Of a stretch of 64,000 nt of DNA, positions 1 through 64,000 are shown piece by piece. The stretch is from contig NZ_SACM01000001.1 of NCBI RefSeq assembly GCF_004004565.1, positions 558,001 through 622,000 of the forward strand. The letters are read 5' to 3'. The stretch is from Inhella crocodyli (lineage in GTDB: Bacteria > Pseudomonadota > Gammaproteobacteria > Burkholderiales > Burkholderiaceae_C). The notes below the pieces were generated by a model, which was given only the letters and a program-made list of their open reading frames with translations, ran no database searches and had not been told where the DNA came from. A program made the position numbers and the translations under genes. The first letter of the stretch is position 1. Every line of letters begins with the position of its first letter.

Positions 1-1
1 G

Positions 2-463
2 GCCCTGTGCGCCTTGGGCACCACCTTGGCTCGCGCCGGATCGAAGGCGGCGTTTAGGGCGGTGGACTTTGACGCGGTGCTGCAGGTGGCGCGGGCCGCG
101 CGACAGGCGGGGGCCCGGCGCTTCGGCCTGGTGTCGGCCTTGGGGGCCGATCCCGGCTCGGCCGTGTTCTACAACCGCGTCAAGGGCGAGGCCGAGGCCG
201 CCATCGAGGCCTTGGGCTTCGAGCACCTGGTCATTGCCCAACCTTCGCTGCTGATCGGCGATCGCGCCACGCTCGGCCAAGCCCACCGGCCCGGCGAGGC
301 CTGGGCGCAGCGGCTGAGCCCCGCCTTGGCCTGGGCCCTGCCCTTGCGCTGGCGTCCCATCTCGGCCCGGCAAGTGGCTCAGGCCCTCTGGGGCGCGTTG
401 CAAGCGCCCGCACCCGGCGTCACGCGCCTGAGGTCGGACGACCTGGCCCGTTACGCGGGCTGA
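2..463 (+). CDS. NAD(P)H-binding oxidoreductase, 3' part only (HTATIP2-like SDR)
   Basis: This is the C-terminal part of an atypical short-chain dehydrogenase; the reading frame is open to the left edge, so the N-terminal nucleotide-binding motif lies outside the window. The visible part begins with ALCALGTT followed by AGS and FRAVD, a run typical of HTATIP2/TIP30-like NAD(P)-binding proteins. It continues with VSALGAD and the YNRVKGEAE segment, which carries the Tyr-x-x-x-Lys pair of the SDR fold, and then QPSLLIGDR. In bacteria these proteins are usually described only as NAD(P)H-binding or nucleoside-diphosphate-sugar epimerase-like, and the substrate is unknown. The gene ends 13 bases inside the convergent DUF2189 gene. 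Confidence 0.8.
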   Translation, partial: ALCALGTTLARAGSKAAFRAVDFDAVLQVARAARQAGARRFGLVSALGADPGSAVFYNRVKGEAEAAIEALGFEHLVIAQPSLLIGDRATLGQAHRPGEAWAQRLSPALAWALPLRWRPISARQVAQALWGALQAPAPGVTRLRSDDLARYAG

Positions 464-1245
464 TCGCTGGTGAGTTCCACCTCGACCGCGGCCCGGTAGG
501 CGTGCCAACTGGCGTGACCGATGACCGGCGCGACCAAGGGCAAACCGGCAAACCAAGGCAGCATCGCCAAACCGACCAGGCCGGCGATGCAAGCACCCCA
601 GCACAGCATCACACCGGGCTGCGTCAGCACCAAGCGCAGGCTGGTCAAGGCCGCCGTGATGGCGTCCACGGGTTGGTCCAGCAGCATCGGGATGGAGACG
701 ACGCTGACCGCGTAGATCAGGCCAGCGAACACGCCGCCCACGGCCAGGTAGGCCACGATGAAGTTCAGGTTCTCGGGGTTCAGCAAGGCGGTGATCGAGC
801 CCTTGAAGTCCGGCATGCCGTCGAAGCTGACCGCGAACACCACCAACGAGGCGCGCCCCCAAACCATCTCGAGCACCAGCAGCACCATGCCGAACAGGGC
901 CAGTGGGCCGATGCGGCTTTCGAACGCCAAGAGCGCGTCGCCGAAATCGGGCTCGCCGCCCTGTCCCAGCACCTGACTGACCCGGTACAGGCCCAGGAAC
1001 AGCACGGGCCCCATCAGCAGGAAGCCCGCGGCCAGCGCCAACAGGTAGGCAGGGGCCGCTTCGTAAACCTTCAGCAGGGCCCAGCCCATGACCATGAAGC
1101 AGGTGCCGAAGAACAAGCCGATGAACGGGGCGCGGGCGAAATCCTTCAGGCCCAAAACCAACCACCGAAAGGGATCGGCCCACCCCAAGGGGCGCAGTCG
1201 CACCGACAGCCGGGAGGCGGAAGAAGGGGCAGCGACGTCGTTCAT
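451..1245 (-). CDS. DUF2189-type integral membrane protein
   Basis: A 264-residue membrane protein with about six hydrophobic segments. After a short polar N-terminus comes the LGWADPFRWLVLGLKDFARAP region, which matches the start of the DUF2189 (BPSS1780-like) family, followed by alternating hydrophobic helices and a GPVLFLGLYRVSQ segment. The family is common in Betaproteobacteria and has no established function; location in the inner membrane is inferred from the helices. The gene is convergent with the oxidoreductase to its left, overlapping it slightly. Its start lies about 10 bases beyond the stop of the CoA-transferase gene on the same strand, so the two are probably co-transcribed. 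Confidence 0.8.
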   Translation of the reverse strand: MNDVAAPSSASRLSVRLRPLGWADPFRWLVLGLKDFARAPFIGLFFGTCFMVMGWALLKVYEAAPAYLLALAAGFLLMGPVLFLGLYRVSQVLGQGGEPDFGDALLAFESRIGPLALFGMVLLVLEMVWGRASLVVFAVSFDGMPDFKGSITALLNPENLNFIVAYLAVGGVFAGLIYAVSVVSIPMLLDQPVDAITAALTSLRLVLTQPGVMLCWGACIAGLVGLAMLPWFAGLPLVAPVIGHASWHAYRAAVEVELTSDQPA

Positions 1246-1254
1246 GCGGCGATG

Positions 1255-2142
1255 CTAGGCCGCGGGGTCTCCCTCGCCCAGAGGACAAACCACCAAGGGC
1301 AAATCATGACGCGCCGCCAAGGCTGACAAGGCCGCGGTGCTGTGCCCGGCCACCCACGCGGCCACGGCCGCGTGCGTGTCGGCGGCGCCCCAATTCGTGG
1401 GCGCAGCCAAGCCCACCAAGGCCGCCACGCGCTGACCGAAGTGCGGCTCTAGCGCGGCCAGCGCCACCCAGCCGTCTTGCGCCCGAAGGACTTGGTAGCC
1501 GGCATGCCCTCCGCCCAACAACCCACCCGGGCGGGTCAGGCCCCAACGCTGCGGGGCGGCCATGCGCTCGGCGGCCTCGGACAGGCCCACCACCCGCCGT
1601 TGAGGCACCTGCCCCTGGGCCTTGTCCAGCGCCGCCAGCAACACCGCTTGCTGCACGGCCTCGGCCCCGGCCATGTCGGCCACCAAGGTGCGCGGCAGCC
1701 CGCCCGGCGCCACCAGGCCGTGCTCGGCCTGGTAGGTCAGGTCGTGCCCCGCTTCGTTGGCCCGCGCAGGCGCGGCGGCGCCTTGGATGGCCACCATCGA
1801 CAGCGCCGGGTGACGGACCCGCAACGCGCGCCAACTCAAGCCCAGGCGCGCCAGGGCCTGGGGGCGGAAGGCCGTCAGCAGGAGGTCGGCCTCGTCCAGC
1901 ACCCGGTGCAGGGCGGCGGCACCGGCCGCCGACTTCAAGTCCACCGTGCGCACGCGCACGCCGCGGTGCAACTCGGCGTACACACCGGCTGCCCAGTGCC
2001 GCACGGGGTCGCCAACGGGGGGTTCGAACTTGTCGCAGCGGGCCCCCCAGCGGCGGCAGGTGGCCAGGGCCACGGGGCCGGGGATGTTCAGGGCCAGGCT
2101 GACGATGCGAAAGCCGGCCAGAGGACGATGACGCGTGGGCAT
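1255..2142 (-). CDS. CaiB/BaiF family (class III) CoA-transferase, short form
   Basis: Members of this family move CoA between carboxylic acids, or act as racemases of acyl-CoA esters such as alpha-methylacyl-CoA. The protein starts with LAGFRIVSLALNIPGP, the usual N-terminal beta-strand and glycine loop. It then shows RWGARCDKFEPPVGDP, DLKSAAG, LLLTAFRPQALARLGL and, near residue 130, GHDLTYQ followed by GLVAPGG, all in the family order. At 295 residues it is about 100 shorter than typical members and ends soon after the segment resembling the small domain, so it is a compact form; specificity cannot be read. Its ATG lies 16 bases from the preferred start of the divergent mnmC gene, so the promoters must overlap the coding ends. 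Confidence 0.82.
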   Translation of the reverse strand: MPTRHRPLAGFRIVSLALNIPGPVALATCRRWGARCDKFEPPVGDPVRHWAAGVYAELHRGVRVRTVDLKSAAGAAALHRVLDEADLLLTAFRPQALARLGLSWRALRVRHPALSMVAIQGAAAPARANEAGHDLTYQAEHGLVAPGGLPRTLVADMAGAEAVQQAVLLAALDKAQGQVPQRRVVGLSEAAERMAAPQRWGLTRPGGLLGGGHAGYQVLRAQDGWVALAALEPHFGQRVAALVGLAAPTNWGAADTHAAVAAWVAGHSTAALSALAARHDLPLVVCPLGEGDPAA

Positions 2143-2158
2143 GCGCCATCATGCCGCC

Positions 2159-4012
2159 ATGCGCAAGCCCCAGTTGCCCACGGCCGACCTCGATTGGCGC
2201 GACCCCCAGCGTCCCTATTCGCGAACCCGGCAGCGCGCGATGGCGTCCGGGGAAGCCGCATGGACCCGGGCGCGCACCCAGGTGCTGGACGGCCTCGACC
2301 TCCCCCGCGCCTGGGCCGGACGCCGCCGCTACACCCTGCTCCTCGTGGGGTGCGAACTGGGGCATGCGCTGGCCTGTGCGTGGGACACCTGGCGGGCCGA
2401 CCCCGCGGCCCCGGCGCGCTTGGACCTGTTGGCCGTGGACGATGCCCCGGTGGCCCGCCATGACCTGCAGCGCGAATTCGGCGAGTACCACGCCCTGGCC
2501 CAAGCCTGGCCGGTGCTGACGCCCGGCTGGCACCGCGCGCGCCTGGCAGGGGGCGGCGCCCACCTCACCCTGGCCTGGGGCGACCTGGCCGACACCCTGC
2601 CGGATTGGTGGGCCGAGGTGGATGGGATCGTGCTGGACGCCGAGGCCCCGCTGCCCGAGCGCGCCTGGACCGCGCTGGCCCGCATGGCCGCCCCCGGCGC
2701 CCGCTGCGCCGGCGCCGAAGTCCATCGCGTGGCCGCCCAGGCCCACGGCTTCGTGCCCGACGGCCCGGCAACTTGGGCGCACCGGCCACGCCACCGCCCC
2801 AGCCCACCCCCCGGCCGCATCGCGCTGGCCCCAACCGCCCGCACGGCGCTGGTGGTTGGCGCTGGCCTGGCCGGCGCCGCCTGTGCCCAGGCGCTGCAAC
2901 GCGAGGGCCTGGCCGTCACCGTGCTGGAGGCCGGTCCGACCGTGGCCCACGGCGCCAGCGGCAACCCGGGTGGCTTGTTCCACGGGACTTTGCATCCCGA
3001 CGACGGCCCCCACGCCCGTTGGAACCGGGCCGCCGCCCTGCACCTGCGCCAGTTGCTGTCGAGCACGCCGCTCCCCTGGCGCCTGGACGGCTTGCTGAGG
3101 CTGGTCCCGGAGTCGCGACCCGAGGACCTGGTGGCCCAGCTGACGGCCCTGGCCCTGCCGGCGGACTACGTCGAGGCACTCGCACCCGACGCGGCCAGCA
3201 CGCGCAGCGGCTTGCCCCTGGCCAGCCCGGCCTGGCACTACCCCGGCGGGGGCGCGCTGGCGCCGGCCGACTTGGTGCAGCAGTGGCTGCAATCGGTGGA
3301 CCTGCGCCTCAACACCCCGATCGACCAATGCCTGCCCACCGACCACGGCTGGGCGGTGCTCCAAGCGGGACGCACGCTGGTGCAGGCCGACCTGCTGGTG
3401 CTGGCCGCCGGCGCCGCCCTGCCCCGCTTGCTGGCGCCTTGGGACCCTGGCCTGGCCCAGCTGCTGACGCCCCAACGGGGCCAAGTCAGCTGGTTGGATG
3501 CCGACACCGCCGCGCGGGCGGCACGTCCGCAAGGACCGGTGGCGGCCGGGTCCTACGTGCTGCCACTGCCGGACGGGCGCTTGGTCGTGGGCGCCACGGC
3601 GCACGACCACGACCCCGAGCCGGCCCTGCGACCGGCCGACCACGCCGCCAACGCGCGCGCCTGGCAACGCCTGTGCGGTGCCCCAGCGGACCTGCTTCCC
3701 CAGCAGGGGCGCGTGGCCTGGCGTTTGCTGGCCCCCGACCGACTGCCCCTGGTCGGCGGGCTCGTCGACCCGTCGGCGCCCTCGCCCGTGCGCGCCACCC
3801 AGGCCAGCGCTTGGGCCCGGCGCCCCGGCCTCGTCGTGTGCGGCGCCTTCGGCTCGCGCGGCATCACGTCCAGCGCGCTGGCGGGCGAGTTGGCCGCCGC
3901 GCTGGCGCTGGGCCTGCCCGTGCCCGTCGAACGCGGCCTGGTCGACGCCCTCGACCCGGCTCGGTTCGCCGTGCGCGCGCTGCGCCGGCAGCCGGGGGTG
4001 TCAAAGCCCTGA
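2159..4012 (+). CDS. mnmC: MnmC-type bifunctional tRNA 5-methylaminomethyl-2-thiouridine enzyme with degenerate methyltransferase half
   Basis: MnmC completes the wobble-uridine modification mnm5s2U34: its FAD domain removes the carboxymethyl group and its methyltransferase domain adds methyl. The FAD half is well preserved here: VVGAGLAGAACAQAL near residue 231, LEAGPTVAHGASGNPGG, GQVSW, LPLPDGRLVVGATAHDHD, GRVAWRLLAPDRLPLVGG and CGAFGSRGITSSALAGELAAAL. The N-terminal half keeps the family start (QLPTADLDWRD) but is about 40 residues short. It has VGCELGHAL where a glycine-rich SAM loop is expected and LDAEAPLPERAW near residue 159 where DGFAPAKNP is expected. The chosen ATG fits the family N-terminus; GTG at 2135 and ATG at 2141 are alternatives overlapping the divergent gene. 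Methyl transfer by this protein is doubtful. Confidence 0.85.
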   Translation: MRKPQLPTADLDWRDPQRPYSRTRQRAMASGEAAWTRARTQVLDGLDLPRAWAGRRRYTLLLVGCELGHALACAWDTWRADPAAPARLDLLAVDDAPVARHDLQREFGEYHALAQAWPVLTPGWHRARLAGGGAHLTLAWGDLADTLPDWWAEVDGIVLDAEAPLPERAWTALARMAAPGARCAGAEVHRVAAQAHGFVPDGPATWAHRPRHRPSPPPGRIALAPTARTALVVGAGLAGAACAQALQREGLAVTVLEAGPTVAHGASGNPGGLFHGTLHPDDGPHARWNRAAALHLRQLLSSTPLPWRLDGLLRLVPESRPEDLVAQLTALALPADYVEALAPDAASTRSGLPLASPAWHYPGGGALAPADLVQQWLQSVDLRLNTPIDQCLPTDHGWAVLQAGRTLVQADLLVLAAGAALPRLLAPWDPGLAQLLTPQRGQVSWLDADTAARAARPQGPVAAGSYVLPLPDGRLVVGATAHDHDPEPALRPADHAANARAWQRLCGAPADLLPQQGRVAWRLLAPDRLPLVGGLVDPSAPSPVRATQASAWARRPGLVVCGAFGSRGITSSALAGELAAALALGLPVPVERGLVDALDPARFAVRALRRQPGVSKP

Positions 4013-4070
4013 CAGACAAGGCGCCGGCCGGCGCCTAGCATTCGCGCCAACCCCGCCAAGGAGCCTCCCC

Positions 4071-4610
4071 ATGAGCAGCCTGTTTCGCCCCGCCGTCGAC
4101 CTGATGAGCATGTACGCCGCCTACCACCGCGACACGCGCAACATCGCCACCCACTTCGTGGGCATCCCGATGATCGTGTTCGCCGTCAGCGTGCTGCTGG
4201 CCCGGCCGGCCTTCGAGTTGGGGGGCTGGACGCTGACGCCGATCCACCTCGTTTGGGCCTTGGCCACCCTCTGGTACCTGAGCCGGGGAGCCTTCGTGCT
4301 GGGCCTGGCCACCAGCGTCGTCAACGGCGCGCTGATGCTCCTGGCCCTGCCCTTGGCCGCCGGCAGCACCGGCGCCTGGCTGGCCTGGGGCCTGGGGGCC
4401 TTCGTGCTCGGCTGGATCATCCAGTTCGTCGGCCACAAGTACGAGGGCCGCAAGCCGGCCTTTGTGGACGACCTGGTCGGCCTGCTGGTGGGCCCGATGT
4501 TCGTGGTGGCCGAGGCCCTGTTCATGCTGGGCTGGGGCAAGGCCCTGTTGGCCGAAATCGAGTCGCGCGTGGGCCCCACGCGGTCTGGCCCGCCCGCCCA
4601 AACCGCGTGA
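4071..4610 (+). CDS. Mpo1/DUF962-like membrane protein (2-hydroxy fatty acid dioxygenase family)
   Basis: A 179-residue protein related to yeast Mpo1, an Fe(II)-dependent dioxygenase that shortens 2-hydroxy fatty acids by one carbon; bacterial members are usually annotated DUF962 or YGL010w-like. The hallmark elements are present: YAAYHRDTRN, THFVGIPMI near the N-terminus and QFVGHKYEGRKPAFVDDL near residue 121, which supply the conserved histidines. Four hydrophobic segments lie between and after them. The start is set by GGAG at 4060-4063 about seven bases before the ATG. The last bases overlap the next gene's possible GTG start (GTGA), so it is probably co-transcribed with mnmC and the ketopantoate reductase gene. 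Confidence 0.85.
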   Translation: MSSLFRPAVDLMSMYAAYHRDTRNIATHFVGIPMIVFAVSVLLARPAFELGGWTLTPIHLVWALATLWYLSRGAFVLGLATSVVNGALMLLALPLAAGSTGAWLAWGLGAFVLGWIIQFVGHKYEGRKPAFVDDLVGLLVGPMFVVAEALFMLGWGKALLAEIESRVGPTRSGPPAQTA

Positions 4611-4618
4611 GCATCCCG

Positions 4619-5617
4619 ATGCACGCGCCCGGCCCGGTCTGGGTCATGGGCGCGGGCCTGATCGGCACCTACGTGGGCGGTCGCCTGGCTGCCGCCGGGG
4701 TGGACGTGCGGTTCATCGGCCGGGCGTCGTTCGGCGAGCGCGTGGCCCAGGGGCTGCGCCTGAGCGACCTGGACGGGGGCCGCTGGTCGGTGCCGCGCCT
4801 GAACTGGCACACCGAGTTGCCACCGGCCGACCCGGCGCCCGCGCTGGTGCTGCTGTGCGTGAAGAGCGCGGCGACGGCCAGCGCCGCCGCGCAGTTGCAG
4901 GCCCGGTTGCCCCAGGGCGGCGTGGTGCTGTCGCTGCAAAACGGGGTGGACAACGCCGCCCAAGCCCAGCAGGCCGCGCCCGGACTGCAGGTGCTGCCGG
5001 GCATGGTGCCGTTCAACGTCGCGCAACCCGAAGCCCAGCGCCTTCACCAGGGCACCAGTGGCACCCTGATGGCGGCCGACGCCCCGGCCCTGCGCCCTTG
5101 GGTCCCGGTGTTTGGGGCCGCGGGCCTGCCTTTGCAATTGCGCCCCGACATGCTTGCCGTGCAGTGGGCCAAGTTGCTGCTGAACCTGAACAACCCGGTC
5201 AACGCGCTGTCGGGCCGCCCCTTGCGCGCCCAGTTGCTCGACCGCGACTGGCGCGCCTGCACCGCGGCCCTGATGGAAGAAGCCCTGCAGGTGCTGCAGG
5301 CCGCGGGGCAGCCCGTGGCGCGCCTCACGCCCTTGCCCCCGCGGCTGCTGCCGGCGCTCCTGCGCGCGCCAACGCCCGTCTTCCGCGTGCTGGCCGCGCG
5401 GATGTTGCGCATCGACGACGAAGCGCGCAGCAGCATGGCCGACGACCTGGCCCAGGGGCGCCCGCCCGAAATCGACGCCTTGTGCGGTGCCGTGGTCCGT
5501 TTGGGCCGAACCGTGGGGCGCCCCACGCCACGTAACCAGGCCATGGTGGAGGCTTTGTCGGCGTCCCCGCTGCCCAGCCGCAGCGCCCTGGCCTGGCGGC
5601 AGCACTTGACGGGGTGA
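4619..5617 (+). CDS. panE: Ketopantoate reductase (2-dehydropantoate 2-reductase) family
   Basis: Members reduce 2-dehydropantoate to pantoate with NADPH in pantothenate and CoA synthesis; several paralogues have other substrates. The protein opens with a Rossmann motif, VMGAGLIGTYVGGRLAAAG, then has LLCVKSAAT, the conserved SLQNGVDN and the AVQWAKLLLNLNNPVNALSG segment containing the family's catalytic Lys and Asn residues. The last part, ARSSMADDLAQGRPPEIDALCGAVV, matches the C-terminal helical domain with its conserved SSM-D stretch. ATG at 4619 gives 332 residues, the usual size; GTG at 4607 would overlap the upstream stop as GTGA and is an alternative. An intrinsic terminator follows at 5703-5728. 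Assignment to the true pathway enzyme is likely but not certain. Confidence 0.8.
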   Translation: MHAPGPVWVMGAGLIGTYVGGRLAAAGVDVRFIGRASFGERVAQGLRLSDLDGGRWSVPRLNWHTELPPADPAPALVLLCVKSAATASAAAQLQARLPQGGVVLSLQNGVDNAAQAQQAAPGLQVLPGMVPFNVAQPEAQRLHQGTSGTLMAADAPALRPWVPVFGAAGLPLQLRPDMLAVQWAKLLLNLNNPVNALSGRPLRAQLLDRDWRACTAALMEEALQVLQAAGQPVARLTPLPPRLLPALLRAPTPVFRVLAARMLRIDDEARSSMADDLAQGRPPEIDALCGAVVRLGRTVGRPTPRNQAMVEALSASPLPSRSALAWRQHLTG

Positions 5618-5702
5618 ACGACAGGCTCTCCTCCGTTCGGAGGACCGGGTTTCGGGGCCGACCCTAGCCGGGGCGGTGGGGGCTTGCCCTCACAATGGCA
5701 CG

Positions 5703-5728
5703 GCCGGCCATGGGCCGGCGCTTTTTTT
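5703..5728 (+). terminator. Intrinsic terminator hairpin
   Basis: A 7-bp perfect stem (gccggcc / ggccggc, loop atg) is followed by gc and seven T residues. It lies downstream of the ketopantoate reductase gene but only about 21 bases before the ATG of the DUF945 gene. A promoter for that gene would therefore have to overlap or precede the hairpin. Confidence 0.75.
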
Positions 5729-5749
5729 GACTTCCCCCCCAGGAAACAC

Positions 5750-7159
5750 ATGAACACCCTCACCAAAGTCGGCGCTGCAGTGGCAGTGGTCGTCGTCGGC
5801 TGGGCCGCGGGCACCGTGGTCACCGGCCAGCGCGTTCAAGCCAAGCTGGAAACCCAAGGGCCGCTGGGCGAGCCCCTGGAAGGCGGCTTCTTCAAGGTCG
5901 TCAACAGCGAGTACCGCAAGTCCTTCCTGGGGGCCAAGCGCACCATCTCCATCGACATCGGCTGCGCCCAAGACGGCAAGCCCGCGCCGCGCCTGATCGT
6001 CCAGCAAGACATCCAGCACGGGCCCTTCCCCGGCTTCAGCAGCTTCGGTGCCGCCCGGATCACCACCTCGCTGGTGCTCGACTCCGAAGCCCGCGCCCGC
6101 ATGAAGGAAGCGATCGGCACCGACGAGATGCCGCTCAAGATGGTGACCCTGGCCGGCTACGGCGGCGACTCGCGCACCGACGTCAGCTCCGCCGGCTTCA
6201 CGGCCAAGAACGCCCAGCAGGGCCTGCAAGTGACCCTCAAGCCCCTGAGCTTGACGCTCAAGTCGGCGACCAGTGGCGACACGGCGCTGACCTACGACGT
6301 GCAGGGCTACGAAGTCCAAGACGGCAAGGGCACCACCATGGTGCTGGCGGGCATGAAGGGCTCGGCCAAGGGCATGGCCCCGCATTGGTACGCCATGGGC
6401 ACGCAAGCCGAAGGCGTGATCGACCGCTTCGAGATGCGCCTGCCCCAGAGCGGCGACAAGCCCGCCTTCTTGCTGACGAACTTGAAGGTGTCGTCGACCG
6501 GCGCCATCGCCAACGACCTCTACAGCGTGCAGTCGTCGCTGACCGGCAACGCCGAAGTCGCGGGGCACAAGCTCGAGGACTTCACGATGAAGGCCTCGAT
6601 GAAAAACTTGAAGGCCAGCGCCTACGCCAAGCTCATCAGCACCGTGATGCAGCCCAAGCTGGGTTGCGACAAGCCGGGCGAGCCGCCGGCCATGGCCGTA
6701 AAGCGCCAGATGGAGGCCATGCAGGCCGACATGATCGCCCTGCTGCCCAGCGACCCCGAGTTCAGCCTCGATGAACTCAGCGTCAAGCTGGAGGGCCACA
6801 AGGCCTTGTTGAGCTACGCCGTGGGCGCCAAGGGCATGACCGGCGACGACCTCAAGGGCGACAACCCCTTGGCCTGGGTCGGCAAGGTCAAGGTCAACGC
6901 CATGGTGGAAACCTCGATGGGCTTCTTGCAGGCCGTGGCCAAGCTGGCCGGCCAACCGCACCAGGCCTTGGACGGCATGGTGGCCCAGGGCGTCGAGAAG
7001 GGCTTCTTGAAGCGGGAGGGCGACAACCTCAAGGCCGTCTTCGCCTTCGACAAGGGCGAGGCCCTGCTGAACGGTCAACCGATCCCGCTGCCGGGCTTGA
7101 CCCCGCCGGCTGGTGAAGCCACAGCCGCCCCGGCGCCGGAAGGCATCCCGCCGCAATGA
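5750..7159 (+). CDS. YdgA/DUF945 family protein
   Basis: A 469-residue protein with an N-terminal signal anchor (VGAAVAVVVVGWAAGTVVTG) and a long soluble part, the layout of the DUF945/YdgA family of envelope proteins. The start is supported by AGGAAA at 5741-5746 just upstream. Family-like parts include FKVVNSEYRKSFLGAKRTI, DIQHGPFPGFSSF and repeated beta-rich segments with LKSA and TLKPLSLTLKS. The C-terminus is Pro/Ala rich. No enzymatic role is known for the family; the E. coli member is described only as an inner-membrane or periplasmic protein. A strong terminator follows at 7194-7223, so this appears to be a single-gene unit. Confidence 0.82.
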   Translation: MNTLTKVGAAVAVVVVGWAAGTVVTGQRVQAKLETQGPLGEPLEGGFFKVVNSEYRKSFLGAKRTISIDIGCAQDGKPAPRLIVQQDIQHGPFPGFSSFGAARITTSLVLDSEARARMKEAIGTDEMPLKMVTLAGYGGDSRTDVSSAGFTAKNAQQGLQVTLKPLSLTLKSATSGDTALTYDVQGYEVQDGKGTTMVLAGMKGSAKGMAPHWYAMGTQAEGVIDRFEMRLPQSGDKPAFLLTNLKVSSTGAIANDLYSVQSSLTGNAEVAGHKLEDFTMKASMKNLKASAYAKLISTVMQPKLGCDKPGEPPAMAVKRQMEAMQADMIALLPSDPEFSLDELSVKLEGHKALLSYAVGAKGMTGDDLKGDNPLAWVGKVKVNAMVETSMGFLQAVAKLAGQPHQALDGMVAQGVEKGFLKREGDNLKAVFAFDKGEALLNGQPIPLPGLTPPAGEATAAPAPEGIPPQ

Positions 7160-7193
7160 GCGGGCGGGGCGCAAGCCCCGTCTTGAATCCCAG

Positions 7194-7223
7194 GACCGAG
7201 GCCGAGGCCTCGGTCTTTTTTTT
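7194..7223 (+). terminator. Intrinsic terminator after the DUF945 gene
   Basis: A 9-bp perfect stem, gaccgaggc / gcctcggtc, with a 4-base loop is followed directly by eight T residues. It ends transcription of the + strand DUF945 gene before the convergent rpiA gene, whose stop is at 7242. Confidence 0.9.
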
Positions 7224-7241
7224 GCCCCGACGCCGCCGACC

Positions 7242-7904
7242 TCAGTCGTGCAGTCGGGTGCGCACCCCCTGGGGCGTGCCGATCAGGGCCACGCGCGCGC
7301 GATGCCGGGCGAACACGCCCACCGTGACCACGCCGGGCCACTGGCTCACCTCGGCCTCGAAGGCCAGGGGGTCGGTGATGCGCAGGCCGCGCACGTCCAG
7401 GATGTGCTGGCCGTTGTCGGTCACGCACCCTTGGCGCACCTGGGCCGTGCCGCCCAGCGCCGCGAAGCGCCGGGACAGCTGCGCTGCCGCCATCGGGATG
7501 ATTTCGACGGGCAGCGGGAAGGCGCCCAGCACGTCGACGCACTTGCTCTCGTCGGCGATGCACACGAAACGCTCGGCCAAGTCGGCGACGATCTTTTCGC
7601 GGGTCAGCGCGGCGCCGCCGCCCTTCACCATGTTCCCTTGGGGGTCGATCTCGTCGGCCCCGTCCACGTACACACCCAGGCGCTCAACGCTGCTTGCGTC
7701 CAGCACCGCGATGCCGGCGGCCGCCAAACGCTGGCTGCTGCGCTCGCTGGAGCTGACCGCGCCCGCCAGGGCGATGCCGCTGGCGGCCAAGGCGTCGATG
7801 AACAGGTCCACGGTCGATCCCGTGCCCACGCCCAGCACGGAGCCGGGTTCCACATAGGCCAGGGCGGCCTGCGCCACCAGGCGCTTGAGTTCGGTTTGGT
7901 CCAT
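7242..7904 (-). CDS. rpiA: Ribose-5-phosphate isomerase A
   Basis: RpiA interconverts ribose-5-phosphate and ribulose-5-phosphate in the non-oxidative pentose phosphate pathway. All family motifs appear in order: [15 protein letters not shown] (phosphate-binding loop), [15 protein letters not shown] with the catalytic Asp residues, [16 protein letters not shown], and [22 protein letters not shown]. The ATG at 7904 gives 220 residues, the normal length; the frame extends further upstream but that part is not family-like. The protein is cytosolic and the gene stands alone, convergent with the DUF945 gene and divergent from the diguanylate cyclase gene. Confidence 0.96.
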
Positions 7905-8072
7905 GGCGCCATTGTCCGGGTTTCCCTGAGCCGACCGAAGCGCGCATCCCCGGGGCACCATCGGGCACACTGGCAGCAAGATGAAGCGCGAAGGGCCAGA
8001 ACCCCGAAACAATGCGGCCTATGGGCGCCGGCCATTCGCCCTTGTTCGCGCTCGCGCGCTGGAGCTTGAATC

Positions 8073-9035
8073 GTGAGCGCGTGGTGGGGCGAGGCGGGCG
8101 CGCACCTGGCCGTGTTGGGCGGCGGCCAAGAGCGGCCGAAGGTGCTGCTGGTGGACGACCAGGCCGTCAATCTGCAGGCCCTGCACCAGGTGTTTCAGGC
8201 CGACTGCCAGGTCTTTGCGGCCACGTCGGGCGTGCAGGCCCTGCAACTGGCCAGCGCGCACTTGCCCGACCTGGTGCTGCTGGACGTCGTCATGCCCGAC
8301 TTGGACGGCTACCAGGTCTGTGCCCAGCTCAAGGCCAACCCGCTGACGGCCCACATCCCCGTCATCTTCGTGACCGGCAACCGGGACGAAGAAAGCGAGG
8401 CCAAGGGCCTGGACGCCGGGGCGGTGGACTTCATCAGCAAGCCCATCAACGCGCGCATCGTGCGCGCCCGTGCCCGAACGCAGATCCTGCTCAAACGCCA
8501 GTCCGACCTGCTGCGCCAGTGGGTCTACGTCGACGGCCTCACCGGGGTCGCCAACCGGCGGCGCTTCGACGAGCTCAGTCGCATCGAGTGGGACCGAACC
8601 CAGCGCCGTCGCGCCCCTTTGTCCCTGGCGCTCGTGGACGTGGACTGGTTCAAGGCCTACAACGACCACCTGGGCCACCAAGCAGGCGACGACTGCTTGC
8701 AAGCCCTGGGCGATGCGCTGGCGTCCGGCGCGCGCCGCGCCGGCGACCTGCTCGCCCGCTACGGGGGCGAAGAGTTCGTGCTGTTGCTGCCCGACACCCC
8801 GCTCGAAGGCGCCGTGGCGCTGTCCGAGCAATTGCGGGCGACGGTGGAGGCGCGCGCCCTGCCCCACCCGGGCTCGCCCATGGGCCGGGTGACCATCAGC
8901 GTGGGCGTGGCTTGCCGCGATGCCGACGCGCCCCTGCCCAGCTTGGAGGCCCTGCTCCAGGCCGCCGACACGCGGCTCTACGCCGCCAAGCGCGAGGGCC
9001 GCAATCGCGTGGCCGCCCTCGCCCTGCCCCACTGA
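8073..9035 (+). CDS. Response regulator with diguanylate cyclase output (REC-GGDEF)
   Basis: A 320-residue two-domain regulator that should make the second messenger cyclic di-GMP when its receiver is phosphorylated. The receiver (about residues 20-140) has LLVDDQAVN, the phospho-acceptor Asp in LVLLDVVMPDLDGY, the Thr of FVTGN and the Lys of FISKPIN. The GGDEF domain follows from DGLTGVANRRRFDE, with the active-site signature RYGGEEFVLLLP. Five residues before GGEEF stands RAGD, which fits the RxxD inhibitory site for product feedback. The start is a GTG at 8073. No histidine kinase gene is adjacent, so the input is unknown. A protein with two receivers lies 2 kb downstream. Confidence 0.92.
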   Translation: MSAWWGEAGAHLAVLGGGQERPKVLLVDDQAVNLQALHQVFQADCQVFAATSGVQALQLASAHLPDLVLLDVVMPDLDGYQVCAQLKANPLTAHIPVIFVTGNRDEESEAKGLDAGAVDFISKPINARIVRARARTQILLKRQSDLLRQWVYVDGLTGVANRRRFDELSRIEWDRTQRRRAPLSLALVDVDWFKAYNDHLGHQAGDDCLQALGDALASGARRAGDLLARYGGEEFVLLLPDTPLEGAVALSEQLRATVEARALPHPGSPMGRVTISVGVACRDADAPLPSLEALLQAADTRLYAAKREGRNRVAALALPH

Positions 9036-9057
9036 GAGCGGCCCGCGCGCGGGCCGC

Positions 9058-10581
9058 TCAGGCCGAGCGCTGGAAGTGGCCGTGGAATCCCAAGGGGACC
9101 CAGTACGGCAGCCACACGGTGGCCAGCGGCCCGGCCGACAGGGCTTCGGCGTCGAACACGGCGGCGAAGCTGCGCTGACGCCGGGCGTCGAAGCCCGTGC
9201 CCAACAACCAGCCTTCGCCCTCGCGGCGGCTGCCGGGCTTGGGCACCAACAGGTGCTCCTCCACCACGGTGTCGGGCCCGAAGTCGAACACCTCGGTGTG
9301 GCCGCGCTCCAGGTCCAGGCGCTGCACAGCATTGAAGCCCCAGCGGTCCGCGAGCCCGCGCTGGGTCGGGGCGTACACGTAGCGGTAACGCTGGGCCACC
9401 ACGCGCGGGTCGACCTGCGGGAACTCTGTGGACTCGCTGCGCGCCGCGATCGAAACCCGCCCCTGGCGCAGGTCCAAGGTCATGAAGCGGGCCTGGCTGG
9501 GCGCGCCGTGCGCGGCCATCGCGCCTTCCAACACCGCGTTGAACCGACCCGACAAGAACTCGTCCATGTCGCTTTGCACGTAGTCCAGGCGGATCGTGCC
9601 CTGCCCGTCGTCCCAGGCGTTGCCGAAGTGAAAGACCAAGCCCGCCGGCGCTTCAAGGGTGTGCTGCAACTCGAGCGTCGCCTTGTCGATGACCACCACC
9701 CGCATCGCTTCGTCGGCGCGCCAGCGCATCGCACTGACCATCGAGGCCCCCGCACGCGCCGCCTCCAGGTCCAAGCCCAAGGGGGGCAGCAGGAACACGA
9801 GGTGACGCTGCGTCACCACGAAGTCGTGCACCATCGCCGCGGTGGGCAGCGACAGCACGCGGCTGCGCAGCAGCCGGCCTTGGGCGTCGATCTGGTAGAG
9901 CGCCAAACGGCCCAAGAAGGTTCCGAAGTTCCACAGCGTGCCGTCGGCCTCGCGCTTGGGGTGGGCGCTGAAGGGCATGCCGCGCAGCTCAGGCGCCCAG
10001 GTCTTCGGGCCCAGGGTGCGCAGGGTCTGGGGGTCCAGTTCGTGGGCCGATCCCCCTTCCCACAGCGCGTACAGGCGACCGCCCTGCACGGTGACGCTGG
10101 TGTTGGCGGTGTTCATGTCGTCGCTGCCCCGCACCGGCCGACGCGCCGGCACGAGGGTGCCGAAGGCGGGCACCAAGAACTCGCCGGCCTCTTGCTCGGC
10201 GCTGAACTTGCGCGTTTGCACGAACCGGGCGGTGTGGCGCAGGGCCTCGGGCCCCAACTGCCAGGCCTGGACCAGGCCGTCGCCATCGAACCAATGGCGG
10301 TAGCGCAGCCCGCCCCGGCCCAGCAGGCCCGGGCCGTTGCGGTACAGCGTGCCTCGCAGTTCGCGCGGCCAGCGGCCTTGCACGCGAAGGCCCTCGGCCA
10401 GCCGGTCCTGCCCGTCGCTCCAGCCGCGCAGGGGCTGCAGCAGCGGGTGCTCCCCGAACGGCGAGGGGTTCAGGCCCTCCGCGCGCGCCGGGCTCGGGGC
10501 CGCCCAGCTGTGGCCGGTGGCCAGGAGGGCCGTGGTGAGGGTCGCGCCAGCCTGGCCCAGCAGGGTGCGTCGTTGCAGCAT
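9058..10581 (-). CDS. Carotenoid oxygenase family protein with Tat-type signal
   Basis: These non-heme iron enzymes cleave carotenoids, apocarotenoids or stilbenes at a double bond. The four iron-binding histidines are all visible in their usual contexts: FSAHPKRE, AAMVHDFVV, LVFHFGNAW and, near the C-terminus, GFHGHF. FRNGPG-like (YRNGPGLL) and WFDGDGLV segments near the N-terminus also match the beta-propeller family. The first residues, MLQRRTLLGQAG, followed by a hydrophobic stretch and an Ala-rich cleavage region, look like a Tat signal, implying export of a folded metalloprotein. Length is 507 residues. It lies 26 bases behind a DUF2141 gene on the same strand, so the two are probably one operon. 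The substrate is unknown. Confidence 0.88.
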   Translation of the reverse strand: MLQRRTLLGQAGATLTTALLATGHSWAAPSPARAEGLNPSPFGEHPLLQPLRGWSDGQDRLAEGLRVQGRWPRELRGTLYRNGPGLLGRGGLRYRHWFDGDGLVQAWQLGPEALRHTARFVQTRKFSAEQEAGEFLVPAFGTLVPARRPVRGSDDMNTANTSVTVQGGRLYALWEGGSAHELDPQTLRTLGPKTWAPELRGMPFSAHPKREADGTLWNFGTFLGRLALYQIDAQGRLLRSRVLSLPTAAMVHDFVVTQRHLVFLLPPLGLDLEAARAGASMVSAMRWRADEAMRVVVIDKATLELQHTLEAPAGLVFHFGNAWDDGQGTIRLDYVQSDMDEFLSGRFNAVLEGAMAAHGAPSQARFMTLDLRQGRVSIAARSESTEFPQVDPRVVAQRYRYVYAPTQRGLADRWGFNAVQRLDLERGHTEVFDFGPDTVVEEHLLVPKPGSRREGEGWLLGTGFDARRQRSFAAVFDAEALSAGPLATVWLPYWVPLGFHGHFQRSA

Positions 10582-10607
10582 GGGGTCTCTCCGGAAGCGC
10601 TCGGCGC

Positions 10608-11054
10608 TCAGTTCAGGGTCAGCGTGGCCTTGACGGTGCCGATCAGCTTCAGGCGCGCCGCCTCGAACTTGGGCGGACCGAACTGGCCGACGGCGTCCTG
10701 GCTGAAGCCGTAGGGCTCCACGGGCATGCCCATCGCGTTGCTGTCCAGGCGGCCGTTGCCATTGGTGTCGTGGAAGGCGCTGACCGCGATCTCTGCGTCC
10801 TCGGGCAGGTCCTCGAAAACGTGCGTCACCGCACCCGTGGCCGACACGGCGATGCGGGCCGCGGTCAGCGGCTTGCCCCGCAGCCAGAGCGCGGGCTGGT
10901 CGTACACGGCCAGCATGAGCTGGCCCTGCGCCTGCTGCAGGCCCTGCACGGTCAGCTCCAGCCGAGCGGCCTGGGCGCTGGACACGCCCAGGGCGCCCAG
11001 TGCGAGGGCCAAGGCGAGGGTCGCGGTCGTGCGGGGGAAAGTTCGTGCGGTCAT
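10608..11054 (-). CDS. DUF2141 secreted protein
   Basis: A 148-residue exported protein: a clear Sec signal (ATLALALALGALGVSSAQA) precedes a beta-sandwich-like domain typical of DUF2141. Recognisable parts are LTVQGLQQAQGQLMLAVYD, FEDLPEDAEIAVSAFHDTNGNGRLD with an Asp-rich loop, and EPYGFSQDAVGQFGPPKFE. The family often sits near carotenoid genes, and here it is directly upstream of a carotenoid oxygenase gene in the same direction, which supports a shared but undefined role in pigment turnover in the periplasm. Confidence 0.85.
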   Translation of the reverse strand: MTARTFPRTTATLALALALGALGVSSAQAARLELTVQGLQQAQGQLMLAVYDQPALWLRGKPLTAARIAVSATGAVTHVFEDLPEDAEIAVSAFHDTNGNGRLDSNAMGMPVEPYGFSQDAVGQFGPPKFEAARLKLIGTVKATLTLN

Positions 11055-11224
11055 CAGGGGCTCCTACAAGGGGGGTGGCGAATGGCTGCGCATGCTGCCG
11101 AGGCGAGCCGAGGCCCACCAGGGCCGTGCGACCGGCGGCGGCCGGCGGGAGCCAACGGTGGGCCACCAGCGCCAGCGGGATTGCGAGCCTTGTCCCCCGC
11201 CGGGGCCTGACTACAGTGCGACGC

Positions 11225-12820
11225 ATGCCGCAGACCTTTGCCGACGTCCCGATCGCCGCCTGGCGCGAACTCCGCGTGCTGGTCGTGGACGACAGCGAGG
11301 CCTTGCGCGGGGTGGCCGCGGCCTTGCTCCAGCAACTGGGGGTCGGGCACATCGTGCAAGCCGCCGACGGCCGCGAGGCCTTGGGCGTGGTCGAACGCGA
11401 GCCGGTGGACCTGGTGCTCAGCGACTGGCACATGCCCGAGTTGGACGGCCTGGGACTGCTGCAGGCCCTGCGACGCAGCCCGGCCACGCGGGCCCTGCCC
11501 TTCGTCATGATGACCTCGGATGGCGACCCGCGGGGCTTGCGCACGGCCTTGGACGCCGGTGCGCAGGCCGTGGTGGTCAAGCCCTTCCACGCGGCCGCCC
11601 TGGCCGACCGGGTCCGCTTGGCCTTGGGCGCCGGGCGCCGGCGCGCCCTGGCCGACGCGGCACCGCCGCCGGAGCCGCTCAAGCCCTTGGTGCTCGTCGT
11701 CGACGACCAGCCCGACACCCTGCACCTGATGATCGACATGCTGAAGGCCGACTGCCGCCTGAAGCTGGCCACCAGTGGCGAGCGGGCCTTGGCCCTGTGC
11801 CAGTTGGACACGCCCCCCGACCTGGTGCTGCTGGACGTGGTGCTGCCCGGCATGGACGGCTTCGAGGTCGCGCGGCGCCTGCGCCAGCACCCGGCGAGCA
11901 GCGGCATCCCCATCGTCATGGTCAGCGCCCTGGAGGAGCAAGAACTCCACCAAAAGGCACTGGAGTTGGGCGCCGTGGACTTCATTCGCAAACCCGTGGA
12001 CGCCGCCCTGCTGCGCCTGCGGGTGCGCAACTTCGCGCAGCACGCGGCCCACCTGCGGCACCTGCAGGCCGAGGCCGAGCACCTGCAGCAGCAGGCGGCC
12101 TTGCAGGACGAGTTGGAGCAGGTGGTGGCCACCGACCTGCGTGGCCCGCTGGCCCACGCCTTGGCGGCGATCGAGCCGCTGTTGGCCGAAGACGGCCTCC
12201 TCCCCGAGCACCGCGAGCGCTTGCTGGGCATCGAGGCCCACGTGCTGGAGGCGGTGGACGCCCTGCACCTGTCCAGCGAACTGCTGCGCATCGAACACGG
12301 GCACTTCCAGTTGCGCGCCCGGGCGGTGCCGCTGCGCAAGGTGCTGGAGCGCGTGCAGCGCCTGCTGCAGGAGGCCCACGCGCACAAAGAACTTCGGTGG
12401 GACCTGCAACTGCCGGGGCCCCTGCGTGGGGCGGGCTCGCTGTTGGCGCAAGGCGACGCCTTGCTGTGCCACAGCCTGTTCCATCAACTGGTGGACCAGG
12501 CCTGCCGCCTGGCGCCCGCCGGCAGCACCCTGGGTTTGACGCTGACCCCACGCGACGACGGCCCCGACGGCTACCGCATCCGCATCGAGATGGCCGCGGT
12601 GGTGCCTGCCCCCTTCCGCGCGCGCTTCTTCGCCAAGTTCGTCAGCCTCGTGGGTGACGAGGCCGGCGCCAGCGGCCCCGGGGCCGTGGGCTGTTACGCG
12701 GCACGGCGCCTGGCCCAGGCCCAGCGCGGAGACGTGCAGCTCCAGGTTGACGAAGCCCAGGGGCGATCCTGGCTCGACGTGCTCTTGCTGCGCTCCCAGG
12801 CCCTGCCCGACGGCGCTTGA
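11225..12820 (+). CDS. Two-receiver protein with degenerate histidine-kinase module
   Basis: A 531-residue protein with two receiver domains in tandem and a kinase-like C-terminus. Receiver 1 (about residues 15-135) has VLVVDDSEA, the acceptor Asp in LVLSDWHMPELDG and VVKPF. Receiver 2 (about residues 155-275) has VLVVDDQPD, LVLLDVVLPGMDGFE and FIRKPVD. The remainder resembles a hybrid kinase, but the position expected for the phospho-acceptor His in a dimerisation helix reads VVATDLRGPLAHAL, with Thr in place of His. The ATPase part has HSLFHQLVDQACRLAP instead of an Asn-box and GAVGCYAARRLAQ instead of a GLGL loop. It is therefore probably a phospho-dependent scaffold or decoy rather than an active kinase. 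The ATG at 11225 begins just before the first receiver. Confidence 0.8.
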   Translation: MPQTFADVPIAAWRELRVLVVDDSEALRGVAAALLQQLGVGHIVQAADGREALGVVEREPVDLVLSDWHMPELDGLGLLQALRRSPATRALPFVMMTSDGDPRGLRTALDAGAQAVVVKPFHAAALADRVRLALGAGRRRALADAAPPPEPLKPLVLVVDDQPDTLHLMIDMLKADCRLKLATSGERALALCQLDTPPDLVLLDVVLPGMDGFEVARRLRQHPASSGIPIVMVSALEEQELHQKALELGAVDFIRKPVDAALLRLRVRNFAQHAAHLRHLQAEAEHLQQQAALQDELEQVVATDLRGPLAHALAAIEPLLAEDGLLPEHRERLLGIEAHVLEAVDALHLSSELLRIEHGHFQLRARAVPLRKVLERVQRLLQEAHAHKELRWDLQLPGPLRGAGSLLAQGDALLCHSLFHQLVDQACRLAPAGSTLGLTLTPRDDGPDGYRIRIEMAAVVPAPFRARFFAKFVSLVGDEAGASGPGAVGCYAARRLAQAQRGDVQLQVDEAQGRSWLDVLLLRSQALPDGA

Positions 12821-12833
12821 GCGCCCGCGCCGA

Positions 12834-13298
12834 TCAGCCCAAGCGCGCTCGGTCGCTGGCGGCGTCGGCCATGGCCCCCGGCTCGGCCGCGAAACGGGCG
12901 GCCACGTCCAGCGTGTAGGCCTCCAGGGGCCCGGCGTGCACCGTCTCCATGGTCACACGCACCGGCGCCCCGAAGTAAGCCTGGGCCTCGACCGCCTCGC
13001 CCCCGTCCTGGTGCCGCACGACGATGGGCGCACGGCGGTACCAATCGGGGCGGTCCAACTGCTCCAAGTCGTCCATGCGCGCCAACGCGGCGTCGTCCAC
13101 CTCCACCAGCTCGCCCAGCACCGCGTGGCCCTCGCCGGGGGTGTGGCTCAGCCAGGGCAGGAAGCTCGGTCCGATCACCCACAGCGGCCAGCGTTCCACG
13201 GTGCGGTAGCGCCCCGGCAGGGTGCGACCTTGGTTGATGTGGGCGTTGCGGTGGCCCTGTTGCAAGGTGCCGTAAACAAAGATGAGGTGCGTGGCCAT
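12834..13298 (-). CDS. Gamma-glutamylcyclotransferase-like (AIG2/BtrG fold) protein
   Basis: A 154-residue protein with the opening LIFVYGTLQQGHRNAHI, the phosphate- or substrate-binding YG(T/S)L-x-x-G-x-N loop of the gamma-glutamylcyclotransferase superfamily. It is followed by LPGRYRTVERWPL, a GEGHAVLGELVEVDDAALARMDDLE segment with the conserved acidic residues, and AQAYFGAP. Family members release 5-oxoproline from gamma-glutamyl amines or amino acids; the exact substrate here cannot be told. The ATG at 13298 gives the usual compact length. It is divergent from the cyanophycinase-like gene; the region between holds an inverted repeat, ggtttg / caaacc at 13304-13321. Confidence 0.85.
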   Translation of the reverse strand: MATHLIFVYGTLQQGHRNAHINQGRTLPGRYRTVERWPLWVIGPSFLPWLSHTPGEGHAVLGELVEVDDAALARMDDLEQLDRPDWYRRAPIVVRHQDGGEAVEAQAYFGAPVRVTMETVHAGPLEAYTLDVAARFAAEPGAMADAASDRARLG

Positions 13299-13490
13299 GC
13301 CCCGGTTTGTACTGGCAAACCCCGTCGGGATTTGCCCGCAGACCGCCCTGCCAACAACACAGACTTGCAAACCCATGTCGCCTGGCCGCAAGGCGGGGCC
13401 TGGAGGCGTCACGAGGCCGTCACTAACCTGCACAGGCCGACTCTCGCGGTCCCGGTGAGCCGGCACCCCTCCACTTCCTCCCCGCTCACC

Positions 13491-14828
13491 ATGCGCTTTG
13501 CTTTGCTGGCCCTGACCGCCTCCCTCGCCACCGCCTTCCCCGCCCACGCCGGCAAGTTGTTCTTGTCGGGCGGGGGCTACAGCGACACCAACACCGACCT
13601 CTTCGTCAACGGCCTGCGCAAGGCCACGGGCATCGATAGCGCCACCACGCCCAACCTCAACAGCGTGAGCAACTGCAGCACCGACTGGGCCACCACCCGC
13701 TGCCCGCGCATCCTGGTCGTCACCTCCGCCAGCGCAAGCAGTGCCGTGGGCGTGGACGCGTTTCAGAACGATCTGCTGAACACCAACGGCACGGTCAGCA
13801 AGCGCGGCTACTACAACCTGTTCCAAACGCACGGCTTCTCGCCCAAGCACCTGAACCTGCACATCGACAACTACAGCAGCGCCGCCTACAGCAGCGCCAA
13901 CGTGGCGCTGGTCAACCAAGCCGACGTGGTCTTCTTCACCGGCGGCGACCAGGCCAAGATCGCGCGCAGCCTGTTCAAAGACGACGGCAGCGACACCCCG
14001 GTGGCCGCGGCCTTGCGCGCTCGCTGGAACGGGGGCGCCGGCAGCGTGGTGGTGGCGGGCGATTCGGCCGGCAACCACGTGCTGAATGCCACCATGCACG
14101 GGGTCGGCATCAGCTACGGCTACCTGCACTTCAACGCCAACCTGCCCAGCCCCACGCCGATCGCGAGTTTCGCCACCTTCGGCGACACGCGCGAAGGCAC
14201 CGCGGCGCTGCGCTACTACGACAACGGCGGCACCATGAAGGGCCTGGGCTTCCTGCCCACCACCCTGCTCAGCGACACCCACTTCGACGCCCGCTCCGGT
14301 CGCTTGGGCCGCCTGGCCGCGGCCATGCAGCACCTGGGCATCAAGCAGGGGCTGGGCGTGGACGAAAACACCGGCGTGCTGGTCGACACCACGGCGAACA
14401 CCGCCCGGGTGTACGGCGGCGGCACGCTGACGGTGGTGGACGCCAACGCCGCCACCCGCGTGACGGCCAGCAGCTACAAGGTCAGCAACCTGCGCGTGAG
14501 CTTGCTCAGCAGCGGCGACAGCTACAACACCAGCACCCGCGCCGTCAGCAGCAGCAAGGCCTTGATCGGCACCCGCTACTACAGCGGGTACTACGACTCG
14601 GCCGACGTCTTCGGTCCCTTCGAAACCAGCAAGAGCCTGACCCGCGTGGTCGACCAAAGCAGCGCCTACAACGTGGGCAGCGCACCGCGCCCGACCTACA
14701 GCAGCGGCCCGCAGTACCCCACGAGCGCGCCGACGCTGAAGGTCCGCTTCACCCGCGACGCCAGCAGCAAGGGCTACTACAGCGCAGGCAAGTACACCGT
14801 GGAGAAGGTCAAGGTCGACTTCGAGTGA
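13491..14828 (+). CDS. Exported cyanophycinase-like peptidase (family S51)
   Basis: Cyanophycinases cut the storage polymer multi-L-arginyl-poly-L-aspartate into dipeptides; exported forms let bacteria feed on it outside the cell. The protein begins with a Sec signal (LLALTASLATAFPAHA) and then GKLFLSGGGYSD. Further family motifs are VVFFTGGDQAKIARSLF, the nucleophile region VVAGDSAGNHVLNA (canonical form G-T/S-S-A-G) and SDTHFDARSGRLGRL, close to the DQHF-x-x-R-GRLGRL signature. After about residue 310 there is a roughly 135-residue extension rich in Ser, Tyr and Thr without recognised similarity. Total length is 445 residues. No cyanophycin synthetase gene is nearby, so an extracellular scavenging role is more likely than storage turnover. 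Confidence 0.85.
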   Translation: MRFALLALTASLATAFPAHAGKLFLSGGGYSDTNTDLFVNGLRKATGIDSATTPNLNSVSNCSTDWATTRCPRILVVTSASASSAVGVDAFQNDLLNTNGTVSKRGYYNLFQTHGFSPKHLNLHIDNYSSAAYSSANVALVNQADVVFFTGGDQAKIARSLFKDDGSDTPVAAALRARWNGGAGSVVVAGDSAGNHVLNATMHGVGISYGYLHFNANLPSPTPIASFATFGDTREGTAALRYYDNGGTMKGLGFLPTTLLSDTHFDARSGRLGRLAAAMQHLGIKQGLGVDENTGVLVDTTANTARVYGGGTLTVVDANAATRVTASSYKVSNLRVSLLSSGDSYNTSTRAVSSSKALIGTRYYSGYYDSADVFGPFETSKSLTRVVDQSSAYNVGSAPRPTYSSGPQYPTSAPTLKVRFTRDASSKGYYSAGKYTVEKVKVDFE

Positions 14829-14849
14829 GGCTCGGGCGCCGCGCCCGCG

Positions 14850-16664
14850 TCAGTTGCGCAGGCTGCGGCGCTGTTCCCGGACTTCCTGCAGGTGCACGCA
14901 CACCGGGTGCTTCTCGAACTGCGGGCGCTCGCAACGTCGGGCGACGCAGAACTCCCGGGCCAAGAAATTGCTTCGGTCGGCGCAGGCAGCCTGCGGGTCC
15001 TCCATGCCCGCCGCGCTGGCGGGCGACTCGGCGGGCGCCGCCGGCGACACGATCGGCGGTGCGGTGGCCACCGCCGCGGGCTGCGGCTTCGGCGCGATGG
15101 GCTTCGCTTCGGTGGGCTTGGGTGCCAGCACCGGCTTGCTCGCTGCCGGCCCAGGGCCCGGCAGCGGGCGGGCGGCCGGGACACCGGTCGCTGCGTTGGG
15201 CAGGGCCGTCGGCGTGGGGCCCATGGCAATTGCCGGCGCCGATGACCCCATCGCTGCCGGCACGGACGCGGCCACCGCCGAGCTCGACGCCGCCAGCGCT
15301 GGCGCCGAGGAGGCCGGCGCGCTGGCCGCCAGAGCGGTCTCTTTGCCCACTCCGGGGCCGCCCAGCACGCGGGCCAACGCGACCAACAAGCCCGCACCGA
15401 TCAGCACCGCGCCGGCGCCCAGCAAAGCGGGCTGCCAGCGCGGGCGCGAGGCCGAATCAGAGGCGGCCGCCGTGCCGCGGGCGGCCACGGGCTCGGCCAC
15501 GGCCAAGGTCATGGCCAAGCGGGCGCGGTCCGGGGCCTCGATGGCCTCGGCGTTATGCACATCGGGCTGCGTCGTGCGGTCCTCGGTGCCGGAGGAGGAC
15601 GAAGGCGCAGCCCCCTCGGCCTCGGTGCGGCTTTGGCGAACCGTGGTCGCATGCGGGTCGGCCTGCGGTGCCAGGTTCATCAGGGGGTGCAAGCGCTCGG
15701 GCGGCGGCGCCGTCCAGCGCGCGCGGGCCGGCGCTTGGGCTTCGCCCGTCAGCACCGCCTTGAACGCGGCGACGTTGGCAGGGCGCTCCTTGGGCCGCAC
15801 GGCCAAGGCCCAGTCGATGGCCTGGAGCAGTTGGGGGCTGTAGGCCTTCAAGGCCGGCGTGTCGCGCTCGGCCAGGGGCTGGCACTCGTCGGCCACGATG
15901 CGCGCGGTGGCCGGGGGCGGGGCCTCGCCGATCAGCAGGTGGTACAGCACCGCGCCCAGGGCATACAGGTCCGTCCAGGGCCCTTGGCGCAAGGCGTTGC
16001 TCTCGGCGTACTGCTCGATCGGGGCGTAGCTCGGCTTCAGGATGGCCGTGAAGCCCTGGGTCTGGTCGCCCATCTCGCGGCGGGCGGCGCCGAAGTCGAG
16101 CAGGATGGGCGCCCCGTCGCTGGCGCTGAGCCAGATGTTGTCGGGGGCGATGTCCCGGTGGTAGACGCCCTCGCTGTGCAGCAGGGCCAAGGCGTCCAAG
16201 AGGGGCAGGAGCCGCTGCAGGATCCAGGCCTCGTCAGGCGCGTGCCCCATGTCCTTGCGGGCCTTGGTCAGGGTCTGGCCCTGCAGGTAAGGCATGGCCA
16301 TGTAGGCCGTGCCGTTGTCTTCCCAAAAGCGGTAGACCTTGAGCAGCGAGCGGTGGTCGAAACGCGCCAGGAGCCGCGCCTCGTTCACGAAGGACTTGCG
16401 CCCAGCTTCGAAGGTCTTGTAGCTGCTGCTGGCCCGCACGCTGACGCGGGCGTCGGCGCTGCGCCAGGCCAGGTGCGCCGGCATGAACTCCTTGATGGCC
16501 ACCTCGCGCTCGAGCGCGTGGTCGCGCGCCAGGTACACGATGCCAAAGCCGCCGATGCCCAGCGTGCGCAGGATTTCCAGCTCGCCGAACCGGGTGCCCG
16601 CGGGCAAGGCCTGGCGGTGGTCGTCGGCGGTGGGCTTGTCGGCGGGAAGCGGGGAATCGGCCAT
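14850..16664 (-). CDS. Membrane-anchored Ser/Thr protein kinase
   Basis: A eukaryote-like (Hanks-type) kinase of 604 residues. The kinase domain fills about residues 20-290: glycine loop LGIGGFGIVYLARD, the ATP Lys in VAIKEFMP, catalytic loop YHRDIAPDNIWL, metal-binding LLDFGAAR and the PSYAPIEQY activation segment. A long Ala/Pro/Ser-rich linker leads to one transmembrane helix near residues 408-432 (LLGAGAVLIGAGLLVALARVL). An Ala/Pro-rich outer part follows and ends in a tail with several Cys residues (ACADRS, FCVARRC, HPVCVH). The IAPDNI and IEQY forms are typical of proteobacterial kinases linked to type VI secretion or FHA systems, but no such genes are visible here. The ATG at 16664 is preferred over one 24 bases upstream because it begins closer to the domain. 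Confidence 0.9.
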   Translation of the reverse strand: MADSPLPADKPTADDHRQALPAGTRFGELEILRTLGIGGFGIVYLARDHALEREVAIKEFMPAHLAWRSADARVSVRASSSYKTFEAGRKSFVNEARLLARFDHRSLLKVYRFWEDNGTAYMAMPYLQGQTLTKARKDMGHAPDEAWILQRLLPLLDALALLHSEGVYHRDIAPDNIWLSASDGAPILLDFGAARREMGDQTQGFTAILKPSYAPIEQYAESNALRQGPWTDLYALGAVLYHLLIGEAPPPATARIVADECQPLAERDTPALKAYSPQLLQAIDWALAVRPKERPANVAAFKAVLTGEAQAPARARWTAPPPERLHPLMNLAPQADPHATTVRQSRTEAEGAAPSSSSGTEDRTTQPDVHNAEAIEAPDRARLAMTLAVAEPVAARGTAAASDSASRPRWQPALLGAGAVLIGAGLLVALARVLGGPGVGKETALAASAPASSAPALAASSSAVAASVPAAMGSSAPAIAMGPTPTALPNAATGVPAARPLPGPGPAASKPVLAPKPTEAKPIAPKPQPAAVATAPPIVSPAAPAESPASAAGMEDPQAACADRSNFLAREFCVARRCERPQFEKHPVCVHLQEVREQRRSLRN

Positions 16665-16750
16665 GGGAAACGGTGCAACTCCCTGCACGTTACCCCATGG
16701 CCGATGCGCCCCCTCCCCTCAGTTCCCCTCAGCAGGGCGGTGACAAAAAC

Positions 16751-19700
16751 TCACTCTTTGTCGTGGGCAAACGCGCCCAGGCCCACCGGCATCGCCGGGC
16801 TCTCGGGCGCCGGTCGGGCCTTCTTCTCGCGGCTCAGGTAGCTGTAGAGCACCGGCACCACGATCAGGGTCAGCAGCGTCGAGGTGATCACCCCGCCGAT
16901 GATGGCCCGGCCCATCGGCGCCTGGATCTCGCCGCCGTCGTTCAGCGCCAAGGCCAGGGGCAGCATGCCGAAGACCATGGCCGCCGTGGTCATCACGATG
17001 GGGCGCATGCGGGTCACGCCGGCCTCGATCAGCGCCTCGGCCACCGCCATGCCGCCCTTGCGCATCTGGTTGGCGCGGTCCACCAGCAAGATGGCGTTCT
17101 TGGTCACCAGGCCCATCAGCATCACCAGGCCGATCATGGAGAACACGTTCAGCGTGCTGCCCCAGGCCAGCAATGCCACCATCACGCCGATCAGCGCGAG
17201 CGGCAGGCTGGCCATGATGGCGATCGGCTGCAAGAAGCTGCCGAACTGGCTGGCCAGCACGATGTAGATGAAGATCGCCGCCAGGGCCATGGCGCTCAGC
17301 AGGCCGGCAAAGGCCTCGGCTTGCTCTTTGCTCTGGCCGCCCACGTCGAAGCTGATGCCCGGGGGCAACTGCGTCTCCTTGATGAGCTTGTCCACCTCGG
17401 CGCTGACCTCGCCCAGCGAGCGCCCGTCCACGCCGGCGATGACGGCCTCGCGGCGCATCAGGTTCTGGCGGCGGATCACCTCGGGGTTGAACACCGGCTC
17501 GATGGTGGCCACCTGGTCCAGCGCGATGGGCGAGCCGTCCTTGGCGTAGGCCACGGGCAGCTTGGCCATTTGGTCGATGCGCTCGCGCTGGTCCTTGGGC
17601 AGGCGCAGGCTCACCTCCACCTGGGCGCCATCGGGGGCCGTCCAGTAAGTGGCGGCGTCGCCGTTGACGAAGGTGCGCAGCGCGGCAGCCAGTTGCGGCG
17701 GGTTCAAGCCCAGCTCGCGCGCGGCCGATTCCTTGACCCGCACGGCGTAGGCCGGCAGGCCGGGCTTGCTGGTGGTTTCTACGTCGACGGTGCCCTTGAT
17801 CTTGCGCAGCTTGGCGGCGAACTCGTCGGCGATCTTGGCCAGCTGCTCGCTGTCGTTGCCCAGCAGGGCCACGTAGATGGGCTTGCCCCAGCCGACCGAC
17901 AGCTCCACACCGGCCACCTGCTCGATGGCTTCGCGGGCCTTGGCCTCGAACTCCTTCTGGCTGAGCTTGCGCTCGTTCTTGGGCTTGAGGGCGATGCTCA
18001 TGCTGGCCGCAGCGCGGCTGGTGCTGAAGCCTTCGCCGTTGCCGCCCACCGTGGTTTGCACGGTCTTCACCTCGGGCATGGCCAGCAGCAGTTGTTCGAC
18101 CTGCAGCGCCTTCTCGTTGGTGCGGGCCAGGCTGGAGCCGGCGGGCATGCGCAGGTTCATCTGCGTGAAGCCTTGGTCGGTCTGCGGCACGAACTCGCTG
18201 CCCACCAGCGGCGCCAAGCCGATGGCGACGACGAAGCTCAGGCCCCCGGCCCACATCACCAGACCGCGCGGCGTCAGGGTCATCAGGCGCCAGCGGCGGG
18301 CTTGGGCCTTGTCGCGGCGGTTGTCCGGCCCGAAGGGACGGGCGTAGATGGGCAGCGGGAAGGCGAACACGCGGTAGCGGCGCGGGCTGAAGGCCCAGCG
18401 GATGGTGCGCTCGTAGCCCCGGGTCAACGCGGCCATGGCGCGGTCGCTGCCGTCCAAGAGCTTGCCCAGCACGGGGCCGATGACGCGCCAGCGGCGCATG
18501 GGCGCCGCGCCCGGGTCGTGCCAGACGGCCGACAGCATCGGGTCCAGCGTGAACGACACGAACAGGCTCACCAGCACGGCCACCGCCACGGTGATGCCAA
18601 AGGGGTAGAAGAACTTGCCGATGACCCCGCCCATGAAGGCGATGGGCACGAACACGGCGCAGATGGCGAAGGTGGTGGCCAGCACGGCCAGACCGATCTC
18701 GTTGGTGCCGTCGAAGGCCGCTTGGCGGTGGCTCTTGCCCATCCCCAAGTGCCGCACGATGTTCTCGCGCACCACGATGGCGTCGTCGATCAGCAGGCCA
18801 ATGACCAGGCTCAGCGCCATCATGGTCATGAAGTTCAGCGTGAAGCCGAAGGCGTACACGGCGATGAAGCTGGCGATCACCGCGATGGGCAGCGTCAGCC
18901 CCGTGATGACCGTGCTGCGCCAGCTGTGCAGGAACAGGAACACGATGGCGATGGTCAGCAGCGCGCCCTCGATCAGCGTGTGCTTCAGGCCGTCGAGCGA
19001 GCCCTTGACGAAATCGCTGCTGACCCAGATTTCGCGGATCTCCACGTCGCTGGGCAGCTGCTTGCGCAGGTCGGCCAGGGCCTCCTTGACGCCCTCGCCC
19101 GTTTTCACCACGTTGGCGTCCTGTTGCTTGAAGACGTTGAAGCCGATGGCCTCTTGGCCGTTGATGCGGCTCAGGGTGTCGGCCTCGCGCTCGCGCTCGG
19201 TCAGCGCGCCCACGTCGCTCAGCAGCACCGGCAGGCCGTTGCGGCGGGCCACCACCACGTTGGCAAAGGCGCGCGGGTCTTTGATGCGGCCTTCCACGCG
19301 CAGCGTGCTTTCGCTGTGCGCGTCGCTCAGCAGGCCCACCGGCTGGTCGGCATTGGCCTCGCGCAGGGCGGCGGCCACTTCCGACGGCGTCAGGCCGAAG
19401 GCGCGCAGGCGCTGCGGGTCGAGGTCGATGCGCACCTCACGGCCGGTTTGGCCCCACAGGTTCACCACGGCCACGCCGCCCACGCGCTGGATGCGCTTGA
19501 CCAGGGTTTGCTCGGCCAGCAGGCTCAGCTCGCGGCTGCTGCGCTGCGGGCTGATGAGCGCGCCCACCAGCACCGGCTGGTTGCCCTCTTGGTAGCGGGC
19601 CACGTTGGGCGTTTTCACGTCCTTGGGGAAGCCGGCTTGCACCATGGTCAGGCGGTCGCGCACGTCTTGCATCGCCCGGTCCATGTTGGTGTCGAGCGAG

Positions 19701-19984
19701 AACTCCACGTTCAGCTGCATGCGGCCTTCAAAGCTGCGGCTGCTGATGCGCTTGACCCCGGCGATGGTGTTGAGCACCTCCTCCATGGGCTTGGCGACCT
19801 CGCGCTCCACCGCCTCGGGCGAGGCGCCGGGGTAGCGCACGTCGACCCAAGCGCCCGGCAGGCTCACCTCGGGCATCTCTTCCACGCCCAGACGCTGGTA
19901 GGCGAACAGGCCCAGCACGCACAGGGCCACCATCACCATGGTGGCGAAGACCGGGTTGTTGATGGAAACGCGGGTCATCCACAT
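16751..19984 (-). CDS. RND efflux permease, pump A
   Basis: A 1077-residue inner-membrane proton antiporter of the AcrB/RND superfamily. It starts with the family opening (VSINNPVFATMVMVALCVLG), the first transmembrane helix, and has the porter motif YPGASPEAVEREVAKPMEEVLNTIAG. In transmembrane helix 4 it carries the paired aspartates LLIDDAIVVRENIVRHLG that relay protons. The second half repeats the plan: STLNVFSMIGLVMLMGLVTKNAILLVDRANQMRKGG. A polar insert around residues 480-550 separates the halves. It follows its adaptor gene by three bases, so the two form an operon, but no outer-membrane factor gene is attached; pump A must borrow one, perhaps that of pump B. Substrate unknown. Confidence 0.92.
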   Translation of the reverse strand: MWMTRVSINNPVFATMVMVALCVLGLFAYQRLGVEEMPEVSLPGAWVDVRYPGASPEAVEREVAKPMEEVLNTIAGVKRISSRSFEGRMQLNVEFSLDTNMDRAMQDVRDRLTMVQAGFPKDVKTPNVARYQEGNQPVLVGALISPQRSSRELSLLAEQTLVKRIQRVGGVAVVNLWGQTGREVRIDLDPQRLRAFGLTPSEVAAALREANADQPVGLLSDAHSESTLRVEGRIKDPRAFANVVVARRNGLPVLLSDVGALTEREREADTLSRINGQEAIGFNVFKQQDANVVKTGEGVKEALADLRKQLPSDVEIREIWVSSDFVKGSLDGLKHTLIEGALLTIAIVFLFLHSWRSTVITGLTLPIAVIASFIAVYAFGFTLNFMTMMALSLVIGLLIDDAIVVRENIVRHLGMGKSHRQAAFDGTNEIGLAVLATTFAICAVFVPIAFMGGVIGKFFYPFGITVAVAVLVSLFVSFTLDPMLSAVWHDPGAAPMRRWRVIGPVLGKLLDGSDRAMAALTRGYERTIRWAFSPRRYRVFAFPLPIYARPFGPDNRRDKAQARRWRLMTLTPRGLVMWAGGLSFVVAIGLAPLVGSEFVPQTDQGFTQMNLRMPAGSSLARTNEKALQVEQLLLAMPEVKTVQTTVGGNGEGFSTSRAAASMSIALKPKNERKLSQKEFEAKAREAIEQVAGVELSVGWGKPIYVALLGNDSEQLAKIADEFAAKLRKIKGTVDVETTSKPGLPAYAVRVKESAARELGLNPPQLAAALRTFVNGDAATYWTAPDGAQVEVSLRLPKDQRERIDQMAKLPVAYAKDGSPIALDQVATIEPVFNPEVIRRQNLMRREAVIAGVDGRSLGEVSAEVDKLIKETQLPPGISFDVGGQSKEQAEAFAGLLSAMALAAIFIYIVLASQFGSFLQPIAIMASLPLALIGVMVALLAWGSTLNVFSMIGLVMLMGLVTKNAILLVDRANQMRKGGMAVAEALIEAGVTRMRPIVMTTAAMVFGMLPLALALNDGGEIQAPMGRAIIGGVITSTLLTLIVVPVLYSYLSREKKARPAPESPAMPVGLGAFAHDKE

Positions 19985-19987
19985 GGC

Positions 19988-21211
19988 TCAGCCCCCCGCC
20001 TTGGGCGTGGCGGCGGCCACCTTGGTGTCGGGCTTGTCGTCGGCCTTGTCGTTGGCCTTCGGCGCAGCCTTGCCCGCGTCCACCTGGGCCTTGGCGCCTT
20101 CGCGCAGGTTGTCGTAACGGCCGGCCAGCACTTGCGCGTCGGCGCTCAGGCCCTTGAGCACTTCCACGCGACCCAGTTGGGCGTCGCGGCGGCCGGTGGT
20201 CACCAGCCGGCGCTTGAGCTCGCCTTTCTCGATCAGCCACACCTGCTGCTGGCCGTCGCTGCCCACCAAAGCGCTGGTGGGCACGGTCAGGCGCTGCTCG
20301 GGGTCGTCCAGGGTCACTGTGGCCACGGCGTACTGGCCGGCGCGCAGCAGCTCGCCGGGGTTGGCCAGGCTCAGGGTCACGCCGATCGAGCGCGTGCCCG
20401 GCTCGGCCGCGGGGCTGATGCGCACGATGCGCGCCGGCACCGGCTCGGCCACGCCCTCGATGCGCACCTGGGCCGTCATGCCGGGCTTCAGGCGCGCCAC
20501 CTCGTGCGTGCCCACCAAGCCGGCCAGCTCCAGGTGGCCCAGGTCAACGACCGTGATCACCGGCTGCTCGGCCTGCAGCTTCTCACCCGGCACGGCGTGG
20601 CGCTTGGCCACCCAGCCGTCGATGGGGCTGACGAGGCTGGCCTGGCGCAGGGTCACCTGCATGGTTTGCAGCTGGGCCTGGGCAGCGGCCAATTGGGCCT
20701 TTTGCGTGTCCAGCGCGGCACGGCTGGTGTCCAGCGCCGTGGGGGCGATGAAGTTCTGGCGGGCCAGGCTTTCGTTGGCCGCATGGGTGCGCTCGGCCTG
20801 GGCCGCTTGGGCACGAACGGCTTCGACGCCCGCGGCGCGTTCGGCCACGCGTTGGCGAAGGTCTTCCAGGTCCAGGCTGCCGATGGCCTGCCCGGCGCGC
20901 ACACGGGTGCCTTCCGGGGCGTTCAGCGCCAGCAGGGTGCCGCCGCCTTTGGCGCGCACCGTGGCGGTGTTGGGCGCAACCAGGGGGCCCGAGAACTCGA
21001 TCCGCGCGGCCAGCTTGGCCAGCTGCGGCTGCACCACCTCGCTGGGGTTGAAGCGCAGCACCTTCTCGGCGGGCTTCTTGTCGTCCTTGGGGGCGTCGCC
21101 CTGGCCGCCGGCCAGCACGGCGGTGGCGGCCGCGGCCAGCGCGATGGCGCTCAGGCCCGCGCCCCAGGCCCAGCGACGTTGACGAAGAGTGGTGGTGTTG
21201 AGCAGCCCCAT
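19988..21211 (-). CDS. RND periplasmic adaptor (membrane fusion protein), pump A
   Basis: A 407-residue adaptor that links the inner-membrane pump to an outer-membrane channel. One N-terminal hydrophobic anchor (GLSAIALAAAATAVLAGG) has no lipobox Cys. The lipoyl and hairpin parts follow: LVAPNTATVRAKGGGTLLALNAPEGTRVRAGQAI, a long helical hairpin with AQAERTHAANESLARQNFIAP, and ASLVSPIDGWVAKRHAVPGEKL. Beta-barrel segments include TVPTSALVGSDGQQQVWLI. The C-terminus is rich in Lys, Asp and Ala. It precedes the pump A permease gene with a three-base gap. Confidence 0.9.
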   Translation of the reverse strand: MGLLNTTTLRQRRWAWGAGLSAIALAAAATAVLAGGQGDAPKDDKKPAEKVLRFNPSEVVQPQLAKLAARIEFSGPLVAPNTATVRAKGGGTLLALNAPEGTRVRAGQAIGSLDLEDLRQRVAERAAGVEAVRAQAAQAERTHAANESLARQNFIAPTALDTSRAALDTQKAQLAAAQAQLQTMQVTLRQASLVSPIDGWVAKRHAVPGEKLQAEQPVITVVDLGHLELAGLVGTHEVARLKPGMTAQVRIEGVAEPVPARIVRISPAAEPGTRSIGVTLSLANPGELLRAGQYAVATVTLDDPEQRLTVPTSALVGSDGQQQVWLIEKGELKRRLVTTGRRDAQLGRVEVLKGLSADAQVLAGRYDNLREGAKAQVDAGKAAPKANDKADDKPDTKVAAATPKAGG

Positions 21212-21306
21212 GACCGGCTCCGGTTGTGATGAACAGCCGGCATGGTGTCGGGGGGGGCGACGAGTTGCACGCGGGGCGCGACGAACTGCACCCCGCGCGG
21301 ATCAGA

Positions 21307-22404
21307 CTACCGCTGTCCGGGGACAGGCGGTGTGTCGATGTGCACGTCGCCGCACTGCGCGCGGTGCTGCAAGGCGGCGTCCATCAGCACCAAGGCCAGC
21401 ATGGCCTCGGCAATGGGCGTGGCGCGGATGCCCACGCAGGGGTCGTGCCGGCCATGGGTCACCACCGTGGTGGGCTGGCCCGCGCGGTCGATGCTGGCCT
21501 TTTCCAGGCGGATCGAGCTGGTGGGCTTGATGGCGATGTGCACCACCAGGTCCTGCCCGGTGCTCAAGCCGCCCAGCACGCCGCCGCTGTGGTTGCTGGC
21601 GAAGCCCTCGGGGTGCAGCTCGTCGCCGTGCTCGCTCCCGGTTTGCGCCACCACGCCGAAGCCGTCGCCGATCTCCACGCCCTTCACGGCGTTGATGCCC
21701 ATCATGGCGTAGGCGATCTGGGCGTCCAGCTTGTCGAACAGCGGCGCGCCCCAGCCCGGTGGCAGGCCGCTGGCCTCCACGCGCAACTTGGCGCCCACCG
21801 AGTCCCCACTCTTGCGCAGCGCGTCCATTTGGACCTCCAGGGCGTCGATGCCCTGGGCCGTGGCGGCAAAGAAGGGGTTGTGCCGCACCTGGCTCCAGTC
21901 GTCGGTGGCGATGGGCGTGGCGCCCAGGGCCGTCATGCAGCCGCGCACCCGGATGCCATGGTGCTCGGCCAGCCACTTCTTGGCCACGGCGCCAGCGGCC
22001 ACCATGGGGGCGGTGAGGCGCGCGCTGCTGCGCCCGCCGCCGCGCGGGTCGCGCAGGCCGTACTTGCGCCAGTAGGGGTAGTCGGCGTGGCCGGGGCGGA
22101 AGGTGTCCAGCAGGTTGCCGTAGTCCTTGCTGCGCTGGTCCACGTTGCGGATCAAGAGCGCGATGGGCGTGCCGGTGGTCACGCCCTCGTAGACGCCGGA
22201 CAGGATCTCGACCGCGTCGGGCTCTTGGCGCTGGGTGACGTGGCGGCTGGTGCCGGGGCGGCGGCGGTCCAGGTCGCCCTGGATGTCGGCTTCGCTCAGG
22301 GCCAAGCCCGGGGGGCAGCCGTCGATGACGCAGCCAATGGCCGGGCCGTGGCTTTCGCCGAAATTGGTGACGGCAAACCAGTTGCCGAAAGTGCTGCCCG
22401 CCAT
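21307..22404 (-). CDS. aroC: Chorismate synthase
   Basis: AroC converts 5-enolpyruvylshikimate-3-phosphate to chorismate, the last common step of aromatic amino acid synthesis, using reduced FMN. The protein shows the family signatures in order: [21 protein letters not shown] at the N-terminus, [20 protein letters not shown] (phosphate and flavin binding), [31 protein letters not shown] and [19 protein letters not shown] at 22404 gives 365 residues, the expected size; the reading frame runs further upstream without family similarity. It is cytosolic and in its own unit, divergent from the small TPR-like gene to the right. Confidence 0.97.
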
Positions 22405-22509
22405 GAAAAACCCTGAGCCCGAAGAGAGCCGCCATTCTAGGAAGCCCACCCTCGTCGCCCGGAGAATGCCGGCTCGCTCGAAACACCAAGGCACCAGGGA
22501 GCCCAGAAC

Positions 22510-22992
22510 ATGCCTTTCATCGGAATTGGCCTGCATTTCGCATCGGCCATCTTTTGCGCCATCCATGCCGTGCGCAGCGGCCAGCAAACCTACTGGCTGT
22601 TCATCCTGTTCAGCTTCCCCATGCTGGGTTCGGTGGTCTACCTGTTGACCATCTACCTGCCGCACGGCCGGCTGCACCGCCAGGCCAACCGCACCCTGCG
22701 CGCCGTGGGCCGTGCGCTGGATCCCGGCCGCGAGCTGCGCGAGGCCCGCGCCGCGCTGGAAGAGACGCCCACGGCCCAGAACCAGATGCGACTGGCCGCG
22801 GCCCTGCTGGCCGCCGACCAGCTCGACGAGGCCGCGGCCACCTACGAGCAGTGCCTGCAAGGGCCCTTCGCCAACGACGCCGACACCTGGCACGCCGAGC
22901 TGGAGCAACAGCAGCGCAAGTGGAACGCGCACACGCGCGAGCTCAACGCGCCGCTGCTGGCGCGGCTGCGCGAGGCGCAGCCCAAAGCCTGA
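22510..22992 (+). CDS. Small membrane-anchored TPR-like protein, apparently shortened
   Basis: A 160-residue protein whose N-terminus has two hydrophobic helices ([21 protein letters not shown] and [22 protein letters not shown]), followed by a helical region with a TPR-like motif ([33 protein letters not shown]). The layout resembles the phospholipase-D-nuclease-N-terminal-like plus TPR proteins of Betaproteobacteria. From memory of that family, usual members are longer, with more helical repeats between the GPFA segment and the closing HTRELN segment, which is present here near the end. That points to an internal loss rather than a C-terminal truncation. Function is not known. A perfect palindrome follows at 23001-23038. 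Confidence 0.7.
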
Positions 22993-23000
22993 GCGGTCCA

Positions 23001-23038
23001 CCAACAACAAGGCCCCTCGCGAGGGGCCTTGTTGTTGG
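23001..23038. terminator. Perfect 38-base palindrome between convergent genes
   Basis: A 19-bp stem with no unpaired loop bases (arms ccaacaacaaggcccctcg and its exact complement). It sits between the stops of the TPR-like gene (+) and the CBS gene (-). It has no T-tract on either side but is placed where a bidirectional terminator would be expected. Confidence 0.7.
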
Positions 23039-23050
23039 GAACGGGGGCCG

Positions 23051-23512
23051 TCAGCCCGACTTGGCGTCGCCCTCTTCCTCGACGGGCCAATCGCGGATGT
23101 AGGCCTTGAGCATCTTGTTCTCGAAGTCTTGCGCGTCGACCACGGCCTTGGCCACGTCGTAGAACGAGATCACGCCCATCAGGGTCTTGCCGTTCAAGGC
23201 CGGCATGTAGCGCGCATGGCGGCCGAGCATCATGCGACGCACCTCGTCGATCTCGGTCTCGGGCGTACAGGTCAGCGGGTGGTCGTCCATGACCGAGCGG
23301 ACTTGGCGATCGCCCACCTGCCCGCCGTTGGCCACCACGGCATTGATGACCTCGCGGAAGGTCAGCATGCCCACCACGTCGCCCAACTCGATGACCACCA
23401 GCGAGCCAATGTCCAACTTGGACATCGTGGCCACGGCCTCGGCCAAAGGCGTTTCGGGGGCCACGGTGAACAGGGTGTTGCCCTTGACCTTGAGGATGTC
23501 GGCGACCTTCAT
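23051..23512 (-). CDS. CBS-domain pair protein
   Basis: A 153-residue protein made almost wholly of two CBS motifs, a Bateman module that usually binds adenosine nucleotides. Motif 1 runs from [27 protein letters not shown] through [23 protein letters not shown]; motif 2 from [25 protein letters not shown] through [23 protein letters not shown]. The short acidic C-terminus follows. No catalytic domain is attached, so it is likely a stand-alone sensor for a partner not visible here. The ATG at 23512 has AGACGCTGATG immediately before it, and the frame upstream of it is not CBS-like. Confidence 0.9.
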
Positions 23513-23636
23513 CAGCGTCTCCCAGGAGGCAGTGGGGTGAGGGGAAGTGCAGGAACCGTAGCACAGATTGCAGCGTCCCCTGCCCTCGCTTCCCCGCAAT
23601 GCGCGCCCGGTCCGCCGCTGCCGGCCCCCGGTGGCT

Positions 23637-24407
23637 TCAGCGATCGCAACGCCAAACCCCGCCCTCGCGCACGCGCGCCAGCAGCCAACGGCCCAAGGCC
23701 AAGAACCCATCGCCCCGCGGTCCCTGCAGCGCGTGATCGCCCCCCGGCACCGGCCAGTCGCAACGCAGGCCGGCGTGGCGGGCGCTGCCCAGGGCGCTGG
23801 GCGCATAGGCCTCGGCAGGAATGAGCTCGTCGTCATCGCCCCACACCCGCACCCACGGCTGCCGCATGCCTCGCAGCGCAGGCTCCACACGCCACGCCAG
23901 CAGGTCGCGCCAGTAGCCCAAGCTGCGGCCGTCGACGATCAGCCGATCGTCGCCCGGGCCCTGGGCCTGCCGGCGCAAGCGCTGCCAGCCTGGGTCTTGG
24001 CCGTACAAAAGCTCAGCGACATCGGCCGGATCGCGCCCACTGGCGCCCACGGTGAGCAGGGCCATGGCCCCCGGCAGGGCCTCCACCAGGGCCGGCGCGA
24101 TCTCCGCCCCTTCCGACAAGGCCAACACCACCCACGGCCGCTCGTCCCCCGGCAGGCCCGGCATCGCCGCCAGGGCGGCCTGCTGCCAATGCGAGAGGCG
24201 ATCGCGCGCTGCAAACTCGGGCGCGCATTCCCCACTCGGGTCCAGCCAGGGCTTTTGCAGCACCCAGACGCTGGCCCCTGGGAAGGCCAGCCGCCAGCGA
24301 TCGCCGCTGGCGCGCAGCACGGCCGGGCAGCCACTGCCCGGCACGATCAGCAGCCGATAGGACTCGGGGCCGCCCGCCTCGGCGGGGACTTGCCAGACGC
24401 GCGCCAC
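23637..24407 (-). CDS. Alpha/beta-hydrolase fold protein, probable lipoprotein with uncertain start
   Basis: The listed part has LLIVPGSGCPA, a nucleophile elbow VVLALSEGAEIAP (first Gly replaced by Ala), an Asp in VWGDDDELIP and a His in PVPGGDHALQG, in the order of a Ser-Asp-His triad. The GTG at 24407 is the first standard start, but the frame stays open for 43 more codons to CTG at 24536. Those codons read as a lipoprotein signal: Arg, a hydrophobic run and FLGAC with Cys at position 27. No ATG, GTG or TTG exists between the in-frame stop at 24552-24554 and 24407. The CTG overlaps the stop of the upstream gene as CTGA. A periplasmic lipoprotein hydrolase at the end of the envelope cluster is therefore plausible. 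Confidence 0.65.
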   Translation of the reverse strand: MARVWQVPAEAGGPESYRLLIVPGSGCPAVLRASGDRWRLAFPGASVWVLQKPWLDPSGECAPEFAARDRLSHWQQAALAAMPGLPGDERPWVVLALSEGAEIAPALVEALPGAMALLTVGASGRDPADVAELLYGQDPGWQRLRRQAQGPGDDRLIVDGRSLGYWRDLLAWRVEPALRGMRQPWVRVWGDDDELIPAEAYAPSALGSARHAGLRCDWPVPGGDHALQGPRGDGFLALGRWLLARVREGGVWRCDR

Positions 24408-24474
24408 CGCCGGCGGGTCGGGCCACGCCGCCGGCTCCGCGCCGCGCGCGGCCGTGCAGGCGCCCAGAAACAGG

Positions 24475-24510
24475 CCGAGCCACGCTCCCCAAAGAAGGAG
24501 CGTGGCTCGG
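24475..24510 (-). terminator. Strong hairpin downstream of the CsgG-like gene
   Basis: A perfect 14-bp stem (arms at 24475-24488 and 24497-24510) with an 8-base loop, followed on the - strand by a short T-rich stretch (ctgtttctg). It lies just after the stop of the CsgG-like gene and inside the open frame of the hydrolase gene, where it would encode part of the possible signal peptide. It may attenuate read-through into that gene. Confidence 0.6.
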
Positions 24511-24532
24511 CCGGGGGTCGACGAAATCGCGA

Positions 24533-25402
24533 TCAGCGCAGGATCGTCGTCTCAGAGCGCGGGGCCTGGCGTGCCGGGGCTTGGCGCTCGGCGGCCGGGG
24601 CCTCGGGCAGTTCCAAACCGACCTGGTCGGCCAGTTGCTGGTACACGCTGGCGGCCAACGACTGCGAGGTCTCGCGGATCACCTTGCCGCGATTGGGCGG
24701 CATCACGTCACCCCGGCTGGAGATCAGCTTGGTGTCCCCCCCAGCGCCTTGCGCCGAGAACGACGCGCGGATCTCGAAGGTCTTCGTGCTGATCAGCGAG
24801 AAGTCGGCCACCAAGTCCAGCGTGAACTGGTGCGTCAGGCTGTTGGTGCCTTGAAGCGGCGACAGCGAGTCGCGGAACTGCAGGCTGCTCAAGGTGCCGA
24901 ACAGCACGTAGTCGGCGCCGTTGAACTCGCCCTTCTTGATGCGCGCCACGATGTCGTGGACCTCGGGCTGGCGGGCCGGCGGCGCGGCCATCTTGCCCGT
25001 CTGCACCTGGTTCAGCACCTGCTCGGCCTTGGTCAGCTGCGGGGCCCCGGCGTCAAAGCGCTTGCCCTGGATCAGGCGCAGTGCGCCGCCCTTGAGGATC
25101 GCGCCCTTGATGTCGTTCGAGAAGCTCCCCAACTCGCGCTGTTCCACGTAGTTGTAGGTGCCCGCCACGTAGGTGCCCGAGCTCTGGTGGGTGCCGACGA
25201 TGCCGTGCTGGTTGGCCGACACGCCACCGCTCGACTTGGCCGTGGCCACTTCGAAGTACTGGGCCACCTCGCGGGTGTAGGCCAAGTCGGTGACGACCAC
25301 GCTGGGCGGGGGCTTGCTGCCCGGCGCCGGCTGGGCCCAGGCGGCCTGGCACAGCAGCAGCGCCGAGACCGAGGCCAACGCGCCTTTGAAAAATTGATTC
25401 AT
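24533..25402 (-). CDS. CsgG/LpoB-like secreted protein
   Basis: A 289-residue exported protein with a Sec signal (GALASVSALLLCQAAWA). After a PPPSVVVTDLAYTREVAQYFE segment it has a Ser/Gly/Tyr-rich stretch, then the CsgG/LpoB-type core: DIVARIKKGEFNGADYVLFGTLSSLQF, FTLDLVADFSLISTKTFEIRASFSAQG and a C-terminal helix with SLAASVYQQLADQ. LpoB-like proteins activate bifunctional peptidoglycan synthases; CsgG-like ones form outer-membrane pores. The ATG at 25402 is preferred because GAGGG lies about seven bases upstream; ATG at 25408 is too close to it. It follows the lipoprotein LpoB-like gene by about 9 bases in an operon. Confidence 0.75.
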   Translation of the reverse strand: MNQFFKGALASVSALLLCQAAWAQPAPGSKPPPSVVVTDLAYTREVAQYFEVATAKSSGGVSANQHGIVGTHQSSGTYVAGTYNYVEQRELGSFSNDIKGAILKGGALRLIQGKRFDAGAPQLTKAEQVLNQVQTGKMAAPPARQPEVHDIVARIKKGEFNGADYVLFGTLSSLQFRDSLSPLQGTNSLTHQFTLDLVADFSLISTKTFEIRASFSAQGAGGDTKLISSRGDVMPPNRGKVIRETSQSLAASVYQQLADQVGLELPEAPAAERQAPARQAPRSETTILR

Positions 25403-25411
25403 GGCCATCCC

Positions 25412-26029
25412 TCAGCGCTTGGTGGTCTTGCGGATTTCTTTCTCTTCCGCCCACTCGATCGTGCCTTCGCTCACGTCGAACATCTTCAGCGTGAACTTGT
25501 AGAACACGTCCTTGGTGTTGGCGTTTTGCTTGACGATCGAGGTCAGTTCGCCTTCGAGCATGTACTTCGCGGCCGTCATGCCGCCCACCTTGGCCGCCGT
25601 GCCCTGCTTGTACAGGCCGCTTTGCGCTTGGCGGTTCAGTTCGTCCACGCCCTGCTGCATCTCTTGGATCGAGCGGGTGAAACGCACCTTGCCGGACTTG
25701 ACCAGCTGCGTCTGGATCGAGTTCATGACGTTGGTGGTGTCGATGTACTCGCTGGTCTTGTTCTTGACCTGCGAGATCGTCACCGTCGGGCGGCCTTGGA
25801 AGATGCCCGACTCGAGCAGGCTGCCGACCATCTTCTCGGCAATCATCTGCAGGTCGGTGGAGCCGAATTCGTTGGTCACCAGCTCGGTGGCCTTGTTGTC
25901 ACCGTAGTTGACCTGGCGCTGCAAGCGCACCACGGGCGACGACACCGGGGTTTGGCAACCGGCCACCGCGGCGGTGGCCACCAGGCCCAGCATCAGCGAG
26001 CGGCGGGAATAGGACTGTTTGTGAGTCAC
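25412..26029 (-). CDS. LpoB-like lipoprotein (penicillin-binding protein activator family)
   Basis: A 205-residue predicted outer-membrane lipoprotein. The signal SRRSLMLGLVATAAVAGCQ ends in a lipobox with Cys at residue 25. The mature part has the LpoB plan: DLQMIAEKMVGSLLESGIFQGRPTVTISQVKNKTSEYIDT, VRFTRSIQEMQQG, AAKYMLEGELTSIVKQ and VFYKFTLKMFDVSEGTIEWAEEKEIRK. In enterobacteria LpoB contacts PBP1b through the periplasm to stimulate peptidoglycan synthesis. The start is a GTG supported by AGGAGAAG a few bases upstream. The neighbours, YcfL-like and COG3014-like genes, match the gene order seen around LpoB-type genes in other Gammaproteobacteria and Betaproteobacteria. Confidence 0.85.
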   Translation of the reverse strand: MTHKQSYSRRSLMLGLVATAAVAGCQTPVSSPVVRLQRQVNYGDNKATELVTNEFGSTDLQMIAEKMVGSLLESGIFQGRPTVTISQVKNKTSEYIDTTNVMNSIQTQLVKSGKVRFTRSIQEMQQGVDELNRQAQSGLYKQGTAAKVGGMTAAKYMLEGELTSIVKQNANTKDVFYKFTLKMFDVSEGTIEWAEEKEIRKTTKR

Positions 26030-26048
26030 GCGAACTTCTCCTGTTGAT

Positions 26049-26453
26049 TCAATTCTTCTCGACGTTCATCTCGATCCGGAAGTCGACCACGGAGCTGTGC
26101 GCGGCCACACCCTTGATCGTCTGCGTCTGCTGGCCGTAGACCTGCAACTGCTTCCAGCTTTCGCCGTCACCGACCACGTTGCCGTCGGCGTCCAGCCAGC
26201 GGAAGCGGTAGAACACGGTGCGGTTCTGGTTCTTGGTGTTCAGGAAGTCGGCCTGCACCACCAGCACGTCGGCCTTGCGCTGCATGCGCACCTCGGCCAC
26301 TTTGATGCCCTGCGGCTCACCGCGCAGGGCCAGCTTGGCCGCGATCGCCGGCGACGTGGTGTCGTCGGCGGCCCAAACGGGTTGGGCCATGGCCAGCGCG
26401 GCCGCGGCGGTCACGGCCGTGGCGGCCGTGCGAACCCAAGGAAATGTTTTCAT
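26049..26453 (-). CDS. YcfL-family (DUF1425) periplasmic protein
   Basis: A 134-residue exported protein with a signal ending in MAQPVWA. The mature domain includes VAEVRMQRKADVLVVQADFLNTKNQNRTVFYRFRWLDADGNVVGDGESWKQL and a closing FRIEMN strand, the beta-sandwich pattern of the YcfL/DUF1425 family. In many bacteria ycfL is directly beside the LpoB-type gene and may assist it; its own role is unproven. The ATG at 26453 is chosen over GTG at 26468 because GAAGAGG lies at the right distance from the former. Unlike E. coli YcfL, no lipobox Cys is seen. Confidence 0.85.
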   Translation of the reverse strand: MKTFPWVRTAATAVTAAAALAMAQPVWAADDTTSPAIAAKLALRGEPQGIKVAEVRMQRKADVLVVQADFLNTKNQNRTVFYRFRWLDADGNVVGDGESWKQLQVYGQQTQTIKGVAAHSSVVDFRIEMNVEKN

Positions 26454-26471
26454 GTTCAACCTCTTCACGTG

Positions 26472-28028
26472 TCAAAGCCCACCCTTGGAAGCCGGCGCGG
26501 GCTGGCTCCCCTTCAACTCCGGCAAGGTCGGCGCCTTCTTCGCGGGCGCCGGCTTGGCCGGTGCGCTGACCTTGCTGGTCGCGGCCGGGGCCTGGGGCTT
26601 GGCCTCGGGCGCCGGCGCTGCCGATTGTGCAACCGGCTGGGCCACCGCCGGCAGCTGGCCGAACTGCGACACCTGGCCAACCACCACTTGGTTGCCGTAG
26701 AGGCGCAGCGGCACCAATGCGTACTGGCCATCCACCTTGATGGGCGTGCCAATGCTGCGACCGTCGATCGTCACCATGTGCTCGCCCGGCTCCATGTAGC
26801 CACGGGCCACGTAGATGCGGCCGGGCAGCATGCGCCACATGCGGTCGTCGGCCTGCTCGGTGGCCGCCGAGGCGACCATGCCGACCAGGGCGCCGAACAT
26901 GCCGGCGCGCTTCTCCAACTCGTTCTGCATCACGCCCTTGGCCACGGCGCGGGTGAAGTTGCGGAAGATCATCCCGGGCATCTCGTCCTTGAGGACGCGG
27001 CGGGCCATGACGTTCAGGTCCACCACGCGGTCCAAGCTCAGCTGCTGCCCGCCCGCTTGCACGGCGCCCAGGATCGGGTCGGTGCTGGGTCGGATGACCG
27101 GGTAGCTGATGGACACCGCACGCACCGAGGTGCCCACGGGCACTGGCAGCGTGAAGGCCTGCGACACGCGGGCGGGGGCGTCACCCGCCTCGACCAAGAA
27201 CAGGACGTCGGTCTTGCGCTGGCGCAGTTTGTGGGTGAAGCTGGTGCGTTGGTCCAGGCCACGCAGGCCCTCTTCCAACATCGGCGAGCCCGGCCGCAAT
27301 TCAATGGCCTTGCGGTAGCCCGGCGCCGCCAGGCCGCTTTCGTTCAGCACCTCGTAGACCCAGCCACTCAAGTAGTGGCTCAGCGCGTTCTGGTAGCCGT
27401 TCTTGAGCGACAGCACCTCGGGGTCGTTCAGCGTCTCCACCGGGTAGCCGTTGAGCGACTGTCCGCTGGTGGTGGCGCCTTTGCTCTTGGCCTCTTCTTC
27501 GGCCTTGGCGGTCTCCTTCGAGCGGAACTCGGCGATCACGGCCTCGCGCTCGTGGGTGCGCTTGATGTCCACCCGCGCCCCTTGCAGGTCGCCCAAGGTC
27601 AAACGGTTCACGGCCAAACGGGTGGTCAGGAACACCTTCTCGTAGTCCTGGCCCTCGTACACCTTCAACCGCTCGCTGATCAAGGCAGCGCCGACCGTGC
27701 CCAAGAGCTTGCTCGGGTTGGTCTTGGCGGTCTCCTCCCACTCCTTGACCTTCACGTCGGCCGTCGTCAAGGCATCGATGCTGTCTGCGTAGCGCTTGTT
27801 CAGGTACAGCAACTCGCCCCGTTCCAGGTTGAACAGCAGGCCCTTGCGGCCCTCGTCGGTCGTGACCGAGGCCTCGTGCTGGGCCAAGGCAGCCGGCAGC
27901 CCCCCCGTCGACGCCGTGGACTGCACCGCCGAGGCGTGCTTGTCGTGGCTGCTCATGGAGGAACAGCCGGCCAGCACCGCCAAGCTGACTGGCAGCAGCA
28001 GGCGCGCGGAAGTCTTTTGGATTCGCAT
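26472..28028 (-). CDS. COG3014-type envelope lipoprotein
   Basis: A 518-residue lipoprotein: signal SARLLLPVSLAVLAGCSS with the lipobox Cys near residue 22. Next comes a helical, TPR-like region (LFNLERGELLYLNKRYADSIDALTTADVKVKEWEE; YQNALSHYLSGWVYEVLNESGLA). After it stand LPVPVGTSVRAVSISYPVI, NVMARRVLKDEMPGMIFRNFTRAVAKGVMQNELEK and a beta segment with MWRMLPGRIYVARGYMEPGEH. The last 80 residues are a Pro/Ala/Lys-rich tail. Proteins of this kind are encoded beside LpoB and YcfL homologues. It is the first gene of the - strand cluster; a 9-bp GC hairpin (28070-28108) lies in its leader about 42 bases before the ATG. Confidence 0.85.
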   Translation of the reverse strand: MRIQKTSARLLLPVSLAVLAGCSSMSSHDKHASAVQSTASTGGLPAALAQHEASVTTDEGRKGLLFNLERGELLYLNKRYADSIDALTTADVKVKEWEETAKTNPSKLLGTVGAALISERLKVYEGQDYEKVFLTTRLAVNRLTLGDLQGARVDIKRTHEREAVIAEFRSKETAKAEEEAKSKGATTSGQSLNGYPVETLNDPEVLSLKNGYQNALSHYLSGWVYEVLNESGLAAPGYRKAIELRPGSPMLEEGLRGLDQRTSFTHKLRQRKTDVLFLVEAGDAPARVSQAFTLPVPVGTSVRAVSISYPVIRPSTDPILGAVQAGGQQLSLDRVVDLNVMARRVLKDEMPGMIFRNFTRAVAKGVMQNELEKRAGMFGALVGMVASAATEQADDRMWRMLPGRIYVARGYMEPGEHMVTIDGRSIGTPIKVDGQYALVPLRLYGNQVVVGQVSQFGQLPAVAQPVAQSAAPAPEAKPQAPAATSKVSAPAKPAPAKKAPTLPELKGSQPAPASKGGL

Positions 28029-28282
28029 CGTTGTCGTCCCTTCTCGTTCGTTGCGTGGAGTGAAAGCGGCGCCCCGCCCGCCAGCCGATCGGGCCAGCCG
28101 GCGGGGCGAATCTGTAACTTTTGGCACTGTGCATCCACTATGACGCCCCCCCATCGGTGTCATCCCCAACACCGGCCCCGCAAATGGGTGAGATGCCACA
28201 CATTCAGTCGCCCAACGGCACGCTGCGCCGGCTGAACGGCACCCGACAATCGAGCGAAGCCCGCTTCGAGAACGCCCCTCCC

Positions 28283-28807
28283 ATGCCGCACGCCCAACCC
28301 GGTGGGGTGCAAATCCTGCCCGCCGACCCCTCCTGGCCCGACCAGGCCCGCGCCGTCGTGGCCGAGTTGCAGGCCGTGATCCCGGCGGCGTTGGGGCGCT
28401 TCGAGCACATCGGCAGCACGGCGGTGCCGGGCCTGTGTGCCAAGCCGGTGCTGGACCTGCTCTGGGGCCTGCCGGCGCTGGATGCCGCAAGTGCGAGCGT
28501 GGATGCCCTGCGGGCCCTGGGCTTCGCGTACCGGCCGGCCTACGAGACCGAGGTGCCCGACCGCCGTTACTTCGTGCGCCCCGAAGACCCAGGCCTGCGG
28601 GTGCACCTGCACGGCGTGGTCGTCGGCGGCACCCTGTGGCGCGAGCACCTCGCGTTTCGCGACGCCCTGCGCCGGCAGGCCGCCTTGGCCCAGGCCTATG
28701 GCGAGCTCAAGCAGGCGCTGGCCCAGCGGCACGCCCAGGACAAGGCCGCTTACACCACGGCCAAGGCCCCCTTCATCCGCCGCGTGCTGGGCTGCTGCGG
28801 CGCTTGA
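28283..28807 (+). CDS. GrpB/UPF0157 family nucleotidyltransferase-fold protein
   Basis: A 174-residue protein of the GrpB family, which has a nucleotidyltransferase fold; some members form the N-terminal half of dephospho-CoA kinase fusions. The signature FEHIGSTAVPGLCAKPVLDLLWG near residue 35-57 contains the GS and Asp residues of the fold. RRYFVRPED, LRVHLHGVVVGGTLWREHLAFRDALR and KAAYTTAKAPFIRRVLG follow in family order. The enzyme activity is unknown. The ATG at 28283 gives normal length; the open frame to 28121 does not look coding. It is divergent from the envelope lipoprotein cluster and convergent with the pump B outer-membrane factor gene. Confidence 0.88.
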   Translation: MPHAQPGGVQILPADPSWPDQARAVVAELQAVIPAALGRFEHIGSTAVPGLCAKPVLDLLWGLPALDAASASVDALRALGFAYRPAYETEVPDRRYFVRPEDPGLRVHLHGVVVGGTLWREHLAFRDALRRQAALAQAYGELKQALAQRHAQDKAAYTTAKAPFIRRVLGCCGA

Positions 28808-28813
28808 TCACCG

Positions 28814-30238
28814 TCAGGGCGTGGGGCCGCCTGCGTCCCAGCGCCCGCCCAAGGCCCGCAGCAAGGCCACGCGGTTGGCCTGCTCGGCCTGCCGCAGCGT
28901 CACCAAGGCCTGTTGGGCCGTGCTGAGTTGGCGCTGGGCGTCCAGCCATTCCAACTGGCTGGAGGCCCCCAGCCGGTAGCTGGCCTCGGCCAGCGTCAGG
29001 CTGCGCTGGGCGGATTGCACCTGGGCGGTGCCCGCGGCCAAGCGCTCGGCCAGGCTGTCGCGCACGGCCAGGGCATCGGCCACCTCGCGGAAGGCGGTTT
29101 GCAGCACGCCCTCGTAGTTGGCGATGGCCTGCTGCCGGCTGGCCTGGGTCACCGCCACCTGGGCGGCCCGGGCGCCGCCGTCGAACAGCGGCAGGTCCAG
29201 CTGTGGCACCAGGCTCCAGAAGCCCGTGCCGCTCTTGAACAGGCCATCGAGCTCCGGGCTGCGGGTGCCCACGGTGGCGGTCAGGCTCAGGCGCGGGAAG
29301 CGGGCGGCGCGGGCAGCGCCCACGTCGAACGCGGCCGCTTGCAGTTGCTGCTCGGCGGCGCGCACGTCGGGCCGCTGCAGCAGCACGCTGGACGGCAAGC
29401 CGGCCGGCACGCTGGGCAGGGCCGTCACGGCCGCCGGCGCCAGCATCGGGTCGTCGCCCACCTGGGGCAGCAGCGTCTCGTCCAGGGGCTGGCCCGCCAG
29501 CAGCTCCAGCTGCAAGCGCGCCTGCGTCACCGCGGCGCGGCTGCGTGCCGCTTCGCCCCGGGCCGCCTCGAAGGCGGTTTGTGCGCGGGCGCGCACCAGC
29601 CCGGAGACCGCCCCCAAGCGGTACTGCTGCTCGGTCAGGTCCAGGCTGCGCTGCTGGCTGTCGCGCAAGGCCTCGGCCAAGCGCAGACGCTGCTGCTCGG
29701 CCGCCAAGGCCAGCCAGGCGTTGCTCACCTCGGCCACCAGGCTCAGGCGCGCCGCGGCCTGGGTCTCTTGCTGGCCCAAGAAGCGCACCAAGGCCGCGCC
29801 TTGCAAGCTGCCCAAGCGGTCGAACAAGTCGATCTCGTACCGCGCCAAGCCCACGCTCACCGCGTAAGTCGTGGCGGTGTTGCCCGCCACACGCTGGCGC
29901 GTGGCGCTGGTGCTGGCGTCCAGGTCGGGAATGCGGTCGGCCTGGGTGATGGCGTACTGCGCCCGCACCCGCTCCACCGCCGCGGCGCTGGCGCGCAGGC
30001 TGCGGTTGTGCTGCAAGGCCAGACCCACCACCTGCCGCAACCGCGGCTCGGTGAAGAAGGCGTCCCATTCGCTGCCCGCCTCGGCGCCCGTCGCGGCCGA
30101 CAAGGGCGCGTCCAGGCGGAAGTCGTCGCGCAAGCGCACCGTGTCGGCCTCGCGGGCCGGCACCAGGCTGCCGCAACCGGCCAGGGTGCCGCTCAAGACG
30201 GCGGTGGCCAGCACCACCCAGGTGATCCTGGCCTTCAT
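28814..30238 (-). CDS. Outer-membrane efflux lipoprotein, pump B (NodT/OprM family)
   Basis: A 474-residue outer-membrane factor that forms the exit duct of the tripartite pump. The signal ends at LSGTLAGCGSL, a lipobox, and the mature protein has two repeats with long helices typical of TolC-like channels (LVAEVSNAWLALAAEQQRLRLAEAL; QASRQQAIANYEGVLQTAFREVADAL). Between them are LPSSVLLQRPDVRAAEQQLQAA and ARAARFPRLSLTATVG, the family hallmarks. Its ATG overlaps the permease stop by four bases (ATGA), so translation is coupled. It is the only outer-membrane factor encoded near any of the three pumps in the window. Confidence 0.93.
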   Translation of the reverse strand: MKARITWVVLATAVLSGTLAGCGSLVPAREADTVRLRDDFRLDAPLSAATGAEAGSEWDAFFTEPRLRQVVGLALQHNRSLRASAAAVERVRAQYAITQADRIPDLDASTSATRQRVAGNTATTYAVSVGLARYEIDLFDRLGSLQGAALVRFLGQQETQAAARLSLVAEVSNAWLALAAEQQRLRLAEALRDSQQRSLDLTEQQYRLGAVSGLVRARAQTAFEAARGEAARSRAAVTQARLQLELLAGQPLDETLLPQVGDDPMLAPAAVTALPSVPAGLPSSVLLQRPDVRAAEQQLQAAAFDVGAARAARFPRLSLTATVGTRSPELDGLFKSGTGFWSLVPQLDLPLFDGGARAAQVAVTQASRQQAIANYEGVLQTAFREVADALAVRDSLAERLAAGTAQVQSAQRSLTLAEASYRLGASSQLEWLDAQRQLSTAQQALVTLRQAEQANRVALLRALGGRWDAGGPTP

Positions 30239-33200
30239 GCCTGGGCCTCCGGCTGGCGGGCCAAGCGCTGCTTGACCCAGAGGTAGAACAGGGGCACGAA
30301 GAAGATGCCCAGGGCCGTGGCGCTGGCCATGCCGCCCAGCACGCCAAAGCCGATGGCCTTTTGCGACCCCGAGCCCGCGCCGCTGGCGTAGGCCAGGGGC
30401 AACACGCCCATCATGAAGGCGAGCGAGGTCATCAGGATGGGCCGCAGGCGCTGCCGGCTGGCCTTCAGGGTCGCCTCCAGCAGGCCCATGCCCTGGTCCA
30501 TCAGGGACTGTGCGAACTCCACGATCAAGATCGCGTTCTTGGCCGACAGGCCCACCGTCGTGAGCAAGCCCACCTGGAAGAACACGTCGTTGTTCTGCCC
30601 GCCCAAATGGCTGGCGACGAGCGCACCAAAAATGCCCAGGGGCACCACCAGCATCACGCTGAAGGGCACCGACCAGCTTTCGTACAGCGCCGCCAAGCAC
30701 AGGAAGATGAACAGCACCGACACCGCGTACAGCAGCGGGGCCTGGTCGCCGCTCAGGCGCTCCTGGTACGAGCGGCCCGACCACTCGTAGCCGATGCCCG
30801 GGGGCATCTCGCGCAGCACCTCTTCCATGGCCTTCATCGCCGCGCCCGAGCTCACACCCGGCGGCACGTCGGACTGGATCTCGTAGGCCGAACTGCCGTT
30901 GTAGCGCACCAGTTGGCGCGGGCCGTTGATCCAGCTGCTCGTGGCGAAGGCCGCGAACGACACCATCTGGCCGCTGTTGTTGCGAACAAACCAGCGCTGA
31001 ATGGCCTCGGGGTCGGCCCGGAAGGCGCCCTCCCCTTGCACCAGCACGCGCTTGACCCGGCCGCGGTCGATGAAATCGTTGACGTAGGCCCCCCCCAGCG
31101 CGATGGACATGGTTTCGTTGATGACGCTGGGCGACACGCCCAGAACGCCGGCCTTGTGGTCGTCGATGCGGATCTGCAACTGCGGCGTCTCGGTCAGGCT
31201 GTTGGTGCGCGTGCGGCTGAGCTCCGGGCGCTGGTTGGCCAGCTCGATGAGTTGCTCGCGCGCCTCGATCAGCTTGTCTTGCCCCAGGCCCCCCAGGTCT
31301 TGCAGGAAGAGCTGGATGCCGGCGCTGCCACCCAGGCCGCGCACGGTCGGGGGCATGACGATGAAGATGTTGGCGTCGCGCACCCGGCGGCCCAGCTCGC
31401 GCGAGAAGCGCTCGGACAAGGCCGCCGCGCTTTGCTCGGGCCGGGGGCGGTCTTTCCAGTCGGTCAGGCGGATGAAGCCTTGGCCCGAACCCTGGTCGCC
31501 GCCCGCGCCGCGCACCACGTTGTAGAACATCACTTCCTTCTGGTCGGCCAGGTAGGCCTCCAGCTGCTGCATCACCGCTTCCAGGCGCTCGTTGGTGGCG
31601 CCCGGCGCCATGCGCACCTGGATCTGCAAGCCGCCTTGGTCTTCGTCGGGCAGGAAGGAGGTGGGCAGGCTCTTGTACATCCAGGCCATGCCGCCGATCA
31701 CCAGCAGGTACACGGCGAAGCTGCGCACCCCACGGCTCGTCAACCACTGCACCTGGCGCACGTAGCGCTCGGTGAAGCGGTCAAAGCCGCGGTTGAAGCC
31801 GCCGAAGAACCAGTTCAGCGGCTTGCCCAGCAGCCCGGTGTGCGTGGCGTGCTCGCCCTTGCCCACCGGCTTGAGCACCGTGGCGCACAGCGCCGGCGAC
31901 AGGGTCATCGCCACCAGCACCGACAGCACCATGGCGCTCACCACCGTGATGCTGAACTGCCGGTAAATGATGCCGGTCGAGCCCCCGAAGAAGGCCATGG
32001 GGATGAACACCGCCGACAGCACGACGGCAATGCCCACCAACGCGCCGGTGATCTCCTTCATGCTCTTGCGCGTGGCCTCCTTGGGCGACAGGCCCTCCTC
32101 GCGCATCAGGCGTTCGACGTTTTCCACCACCACGATGGCGTCGTCCACCAAAAGGCCAATCGCCAGCACCAGGCCGAACATGGTCAGCGAGTTGATCGAG
32201 AACCCCGCCACCGACAGCACGCCGAAGGTGCCCAGCAGCACCACCGGCACGGCAATCGCCGGGATCAGCGTGGCCCGCAGGTTCTGCATGAACAGGTACA
32301 TGATGGCCACCACCAGCACGATGGCCTCGATCAGCGTTTGCACCACGCCCTTGATCGACACGCTGATGAAGGGCGTCGTGTCGAAAGTGACCGTGGCCTT
32401 GTAGCCCGGCGGGAAGAAGGGCTCCAGCTCCTTGAGCTTGGCCTTCACCGCGTCGCCCGTGGCCAGCGCGTTGGCGCCGCTGGCCGGGAAGATGGCCATG
32501 CCGGCCGCCGTGGTGCCGCTGGAGCGCACGTTGGTCGTGTAGCTGTCGCGCCCCAACTCCACGCGGGCCACTTGCCCCAAGCGAAGGGCCGAGCCATCGG
32601 GCTGCACGCGCAGGATGACGTTCTTGAATTCCTGGGCCGTGGTGAGCTTGGAGCGCGCCGTGATGATGGCCGTCAGCCGCTGCCCGGCGGGCGCCGGCAG
32701 CGCCCCGATCTGACCCGCCGAGACCTCGGTGTTTTGCTGCAGCAGCGCCGTGCGGATGTCGCCCGGCACCAGGTTGTAGCGCTGCAGTTGCAGCGGGTCC
32801 AACCAAATGCGCATGGCGTAGCCCGAGCCGAACACGTTCACGTCGCCCACGCCTTCCACGCGGCTGATGATGTCCACCAGGGTCGAGTTCAGGTAGTCGC
32901 CCAGGTCGCCCGAGGTCACGCTCGGGTCCTCGCTGGTCAACATCATGACCATCAAAAAGTCCACGCCGGACTTGTTGACGCGCACGCCTTGGGCCTGCAC
33001 AGCCTGCGGCAGGCGGCTGATGATGGACTGCACCTTGTTCTGCACCTGCACCTGCGCGGTGTCGGGGTCGGTGCCGGCCACGAAGGTCAGCGTGGTGCTG
33101 GCGTTGCCCGTGGCGCTGCTGGTCGACTCGATGGACAGCAGGCCGTCGATGCCCTTGAGGCTCTGCTCCACGATCTGCGTCACCGAGTCCTCGATGGCCT

Positions 33201-33363
33201 TGGCCGAGGCGCCCGGGTAGCTGGTGTTGATCGACACCCGCGTCGGCGCGATGTCGGGGTAACGCTCCAGCGCCAGCTTGTGGATGGCGCCGGCGCCGGC
33301 CAGCATGATGACGATGGCGATGACCCACGCAAAGATGGGCCGGTCGATGAAAAACGAGGCCAT
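30235..33363 (-). CDS. RND efflux permease, pump B (HAE1 type)
   Basis: A 1042-residue hydrophobic-amphiphilic efflux permease, close to AcrB/MexB/MexF in length. It starts FFIDRPIFAWVIAIVIM, the first helix motif of the HAE1 group, and has YPGASAKAIEDSVTQIVEQSL. TM4 carries LAIGLLVDDAIVVVENVERLM with the Asp pair for proton relay, and there are large periplasmic loops. The second half has VGLLTTVGLSAKNAILIVEFAQ and SLAFMMGVLPLAYASGAGSG. It lies between its adaptor gene (three-base gap) and the outer-membrane factor gene (four-base overlap): one adaptor-permease-channel operon, expected to expel drugs, dyes or solvents. No regulator is adjacent. Confidence 0.95.
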   Translation of the reverse strand: MASFFIDRPIFAWVIAIVIMLAGAGAIHKLALERYPDIAPTRVSINTSYPGASAKAIEDSVTQIVEQSLKGIDGLLSIESTSSATGNASTTLTFVAGTDPDTAQVQVQNKVQSIISRLPQAVQAQGVRVNKSGVDFLMVMMLTSEDPSVTSGDLGDYLNSTLVDIISRVEGVGDVNVFGSGYAMRIWLDPLQLQRYNLVPGDIRTALLQQNTEVSAGQIGALPAPAGQRLTAIITARSKLTTAQEFKNVILRVQPDGSALRLGQVARVELGRDSYTTNVRSSGTTAAGMAIFPASGANALATGDAVKAKLKELEPFFPPGYKATVTFDTTPFISVSIKGVVQTLIEAIVLVVAIMYLFMQNLRATLIPAIAVPVVLLGTFGVLSVAGFSINSLTMFGLVLAIGLLVDDAIVVVENVERLMREEGLSPKEATRKSMKEITGALVGIAVVLSAVFIPMAFFGGSTGIIYRQFSITVVSAMVLSVLVAMTLSPALCATVLKPVGKGEHATHTGLLGKPLNWFFGGFNRGFDRFTERYVRQVQWLTSRGVRSFAVYLLVIGGMAWMYKSLPTSFLPDEDQGGLQIQVRMAPGATNERLEAVMQQLEAYLADQKEVMFYNVVRGAGGDQGSGQGFIRLTDWKDRPRPEQSAAALSERFSRELGRRVRDANIFIVMPPTVRGLGGSAGIQLFLQDLGGLGQDKLIEAREQLIELANQRPELSRTRTNSLTETPQLQIRIDDHKAGVLGVSPSVINETMSIALGGAYVNDFIDRGRVKRVLVQGEGAFRADPEAIQRWFVRNNSGQMVSFAAFATSSWINGPRQLVRYNGSSAYEIQSDVPPGVSSGAAMKAMEEVLREMPPGIGYEWSGRSYQERLSGDQAPLLYAVSVLFIFLCLAALYESWSVPFSVMLVVPLGIFGALVASHLGGQNNDVFFQVGLLTTVGLSAKNAILIVEFAQSLMDQGMGLLEATLKASRQRLRPILMTSLAFMMGVLPLAYASGAGSGSQKAIGFGVLGGMASATALGIFFVPLFYLWVKQRLARQPEAQA

Positions 33364-33366
33364 GGC

Positions 33367-34611
33367 TCAGCCCGCCTTGGCGGCCGAGGCGGCGGACGCG
33401 GCTGGCGCCGCCGGGGCCGGCCCACCGGCCTTGTCGCCCTTGCCCTCGCCTTTGCCCTCGCCCTTCTTCTTGGGCGACGAGCCCGCCGGCACCGGCGTCA
33501 CCGGCTGGTTGGGCCGGGCGCGCTGCAGGCCTTCCACGATCAGCTTGTCGCCGACCTTCAGGCCCTCGGTCACCAGCCACTGGTTGCCCACGGCCCGCTC
33601 CAGCTTCAGGCGGCGGCGCTCGGCCTTGTTGCCCTCGCCCACCACCAAGGCCGTGGCCTCGCCCGTGGCCGAGCGGCTCACGCCCTGCTGCGGCACCAAG
33701 ATCGCGCCGGCGTCCACGCCGGCCACCAGCTTGGCCGTCACCACCATGCCGGGCAGCAGCAAGCCCTGCGGGTTGGGCACCGTGGCGCGCAGGGTCACGG
33801 CGCCGGTGCCGCGGTCCACGGCCACGCCGTTCACCGTCAGCTGGCCCGGCAGCGGGTAGGCCGTGCCGTCTTCCAGCACCAGCTTCACTTGCTTGCTGCC
33901 GCCCTTGCCTTCCAGCTGGCGGCGCAGGGTCAGCATCTCGGTGCTGCTTTGCACGATGTCCACCTGCATCGGGTCCAACTGCTGCACCGTCGTCAGGGCC
34001 TGGGTTTGGTTGGCCGTCACCAAGGCGCCCGCGGTCACGGTGGAGATGTCCACCCGCCCCGCGATGGGCGAGGCGATGCGCGCGCGGGTCAACTGCACCT
34101 GCGCGGCGTCCATCGCAGCCCGGGCCACGGCCACGTCGGCCTGGGCTTGCAGCAAGGCGGCGGCGCTGTCGTCGGCCTGCTGGCGGCTGATGGCATCGGC
34201 CTTCAACAGTTCGGCATCGCGCGCCGCCTTGGTCTTGGCCACGGCCGCCTGGGCCTCGGCCTTTTGCAGCGCGGCGGCGGTGCGGGCGCGCTCGGCGGCC
34301 AACGCCGCGTCGTCCAGTTGGTACAGGGGCTGCCCAGCCTTCACCAGCGCGCCCTCGGTGAACAGGCGCTTCATCACCACGCCGCTCACCTGCGGGCGGA
34401 TCTCGGCCACCTGGCTCGCGCTCAGGCGGCCGGGCAGCGCCAACTCCATCGGCGCATCGGCCGTGCCCACCGTCACCACGCCCACCTCGGGCGCGCCGCC
34501 GCCCGGCTTCTTGGGGGCCTCGTCGGCCGACTTCTGGCAACCGCTGATCAGCAAAGCCGCCAAGGCCACAACACCCAGCGGACGAACGGAGTTCACAAAA
34601 ACTTTAGGCAT
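33367..34611 (-). CDS. RND periplasmic adaptor lipoprotein, pump B
   Basis: A 414-residue AcrA/MexA-like adaptor. The signal VVALAALLISGCQKS has a lipobox, so it is anchored by lipid in the inner membrane. Then come LALPGRLSASQVAEIRPQVSGVVMKRLFTEGALVKAGQPLYQLDDAALAAER (lipoyl half), a long hairpin rich in Ala, TRARIASPIAGRVDISTV and the barrel domain with LPGMVVTAKLVAGV. The C-terminal tail is Lys/Glu/Gly-rich followed by Ala/Pro. The ATG at 34611 fits the signal peptide; codons upstream of it are not signal-like. First gene of the pump B operon. Confidence 0.93.
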   Translation of the reverse strand: MPKVFVNSVRPLGVVALAALLISGCQKSADEAPKKPGGGAPEVGVVTVGTADAPMELALPGRLSASQVAEIRPQVSGVVMKRLFTEGALVKAGQPLYQLDDAALAAERARTAAALQKAEAQAAVAKTKAARDAELLKADAISRQQADDSAAALLQAQADVAVARAAMDAAQVQLTRARIASPIAGRVDISTVTAGALVTANQTQALTTVQQLDPMQVDIVQSSTEMLTLRRQLEGKGGSKQVKLVLEDGTAYPLPGQLTVNGVAVDRGTGAVTLRATVPNPQGLLLPGMVVTAKLVAGVDAGAILVPQQGVSRSATGEATALVVGEGNKAERRRLKLERAVGNQWLVTEGLKVGDKLIVEGLQRARPNQPVTPVPAGSSPKKKGEGKGEGKGDKAGGPAPAAPAASAASAAKAG

Positions 34612-34680
34612 AACCCGGCATCTTGCCCCACGGGCTGACCAGGAGCCGAAGGACACCCCGCAAAGGCCTTGGGGCCTGGC

Positions 34681-34721
34681 GGGTGCCCGCCCCGTGCGGC
34701 AACCCCGTGCGGGGGGCACCC
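34681..34721. repeat. GC-rich inverted repeat upstream of pump B operon
   Basis: The arms gggtgccc and gggcaccc enclose a second weaker pairing, giving a stable hairpin without T-tract. It lies between the start of the pump B adaptor gene and the stop of the secreted-protein gene on the same strand. It could be a terminator for the latter or part of the pump leader. Confidence 0.5.
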
Positions 34722-34741
34722 AGTGCCCGCGCCGGCGCGGC

Positions 34742-35239
34742 TCAGGGCAGCCGGCTGAAGTGGTTGCGCCGCATCACCGGCTGGCCATTCGGCCCGAAGT
34801 AGGCCACCGTCTCTTCCATGGTGCGGCCATCGGCCGCCACCACGTAGATGCGCGTCGAGGCCGGGATGCCGTTCTTGCCCAACTGCATCACCAGCACCTC
34901 GGGCCGCGGCATCGTCGTGGCCGACACGTCGGCCTCGAAGTTCGAGGCCACCGCCGTCGGCGTGCCGTCCAGCGGCGTCACGCCATCGGCCACCAGGCGC
35001 TGGCCCGCGGGGTCCACCACCTCCACCTGCATGCGCACCTGGGCGCTGCCCACGGGCGAGAAGGTGATCGTCACCTTTTGCGGCCGCGCCTGAGGCGGCA
35101 TGGGCAGGCGCGCCACGTCCACGGCCCACGCGCCCATCACACTCGCTGGGGCAGGCGGCTCCGCGGCCCAAGCGCGCGGCGCCGCTGCGCCCCACCCCAA
35201 GGCCACCACCACCAAAACAGCCAACAACCCGTGCTTCAT
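34742..35239 (-). CDS. Secreted protein of unknown function
   Basis: A 165-residue protein with a Sec signal (LLAVLVVVALGWGAAAPRAWA). The mature part begins with a GAWAVDVARLPMPP segment and goes on with QKVTITFSPVGSAQVRMQVEVVDP, DGVTPLDGTPTAVASNFEADVSAT and VLVMQLGKNGIPASTRIYVVAADGRTMEETVAYFGPNG. This looks like a compact beta-rich periplasmic domain in which each repeat ends on a charged strand. I do not recognise a named family. The ATG is preceded by AGGAG at 35245-35249. The GNAT gene ends 12 bases upstream on the same strand, so the two are probably co-transcribed. Confidence 0.7.
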   Translation of the reverse strand: MKHGLLAVLVVVALGWGAAAPRAWAAEPPAPASVMGAWAVDVARLPMPPQARPQKVTITFSPVGSAQVRMQVEVVDPAGQRLVADGVTPLDGTPTAVASNFEADVSATTMPRPEVLVMQLGKNGIPASTRIYVVAADGRTMEETVAYFGPNGQPVMRRNHFSRLP

Positions 35240-35251
35240 AGGAACTCCTGG

Positions 35252-35776
35252 TCAAAGAGGGGATAAACCACCTGCCGGCGGCCCGGTCAGCGCCTTGCGC
35301 ATGAACACGCTCAGCGGGTGCTCCGCATAGTCGCCAAAGGCGCCGCAGCGCTCGAAACCGTGCTTCGCATAGAAGGCGATTGCCTCCGGCTGCCGGGGGC
35401 CGGTTTCCAGCTGAAGCCAGCGGCAGCCGCGCGCCATGGCCGCCGCCTCCAGCGCCGCCAGCACCCGCCCGGCCACGCCCAGCCCGCGCTGCGCCGGCTG
35501 GACGAACATGCGTTTCAGCTCGCCTTGGTCACCGTTCGGGTGCTCGGGGGCCACCGCACCCGACAGCACCACCGCCCCACAACCCAGCGCCTGGCCCTCC
35601 GCCCCGCGCGCCACCGCGAACAGCACCCCCGCTTGCGCCAGCGCGCTCAGGTCCAGCGCATAGCGGGCCTCGGGCGGGTACAAGGTGTCTTGATAAGCGT
35701 CCAGCGCCGCGATCAGGGCCCGCACCTCGGGCTGGTCGGGGGGTTCAAGCTGCACAGTGATGGAAGGCATGGGCAC
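35252..35776 (-). CDS. GNAT family N-acetyltransferase
   Basis: A 174-residue acetyltransferase with the acetyl-CoA-binding core: GCGAVVLSG, ELKRMFVQPAQRGLGVAGRVLAALE (motif A, with Gln/Arg-x-x-Gly-x-Ala) and WLQLETGPRQPEAIAFYAKHGFERCGAFGDYAEHPLSVFMRK (motif B). The closest pattern is that of GNAT proteins often annotated as small-molecule acetyltransferases; substrate unknown. The first residues MPMPSITVQLEPPDQPEV allow ATG at 35776 or 35770. Confidence 0.88.
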   Translation of the reverse strand: MPMPSITVQLEPPDQPEVRALIAALDAYQDTLYPPEARYALDLSALAQAGVLFAVARGAEGQALGCGAVVLSGAVAPEHPNGDQGELKRMFVQPAQRGLGVAGRVLAALEAAAMARGCRWLQLETGPRQPEAIAFYAKHGFERCGAFGDYAEHPLSVFMRKALTGPPAGGLSPL

Positions 35777-35836
35777 ATGGGCAGGGCCAGAGGGCCACTC
35801 GCCACAGCAGGAAGCGATGGCGCCGAGCGTAGCGCC

Positions 35837-36244
35837 CTAGACCGGACCGCCCCGCAGCCAGGCCACCGCCGCTGGCATGCCGGCCAACAGCAGCAAGCCC
35901 ACCGACAGCCCATTGCCACTGCGCGGGTCAAAGTCCCGCGCGATGCGCGCCCAGGGCAAGCGCATCACCCCGCGGCCGATGGCCACGTCGAACGACGCCA
36001 TGAAGGCCGCCAAGCCGGCGCCCAGCCCCAGGTGCGCGCGCCAGCCCACGGCGCCGATCGCCGGCACGAACACCCAACACAGCCCGAAGGCCAACAGGCT
36101 GCCCGTCACCACGCTCCACCTCAAGGCCGTGGCCTTGCCCACCCTCGGCACCAGCCACACCGTGCGGGCAATGCCATGCAGGGTTTCCGCAGCGGCCAGC
36201 ATCACGCAAAGGGCGGCAAAGCGGAGGACGTCGAAGGTCGGCAT
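35837..36244 (-). CDS. Small four-helix membrane protein
   Basis: A 135-residue protein with four hydrophobic segments (FAALCVMLAAAETLHGIA; WSVVTGSLLAFGLCWVFVPAIGAVG; LGLGAGLAAFMASFDVAIG; LSVGLLLLAGMPAAVAWL). A conserved-looking polar loop, PRVGKATALRW, lies after helix 1. I do not recognise a characterised family. Its start is 38 bases beyond the last attC end of the neighbouring integron array and it reads in the same direction as the cassettes. It is very GC-rich, unlike them, and no attC follows, so it may simply be the host gene that flanks the array. Confidence 0.65.
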   Translation of the reverse strand: MPTFDVLRFAALCVMLAAAETLHGIARTVWLVPRVGKATALRWSVVTGSLLAFGLCWVFVPAIGAVGWRAHLGLGAGLAAFMASFDVAIGRGVMRLPWARIARDFDPRSGNGLSVGLLLLAGMPAAVAWLRGGPV

Positions 36245-36281
36245 CGGGAGGCGGGGGGCGGTGACCCTGGATGGAGGGGGC

Positions 36282-36410
36282 GGCTAGCGTTGAGTTGACC
36301 GGACCGCGGAGGCAGACCGCGCCTTGCCGCGTAAGGCCACTGAGCACGCTTGCCCTTGAGCGGCCAGGCCCCGCCTGCGGTGGCGGGTCCGGTTGAACGA
36401 CAGGTTCGGC
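36282..36410 (-). other. attC recombination site 4 (about 129 bases)
   Basis: Read on the - strand it begins with the core-like GCCGAAC at 36404-36410 and ends at GCTAGCC at 36282-36288, where GTTRRRY is expected. The two arms are complementary over long stretches: an accgga-containing block of one arm pairs with its counterpart in the other and both continue in GC-rich stems. Length is like that of long attC sites. It follows the GFA gene directly, with its 3' core degenerate. Confidence 0.65.
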
Positions 36411-36431
36411 CGCACTCTTGTGCCGCGGCTG

Positions 36432-36821
36432 CTAGAACCACAAGTCTTTTACGCACTTGCCATCGTCAGGCCGGCTCTCCCACTTGTCCAGCCCATCGAA
36501 GTGACGGACGGGTACGCGCTCAATGGGTCCAGGCTCAGCCAGACGAAGGTTGACAGCAACTCTGCGCCGACCTTGTTCATCAACGGAAAGGCCCCTCCAA
36601 TGGCTGACGTTTCCGCACTTGGGGCAAAAGTTGAAACTCAGCGAGTCCCCTCGGACGAACGCAGTCGTTTCACCCGAGAAGGTGACGTCCTCTCCTTCCC
36701 AGCCATAGGCCCACAGCGTTCCATACCTTCTGCACGCCGTGCAGCTGCAGGCCGTGGCGGTCTTTGGCACGTCCTTGAGAGACCAGCGAGCGGTGCCACA
36801 CAGGCATGTTCCATCAATCAT
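36432..36821 (-). CDS. Integron cassette 4: GFA/CENP-V-type zinc protein
   Basis: A 129-residue protein of the GFA family (named after a glutathione-dependent formaldehyde-activating enzyme). The zinc-binding cysteines are in place: GTCLCGTARW, ATACSCTACRRYG and FNFCPKCGNVSHWRG. No glutathione specificity can be inferred, as most members are uncharacterised. The ATG at 36821 starts directly at MIDGTCLCG; an upstream ATG at 36890 would lie inside attC site 3 and is rejected. Lower GC than the flanking chromosome and a position between two attC sites identify it as a mobile gene cassette on the - strand. Confidence 0.85.
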   Translation of the reverse strand: MIDGTCLCGTARWSLKDVPKTATACSCTACRRYGTLWAYGWEGEDVTFSGETTAFVRGDSLSFNFCPKCGNVSHWRGLSVDEQGRRRVAVNLRLAEPGPIERVPVRHFDGLDKWESRPDDGKCVKDLWF

Positions 36822-36871
36822 GGGGACCTTGTTGGTGGGTGGGGAAGACTTCAGATCGTGGCGGTTGGTCG

Positions 36872-36940
36872 GCCCAACCTTTGAATTCAACGGACCAGTC
36901 AGCGCAGCTGGCTCAGGGCTGGTGCAACGAAGGGTTCGGC
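36872..36940 (-). other. attC recombination site 3 (about 69 bases)
   Basis: On the - strand it starts GCCGAAC (36934-36940), continues with a CTTCGTT element and ends TTCAAAG followed by GTTGGGC (36872-36878), which fits the GTTRRRY core. The arms share an ACCAG/CTGGT pairing. It follows the stop of the exported-protein cassette by eight bases. Confidence 0.7.
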
Positions 36941-36947
36941 AGCTGTG

Positions 36948-37397
36948 TCAATGCGTGTCGATCTTCAAACTGCCCGATTCGACCGCCACTTCAAGCCTCA
37001 ATGCAAGCGTGCCATCTTTTGTGTGAATGAACCAAAAGGATGCAGGGGCTCCGCACTTCATCTTATTTTTATGGGGCCCAATGGTATGTACTCCCGCATT
37101 GGCGCCCCCACCAAGTGTTTTGATCGCTTCGCTTGTGAATTCGCAGTAGTTCTTAAATAGCCCAGCCTTGTCAGTTGCGCGGGCGCTTATTTGCTGCGCA
37201 CTGCTGGTTTGAAGGCGGAAGAAATTTTCTGGCACCTGGGACTTGCAAGCCGCTGCCATTGAATTCAAAAGGGCAACCGACTCTCCTTTCATTATGTCCT
37301 GCGGAGTAGCATTTCTTGCTTTAGAGCAATCTTGGGCAGAAGCACCATTCAATGCAGCGAGCACGGCAAGTACTATTCCAATAGAAAACTTCTTCAT
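36948..37397 (-). CDS. Integron cassette 3: small exported Cys-containing protein
   Basis: A 149-residue protein with a clean Sec signal (FSIGIVLAVLAALNGASA) and a mature part with four Cys residues (QDCSKA, AACKSQ, NYCEF, KMKCGAP), suggesting two disulfides. Other visible segments are ENFFRLQTSSAQQISARATDK and GPHKNKMKCGAPASFWFIHTKDGTLALRLEVAVESGSLKI. I recognise no family. Base composition is the lowest of any gene in the window, in line with recent acquisition. AAAGGAAA lies before the ATG, and attC sites 2 and 3 flank it. Confidence 0.75.
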   Translation of the reverse strand: MKKFSIGIVLAVLAALNGASAQDCSKARNATPQDIMKGESVALLNSMAAACKSQVPENFFRLQTSSAQQISARATDKAGLFKNYCEFTSEAIKTLGGGANAGVHTIGPHKNKMKCGAPASFWFIHTKDGTLALRLEVAVESGSLKIDTH

Positions 37398-37428
37398 TCA
37401 TTTTCCTTTGGCAAACAAGGGTTCAGAG

Positions 37429-37497
37429 GTCCAACGTTGAAGCTGAGCTGCGAGCGGCGGCTTGCCGACGCGAGTAGGCTCTAGCGACTGGTTAGGC
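37429..37497 (-). other. attC recombination site 2 (69 bases)
   Basis: On the - strand the site begins GCCTAAC (37491-37497) and ends TTCAAC then GTTGGAC (37429-37435), both matching the consensus cores RYYYAAC and GTTRRRY. The inner part is an imperfect GC-rich palindrome. The TAA of its first core supplies the stop codon of cassette 2. Confidence 0.85.
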
Positions 37498-37770
37498 ATC
37501 ACTTTGCTCGATGTGCCAAGTGAAAACCACAAAGTCATTTGGGTCCAATGCAAAGCTCTTCCAAATAGCAGGCTCGTCGGCGAGATTGAATTCCCACACA
37601 TCGACGAACCGGCCAGGTTGAGGCCTACGCACATGAATGGGGCCTGCAGGCCAACGTGTCGAAGTCCGAGCAAGACCACCCGCCACGTCCAAGGCCCTTT
37701 CGATCGTCATCGGCGGCGCCACTTCATGGCGCCCAGGATTTGCAACAGCACCGCTAATCAGCACAGACAT
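37492..37770 (-). CDS. Integron cassette 2: stand-alone SLBB-like domain protein
   Basis: A 92-residue protein whose first half, VLISGAVANPGRHEVAPPMTIERALDVAGGL, is the soluble-ligand-binding beta-grasp (SLBB) motif seen in polysaccharide export proteins such as Wza. It has no signal peptide and no other domain. The rest, PAGPIHVRRPQPGRFVDVWEFNLADEPAIWKSFALDPNDFVVF, is not assigned to a family but continues the beta pattern. The TAA stop is formed by the attC core of site 2. The ATG lies 25 bases after the end of site 1, without a strong ribosome-binding site, as is common in gene cassettes. Confidence 0.7.
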   Translation of the reverse strand: MSVLISGAVANPGRHEVAPPMTIERALDVAGGLARTSTRWPAGPIHVRRPQPGRFVDVWEFNLADEPAIWKSFALDPNDFVVFTWHIEQSDA

Positions 37771-37795
37771 GATCTCAACTCGATCTTGGATCGAT

Positions 37796-37862
37796 GCCTA
37801 ACGTTCCGGATCACCGGCGGGGCCGCGTAGCGGCACCGTCCGAGTGCATGCGGTGGTTAGGC
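37796..37862 (-). other. attC recombination site 1 (67 bases)
   Basis: On the - strand: GCCTAAC (37856-37862), a partly palindromic middle with a GCCGC/GCGGC hairpin, and GTTAGGC (37796-37802). Both cores fit RYYYAAC and GTTRRRY exactly. It starts four bases after the stop of cassette 1. Confidence 0.9.
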
Positions 37863-37865
37863 ATC

Positions 37866-38291
37866 TCATGACGAATGCCCGAACAAAGAAGCGAACAGTT
37901 GGGGATCAAATGGGGAACCAAAGGGGCCCTTTTTGATTAGGCTTCGGCTAAAACCATATTTGCAGTGGCTATCGACAAATCCCATCGTGACACCATCGAA
38001 TTGAATGGCAACCGCTTCACCATCAGGAGCCCAAATGAACTCAATATTAGAGGGGATTGGCCCCGGATCTGGATAGGAAACAAACTCTCGAGTTGCTGGT
38101 GGCGCGGTGCGCATCTCCCTGAATTCATGTATTGAACTAGGCGCAGAGATTCTGTTCTGAAGCCAACAATCGGAAACGATCTGGCTGCCATCCGGAGAGG
38201 TTAGGTACAACCAAATTGCAGGCCCCTCATCCACAACCTGGGCGACCCGGCCCGAGTTCGGATGCTGATCTGAGAATTCGAGGGTGCCCAC
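37866..38291 (-). CDS. Integron cassette 1: conserved-looking protein of unknown function
   Basis: A 141-residue soluble protein with no signal or helix-spanning segment. It reads RVAQVVDEGPAIWLYLTSPDGSQIVSDCWLQNR, then a Pro-rich turn (RTAPPATREFVSYPDPGPIPS), IEFIWAPDGEAVAIQFDGVTMGFVDSH and YGFSRSLIKKGPFGSPFD. I do not recognise a named family. The GTG start at 38291 sits seven bases from the attI core, without a clear ribosome-binding site, so it is the cassette next to the integrase. TGA at 37866-37868 is followed at once by attC site 1. GC is lower than in the flanks. Confidence 0.65.
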   Translation of the reverse strand: MGTLEFSDQHPNSGRVAQVVDEGPAIWLYLTSPDGSQIVSDCWLQNRISAPSSIHEFREMRTAPPATREFVSYPDPGPIPSNIEFIWAPDGEAVAIQFDGVTMGFVDSHCKYGFSRSLIKKGPFGSPFDPQLFASLFGHSS

Positions 38292-38297
38292 AGAGGT

Positions 38298-38362
38298 GCC
38301 TAACTTGTTGTAGGGCGCACTTCGGCGCGGTTTATCAAGGTCACCCGCGCCCTAACAGGCTG
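38298..38362 (-). other. attI-type integration site
   Basis: On the - strand the end reads CGCCCTACAACAAGTTAGGC (38298-38317), nearly the same as the class 1 attI end, CGCCCTAAAACAAAGTTAGGC as I recall it, including the recombination core GTTAGGC. A second GTTAGGG core-like element lies at about 38350-38356. Outward pairing of TAGGGCGC with GCGCCCTA spans 38311-38355. Cassette 1 starts right after it. The outer limit is inferred. Confidence 0.75.
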
Positions 38363-38409
38363 ACGGCCAGCGTGCACAAGTGTTTGTTGCTCAATGAAGA
38401 TTGGGGGCA

Positions 38410-38438
38410 TTGACTGTACGTTCATCCAGTACTAACTT
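38410..38438 (+). promoter_or_regulatory. Probable intI promoter with LexA box
   Basis: A -35-like TTGACT (38410-38415) and a weaker -10-like TAACTT (38433-38438) are 17 bases apart and read toward intI. Between and overlapping them lies CTG-N10-CAG (38414-38429), the classic LexA-box spacing, with CTGT at one end and CAGT at the other. Integron integrase promoters in many bacteria are under SOS control through such a box. Confidence 0.65.
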
Positions 38439-38499
38439 CGCCGACAAATGGCGCGCCTGTTACCGGTGCGAAGCTCGCCACGAAGCAGGAGGAACCCCC

Positions 38500-39604
38500 A
38501 TGTTGCCCTCGGCACCTCGCCTCACGCCGGTCTCACGCGCCGCACTTCGGCCGGCTCCTGTCCTCGAACTGCCGCCACTTCGCTCTGTGCGCCTGCTGGG
38601 CCAAGTGCGGGAGCGCTTGCGCATGCTGCACTACAGCCTGCGAACGGAAGAAGCGTACTTGCACTGGTGCAAGGCCTTCATCCGCTTCCACCAGCTTCGC
38701 CACCCAGCCGAGATGGGGGGCCAGAGGTGGAGTCCTTCCTGACGCACTTGGCCGCGGACCGCGGACGGTCGGTGTCCAGCCATCGGCAGGCGCTGTCAGC
38801 GTTGCTGTTCCTGTATGGAAAGGTGCTGGGCCAGCAGTTGCCGTGGATGCAGGAGATCGGGCGGCCGGTGCCTCGCCGGCGCTTGCCGGTGGTGCTGACG
38901 CCCGACGAAGTGGCCGCTGTGCTGGGGCGCATGACGGGCGTGCATGGGCTGCTGGCGCGGTTGCTGTACGGGACCGGCATGCGCATCACCGAAGGCTTGC
39001 GGCTGCGCGTGAAGGACATCGACTTTGCACAGCGGGCCGTCATCGTGCGCGAGGGCAAAGGCGGGAAGGACCGGGTGGTGATGCTGCCGCTCTCCCTGGT
39101 TCAGCCCTTGCGCGAGCACCTGACAGCCGTGCGCGCGGTGTGGGCGTCCGATGTGGAGGCTGGGTGCTCGGGGGTTGAGTTGCCGAGCGCTTTGGATCAA
39201 AAGTACCCACGCGCTGCACACGCTTGGAGTTGGTTTTGGGTGTTCCCGCAGGGTCAGCATTTGACCGACCCACGCAGCGGGGTGGTGCGCCGGCATCATC
39301 TGTCTGACGAGACCTTTCAGCGGGCTTTCAAGCGGGCCGTCACAGCGGCTGGGGTGCCCAAGCTGGCGTCGCCGCATACTGAGCCTGGCGAAGGACGGGG
39401 GCATGCAGGCCCCCGGCGTGGAGGCACTCATTCGCCACGCACCTGCTGCAAAGCGGCTCGGACATCCGAACCGTGCAGGAACTGCTGGGCCACGCCGATG
39501 TGGCGACCACCATGATTGACACGCACGGGCTGAAGCTGGGCGGTGGCGCGGTGCGCAGCGCGCTGGATGCACTGGACACAGCCCTCGCGACGGCAACCGC
39601 GTAG
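38500..39604 (+). pseudogene. intI: Broken integron integrase gene (intI)
   Basis: A tyrosine recombinase of the integron IntI type, no longer encoded by one frame. The start at 38500 has AGGAGGAA upstream. Frame 1 encodes [31 protein letters not shown] to about 38715. After a run of six G (38715-38720) coding moves to a second frame carrying [35 protein letters not shown] (first catalytic Arg), the extra IntI-specific patch [20 protein letters not shown] and [15 protein letters not shown]. Near 39380-39420 about 40 bases are inserted, and the rest ([15 protein letters not shown], then [17 protein letters not shown]) is in a third frame. The catalytic Tyr of the usual TMIYTH is Asp here (TMIDTH), so the enzyme is certainly inactive. 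Confidence 0.9.
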
Positions 39605-39700
39605 CTGCCTTGCGGCCCATCGTCCTGTCACGCCCCGCCCACTGGCCAAGCCTCGGGTTGCAAGGCACCCGCGTTACCGACCCTGCCGGCCTGAGGGCGC

Positions 39701-41296
39701 TCACTTGACCACGGCGGTCCAGGCCTGGGGCTGGTCGTTGGCCCGGTGCGGGATGCTGATGGTCTGGCGCGTCACCCAGGGTCGCACTTGGTGGTGCAGC
39801 GGCACGAAGAAGTGCTCGTCGCGCACCCGCAGCAAGGCCTCGCGCAAAAAGCCATTGCGCTTGGCCACGTCGGACTCGGACTTGGCAGCGTTGATGAGCT
39901 GGTCGAGCTTGGCGTCGCTCAAGCCGCCGTAGTTGAAGCTGCCGTCGGCCCCGGCGGTGCGCGTGTGGCCCCAGGCCTGCAAGGCGTACTGGGCGTCGAA
40001 GGTGGAAACGCCCCAGCCCAGCATGTACAGCGGGCTCTCGCCCCGCTGGAAGGTTTGCGAGTGCAAGGAGAAGGGTTGCACCACCAGCTTCGCCTTGATG
40101 CCGATGCGCAGCCACATGGGGACGACGGCTTGGCAGAGTTCCTCGTCGTTCACGTAGCGGTTGTTCGGGCAGTGCAGCGGGACCTCGAAGCCCTCGGGGT
40201 AGCCCGCCTCGGCCAGGAGCTTGCGGGCGCGCTCGGGGTCGGGCTTGAGCGGCGCGTCCAAGTCGGCGGCGTAGCCGTTCACCCCGGGGGCCACCATCAA
40301 GGCGGCCGGCACCGAGAGGCCGCGCATGATCACGCGCTGCAAGGCCACGCGGTCGAGGGCTAGGTTCATGGCCTCGCGAACGCGCTTGTCTTTGAAGGGG
40401 TTGCGGCCTTTGACGTTGCTGCCACGCAGCTCGTCGTTGCCCTGGTCCAGCGCGAAGAAGATGGTGCGCACCTCGCTGCCCTCGATGACCTTGAGCTTGC
40501 TGTCGCTGCGCAGGCGGGCCACGTCCTGCGTGGGCACGTCGGTGAGCAGGTCGGCCTCGCCCGAGAGCAACGCGGCCGCGCGGGTTTGGTCGGAGGCGAT
40601 GGGCAGGTAGCTGAGTTCGGTGACGTTGCCCGCGGGCTTGTCCCACCAGTCCTTGTGGGCCACGAAGCTGATGCGCTGCGAGGGCTGCCACGCCTTGAGC
40701 ACGAAGGGCCCGGTGCCCATGGCGTTCAGGGTGGCGAAGTTGACTTCCTTGCTGCGGAAGTTCTGCGTGACCGCGGTGTTGTTCTTGGTGGCCCAGGCCT
40801 TGCTCATGATGGAGACGCTGGCCACGTTCTGCAGCAGCATGGGCGTGGGTGATTCCAGGACCAGGTCGACGGTGTGCTCGTCGACCTTGCGCAGCTCCTT
40901 GATGCCCGACAGGTAGGTTTGCTTGTTGCCGTTGGGGTGGCGCATGCGCTCGAACGAGAACAGCACGTCGTCGGCGGTGAAGGCGCTGCCGTCGTGGAAC
41001 TTGACGCCGCGGCGCAGCGTGAAGCGCACCTGGGTGGGGCTGAGGTAGGTCCACGCCGTGGCGAGCGAGGGCTCGGGCCGGTAGGTGGCGTCGCGGCGCG
41101 TCAGGCCCTCGTAGACGTGGCCCAAGATGGCGTTGGTGGTGGCGTGGTCTTGGGCGTGGGGGTCCAGCGTCAAGACGTCGTTCTGGGCCGCCCAGCGCAG
41201 GTTGGCGGCCTGAACGCCGAGGGTGGTGCCCAGCAGGGCCAGGCCCAAGGCCAGGTGAAGCCGCCGGCAGACGGCGGCGGCGCGGAGAACGTGCAT
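39701..41296 (-). CDS. Peptide-type ABC transporter solute-binding protein (family 5)
   Basis: A 531-residue periplasmic binding protein like DppA/OppA. The signal region LHLALGLALLGTTLGVQA leads into NLRWAAQNDVLTLDPHAQDHATTNAILGHVYEGLTRRD, then FTLRRGVKFHDGSAFTADDVLFSFERM, the family's most conserved stretch. Other matches are NAMGTGPFVLKAWQPSQRISFVAHKDWWD, DKRVREAMNLALDRVALQR and YLLGWGVSTF-like LGWGVSTFDAQYALQAWGH. Such proteins deliver peptides, opines or other solutes to an ABC importer. No permease or ATPase gene is adjacent, so it probably works with components elsewhere. Confidence 0.9.
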   Translation of the reverse strand: MHVLRAAAVCRRLHLALGLALLGTTLGVQAANLRWAAQNDVLTLDPHAQDHATTNAILGHVYEGLTRRDATYRPEPSLATAWTYLSPTQVRFTLRRGVKFHDGSAFTADDVLFSFERMRHPNGNKQTYLSGIKELRKVDEHTVDLVLESPTPMLLQNVASVSIMSKAWATKNNTAVTQNFRSKEVNFATLNAMGTGPFVLKAWQPSQRISFVAHKDWWDKPAGNVTELSYLPIASDQTRAAALLSGEADLLTDVPTQDVARLRSDSKLKVIEGSEVRTIFFALDQGNDELRGSNVKGRNPFKDKRVREAMNLALDRVALQRVIMRGLSVPAALMVAPGVNGYAADLDAPLKPDPERARKLLAEAGYPEGFEVPLHCPNNRYVNDEELCQAVVPMWLRIGIKAKLVVQPFSLHSQTFQRGESPLYMLGWGVSTFDAQYALQAWGHTRTAGADGSFNYGGLSDAKLDQLINAAKSESDVAKRNGFLREALLRVRDEHFFVPLHHQVRPWVTRQTISIPHRANDQPQAWTAVVK

Positions 41297-41342
41297 GTGG
41301 GGCTCCCTGGGGTTGTGGCGCCCGCCAGCCTCGGTCGGCCGC

Positions 41343-41361
41343 CCCGACTTGAAAAGTCGGG
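41343..41361. terminator. Short hairpin between mipA-like and solute-binding genes
   Basis: An 8-bp perfect stem (cccgactt / aagtcggg) with a 3-base loop sits between the stop of the MipA-type gene and the start of the solute-binding-protein gene, both on the - strand. There is no T-tract; it may be a weak terminator. Confidence 0.45.
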
Positions 41362-41392
41362 TTCGCCCTGCCCGCCCCCGCCCTGGGGGGCC

Positions 41393-42241
41393 TCAGTGCC
41401 GGTAGGCCAAGCCCAGGTTCACGGTCCAGGTGCCCGTGCGCTGCACGAAGGGGGCATCGGCCGCCGGGCCCAGGAGGCGCTGGGCCGCAGCCCCGCCGAA
41501 GAGCACCCAGTGCTTGTCGTGGTCCAGCTGCCGCTGCCAACCCAGGCCGAGGCTGGCGTTGCGCAGGCCGGCGCCGGGCTCGTAGGGCACGAAACGCTGG
41601 GCGCCCTGGGGCACGCCGAAGTAACTTTGCATGTACTGCTTGCTGCCCATGTTCAGGTCGGCGCCCACACTCCATTGCCCGCCCAGGCCGCTCAGCCACT
41701 CGGGCGTGGCGAGTTGCCGGAAGTAGCCCAGCTGCAGGGTGGTGCCGCCTTCGCGGCCCAGCAGGTCGGGGGCGACGGTGAGCGACCAGGCGGCATTGCC
41801 GGGCAAGGTGCGCGTGAGCACCAAGCGGCCGCGCAAGGTGCCGCGCACGCGGGGCAAGTCGCTCAGGCGTTGCTCGCTGTCGTCTTGGATGCGGCGGCCC
41901 CGGTCGATGCGCAGGCCGGTGCGCAGGCGCCAGCCGTCGCGGTCCAGCAGGTCGGTCGAGGCCCCGCCGGCGTTGGTCTCGCCGATCAAGCCACCGGCGC
42001 CGGAATTGCTGATGCGCAATTTGCCCCAACGCAGCGCCACGAAGGGCCGCAGGCCCGTGGATCGCTCGTTTTGGCCCCAGTAGATGGGGGCGTTGGCGGC
42101 GGTGAGGCCGATGACGTAGCGCACGTCGTCCAAGGTGGCTGCTTCGTCCACCGGCTGGGGCCGGTCGGCGGCGTGCACCGACGGACCTCCCGCGCACAAG
42201 AGGAGCAGCAAGGCCAAGCGGAGGCAGCACGGTCGGTTCAT
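41393..42241 (-). CDS. MipA/OmpV family outer-membrane protein
   Basis: A 282-residue exported beta-barrel protein. The signal LRLALLLLLCAGGPSVHA is followed by VRYVIGLTAANAPIYWGQNERSTGLRPFVALRWGKLRISNSG, a typical MipA/OmpV opening. Alternating strands end with the C-terminal aromatic pattern (VNLGLAYRH). Other barrel segments are LGYFRQLATPEWLSGLGGQWSVGADLNMGSKQYMQSYFGVP and WVLFGGAAAQRLLGPAADAPFVQR. The name comes from E. coli MipA, a scaffold linking a murein hydrolase and a synthase; related barrels may be porins. Role here is inferred only from the family. Confidence 0.88.
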   Translation of the reverse strand: MNRPCCLRLALLLLLCAGGPSVHAADRPQPVDEAATLDDVRYVIGLTAANAPIYWGQNERSTGLRPFVALRWGKLRISNSGAGGLIGETNAGGASTDLLDRDGWRLRTGLRIDRGRRIQDDSEQRLSDLPRVRGTLRGRLVLTRTLPGNAAWSLTVAPDLLGREGGTTLQLGYFRQLATPEWLSGLGGQWSVGADLNMGSKQYMQSYFGVPQGAQRFVPYEPGAGLRNASLGLGWQRQLDHDKHWVLFGGAAAQRLLGPAADAPFVQRTGTWTVNLGLAYRH

Positions 42242-42283
42242 GCGCCGCAGGCTAGCGCTGCAGGCTGAACCGTGGCTGAAGGA

Positions 42284-43243
42284 TCAAACCCCGGTTTTGC
42301 GGAGGTTTTCCAGCATGTCGGCCACCATCTCGGGCAGGCCGAACTCGGCCTTCCAGCCCCAGTGCGCGCGGGCCACCGAGTCGTCGATGGAGCGCGGCCA
42401 GCTGGCGGCGATTTGCTGGCGGAAGTCGGGGGCGTAGTCGATCTCGAAGGCGGGAATGTGCTTGCGGATTTCGGCCGCGATCTCCTCCGGCGTGAAGCTG
42501 CAGCCGGCCAGGTTGTAGCTGCCGCGCTCTTGGATGGACTCGCTGGGCGCGTGCATCAGCTCCAGCGTGGCGCGGATGGCGTCGGGCATGTGCATCATGG
42601 GCAGGCGCTGGTCGGCCTGCAGGAAGCAGGTGTAACGGCCGGTCTTGAGCGCCTGGTGAAAGATGTCCACGGCGTAGTCGGTGGTGCCGCCGCCTGGCGG
42701 CGTCTTCCAACTGATCAGGCCGGGGTAGCGCAGGCTGCGCACGTCCACGCCATGCACGCGGTGGTACCAGGCGCACCAGCGCTCGCCGGCCTGCTTGCTG
42801 ATGCCGTAGACGGTGGTGGGGTCCATCACCGTGCTTTGCGGCGTGTGGTCTTGCGGGGTGCTGGGGCCAAAGGCCGCGATGCTGCTGGGCCAGAACACCC
42901 GCTCCAGCTTGTGGGTGCGGGCCAGCTCCAGCACGTTGAGCAGGCCCTTCATGTTCAGGTCCCAGGCCCACTGCGGGTGCTTTTCGCCGTTGGCGCTCAG
43001 GGCGGCGGCCAGCAGGTAGACCTGCGTGACGCCATGTCGCTCGACGATGGCGGTGAGCGCCGCGGCGTCGGTGCAGTCCAGCATCTCGTGGCGCAGCGCG
43101 GGTACGCGGCCTTGGGGGGCGATGTCGCTGGTGATGACGTTGGCGTCGCCATGGCGCGCGGCCAGGGCCACGGCCAGCTCGGTGCCGATCTGGCCGTTGG
43201 CGCCGACGATCAGGATGCGCGGTGCGGTGGTGGCGGTGCTCAT
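42284..43243 (-). CDS. L-threonine 3-dehydrogenase, SDR-type (NAD-dependent epimerase fold)
   Basis: A 319-residue extended short-chain dehydrogenase. The N-terminal [18 protein letters not shown] binds NAD. The catalytic Tyr-x-x-x-Lys is in [15 protein letters not shown], and [11 protein letters not shown] supplies the Ser. The rest includes [31 protein letters not shown], characteristic of SDR-type threonine dehydrogenases. These oxidise L-threonine to 2-amino-3-oxobutyrate. Its ATG overlaps the stop of kbl by four bases (ATGA), and kbl uses exactly that product, giving strong context support for the substrate. Confidence 0.88.
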
Positions 43244-44442
43244 GCAATCACCCCCAGTTCGCGGCCGGCTTGGGTGAAGGCGGCGAGTGCGCGTTCCAGC
43301 TGCTCGCGGCTGTGCGCGGCGCTGAGCTGCGTGCGAATGCGGGCCTGGCCCTTGGGCACCACGGGGTAGAAGAAGCCCACGGCGTACACGCCGAGCTCCA
43401 GCAATCGCTGGCTGAGCTGCTGCGCCTTGACGGCGTCGTAGACCATCACCGGCACGATGGGGTGGCTGCCGGGCTTGATGTCGAAGCCAGCGGCGGTGAG
43501 CCCTTCGCGCCAGAAGCGGGTGTTCTCTTCCAGGCGGTCGCGCAGCTCGGTGCTGCCTTCCAGCAGGTCCAGCACGGCCAGCGAAGCGCCGACGATGGCC
43601 GGGGCCAGGGTGTTGCTGAACAGGTAGGGGCGCGAGCGCTGGCGCAGCAGCTCCACCACCTCCTTGCGGGCGGCCGTGAAGCCGCCGCTGGCGCCGCCCA
43701 AGGCCTTGCCGAAGGTGCCGGTGACGATGTCGATCTGGCCGAAGACGCTGCAGTGCTCGGGCGTGCCGCGGCCGGTCTTGCCCAGGAAGCCGCTGGCGTG
43801 GCATTCGTCAATGCCGAGCAGTGCGCCGTAGCGGTCGCAAAGCTCGCGGATTTCTTTGAGGCGGGCGATGGTGCCGTCCATGCTGAAGACGCCGTCGGTG
43901 AACACCAGCACGTGGCGCGCGCCCTTGGCGCGGGCCTCTTGCAGTTGCTTCTCCAGGTCGGCCAGGTCGTTGTTGGCGTAGCGGTAGCGCTGGGCCTTGC
44001 ACAGGCGGATGCCGTCGATGATGGACGCGTGGTTGAGCGCGTCGCTGACGATGGCGTCTTGCTCGCCCAGCAGGGGCTCGAACAGGCCGCCGTTGGCGTC
44101 GAAGGCCGCGGCGTAGAGGATGGCGTCCTCGCAGCCCACGAAGGCGGCGATGCGGCGCTCCAACTCCTTGTGGATGTCTTGCGTGCCGCAGATGAAGCGC
44201 ACCGACGACAGGCCGAAGCCATGGGTGTCCAGCGCCTTGTGCGCGGCTTCCACGGCCTTGGGGTGGCTGGACAGGCCCAGGTAGTTGTTGGCGCACAGGT
44301 TGATCAACTCGCGCCCGTCCGTCGTCTTCACCACCGCGCCTTGCGGCGTGGCCATGATGCGTTCGCGCTTCATCAGGCCGGCGGCCTCGATGTCCTTCAA
44401 CTCGGCCTGGATGTGGGCGTAGAACGCGGCGGTGCTGGTCAT
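43240..44442 (-). CDS. kbl: 2-Amino-3-ketobutyrate CoA ligase (glycine C-acetyltransferase)
   Basis: Kbl splits 2-amino-3-oxobutyrate with CoA into glycine and acetyl-CoA, completing threonine catabolism. It is a 400-residue PLP enzyme of the alpha-oxoamine synthase group. The pyridoxal Lys is in [15 protein letters not shown], the Asp/His pair is in [17 protein letters not shown], and the N-terminal glycine-rich strand is [34 protein letters not shown] and [11 protein letters not shown] are also conserved. ATG at 44442 gives the normal size. It heads the kbl-dehydrogenase operon, divergent from the XRE-cupin regulator. Confidence 0.95.
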
Positions 44443-44463
44443 GGAAGCTCTCCTGGCGCAGAA

Positions 44464-44517
44464 TGCACTAAATCGAACGATGTTCACTATATCGAACGTC
44501 TGTGCACTAAAGCAAGC
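44464..44517. promoter_or_regulatory. Repeated operator between kbl and its XRE-cupin regulator
   Basis: Three tandem copies of a 16-base unit lie about 19-20 bases apart: TGCACTAAATCGAACG (44464-44479), TTCACTATATCGAACG (44483-44498) and a partial TGCACTAAAGCAAGC (44503-44517). Units also pair as GAAC/GTTC inverted halves. The block fills the short gap between two divergent starts and is the only plausible regulator site for both. Confidence 0.75.
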
Positions 44518-44522
44518 TTTTG

Positions 44523-45095
44523 ATGAACGACACCGATCTTGCCCAACCGCCCCAAGTCGGGGAAGCCCTGGCGCAGCTGCGCGCGCAGCGGCAGCTCACG
44601 CTGGACGAACTGAGCCGCCGCGCGGGGGTCTCCAAGTCCATGCTGTCGCAGATCGAGCGCGGCCAGGCCAACCCCACGGTGGCCGTGGTGTGGCGCTTGG
44701 CGCAGGCGCTGGGCGTGGAGCTGAGCACGTTGTTGGAAGGCGCCAAGCCGAACGAGCGCGGCATCGAGCACGTGGCCGCCCACGCCACGCCGGGCTTGAA
44801 CAGCCCCGACGGCTTGGCACAACTGCGCATCCTGGGGCCGATCGAGCTGGCCGGTCAGTTCGAGTGGTACGAGCTGACGGTGCAGCCCGGGGGCGTGCTG
44901 GCCTCGCAAGCGCACGAGCCGGGCTCGCGCGAGCACCTGAGCGTGCTGGAGGGCGAGCTGCGCGTGACCGCCGGCGAGCACCGCCAGACCGTGGCCGTGG
45001 GCGAAACCGCCCGCTACGCCGTGGACCAGGCGCACGCCATCGCCAACACCAGCCCAGCGCCGGCCGTGGCGCTGCTGGTGGTCATGCACCCCTGA
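44523..45095 (+). CDS. XRE-family regulator with cupin domain
   Basis: A 190-residue transcription regulator. Residues about 12-66 form the helix-turn-helix: [58 protein letters not shown]. The C-terminal cupin beta-barrel (about residues 105-190) includes [36 protein letters not shown], where the histidines and Glu could bind a metal or ligand. Proteins of this shape control amino-acid or polyamine catabolism. The divergent kbl operon and the repeated box between them make threonine-degradation control the best inference. The ATG at 44523 is preferred over TTG at 44520. Confidence 0.92.
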
Positions 45096-45098
45096 GGG

Positions 45099-46334
45099 CT
45101 ACAAGAGGTCGGCCAGGGGCCGGCTTTCCCAGCCGGAGCGCGCCCACAAGGGCGTGAGCTCGGGCGTGCGCGGCGCCAGGCATCGCTGGATCAAGGGCGC
45201 GGCCAGGGTCTCGGTGGGGTTGCGCAACAGCACCAGGCGCTGCGCCCCGCTCTCCTCCAGGCGGCCCACCCAATCCAAGGCCAGCAGGCCTTCGATGACC
45301 GGCGCCAACTGCAAGGGGTCCACCCGCAGTTGCTGCGCCAGCGCCAGGTCGGTGGCGCCCGCCGCGCCACGCCGCTGGCGCGCCCAGAGTTCGCGCACCA
45401 CGCCCAGCGACAGGCCGAAGTCCAAACCCGGCCCCGGCGCGCGCTGGATCAAGCCTTGCATGAAGCCCGGCGCGTTGGCCGCGAGCAAAGCCCCCAGCAG
45501 CACGATGACCCAGCCCAGGTAGATCCAGATGAGGAAGATGGGCAAGGTGGCGAAGGCACCGTACAGCGTGGCGTAGGTGGGCACGCGCTGCAGCCACCAG
45601 GCCAAGCCCATCTTGGCCAGGGTGAAGCCGGCCGCCACGAACAAAGCCCCCAACAGGGCATGCCGCCAGCGCACGTGGGTGTTGGGGATGAAGTGGAACA
45701 AGCCCGCCACCGAGGCGGTCAACACGGTGAACTGCACCACGTCAAGGAAGGTCTCCAAGCCACCGGGCAAGGCGGCCACCAGGCCGCGGTTGGCCGACAC
45801 GGCGTAGCTGGTCAGCGCCAAACTGCCACCGAGCAGGATCGGGCCCAAGGTCAGCATGGCCCAAAACACCAGCACGCGCTGGGCCAATGGCCGCGGGCGC
45901 TGCACCCGCCAGATGGCGTTGAGGGTGCGGTCGATCGTCAGCATCAGGGCCAGGGCCGTGACGCCCAAAAAGGCCGCCCCCGCCGTGCCCAGGCCCCGGG
46001 CCTTGCCGGCGAACTGCGTGATCCAGCGCATCACCGGCTTGGCGATGTCGTCGGGAATGAGGTTGGCCAGGAAGTACTGCTCCAAGGCCTTCTGAAAGCT
46101 GGCGAACACCGGGAAGGCGGTGAACAGCGAGAACACCAGCACCATCAAGGGCACCAGGGCGATGAGGGTGGTGAAGGTCAGGCTGCCCGCGGTCTCGCCC
46201 AGGCGCAGTTCGTCAAAGCGCGTGCCCAAGCCGTCGAGCGACTGCCGCCAAGGCCAACGTTGCCATCCGCGCGCAAAACCCAAGCCCAGGCGCAGCAATG
46301 GGTAGCGGCGCAGGGTGGCAATTCGAAAGTGCAT
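45099..46334 (-). CDS. YihY/UPF0761 family inner-membrane protein
   Basis: A 411-residue protein with six transmembrane helices in the YihY (virulence factor BrkB-like) arrangement. LRLGETAGSLTFTTLIALVPLMVLVFSLFTAFPVF is the opening signature. Further matches are ITQFAGKARGLGTAGAAFLGVTALALMLTIDRTLNAIWRV and FIPNTHVRWRHALLGALFVAAGFTLAKMGLAWWL, then YLGWVIVLLGALLAAN. The last 140 residues are a soluble domain that includes a winged-helix-like LALAQQLRVDPLQLAPVIEGLLALDWVGRLEE. Function is unknown despite the older ribonuclease BN name. ATG is placed at 46334; 46343 is also possible. Both lie in an inverted repeat shared with the divergent gene. Confidence 0.88.
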   Translation of the reverse strand: MHFRIATLRRYPLLRLGLGFARGWQRWPWRQSLDGLGTRFDELRLGETAGSLTFTTLIALVPLMVLVFSLFTAFPVFASFQKALEQYFLANLIPDDIAKPVMRWITQFAGKARGLGTAGAAFLGVTALALMLTIDRTLNAIWRVQRPRPLAQRVLVFWAMLTLGPILLGGSLALTSYAVSANRGLVAALPGGLETFLDVVQFTVLTASVAGLFHFIPNTHVRWRHALLGALFVAAGFTLAKMGLAWWLQRVPTYATLYGAFATLPIFLIWIYLGWVIVLLGALLAANAPGFMQGLIQRAPGPGLDFGLSLGVVRELWARQRRGAAGATDLALAQQLRVDPLQLAPVIEGLLALDWVGRLEESGAQRLVLLRNPTETLAAPLIQRCLAPRTPELTPLWARSGWESRPLADLL

Positions 46335-46374
46335 GGGCGCCATTGTCATGGGGCCACTGACAATCGCGCCCATG
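46332..46374. repeat. Near-perfect inverted repeat covering two divergent starts
   Basis: Arms at 46332-46348 (catgggcgccattgtca) and 46358-46374 are complementary except at one position, with a 9-base centre. The outer ends are the start codons of the YihY-type gene (-) and the DUF2069 gene (+), so each gene begins with its own half of the repeat. Confidence 0.85.
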
Positions 46375-46788
46375 GAACACGCACTGCCCGCCGCCCCCAC
46401 CCTGCGAACCGAACCCAGCGCCGCCGAACGCTTCAGCCGCGGCCTGGCCCTGGCGAGCGCCAGCGGCCTGCTGCTGCTGTGCCTGGGCTGGGAGCTGCTG
46501 CTCACGGGCAGTTGGGCGTGGGCGCTGAAGGCCCTGCCTCTGCTGCCCGCCCTGCCCGGCCTGTGGCGCTACCGCATGTACACCTTTCGCTGGGTGTCGC
46601 TGCTGGTGTGGGTCTACGTGACCGAAGGCCTGGTGCACGCCAGCAGCAGCCTGGGCGCGCAGCGTTGGCTGGGAGCGGCCGAGGTGGCGCTGGCGGTGCT
46701 GCTGTTCGTGGCCGTGACCCTGCACATCCGCCTGCGTCTGGGTGCCGCGAAGGCCAGCGCTGCGGCGTCCACCCCCGCCAGCGCATGA
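46372..46788 (+). CDS. DUF2069 membrane protein
   Basis: A 138-residue protein with several hydrophobic segments and the DUF2069 signature: LPLLPALPGLWRYRMYTFRWVSLLVWVYVTEGLVHASSS, followed by LGAAEVALAVLLFVAVTLHIRLR. The family is small, membrane-bound and without known function. The ATG at 46372 lies at the edge of the inverted repeat shared with the divergent yihY-type gene. Its stop overlaps the next gene's ATG as ATGA, so the two are translationally coupled. Confidence 0.88.
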   Translation: MEHALPAAPTLRTEPSAAERFSRGLALASASGLLLLCLGWELLLTGSWAWALKALPLLPALPGLWRYRMYTFRWVSLLVWVYVTEGLVHASSSLGAQRWLGAAEVALAVLLFVAVTLHIRLRLGAAKASAAASTPASA

Positions 46789-48173
46789 CCCGCGCGCTCG
46801 CTTCGCTGCTGAGCGAGTTCGGCGACGCCCAGGTGCTGCACGGCGCCGACGCGGTCGGCTTCGAGAAAGACTGGCGCGGGCAGTTCCCGGGCCGGGCCTT
46901 GGCCGTGCTGCAGCCGCGCACGGTGGACGAGGTGCAGGCCATGCTGCGCCGCTGCGCCGAGTGGCAGTTGGACGTGGTGCCCCAAGGAGGCAACACCGGC
47001 CTGGTGGGCGGCTCGACCCCAGACGCCACGGGCCGCGAGGTGGTCCTGTCGCTCAAACGCCTGAACCGCATCCGCAGCCTGTCCCCCACCAACCTGACCC
47101 TGACGGCCGAGGCCGGCTGCGTGCTGGCGCACCTGCAAGCGGCGGCCGAAGGCCAAGGCCTGCTCTTCCCCCTGAGCTTGGCCGCCGAAGGCAGCTGCAC
47201 CCTGGGCGGCAACCTCGCCACCAACGCCGGTGGCACGCAAGTGCTGCGCTGGGGCAACGCGCGCGACCTGTGCCTGGGCTTGGAGGTGGTGACCGCCGAC
47301 GGCGCGCTTTGGAGCGACCTCGACGGCTTGCGCAAAGACCACCGGGGCTTCAACCTGCGCGACCTCTTCATCGGCAGCGAGGGCTGCCTGGGCGTCATCA
47401 CCGCCGCGGTGATGAAGCTCAGCCCCCAGCCGCGCACCCGCATCGCCGCCTGGGTGACCTTGAACGACCTGGAGGGTGCCCTGGCCCTGCTGCGCCACGG
47501 CCGGCTGCACCTGGGCGACGAGCTCAGTGGCTTCGAGGCCATGGCCGGCACGGTGCAGGCCCTGCTGCCGCACCTGCCGGTGCCCTTGGCGCCTTGGGCC
47601 GTGCTGGTGGAGCTGAGCACGCAGCGCGACGAAGCGAGCGCCCAGGCCCAGGTGGAAGCCTGGCTGCACGAGGCCTGGGCCCACGTGCCGGGGGTGCGCA
47701 GCGCGGTGATCTCGCACTCGATGGCGCAGTTCCAAGACCTGTGGGCCTTGCGCGAGCAGATCCCGGCGGCGCAGACCGAGGCCGGCGGCAACCTCAAGCA
47801 CGACATCAGCCTGCCGCTCACGGCCATCCCGGCCTTCGTGCGCGACAACGGCGCTGCCTTGGCGCAGCTCTGCCCCGGCGTGCGCCCCATGGTGTTCGGC
47901 CACCTGGGCGACGGCAACCTGCACTACAACATCGCCCCGCCCGTGGGCGAGAGCCTGGCCGCGCTGCGCGAGGCCCATGGAGAGGCCATCACGCGATGTG
48001 TGTTCGACCACGTGGCCGCCTTGGGGGGCAGCTTCAGCGCCGAGCACGGCATCGGCCGGCTGCGGCGCGACGAACTGGTCCGGCAGGCCGACCCCGTGGC
48101 CTTGGACCTGATGCGCCGGGTCAAGCGCGCGCTCGACCCGGCGAACCGCCTCAACCCTGGGCGGGTGCTGTGA
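46785..48173 (+). CDS. FAD-linked oxidase, GlcD/D-2-hydroxyacid dehydrogenase type
   Basis: A 462-residue flavoenzyme of the vanillyl-alcohol oxidase fold, oxidising a D-2-hydroxyacid (lactate, glycolate or 2-hydroxyglutarate type). The FAD-binding domain has VVPQGGNTGLVGGSTPDATGREVVLSLKRLNRI, LTAEAGCVLAHLQAAAEGQGLLFPL and SCTLGGNLATNAGGTQVLRWGNARDLCLGLEVVTADG. LFIGSEGCLGVITAAVMKLSP closes it. The substrate domain ends with GHLGDGNLHYNIAPP and FSAEHGIGRLRRDEL, the conserved His motifs near the flavin. It starts at an ATGA overlap with DUF2069. Its end overlaps the convergent pump C permease by 23 bases. The exact substrate is not decidable. Confidence 0.9.
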   Translation: MTRALASLLSEFGDAQVLHGADAVGFEKDWRGQFPGRALAVLQPRTVDEVQAMLRRCAEWQLDVVPQGGNTGLVGGSTPDATGREVVLSLKRLNRIRSLSPTNLTLTAEAGCVLAHLQAAAEGQGLLFPLSLAAEGSCTLGGNLATNAGGTQVLRWGNARDLCLGLEVVTADGALWSDLDGLRKDHRGFNLRDLFIGSEGCLGVITAAVMKLSPQPRTRIAAWVTLNDLEGALALLRHGRLHLGDELSGFEAMAGTVQALLPHLPVPLAPWAVLVELSTQRDEASAQAQVEAWLHEAWAHVPGVRSAVISHSMAQFQDLWALREQIPAAQTEAGGNLKHDISLPLTAIPAFVRDNGAALAQLCPGVRPMVFGHLGDGNLHYNIAPPVGESLAALREAHGEAITRCVFDHVAALGGSFSAEHGIGRLRRDELVRQADPVALDLMRRVKRALDPANRLNPGRVL

Positions 48174-51100
48174 GGTCCACCGGCGCGCGACCGCGGCGCA
48201 GGCGCTGAACCCCAGCCCAGACGCCCCAACCCAACAGGATGGGCAGGGCCAGGACGATGGCCAGCAGGCCCAGCACGATGCGCAGCAGCACGTCGCCGGC
48301 ACAGAAGGCCACCGCCATGCTCACGCCGCGCGCCGCGCGCCGCGCCAGGAAGCGCGCCTTCAACTCGCCCTTGTAGATCTCGATGCCGTCGTAGAAGCTC
48401 GGCACCATCAGCAAGGTCAGCAAGGTGGAGGTGATCGTGCCGCCGATGATGGCCACGGCCATCGGTCGGTAGAACTCGCCGCCCTCCCCGACCCCGATGG
48501 CCACCGGCAGCATGCCGGCAATCAGGGCGAACGTCGTCATCAAGATGGGTCGGAAGCGCTTGCGGCCGGCGTGCATCAAGGCCTCTTCGCGGTCGATGCC
48601 ACTGGCCTCCTCCTGCTTCGTCGCGTCCAGCAACAGGATGGCGTTCTTCGCGACCAGGCCCATGAGCATGATGACGCCGATCAGGCTCATCAGGTTCAAG
48701 GTGGCCTTGGCCGCCAGCAGGGCCAGCACCACGCCGATCAAGGACAGCGGCAAAGAGAACATGACCCCCAAGGGTGTGCTGAAGGAGTTGAACTGGATCA
48801 CCAGCACCACGTACATCAGCGCGATGCCCGACAGCAAGGCCAGGCCCATGGCGGAGAACACGACCTGTTGGTCGCGGGCCGAGCCGGCCAATTCGATGCC
48901 GAAGCCTTGCGGGAAGTCGATCGCCTTGGCCAGCTTCTGCGCCTCGGCCGTCACCTCGCCCGGCGAGCGGCCCTGAACGTTGGCACTGACCGTGATGGTG
49001 CGCTTGCCGTTGGCATGCTGGATCTGGCCCGGCCCCTTGCCCATGGTGATGGTGGCGATTTGGTCCAGCGGCACCATGCGGTTGCTGTTGCTCACTGCGA
49101 TGGGCAGGTGCTCGATGTTGCTGGCGTCCACCCGGTCGGCCGGGTGCAGGCGCACAGCCACGTCGCGGGATTCGCCCGTGGGATCGACCCAGTCGCCGGC
49201 CTCCACGCCGGCAAAGGCCACCCGAAGCGCCTGCGCCGCGTCGTTCACCGAGATGCCCATCTGGTTGGCCAAGCCTCGGTCGAGTTCGATCTGCAACTCG
49301 TTCTGCGGGTCTTGCTCGGAGTAGCCCACTTCCACGGCGCCCTTGATGCCACGCATTTGCACCAAGAACTGCTGCGTGATCTCTTGCAAGCGGCGCGAGT
49401 CGGTGCCGTAGAAGCGGATCTGAACGGGCTTCTGAATGTTGTTGGACAGGTCGTCCAGCACCACAAACTCTGCGCCCACCAAGCGGCCCACGCGCTCGCG
49501 CAAGGCCTTGGCCACCTCGGCGGCCGAGCGCTTGCGCTCCGTGCTCTTGCCGATGTCGACGTAGATCCGACCCCCGCTGGCGTTCGGGTAGGCCGTCGTG
49601 GCCTTGGTTTCGGGCAGCGTGGCCGCCAGGGCCGCCGCCGCGTCGAGCTTCAGCTTGCTGTACTCCAGGCTGCTGGACGCCGGGCTGCGCACGTCGATCA
49701 CCAAGGTGCCCGAATCCGACTGCGGCAAGAAGCTGGTGCCACCCCACTTGAACTGCGCCCCGCAGGAAACTTGCAAGGTGGCCACGGCCATCAGGGCCAT
49801 GAGCAGGCGGTGCTTGAGCGCCCAGGCGATCACGTGGCCATAGCGGTCTGCTTGGTGGTCGAACCACTCGTTGAAGCGCTGCAGGTGCAGGCTGATGCCC
49901 TTCTTCGGCGCATGGTGATAGCCCGGGGGGTCGCCCCAGTAGGCCGACAGCATCGGGTCGAGCGTGAAGCTGATCAGCAAGGAGACCAGCACCGAGGCCA
50001 CCACGGTCAAGGCAAAGGGCTTGAACCACTGGCCCGGTCCGCTGCCCATGAAGGCCACGGGCACGAACACGGCCACGATGGCAAAGGTGGTCGCGGCCAC
50101 GGCCAAGCCGATCTCGGCCGTGCCTTCGCGCGCGGCGGTGACGCGGTCCTTGCCCATCTCCATCTGGCGCACGATGTTCTCGCGCACCACGATGGCGTCG
50201 TCGATCAGCACGCCGATGGCCAGGGACAGGCCGAGCAAGCTCATGAAGTTCAGCGAGAAGCCCATCACCCACACGGCGATGAAGGCCGCCAGCACCGAAG
50301 TGGGCAGGCTCAAGGCGGTGATCAGGGTGCTGCGCCAGCTGTTCAAGAACACGTACACGACGAAGACCGTGAGCCCGGCGCCGAAGACGAGCGCGTGGAT
50401 CACGTTGTAGAGGCTGTCGTAGGCGTTCTTGCCGCCGTCTTCGGTGATCTCCAGGCTGGTGCCCTCGGGCAAGTCTTTCTGGATTTCCTTGACGAGCTTG
50501 CGCACTTCGTCGGCCACCGACACCGTGGAGCCTTCGCGCGAACGCGTCACCGAGATGCCCACCGTGGGCCGGCCGTTGCGCAGCGAGTAGCCGGTCATCT
50601 CGGCGAACCCGTCCTTGACCTCGGCCACCTGGCCGAGGCGGACGATGTCGGTGCCGCGGCGCTTGACGATCATCTGCTCGAACTCGCTGGGCGACTCCAG
50701 GCGACCGAGCAGGCGGATGCTTTGGTCTTCAAGCTGGCCGCGAACCTTGCCCACCGGCGCGGTCGTGTTCTGCAGGCGCACGGCCTGGGTCACCTCGGTG
50801 ACCGAGACGCCGAACTCGCGCAGCTTTTCCGCGCGCAGCAAGATCGACAGCTCGCGCTTGAGCGCGCCGTTGACGTTCACCACGGCCACACCGGGCAAGG
50901 CACGGAAGCGGTCGGCCAGCTTGTCTTCGGCCAAGCGCGAGATCTGGGCGTGCGTTTGCTGGGTGCTGGACAGCGCCAGCTGCATGATGGGCCGCGCGCC
51001 CGGGTCGGCCCGGCTGATGATGGGCTCGCGAATCTCGGTCGGCAGCTTGAAGCGAACCGCCGCGATGGCGTTGCGCACCTCGTCCGCGGCTTCGATCATG

Positions 51101-51399
51101 TTCTTGGAGAACTCGAAAATCAGCACGATCGAGGCCGAGCCTTCGCGGGCGTCCGCCTGGGTGCGGTCGATGCCGGGGATGCTCTGCATCGACTTTTCCA
51201 GCCGGTTCAGCACCTCCCGCTCCACGGTCTCGGGCGAAGCGCCTGGGTAAGGCACCGTCACCACCAACACGGGCGGCTCGACATCGGGGAACTGGTTGAC
51301 GCGCAGCTTGGACAAAGCGACCAAGCCCATGAGCATCAAGACCAAGATGAGCACCACCGTGGCCACCGGCCGCTTGATGCTGAAGTTGGAAAGAAACAT
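48151..51399 (-). CDS. RND efflux permease, pump C
   Basis: A 1082-residue RND permease that starts with FSIKRPVATVVLILVLMLMG. YPGASPETVEREVLNRLEKSMQSIPG marks the porter domain. TM4 bears the relay pair in LAIGVLIDDAIVVRENIVRQME, a sequence very like that of pump A. The second half has ATLNLMSLIGVIMLMGLVAKNAILLLDATKQEEASG. Two further helices and a basic tail follow the domain (VAFCAGDVLLRIVLGLLAIVLALPILLGWGVWAG), making it longer than pump B. ATG at 51399 is preferred over GTG at 51417, which would overlap the adaptor stop as GTGA. No outer-membrane factor is attached. Confidence 0.92.
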   Translation of the reverse strand: MFLSNFSIKRPVATVVLILVLMLMGLVALSKLRVNQFPDVEPPVLVVTVPYPGASPETVEREVLNRLEKSMQSIPGIDRTQADAREGSASIVLIFEFSKNMIEAADEVRNAIAAVRFKLPTEIREPIISRADPGARPIMQLALSSTQQTHAQISRLAEDKLADRFRALPGVAVVNVNGALKRELSILLRAEKLREFGVSVTEVTQAVRLQNTTAPVGKVRGQLEDQSIRLLGRLESPSEFEQMIVKRRGTDIVRLGQVAEVKDGFAEMTGYSLRNGRPTVGISVTRSREGSTVSVADEVRKLVKEIQKDLPEGTSLEITEDGGKNAYDSLYNVIHALVFGAGLTVFVVYVFLNSWRSTLITALSLPTSVLAAFIAVWVMGFSLNFMSLLGLSLAIGVLIDDAIVVRENIVRQMEMGKDRVTAAREGTAEIGLAVAATTFAIVAVFVPVAFMGSGPGQWFKPFALTVVASVLVSLLISFTLDPMLSAYWGDPPGYHHAPKKGISLHLQRFNEWFDHQADRYGHVIAWALKHRLLMALMAVATLQVSCGAQFKWGGTSFLPQSDSGTLVIDVRSPASSSLEYSKLKLDAAAALAATLPETKATTAYPNASGGRIYVDIGKSTERKRSAAEVAKALRERVGRLVGAEFVVLDDLSNNIQKPVQIRFYGTDSRRLQEITQQFLVQMRGIKGAVEVGYSEQDPQNELQIELDRGLANQMGISVNDAAQALRVAFAGVEAGDWVDPTGESRDVAVRLHPADRVDASNIEHLPIAVSNSNRMVPLDQIATITMGKGPGQIQHANGKRTITVSANVQGRSPGEVTAEAQKLAKAIDFPQGFGIELAGSARDQQVVFSAMGLALLSGIALMYVVLVIQFNSFSTPLGVMFSLPLSLIGVVLALLAAKATLNLMSLIGVIMLMGLVAKNAILLLDATKQEEASGIDREEALMHAGRKRFRPILMTTFALIAGMLPVAIGVGEGGEFYRPMAVAIIGGTITSTLLTLLMVPSFYDGIEIYKGELKARFLARRAARGVSMAVAFCAGDVLLRIVLGLLAIVLALPILLGWGVWAGVQRLRRGRAPVDLTAPAQG

Positions 51400-51413
51400 G
51401 GTTCGGTTTCCGA

Positions 51414-52574
51414 TCACTTCGCCTGGGTGACGGCCGAAGCGGCCCCGGCCCCTGCGGCCACGCGCTGGAACTTTTGACCGTCGGCCAAAGTGGCCGAGGG
51501 CGCCCGCAGCACCTGATCGCCCTCCTTCAAACCGCCCACGACGGCGACCAGGCCACGCCGGTCGTCGCGCTCGCCCAGTTGCACGGGCGCCTTCTTCAGC
51601 GTCTCACCGGCCAGCTGCCACACGGCATTGACGTCGCCCTGCCGCACGATGGCGCTTTCCGGCAGCACCAGGAGCGGCTTGTCGCTGCTGTCCACGCGGC
51701 CTTCGGCGTACAGCCCGGCCACCTGGGGCGCCTGGGCTGGGTCGTCGAACTGCGCGGCCACCTCGACCTGCCGCGTGGTGGCGTTGGCCGCCGCGTCGAT
51801 GCGCGACAGCTTGCCGCGGAACGCGGCATCGCCAAAGCCATTGACGCGGAACGTGACGGGCTGCCCCACCTTGAGCTCGCCCAAGCGGTCGGCGCTCACC
51901 TGCCCTTCGAAGCGCATGGAGCGCGGGTCGATGACCTTCACGATTTCGCGACCGACCTGCACCGTGTCTCCCACGGACACCTTGCGCTCGCTGACGACGC
52001 CGTCGAACGGGGCGCGCACCTCGGTGCGCGTCATCTGCTGCCGGGCTCCAACGACGCGGGCCTTGGCGGCGGCCAGCTCGCTCTGCGCCGCGTTGCGACG
52101 CAGCTCCGCGTCCTCGAGCGCCTGCATGGACGTCATGCCCTGCTGGTTCAGCGTGCGCTGGCGCGCCAGCACCCGCTCGGTTTGCTCGGCCGATTGCGTG
52201 GCGGCCCGCAGCGCCTCTTCGGCGCTGCTCAGGTTGTCACGGATGGACGTGCTGTCCAGGCGCACGATGACCTCGCCTTGGCGCACGCGCTCGCCGTTGT
52301 CCTTGGCCACCTGCAAGACCATGGCGGCCACCTCGGCCCGCAAGTCGGCACGCCGGGCGGGCTGGATCGCGCCCGTGATCACCGCACCGCCCAGGGCGCC
52401 GCTGCCGGCCACCGTGTGGACGTCTTCCGGGGCGATGAGCAAGGCAGCGGCCGGCGCCTTGGTGGCGGCGTCACCGCCCGCCGCAGCAGCGCCGGGCCGC
52501 TGGCAGCCAGACAGGGCCATCAACGCGCTGCTCAGGGCAAGGACGAGGACGAGTGGGCGGGTGCGGTCCATCAT
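51414..52574 (-). CDS. RND periplasmic adaptor lipoprotein, pump C
   Basis: A 386-residue membrane fusion protein with a signal ending in LALSSALMALSGCQRP, a lipobox. The core includes ITGAIQPARRADLRAEVAAMVLQVAKDNGERVRQGEVIVRLDS, a long helical hairpin (AEEALRAATQSAEQTERVLARQRTLNQQGMTSMQALEDAE) and RTEVRAPFDGVVSERKVSVGDTVQVGREIVKVID. The barrel part is TFRVNGFGDAAFRGKLSRIDAAANATTRQVEVAAQF. It precedes the pump C permease in one operon. A gap of about 160 bases separates it from the DUF1178 gene on the same strand. Confidence 0.92.
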   Translation of the reverse strand: MMDRTRPLVLVLALSSALMALSGCQRPGAAAAGGDAATKAPAAALLIAPEDVHTVAGSGALGGAVITGAIQPARRADLRAEVAAMVLQVAKDNGERVRQGEVIVRLDSTSIRDNLSSAEEALRAATQSAEQTERVLARQRTLNQQGMTSMQALEDAELRRNAAQSELAAAKARVVGARQQMTRTEVRAPFDGVVSERKVSVGDTVQVGREIVKVIDPRSMRFEGQVSADRLGELKVGQPVTFRVNGFGDAAFRGKLSRIDAAANATTRQVEVAAQFDDPAQAPQVAGLYAEGRVDSSDKPLLVLPESAIVRQGDVNAVWQLAGETLKKAPVQLGERDDRRGLVAVVGGLKEGDQVLRAPSATLADGQKFQRVAAGAGAASAVTQAK

Positions 52575-52733
52575 GGGTGTGCGAGGCGAAGGTGAAACTG
52601 CCCGCAGCTTAGCGACCTAGCGCGGTGCTGACGAAAAGCATGGGACGGATGGCGCCCCCACGGGACGAACGGCGCCGGGCGAAGACCGGTGGCAACGCCA
52701 CCGCCCGTCCAAAGATGTCGCCGCGGGGCCCGC

Positions 52734-53174
52734 TCAGTGAGAGCTGCCGGCCCGGTCGAAGTCGGGCAGCGCCCAAACCTCGATGCCCTCGTCGCGCAAG
52801 GCCTGCCGCTCCTGCGGCGTGGCCTGGCCACGGATGGCGCGCTCCGGGGCCTCCTCGGCGTGGATGCGCCGAGCTTCTTCGGCAAATCGCGTGCCCACGT
52901 CTTCGGTGTGGGCCTTCATGTGCGCCACCAGCTCCCGCAACATCGCTTCCGGCCCTTGCGCGGGTCGATGGGACTCCGCGGAAGTCGGCGCGATCGGTGC
53001 TTCGGACGCGCCCAAATTGAGCCGAGGCGCACTCAGGCGCTTGCCAATCTCTGCGGACCCGCATTGCGGACACGTCACCAGGCCACGAGCCTGCTGGGAT
53101 TCGAAGTCACTGCGCGAACCGAACCACCCTTCGAAGGTGTGTCCGTGCACGCATTGCAGTTCAGCCACCCACAT
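52734..53174 (-). CDS. DUF1178 zinc-ribbon-like protein
   Basis: A 146-residue protein with the DUF1178 opening: LQCVHGHTFEGWFGSRSDFESQQARGLVTCPQCGSAEIGKRLSAPRLNLG, containing a Cys pair (CPQC) and His-type metal ligands. The rest is a helical part with AMLRELVAHMKAHTEDVGTRFAEEARRIHAEEAPERAIRGQATPQERQAL, typical of the family. It is cytosolic and of unknown function. The ATG at 53174 lies 14 bases inside the end of the upstream NUDIX gene, in the same operon. Confidence 0.88.
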   Translation of the reverse strand: MWVAELQCVHGHTFEGWFGSRSDFESQQARGLVTCPQCGSAEIGKRLSAPRLNLGASEAPIAPTSAESHRPAQGPEAMLRELVAHMKAHTEDVGTRFAEEARRIHAEEAPERAIRGQATPQERQALRDEGIEVWALPDFDRAGSSH

Positions 53175-53754
53175 CGACGGTCGTCCAAGTCAGTGGCCAA
53201 GCGCCTGCGCGCCAACGGTGCCACCACAGCAGGCCCACGAGGGTCTTGGCGTCGGTGACCTCGCCGCGCGCGCAAGCGGCATCCAAGGCCGCAGGCTCGA
53301 TCGCCACCAGGTCCAAAAACTCGCCTTCGTCCAAGCGGCGCACGCCCTGCACCAGGTCGCGCGCAAAGAACACATGGATGACCTCGTTGGAGTACGCGAT
53401 GGCGTTGTGCATGGCCCCCGCGTTCGCCCAGGCGGCCGCCTGGTAGCCGGTTTCTTCTCGCAGCTCTCGCCGGGCGCAGGCTTCTGGGGGTTCGCCCGGG
53501 TCGAGCTTGCCCGCGGGGAACTCCAACATCACACGGCCCATGGGATGGCGGTACTGGCGCTCCATCAAAAAGCGGCCATCCGGCAGCAAGGGAACCACCA
53601 TCGCCGCGCCTGGGTGCACGATGTACTCGCGCTGCGCGTCACGCCCGTCGGGCAGACGAACGCGGTCGCGGCGAACGTCCAGGAAGGCACCGCGGAAGGC
53701 CTGCTGGCTGTCCAGCGGCTGCTCGATCAGGCCAGCGTCGGGTTCAGTCGACAT
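53161..53754 (-). CDS. NUDIX hydrolase, ADP-ribose pyrophosphatase type
   Basis: A 197-residue hydrolase with the full Nudix box, GKLDPGEPPEACARRELREETGYQA. Before it come GAAMVVPLLPDGRFLMERQYRHPMGRVMLEFPAG, and after it the MHNAIAYSNEVIHVFFARDL and LDEGEFLDLV segments seen in ADP-ribose-type pyrophosphatases. It probably cleans nucleoside diphosphate derivatives. It starts about 10 bases inside the end of the DUF2818 gene and is followed by the DUF1178 gene, forming a tight unit after the complex I genes. Confidence 0.93.
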   Translation of the reverse strand: MSTEPDAGLIEQPLDSQQAFRGAFLDVRRDRVRLPDGRDAQREYIVHPGAAMVVPLLPDGRFLMERQYRHPMGRVMLEFPAGKLDPGEPPEACARRELREETGYQAAAWANAGAMHNAIAYSNEVIHVFFARDLVQGVRRLDEGEFLDLVAIEPAALDAACARGEVTDAKTLVGLLWWHRWRAGAWPLTWTTVDVGG

Positions 53755-54049
53755 GGCGACGCCGCAGGTAGCGCCACGCGAAACCGGGAAAAGCGAAGGT
53801 CAGCAGCAAGCACAGCAGCGTGACGTAGAACTGCCAGTCCTGCGGGTGGCGCTGGCCGATGCGCGCTTCCAGGGCCAAGCCGAGCGCCAACCAAGCCAGG
53901 CCCAGCCCCAACAGCTCCAGAAGGCGCCAACCCACGGCCCGCTCGGGCCGCCGTGGCCCCACGAGCAACACCCGGGCGCTGACGAAGGGGGCGTTGGCCA
54001 AGACCAAGCCCACCACCAACAGCAGGGTCAGCCCTGCCCCTTGTCCCAC
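53744..54049 (-). CDS. DUF2818 membrane protein
   Basis: A 101-residue protein with three hydrophobic helices: LTLLLVVGLVLANAPFVSARVLL, LLELLGLGLAWLALGLALEARI and FYVTLLCLLLTFAFPGFAWRYLRRRH. The layout and the closing FPGF..RYL match DUF2818, a family almost always encoded directly after nuoN in Betaproteobacteria. Function unknown; possibly helps complex I. GTG start at 54049, 19 bases after the nuoN stop. Confidence 0.85.
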   Translation of the reverse strand: MGQGAGLTLLLVVGLVLANAPFVSARVLLVGPRRPERAVGWRLLELLGLGLAWLALGLALEARIGQRHPQDWQFYVTLLCLLLTFAFPGFAWRYLRRRHVD

Positions 54050-54068
54050 GGAGTCGACCTCGCGGTGA

Positions 54069-55559
54069 TCAGGGCAGGATGGCGCTGACGGCCAAGGTGC
54101 ACCAGCCCATGACCTTGCCCGGCACCACGCCCAAGACCACCGTGCCCAAGGCCAGCAGCGTGAGCAAGGCCTTGACGTCCATCGGCGCGGCCAGGGCTTG
54201 GCGCTCGGCCGGCGGGTCGAAGAACATGGTCTTGATCACGCGCAGGTAGTAGAACGCGCCGATCAAACTCAGCACCACCGCCGCCACCATCAGGCCGTAA
54301 TAGAACGGCAGCTCGGTCGCGCCCATGGCCTGCAGCACCGCCAGCTTGGCGTAGAAGCCGACCGTCATCGGGATGCCCGCGAGCGACAGCATGAAGATGG
54401 CCATCACGAGGGCGTACCAGCTGCTGCGCTGCCAAAGGCCGGCGAAGTCGCTGAGCTGCTCGGCCTCGTGCCCTTGGCGCGACAGCAGCAAGATCATGCC
54501 GAAGCTGCCCAGGGTGGTGAAGACGTAGACCACCGCGTAGAACAAGGTCGCACTGTGCGCCACCAAGGCGCCCTTGGCGCTGCCCGCCACCACCCCGCTG
54601 GCCAGGCCCAGCAGCAAGAAGCCCATCTGCGCGATGGTGGAGTAAGCCAGCATGCGCTTGAGGTTGGTTTGGGCGATGGCGACGAAGTTGCCCACCACCA
54701 GCGAGAACATGGCCAGCACGATCAGCATCTGCTGCCAGTCGGCCGCCAACGAGAACAGGCCTTCGACCAGCAAACGGAATGTGATGGCCAAGGCCGCCAA
54801 CTTGGGCGCCGTGGCGATCAGCAGCGTGGCGGCCGTCGGGGCGCCCTGGTAGACGTCGGGCACCCACATGTGGAAGGGGGCCGCGCCGAGCTTGAAGGCC
54901 AATCCAGCCACCACGAACACCAGGCCGAAGACCAGCACGGCCTCGTTCGGGCGCTGCGCGGCGTCAGGGTGCCCCAGCACGTTGTAGATCTCGGGAATCG
55001 ACAGGGTTCCCGTGGCGCCGTACAACATCGACATGCCGTACAGCAAGAAGCCGCTGGCCATGGCGCCGAGCACGAAGTACTTCATCGCGGCTTCGGTCGA
55101 TTCGGTGTGGTCGCGGCGCAGGGCGACGAGCGCGTACAGCGACAGGCTCATCAGCTCCAAGCCCAGGTACACCACGAGCAGGTGGCGGGCGGAGACCATG
55201 ATGCACACCCCGAGCACCATGAAGAGGCTCAAGGTGAAGAGCTCGCCCTTGAGCAGGTCGCGTGCAGCGGCATAGGGCCGCGCCAACACCAAGACGCCGG
55301 CCACGACCAAGGCACTCAGGCCACTCAGCAAGTGGGTGAGCGGATCGGCGCTGACCATGCCCTGCATGGCGACGTTGCTGTAGCCCAGGGCGAAGGCCCG
55401 CAGGTGCAGCGCCGCAACGGCCAGGAGGGTCAGCTGCGTGAGCCAGTACGTGGGGCGGCGCTGGCTGTCTTTGACCCAGAGGTCAACCAGGGACACGACC
55501 AGGGCCATGCCGAGCAGCAGCAGCTCGGGCTTGAAGGCGGCAAAGAAGAAGGTGCTCAT
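54069..55559 (-). CDS. nuoN: NADH-quinone oxidoreductase subunit N
   Basis: A 496-residue antiporter-like membrane subunit of complex I that takes part in proton pumping. It has about 14 helices and key charged residues: the Glu in LGLELMSLSLYALVAL, the Lys of AMKYFVLGA and the Lys of LAFKLGAAPFHMWVPDVYQGAPT, plus LKRMLAYSTIAQMGFLLLG. It is the last nuo gene, starting 18 bases after the stop of nuoM on the same strand. Confidence 0.96.
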   Translation of the reverse strand: MSTFFFAAFKPELLLLGMALVVSLVDLWVKDSQRRPTYWLTQLTLLAVAALHLRAFALGYSNVAMQGMVSADPLTHLLSGLSALVVAGVLVLARPYAAARDLLKGELFTLSLFMVLGVCIMVSARHLLVVYLGLELMSLSLYALVALRRDHTESTEAAMKYFVLGAMASGFLLYGMSMLYGATGTLSIPEIYNVLGHPDAAQRPNEAVLVFGLVFVVAGLAFKLGAAPFHMWVPDVYQGAPTAATLLIATAPKLAALAITFRLLVEGLFSLAADWQQMLIVLAMFSLVVGNFVAIAQTNLKRMLAYSTIAQMGFLLLGLASGVVAGSAKGALVAHSATLFYAVVYVFTTLGSFGMILLLSRQGHEAEQLSDFAGLWQRSSWYALVMAIFMLSLAGIPMTVGFYAKLAVLQAMGATELPFYYGLMVAAVVLSLIGAFYYLRVIKTMFFDPPAERQALAAPMDVKALLTLLALGTVVLGVVPGKVMGWCTLAVSAILP

Positions 55560-55577
55560 GCTGGGATCCGCCTCGCC

Positions 55578-57068
55578 TCAGGGCAGCTTGGACACGGACA
55601 CGTGCCGCATCAGCTCGGTGACAGAGGCCTGCATCACGTCGGTGAAAGGCTTCGGATAGACGCCCATGGCGATGGTGGCCGCAGCCAGCACGCCCAGGAT
55701 GGTGAATTCGCGCGCGTTGACGTCCTTCAACGCCTTCACGTTGTCGTTGGCTACGTCGCCGAAGTACACGCGCTTGACCATCCACAGCGAGTACGCGGCG
55801 CCAAAGATCAAGGCGGTGGCCGCCAAAGCGCCAATCCAGAAGTTGTACTTCACGGCCCCGAGGATCACCATCCATTCGCCGATGAACCCAGCGGTGCCCG
55901 GCAAGCCGCAGTTGGCCATCGCGAACAACACGGCAAAGGCGGCGAACTTCGGCATCGTGTTCACGACACCGCCGTAGTCGGCGATCTCTCGGCTGTGCAC
56001 GCGGTCGTAGAGAACGCCAATGCACAGGAACATCGCGCCCGACACGAAACCGTGCGCAATCATCTGCACCAAGCCGCCGGCCACGCCCAGTTCGTTGAAC
56101 AAGAAGAAGCCCAGGGTGACGAAGCCCATGTGCGCCACGGACGAGTAGGCCACCAGCTTCTTCATGTCCTTCTGGACCATGGCCACCAAGCCCACGTAGA
56201 TCACCGCGATCAGCGACAGGGTGATGATGAAGGGGGCGTAGGCATGCGCCGCGTCAGGGGCGATGGGCATCGAGAAGCGCAGGAAACCATAGGCACCCAG
56301 CTTCAACATGATGGCCGCCAGCACCACCGAGCCGCCCGTGGGCGCCTCCACGTGAGCATCGGGCAACCAAGTGTGCACCGGCCACATCGGCACCTTGACC
56401 GAGAAGGCCGCGAAGAACGCGAAGAACAGCAGGGTCTGGGCGCCCATCGGCAGGGCCAGCTTCTGCCAGCTGGCGATGTCAAAGGTCGTGACCCCGGTTT
56501 GCGCGCCCGACTGGATGTACAGGTACACCAAGGCCACCAGCATCAACAGCGAACCGGCCAAGGTGTAGAGGAAGAACTTGAAGGCCGCGTACACACGACG
56601 CGGGCCGCCCCACACGCCGATGATGATGTACATCGGGATCAGCGTGGCCTCGAAGAACACGTAGAACAGCAAGGCGTCGCTGGCGGCGAACACGCCCACC
56701 ATCAGGCCCGAGAGGATCAAGAACGCGCCCATGTACTGGTTCACGCGGTTCTCGATCACCTCCCAGCCGGCCGCCACCACGATGATGGTGATGAAGGCCG
56801 TCAGCAGCACGAACCACACGGAGATCCCATCCACACCCAGCGCGTAGCGGGCGTTGAAGCGGCGGATCCAGCCGTAGTTCTCGACGAACTGCAGGGCCGC
56901 CGTGCTGGTGTCGAAGCCGGCGATCAAGGGCAAGGTGACGACGAAACTGGCGATGGCGGCCAACAGGGCCAACCAACGCACCAGGGCGGCTTGCTGTGGC
57001 TTGCCGAGCGTCAGCAGCAACAAGCCACTGACCACGGGCAACCAAATCGCGATGCTCAACCAATGCAT
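55578..57068 (-). CDS. nuoM: NADH-quinone oxidoreductase subunit M
   Basis: A 496-residue antiporter-like subunit of complex I. Visible marks are ALGVDGISVWFVLLTAFITIIVV, EATLIPMYIIIGVWGGPRRVYAAFKFFLYT with the conserved Glu and Lys, KVPMWPVHTWLPDAHVEAPTGGSVVLAAIMLKLGAYGF and KKLVAYSSVAHMGFVTLG. These are the residues of the proton channel common to NuoL, M and N. It lies 17 bases after nuoL, on the same operon. Confidence 0.96.
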   Translation of the reverse strand: MHWLSIAIWLPVVSGLLLLTLGKPQQAALVRWLALLAAIASFVVTLPLIAGFDTSTAALQFVENYGWIRRFNARYALGVDGISVWFVLLTAFITIIVVAAGWEVIENRVNQYMGAFLILSGLMVGVFAASDALLFYVFFEATLIPMYIIIGVWGGPRRVYAAFKFFLYTLAGSLLMLVALVYLYIQSGAQTGVTTFDIASWQKLALPMGAQTLLFFAFFAAFSVKVPMWPVHTWLPDAHVEAPTGGSVVLAAIMLKLGAYGFLRFSMPIAPDAAHAYAPFIITLSLIAVIYVGLVAMVQKDMKKLVAYSSVAHMGFVTLGFFLFNELGVAGGLVQMIAHGFVSGAMFLCIGVLYDRVHSREIADYGGVVNTMPKFAAFAVLFAMANCGLPGTAGFIGEWMVILGAVKYNFWIGALAATALIFGAAYSLWMVKRVYFGDVANDNVKALKDVNAREFTILGVLAAATIAMGVYPKPFTDVMQASVTELMRHVSVSKLP

Positions 57069-57085
57069 GTTGTTCTCCGAGCGTC

Positions 57086-59131
57086 TCAGGCGCCCGTCAG
57101 GGTCTTCAGTTGCGGTTCGATGTAGGGCCAGAGCTTCCAGCTCATCAACCCCACGATGCCCACGATCATGGCGAGCGCGTACGCCGTGAGACGACCGGTT
57201 TGCGCCAGGCGCCCCAGCTTGGCGAGGATGCCCACCGCCTTGGCCGAGCCGTTGACCACCAAGCCGTCGATCAGCACGGTGTCACCACCCTTCCACAGGC
57301 CCACGCCCAACAGGCGGGCGCCGCGGGCCAACACGTTCTCGTTGAACCAGTCGAGGTAGTACTTGTTCTCGCCGACCACGATGAGCGGACGCAGCACCCG
57401 GGCGAAGGCCGCCGGGATTTCCGGCTTGACGATGTAAAACAGGTACGCGGTGGCCACACCGGCCAGCGCCAGCCAGAAGGGCAATGTCGTGAAGGCGTGC
57501 ATCCCCATCGCCGCGGCACTGTGGAAGTGTTCCTTCAGCACCAACATGGCACCGTGGGCGGCTGTGTTCACCGTGATGGCGTCGGCGAAAAAGTCGCCGT
57601 GCACCATCGGACCGATGGTGAAGTAGCCGACGAACAACGACGGAACCGCCAGGGCCGCCAGCGGCACCCACACCACCCAAGGCGACTCGTGCGGTTCAGC
57701 ATCGTGCCCGTGGTGGTCGTCGTGGTGATCGTGCTCGCCCGGGAAGGGCTTGTGGCGGAATCGCTCTGGCCCGTGGAACACCAGGAAGTACATGCGGAAC
57801 GAGTAGAAGGCCGTGATGAACACGCCCGCCGTCACCGCCAAGGTGGCGAAACCCGCGCCCGGCAGGTGGCTGCCGTGCACCGCTTCGATGATGCTGTCCT
57901 TCGAGTAGAAGCCCGACAGGAAGGGCGTCCCAATCAGCGCCAAAGAACCAATCAGCGACGTGATCCAGGTGATGCGCATGTACTTGCGCAAGCCACCCAT
58001 GTTGCGGATGTCCTGATCGTGGTGCATGCCAATGATCACCGAGCCGGCGGCCAAGAACAGCAGCGCCTTGAAGAAGGCGTGCGTCATCAGGTGGAAGACG
58101 GCCACCGAGTACGCCGACACCCCCAGGGCCACGGTCATGTAGCCCAATTGGCTCAGCGTGGAATAGGCCACCACGCGCTTGATGTCGTTCTGGATGATGC
58201 CCAGGAAGCCCATGAACAAGGCCGTGATCGAACCGATCACCAGCACGAAGTTCAAGGCCGTGTCCGACAACTCGAACAGGGGCGACATGCGCGCCACCAT
58301 GAAGATGCCAGCCGTCACCATGGTGGCGGCGTGGATCAGCGCCGAGATCGGCGTGGGGCCTTCCATCGAATCGGGCAGCCACACGTGCAGCGGGAACTGC
58401 GCGCTCTTGCCCATCGCACCGATGAACAGGCAGATGCAGATGACGGTGATCAACATCCACTCACCGCCCCACAAGGGCGAGGGGAACGCGATCTGCGCCA
58501 GCATGTCTTTCTTGGCGAACAGTTCGGTGTAATTCAGCGAACCGCCATAGGCGACCAGCAAACCAATGCCAAGGATGAAGCCGAAGTCGCCCACACGGTT
58601 GACCAAGAAGGCCTTCATGTTGGCGAAGATCGCCGTCGGCTTCTTGAACCAGAAGCCAATCAGCAGGTAAGACACCAAGCCCACCGCCTCCCAGCCAAAG
58701 AACAACTGCAGCAGGTTGTTGCTCATGACGAGCATCAGCATGCTGAAGGTGAACAGCGAGATGTAGCTGAAGAAGCGCTGGTAACCGGGGTCGTCGGCCA
58801 TGTAGCCGATGGTGTAGAGGTGCACCATCAACGAGACCGAGGTGACCACCACCATCATCATGGCGGTCAGGCCGTCGACCAAAAAGCCGACTTCCATCTT
58901 CAGGCCGCCGATGACCATCCACTCGTAGATAGTGGCGTTGAAGCGGGCACCGGCCAGCACGTCTTGCAGCGTCAGCAAGGACAGCACGGCCGCCACGGCC
59001 ACGCCAAGGATGGTGACCGTGTGCGCGCCGCGTCGGCCGATGAGCTTGCCGAACAGGCCGGCCAAGATGCAGCCGACCAGAGGGGCCAAGGGCACCCACA
59101 GCAACAGGTTGGGGTTCAAGGTGGGCGTCAT
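57086..59131 (-). CDS. nuoL: NADH-quinone oxidoreductase subunit L
   Basis: A 681-residue antiporter-like subunit, the most distal proton pump of complex I. It shows MVHLYTIGYMADDPGYQRFFSYISLFTFSMLMLV, FGWEAVGLVSYLLIGFW, AMGKSAQFPLHVWLPDSMEGPTPISALIHAATMVTAGIFMVAR (with the channel Lys and His) and IKRVVAYSTLSQLGYMTVALG. A His-rich loop lies near residue 470 (HDHHDDHHGHDAE), and the C-terminal part contains the lateral helix typical of NuoL. Five bases separate it from nuoK. Confidence 0.96.
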   Translation of the reverse strand: MTPTLNPNLLLWVPLAPLVGCILAGLFGKLIGRRGAHTVTILGVAVAAVLSLLTLQDVLAGARFNATIYEWMVIGGLKMEVGFLVDGLTAMMMVVVTSVSLMVHLYTIGYMADDPGYQRFFSYISLFTFSMLMLVMSNNLLQLFFGWEAVGLVSYLLIGFWFKKPTAIFANMKAFLVNRVGDFGFILGIGLLVAYGGSLNYTELFAKKDMLAQIAFPSPLWGGEWMLITVICICLFIGAMGKSAQFPLHVWLPDSMEGPTPISALIHAATMVTAGIFMVARMSPLFELSDTALNFVLVIGSITALFMGFLGIIQNDIKRVVAYSTLSQLGYMTVALGVSAYSVAVFHLMTHAFFKALLFLAAGSVIIGMHHDQDIRNMGGLRKYMRITWITSLIGSLALIGTPFLSGFYSKDSIIEAVHGSHLPGAGFATLAVTAGVFITAFYSFRMYFLVFHGPERFRHKPFPGEHDHHDDHHGHDAEPHESPWVVWVPLAALAVPSLFVGYFTIGPMVHGDFFADAITVNTAAHGAMLVLKEHFHSAAAMGMHAFTTLPFWLALAGVATAYLFYIVKPEIPAAFARVLRPLIVVGENKYYLDWFNENVLARGARLLGVGLWKGGDTVLIDGLVVNGSAKAVGILAKLGRLAQTGRLTAYALAMIVGIVGLMSWKLWPYIEPQLKTLTGA

Positions 59132-59136
59132 CGACC

Positions 59137-59448
59137 TCAGCCCTTCAAGGTGTCGAGCTCATCCACGCGGATGGAGCTGCGGTTGCGGAACAGCACGACG
59201 AGGATGGCCAGGCCAATCGCCGACTCGGCCGCTGCGACGGTGAGGATGAAGAACACGAAGACCTGACCGGCCATGTCGCCCAAGTAATGGGAGAAAGCCA
59301 CGAAGTTCAGGTTGACCGCCAGCAGCATCAGCTCGATGGCCATCAGCAGCACGATCAAGTTCTTGCGGTTCATGAAGATGCCGATGACCGACAGGGCGAA
59401 CAAGAGCGCGCCCAGCGTCAGAAAGTGGCCCAGGGTGAGCACGCCCAT
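59137..59448 (-). CDS. nuoK: NADH-quinone oxidoreductase subunit K
   Basis: A 103-residue small membrane subunit with three helices. The two conserved Glu residues of the proton path are in [20 protein letters not shown] (helix 2) and in [25 protein letters not shown] (helix 3). The ATG at 59448 overlaps the nuoJ stop as TGATG; a GTG one codon earlier is less likely. Confidence 0.95.
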
Positions 59449-60080
59449 CACGCCGCTCCTTCTTCTTGTTGCGACGGGGTGGCCGGCTTGACGGCGTCCA
59501 TCTTCACGATGCGCAAGCGCTGCGCCTTGGTGACCTTCACCTGCTGCGACGGATCCTGGTGGCGGCTGTCCTTGCGCTCACGCAGGGTCAGCGCAATGGC
59601 CGCAATGATGGCCACCAGCAGAAGCACCGCGGCCACCTGCAAGGGGTACAGGTACTGCGTGTAGATCGTCACGCCCAGCATCTTGGTGTTGCCCAGCGCA
59701 AGCAACTCGGCCGGGAAGGCCTTGGGCTGCGACACCTGGAAGCCACTCAAGAGGATGGCCGCCATCTCCAGCGCGACCACGGCACCGATGACGGCCGCCA
59801 AAGGCAAGTGCTTCCAGAAGCCCTGGCGCACCTTGTCGGTGTGCACGTCCAGCATCATCACGACGAACAGGAACAGCACCATCACCGCCCCGACGTAGAC
59901 GAGGATCAAGGTGATGGCCAAGAACTCGGCCTTCAGCAGCATCCAAACGCCCGTGGCGTTGAAGAAAGCCAAGATCAAAAACAGCGCGGCATGCACCGTC
60001 GACTTGGCGGTGATGACCCGGAACGAAGCCCCGAGCAGCACCACCGAGAACAGGTAAAACAAAGCGGTTGTGACGTCCAT
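59448..60080 (-). CDS. nuoJ: NADH-quinone oxidoreductase subunit J
   Basis: A 210-residue membrane subunit with five helices. Family parts are [48 protein letters not shown], which holds the pi-bulge helix next to the quinone channel, and a C-terminal [30 protein letters not shown] 29-residue hydrophilic tail follows. Spacing to nuoI is five bases. Confidence 0.96.
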
Positions 60081-60085
60081 GATGC

Positions 60086-60583
60086 TCAGCGGTACTTGGC
60101 GTCGGCCGCCTTGGCGGCGGCAATCTGCGGCTCGAAGCGGTCGCCCACGGCCAGCAGCATTTCCTTGGTGTAGTACAGGTCGCCCCGCTTCTCACCGTGG
60201 TACTCGAACAGCGGCGTTTCGACGATGGAATCGACCGGGCAGCTCTCTTCGCAGAAGCCGCAGAAGATGCACTTGGTCAGGTCGATGTCGTAACGCGTGG
60301 TTCGGCGGCTGCCGTCTTCGCGCACGTCGCTCTCGATCGTGATGGCCATGGCCGGGCACACGGCCTCGCACAGCTTGCACGCGATGCAGCGCTCTTCGCC
60401 GTTCTCGTAGCGGCGCAGCGCATGCAGGCCCCGGAAGCGAGGCGACAGGGGCGTCTTCTCTTCGGGAAACTGCACCGTGATGGTGGGCGACAGGAAGTGG
60501 CGACCGGTCAGGGCCAGGCCCTTGACCAGTTCCAGCAGCAGGAAGGTTTTGAAGAAGTCTTTGACAGCGGAGACGGCAGACAT
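60086..60583 (-). CDS. nuoI: NADH-quinone oxidoreductase subunit I (two 4Fe-4S clusters)
   Basis: A 165-residue ferredoxin-like subunit that carries electrons to the quinone-reducing end of complex I. Two cluster motifs are clear: [17 protein letters not shown] and [37 protein letters not shown] precedes the first. ATG at 60583 gives standard length; the gap to nuoH is eight bases. Confidence 0.97.
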
Positions 60584-60591
60584 TGCAGTCC

Positions 60592-61689
60592 TCACTTCCA
60601 GATGTTGTACGGGGTCTGCATCCACAGGCCCACGACGACCAGCCACACCAAGGTGACGGGGATGAACACCTTCCAGCCCAGGCGCATCAGCTGGTCGTAG
60701 CGGAAGCGCGGGAACGACGCGCGCACCCACAAGAACATGGTCACGACGACGAAGGTCTTGCCAAACAGCCAGAACCAGTTCCAGAAGGCCATGGTTTGCT
60801 GAATGAACGCTGGCGTTTCCATGCCGAACAGGCTGAAGGAAATCGGCGCCGACCAACCACCCAGGAACAGCAGCACCGTGAGGGCCGACACCAGGATCAT
60901 GTTGGCGTACTCGGCCAAGAAGAACATGGCGAACGACATGCCCGAGTACTCGATCATGTGGCCGGCCACGATCTCGGACTCGCCTTCCACCACGTCAAAC
61001 GGATGCCGGTTCGTTTCGGCCAGGCCCGAGATGAAATAGACGATGAAGATCGGGAACAGCGGCAACCAATTCCACGACAGGAAGTTCACGCCGTGCGACG
61101 CGAACCAGCCGGTCGTTTGCTTGAGCACGATGTCGGTCATGTACAGGCTGCCCGACACCATGAGCACGACGACCAGGGCGAAGCCCATCGCGATCTCGTA
61201 GCTCACCATCTGGGCCGAAGCCCGCATGGCGCCCAAGAAGGCGTACTTCGAGTTCGACGCCCAGCCCGCGATGATCACGCCGTAGACCTCGAGCGACATG
61301 ATCGCCATCAGGAACAACAGGCCGGCATTGATGTTGGCCACCGCCGCGTCGGGCCCGAAAGGCACCACCGCCCAAGCCGCCAATGCCGGCGCAATCGTCA
61401 GGATCGGGCCGAGGAAGAACAAGCCCTTGTTCGAGGCCGCCGGCAGGATGATCTCTTTGAAGATCAACTTCACGGCGTCGGCGATGGGCGTCAGCAGGCC
61501 CATGGGGCCCACGCGGTTGGGACCTGGTCGGATTTGGGACCAACCGATGGCCTTGCGCTCCCACAACGTGAGGTAAGCGACGCACACCATCAGCGGCGCC
61601 ACGACGGCCACGATCTTGAGCAGGTTCCAGACCACCGGCCAGAACCCGCCGAGCAGGCCGGCGCCCATTTGGTACAGGCTGTCGATCAT
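60592..61689 (-). CDS. nuoH: NADH-quinone oxidoreductase subunit H
   Basis: A 365-residue membrane subunit forming the quinone entry channel. It has eight helices with family marks [63 protein letters not shown] and [35 protein letters not shown], which contains conserved Glu residues of the E-channel. Its ATG overlaps the nuoG stop by four bases (ATGA), indicating coupling. Confidence 0.97.
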
Positions 61690-64000
61690 TGCGCACCCCC
61701 GGCCACGGCATTGGCGTTGGCCACCTGGATGGGAGCGAACGAGGCTCCCAGGGTCGACGTTTGCGGCAGGCCGGCAGCGACGCGCACGACGCCCTCGGCC
61801 AAGCGCTCATTGCGGCGGGCCGGCAAGGTCACGTGGGCCGCCCCTTGCGTCACTCGCACCATGGTCTCGCCCTCGGCCGGAAGTCCCAACTGAGCCCACA
61901 GGCCAGGCGGCAACTGGGCCGTTCCGGCATCGCGCGCATCACGGGTGGCGGCCAAACTCGGCGCATGGCGCACCAGCATGTCGCTGGCGTAGATGGGCAA
62001 CTCGGCCAGGCGCTGCAAACCCTCCGCCGCCGCCGTCGCACCGGGCAGTGCGAAGGCGCCCACAGCCGTGGGCTTGAAGCCGTCGGGCAACAACGCCGCG
62101 CGCACGTGGTCGCTCGTCTCGAAGTCGAAACCCGGCAACTCCAACAGGTTCGCCAGCACGCGCAGCACCTTCCACGCCGGACGGGCCTCGCCCTGGGGCG
62201 GGACGACGCCGACAAAGGTCTGCAATTGCCCGTCTGCCGTTGCGAAGCTGCCGGAGGTTTCCGTGAACGGCGCGATGGGCAACAGCACGTCGGCGGTGTC
62301 CAGCAGGCCATCGGTGCGGTGGCTGACCAGACCGACCACCATGTCGGCCTGCTTCAGGACCTGGGCCGCGGCGGCCGGATCTTGCGTGTCCAGCAGCGGA
62401 TCGACCCCCAAGAGCAACACGCCTTTGGGTGCCGCGCCCGCCAGTTGGGCCCGCACGCTGTGGCCGCCGGCGCCGGGCTGCACGCCCACGGCCTGCAGAC
62501 CAACGGCATTGCCGCCCTGCCCCAAGTAACCCACGCTGGCGCCGGTTTGCGCACCGATCCATTGCGCCATCGCCAACAAGTCGGCGGCTTGCGGATGCTC
62601 GGCCGCGGCATTGCCCAAGAGCACCGCCGTCTGCTCGCCGCTCAACAGCGAAGCCGCCAAGGCCCGGGCCGACTCGGTCGCCTTCGCAGACGCCCAAGGC
62701 GCGGTCACGCCCCGAGCGTCGGCCACCGCCGCGGCGACGTCGGCCAAGCTGGCCAGCCAGTGTTGAGGCGCCACCGTCTGTTGCGCCGACACGGGCAACA
62801 GCCAGTCGTCGGCCACGGCGTGCAACGACGCAATGCGCGCGCCATGGCGGGCGGCTTGGCGCAAGCGCTGGGCCATCAGCGGATGGTCTTTGCGCAGGTT
62901 GGCGCCAACCACGAGCGCGCCATCCAACTTGGACAGCGACGCAATCGAACGACCCAGGGTCAAGGCCTGGCCAACGCCGGCACGGAGACGGTCGTCTTGC
63001 TGGCGCAAGGCCCAGTCGACGTTCTCGCTGCCCAAGGCGCGCAGCACACGGGCCAGCAAGCCGCCTTCTTCCAAGGTGCTGGTGGGGGCCACCCAGGCCG
63101 CCAATGACGTGGCACCGTGGTCTTGGCGGATCGACTGCAAACCCTTGGCCACGTAGTTCAGGGCCGTGGGCCAATCCACCATTTGCCAACTGCCGTCCTG
63201 CTTGATCATGGGACGGGTCAAGCGGGCATCGCTGTTCAGGCCTTCGTAGCTGAAGCGATCGCGGTCGGAAATCCAGCACTCGTTGACGGCGTCGTTCTCC
63301 AGCGGCACCACGCGCATGACCTGGTTGCCCTTGACCTGCACGATCAAATTGGCGCCATTGCTGTCGTGCGGACTGACCGACTTGCGCCGCGACAACTCCC
63401 AGGTGCGGGCGCTGTAACGGAAGGGCTTGCTGGTGAGCGCGCCGACCGGGCACAGGTCGATCATGTTGCCGCTCAACTCGCTGTCCACGGTGCGGCCGAC
63501 GAAGGTCGTGATCTCGCTGTGCTCGCCGCGGTTGGGCATGCCCAGTTCCATCACGCCAGCGATCTCTTGGCCGAAGCGCACGCAGCGGGTGCAGTGGATG
63601 CAGCGGCTCATCTCTTCCATCGAGATCAGCGGCCCCACGTTTTTGTGGAACACCACGCGCTTCTCTTCGGCGTAGCGGCTCTTGCTGCCGCCGTAGCCCA
63701 CGGCCAAGTCCTGCAGTTGGCACTCGCCGCCTTGGTCGCAAATCGGGCAGTCCAGCGGGTGGTTGATGAGCAAGAACTCCATCACCCCTTGCTGGGCCTT
63801 CACCGCCTTGTCGCTCTTGGTGCGGACGATCATGCCCGGCGTCACCGGCGTGGCGCACGCTGGCATGGGCTTGGGCGCCTTCTCCACGTCCACCAAGCAC
63901 ATGCGGCAGTTGGCCGCGATGCTCAGCTTCTTGTGATAACAGAAGTGCGGAACGTAGGTGCCCAGCTTGTCGGCGGCATGCATGACCATGCTGCCCTCGG
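61686..64000 (-). CDS. nuoG: NADH-quinone oxidoreductase subunit G, N-terminus cut by the window edge
   Basis: The large iron-sulfur subunit of complex I, at least 771 residues here. Its first residues lie beyond the right edge: the visible frame starts [11 protein letters not shown], which in full-length proteins is about 16-20 residues in. Cluster ligands in order are [18 protein letters not shown] (2Fe-2S), [20 protein letters not shown] and [16 protein letters not shown], and [17 protein letters not shown]. The C-terminal half is the molybdopterin-oxidoreductase-like domain without visible cofactor residues, as usual in NuoG. The internal ATG at 63989 should not be taken as the real start. 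First gene of the visible - strand nuo block. Confidence 0.95.

Follow-up and report, generated by a model that had tools for sequence, protein, structure and literature searches.

The loss of the integrase is a common fate of integrons, and an integron with a dead integrase is an already known kind of thing. A survey of intI genes counted nearly one-third of them as pseudogenes and more than one integron in 20% of the integron bearers (PMC2426708). In Xanthomonas, another account describes repeated intI inactivation, stable cassette arrays, and remote CALINs (PMC12444791). Here we analyzed 64 kb of DNA from Inhella sp. (the window) and read the locus mapped in Table 1 as a sedentary chromosomal integron whose integrase has recently turned into a pseudogene, with a probability of about 0.95.

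Table 1 Features of the integron locus, in positions of the window.
Feature	Position	Strand	Evidence or remark
attC 4, ~129 nt, degenerate right core	36282..36410	-	first half 23.4 bits; whole-site fold z -2.64
Cassette 4 gene, GFA-family	36432..36890 (open frame)	-	PF04828, 42.5 bits; ATG at 36821 as probable start (by eye)
attC 3, 69 nt	36872..36940	-	42.8 bits; fold z +0.31, hairpin no longer favoured
Cassette 3 gene, 149 aa	36948..37397	-	no Pfam family; signal-peptide-like N-terminus (by eye)
attC 2, 69 nt	37429..37497	-	51.4 bits; fold z +0.28, hairpin no longer favoured
Cassette 2 gene, 92 aa	37492..37770	-	SLBB-like, 25.6 bits, just under the Pfam cut-off of 27
attC 1, 67 nt	37796..37862	-	23.6 bits; fold z -3.31, folds well
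Cassette 1 gene, 141 aa	37866..38291	-	no Pfam family
Putative attI region, core GTTAGGC at 38298-38304	38298..38379	-	sequence common to relatives
LexA-type box upstream of intI	38412..38431	+	CTG-N10-CAG in many related intI upstream regions
intI pseudogene (integron integrase)	38500..39604	+	TIGR02249, NF011946; Pfam Phage_int_SAM_4, Phage_integrase
intI pieces	38500-38742, 38709-39380, 39416-39604	+	each in a different frame
Frame change, intI piece 1 to piece 2	38709..38742	+	piece ends, overlap
41-nt insert in the LRH catalytic box of intI	39381..39421	+	comparison with 40 listed loci
Catalytic Tyr position of intI, now an Asp codon	39518..39520	+	alignment with related loci

The recombinase gene is in pieces, and what remains of it is an IntI-type tyrosine recombinase. 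Integron-integrase models gave the top score for all three pieces in a profile search, and a whole-genome profile search matched the same three places. One could imagine a phage or Xer-type recombinase lying beside chance palindromes, with no integron at all, and Xer models do score on pieces 2 and 3. However, the middle piece (38709-39380) reaches 335.8 bits with NF011946 and at most 71.1 bits with any Xer-type model, and four attC matches stand in line with none convincing elsewhere in the 64 kb, so the chance of this explanation being true is negligible.

The gene should not yield a working integrase, as it has three lesions, one of them at the catalytic Tyr. The frame change adjoins a run of G and could, by itself, be a sequencing error. 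In the LRH box, 41 nt separate residues that are 3 nt apart in the 40 listed loci. At the catalytic position, Asp replaces a Tyr that is kept in 87/87 loci aligned there (89 in total), although these are not 87 independent lines, as three of the 89 duplicate other entries and many are almost identical sequences of class 1 type. Sequencing or assembly errors might be held responsible for everything, with a live integron behind them; the G run and the otherwise mostly intact near-invariant columns of the protein would agree with this. We nevertheless consider it improbable, as the three lesions are unlike each other, with an insert and an altered codon making up two of them, and half of the attC sites in the array fold no better than shuffled sequences. 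Still less credible is an integrase kept alive by recoding, through frameshifting and bypass of the insert. The insert does carry a hairpin (arms 39396-39405 and 39406-39415) and the protein is otherwise well preserved, but none of the 40 listed loci has the insert, and an Asp in place of the catalytic Tyr would leave no normal recombinase even so. A REP-like repeat was ruled out as the source of the insert, since neither two patterns nor a 61-base search turned up another good copy of it in the genome.

Outside the lesions, the integrase departs from the norm in 4 of 133 near-invariant columns, a number within the range of 0-5 found across 38 other loci (all less than 93% identical to each other; four further loci were left out for gaps and the remainder for being too similar). 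This rejects additional decay of the integrase beyond the three lesions, and as the remainder is so well kept, the loss of the integrase looks recent, judging from its sequence. The earlier note, which had been made from the DNA letters, called the integron a relic, a word that overstates its age. It was right that a broken IntI-type recombinase lies on the plus strand, and the case for an integron that it had put forward is supported, in that attC covariance matches are present and the recombinase is neither XerC/D nor of phage type. With three lesions in the integrase gene, the cassette collection looks frozen. The same note had expected this unless another integrase acts in trans; no further IntI was found in the assembly by the whole-genome profile search, which returned three other integrase-like genes, a XerD above the cut-off and a XerC-like and a Xer-like gene both below it. 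What needs amending is the exception, since with two attC sites folding no better than shuffles, a trans-acting integrase might use only some of the sites.

A putative attI adjoins intI, as its core and the sequence preceding it are common to relatives. A GTTRRRY site was present in the scanned stretch of 8 of 16 loci, the window included, and CTACAACA precedes the core here and in five of the seven other loci with a core (15 others were examined). The attI-like site reported earlier between the integrase and the cassettes is therefore upheld. Within 300 nt upstream of intI, the pattern CTG-N10-CAG, which we take to be a LexA-type motif, occurs in 74/80 loci compared with 5/80 shuffled stretches, and still in 40/46, the window among them, once the 34 loci that carry a box of class 1 type are set aside; in these counts, L038 and L053 are one place entered twice, as are L045 and L058. 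A simple scan of 38150-38900 gave no sigma-70-like promoter.

For the attC sites, a covariance model (R1) was trained on 29 sites, all from outside the window, and 10 of its 16 pairs show change on both sides. It finds all four expected places, all on the minus strand, and its next-best match in the 64 kb has 10.3 bits and an E value of 1.7, which leaves nothing convincing beyond the four. The fourth site is matched in its first half only (36344-36410), and its right core departs from GTTRRRY; the earlier description of four opposite-strand genes, each with an attC bearing such cores, is thus correct in the number and place of the sites and fails for that one core. In single-strand folding, attC 1 and attC 4 do better than shuffled sequences, whereas attC 2 and attC 3 do not. 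An Rfam scan of the window returned no family at the gathering threshold.

The attC-tailed cassettes stand in tandem, with open frames in all four and genes reading away from attI. Their GC content was expected to be lower than that of the surroundings, and it is (0.557 for the array, 0.686 for the window); out of 1240 stretches as long as the array, 10 match or fall below its GC content, and each of the 15 lowest overlaps it. Among 399 genomes of the family, an even draw from a larger group, the genes of cassettes 1 and 2 each occur in one genome, their own, and that of cassette 3 in two, its own included. Such rarity (1, 1, and 2 of 399) fits cassettes, as expected. The second copy of the cassette 3 gene has three attC matches upstream and none downstream within the 1.5 kb examined; it adjoins an attC array, and its flanks do not support the status of a whole cassette. 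It is structure that argues for cassette capture here, cassettes 1 and 2 having been found in no other genome searched. Searches for cassettes 1 and 3 among plasmids gave no relative at E values up to 1e-5. A defense function was considered for the cassettes and dropped, as PADLOC gave no defense match for any of the four.

Among the closest known systems is the chromosomal integron of Inhella gelatinilytica 4Y10 (L038, the same place as L053). Both species share a DUF gene (60% amino acid identity) and a GNAT gene (36%) at the left, a GFA gene at the array end (67%), the attI, the LexA-type box, the orientation of the integrase, and attC sites. In contrast, the I. gelatinilytica integrase is full length, its cassette strand has five attC matches and other cassettes, and the gene to the right is not the one found here. 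The earlier note had looked to related genomes for exactly this, differing cassettes beside an intact intI. It is the left flank that makes this the same site, and the right flanks differ, so the original empty-site junction is not definable. As no attC follows the GFA gene in I. gelatinilytica at E values up to 1, this gene may be a flanking gene in that species.

In sequence, the integrase is closer to Pelomonas/Roseateles copies (78% identical) than to that of I. gelatinilytica (74%), a point against our reading. A tree built from 50 rows of the middle piece groups the window with Roseateles, Pelomonas, Rubrivivax, and their kin in a clade of 16 rows (support 96/93); one Inhella row, L058 (genome G004, on the same contig as L045), is in this clade too. 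Integrases of class 1 type form a separate branch. A clade of the window with I. gelatinilytica is not favored and not rejected (p-AU 0.22), whereas a single Inhella intI lineage was rejected when tested as a nine-row clade of the window and eight others (p-AU 0.0012), a test that left out the tenth row, L058.

The genome comprises 3.76 Mb in 17 contigs, and the integron lies on a 1.7-Mb contig (C9). Its chromosomal location, at a site whose left flank is shared with a related species, fits a sedentary chromosomal integron. Additional attC matches were found on contigs C11, C14, C10, and perhaps C9, those on C11 sitting between a thioredoxin-like gene and truD (both named by eye). In other parts of the genome, attC clusters occur that lack a neighboring IntI match. 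The array in the window may itself be regarded as CALIN-like in function, yet the intI pseudogene still adjoins it. Full-length intI was present in all five other Inhella genomes examined, with two matches in four of them, which makes the integrase broken in one of six.

IntI inserts cassettes in a recombination between attI and the folded bottom strand of attC, and SOS stress lifts LexA repression of intI. At this locus, a live IntI would once have placed circular cassettes into attI through folded bottom-strand attC sites, its expression probably being regulated by the SOS response via the LexA box. The death of the integrase would have turned the cassettes into ordinary resident genes in a fixed order, and the present state would be a fixed array in which the cassettes either live on as ordinary genes or drift.

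The poor folding of two attC sites raises the question of erosion. For the fairer comparison, we used the same model and attC sites of at least 28 bits, a cut that leaves out the well-folding attC 1 and attC 4 (scored on its first half only). The mean fold z was -3.93 for 29 intI-adjacent sites of Inhella relatives, -2.62 for 38 sites of relatives away from intI, and -1.43 for 12 sites of the own genome (two in the window and ten elsewhere), with broken pairs in 32/439, 48/579, and 24/191 cells, respectively. The own sites were compared with the 23 adjacent non-training sites of relatives (p 0.00028 for z, 0.037 for broken pairs), with the 38 remote sites of relatives (0.042 and 0.061), some of which lie in draft assemblies and may adjoin intI on another contig, and with the remote sites of the one-contig relative G002 (0.009 and 0.09). 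Taking all 17 own sites gave a stronger contrast (z -1.27 vs -2.46 for 41 sites, p 0.023 and 0.0038), one biased towards decay by admitting own sites down to an E value of 10 and the remote stretches of relatives only around E values up to 0.01. In all these statistics, the sites are not independent, the p values are uncorrected, and a single genome represents the broken integrase.

These values hint, without proving it, that the attC stems of the array have begun to decay since the integrase was lost. A broader proposal would be that loss of the only integrase freed the attC sites from selection and that stems in the array and in the remote clusters alike lost pairing compared with relatives that have a live integrase. 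We regard it as possible but rather doubtful. It is weakened by the ten own remote sites, which taken alone were not significantly different from the 38 remote sites of relatives at the same bit cut-off (p 0.13 for z, 0.21 for broken pairs). Moreover, even within the relatives, sites far from intI fold less well than those next to it (z p 0.016 at 28 bits), which points to an effect of distance or age. The hint that attC sites fold worse here than in relatives would be mildly new, as the available parts of the literature searched did not announce attC erosion after integrase loss. If erosion is true, attC decay could be a clock for integron silence, and if further genomes bear it out, the sequence by itself could date the loss of an integrase.

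From a wider perspective, this study describes integrons in Inhella; our search for literature joining "Inhella" with "integron" found no paper. It also offers a natural pair at the same left-hand gene, with a full-length integrase in I. gelatinilytica and a broken one here. Compared with known integrases, the gene belongs to the same family as loci L088 and L094, which we take to be class 1 IntI1 from their spread over unrelated hosts, and is 67% identical to them over the middle piece; it sits on another branch of the tree, and both the identity and the branch speak against a class 1 IntI1.

Like the intI pseudogenes of the survey, which arose by frameshift or major insertion, the gene has a frameshift and an insertion, but it unites lesions of three kinds, including the one at the catalytic Tyr (PMC2426708). 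Another close parallel is Xanthomonas, where chromosomal integrons likewise lost intI to frameshift, stop, or deletion, with CALINs elsewhere in the genome; the lineage and the site are different, and inactivation is widespread there, whereas it affects one of the six Inhella genomes here (PMC12444791).

Two intI matches each were found in four of the five other Inhella genomes compared, and several intI lineages are present within the genus. In the window, the 41-nt insert inside the LRH catalytic box of the broken intI contains a hairpin whose arms are 90% complementary and joined without a spacer. To the left of the integron, a few genes away, lies what looks by eye like an RND efflux pump with its membrane fusion partner.

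Positions of features in the window
Feature	Position	Strand	Remarks
Hairpin within the intI insert	39396-39415		two 10-nt arms
RND efflux pump with membrane fusion partner	30235-34719	minus	by eye

Elsewhere in the same genome, the attC model search returned eight matches, all on the same strand, on contig C11 (G000:C11:322623-325340, corresponding to L137:5624-8341), and no integrase match was found near this cluster. It is flanked by a thioredoxin-like gene and truD (gene names assigned by eye). One gene of the cluster resembles, by eye, a CPCC cysteine-rich protein.

Among the 46 intI loci without a class 1 type box, the majority of them from Burkholderiales, 40 carry CTG-N10-CAG upstream of intI. 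PMC3108266 describes loss of LexA control as the norm for chromosomal-integron species of soil and freshwater; the frequency of this candidate box contrasts with that norm.
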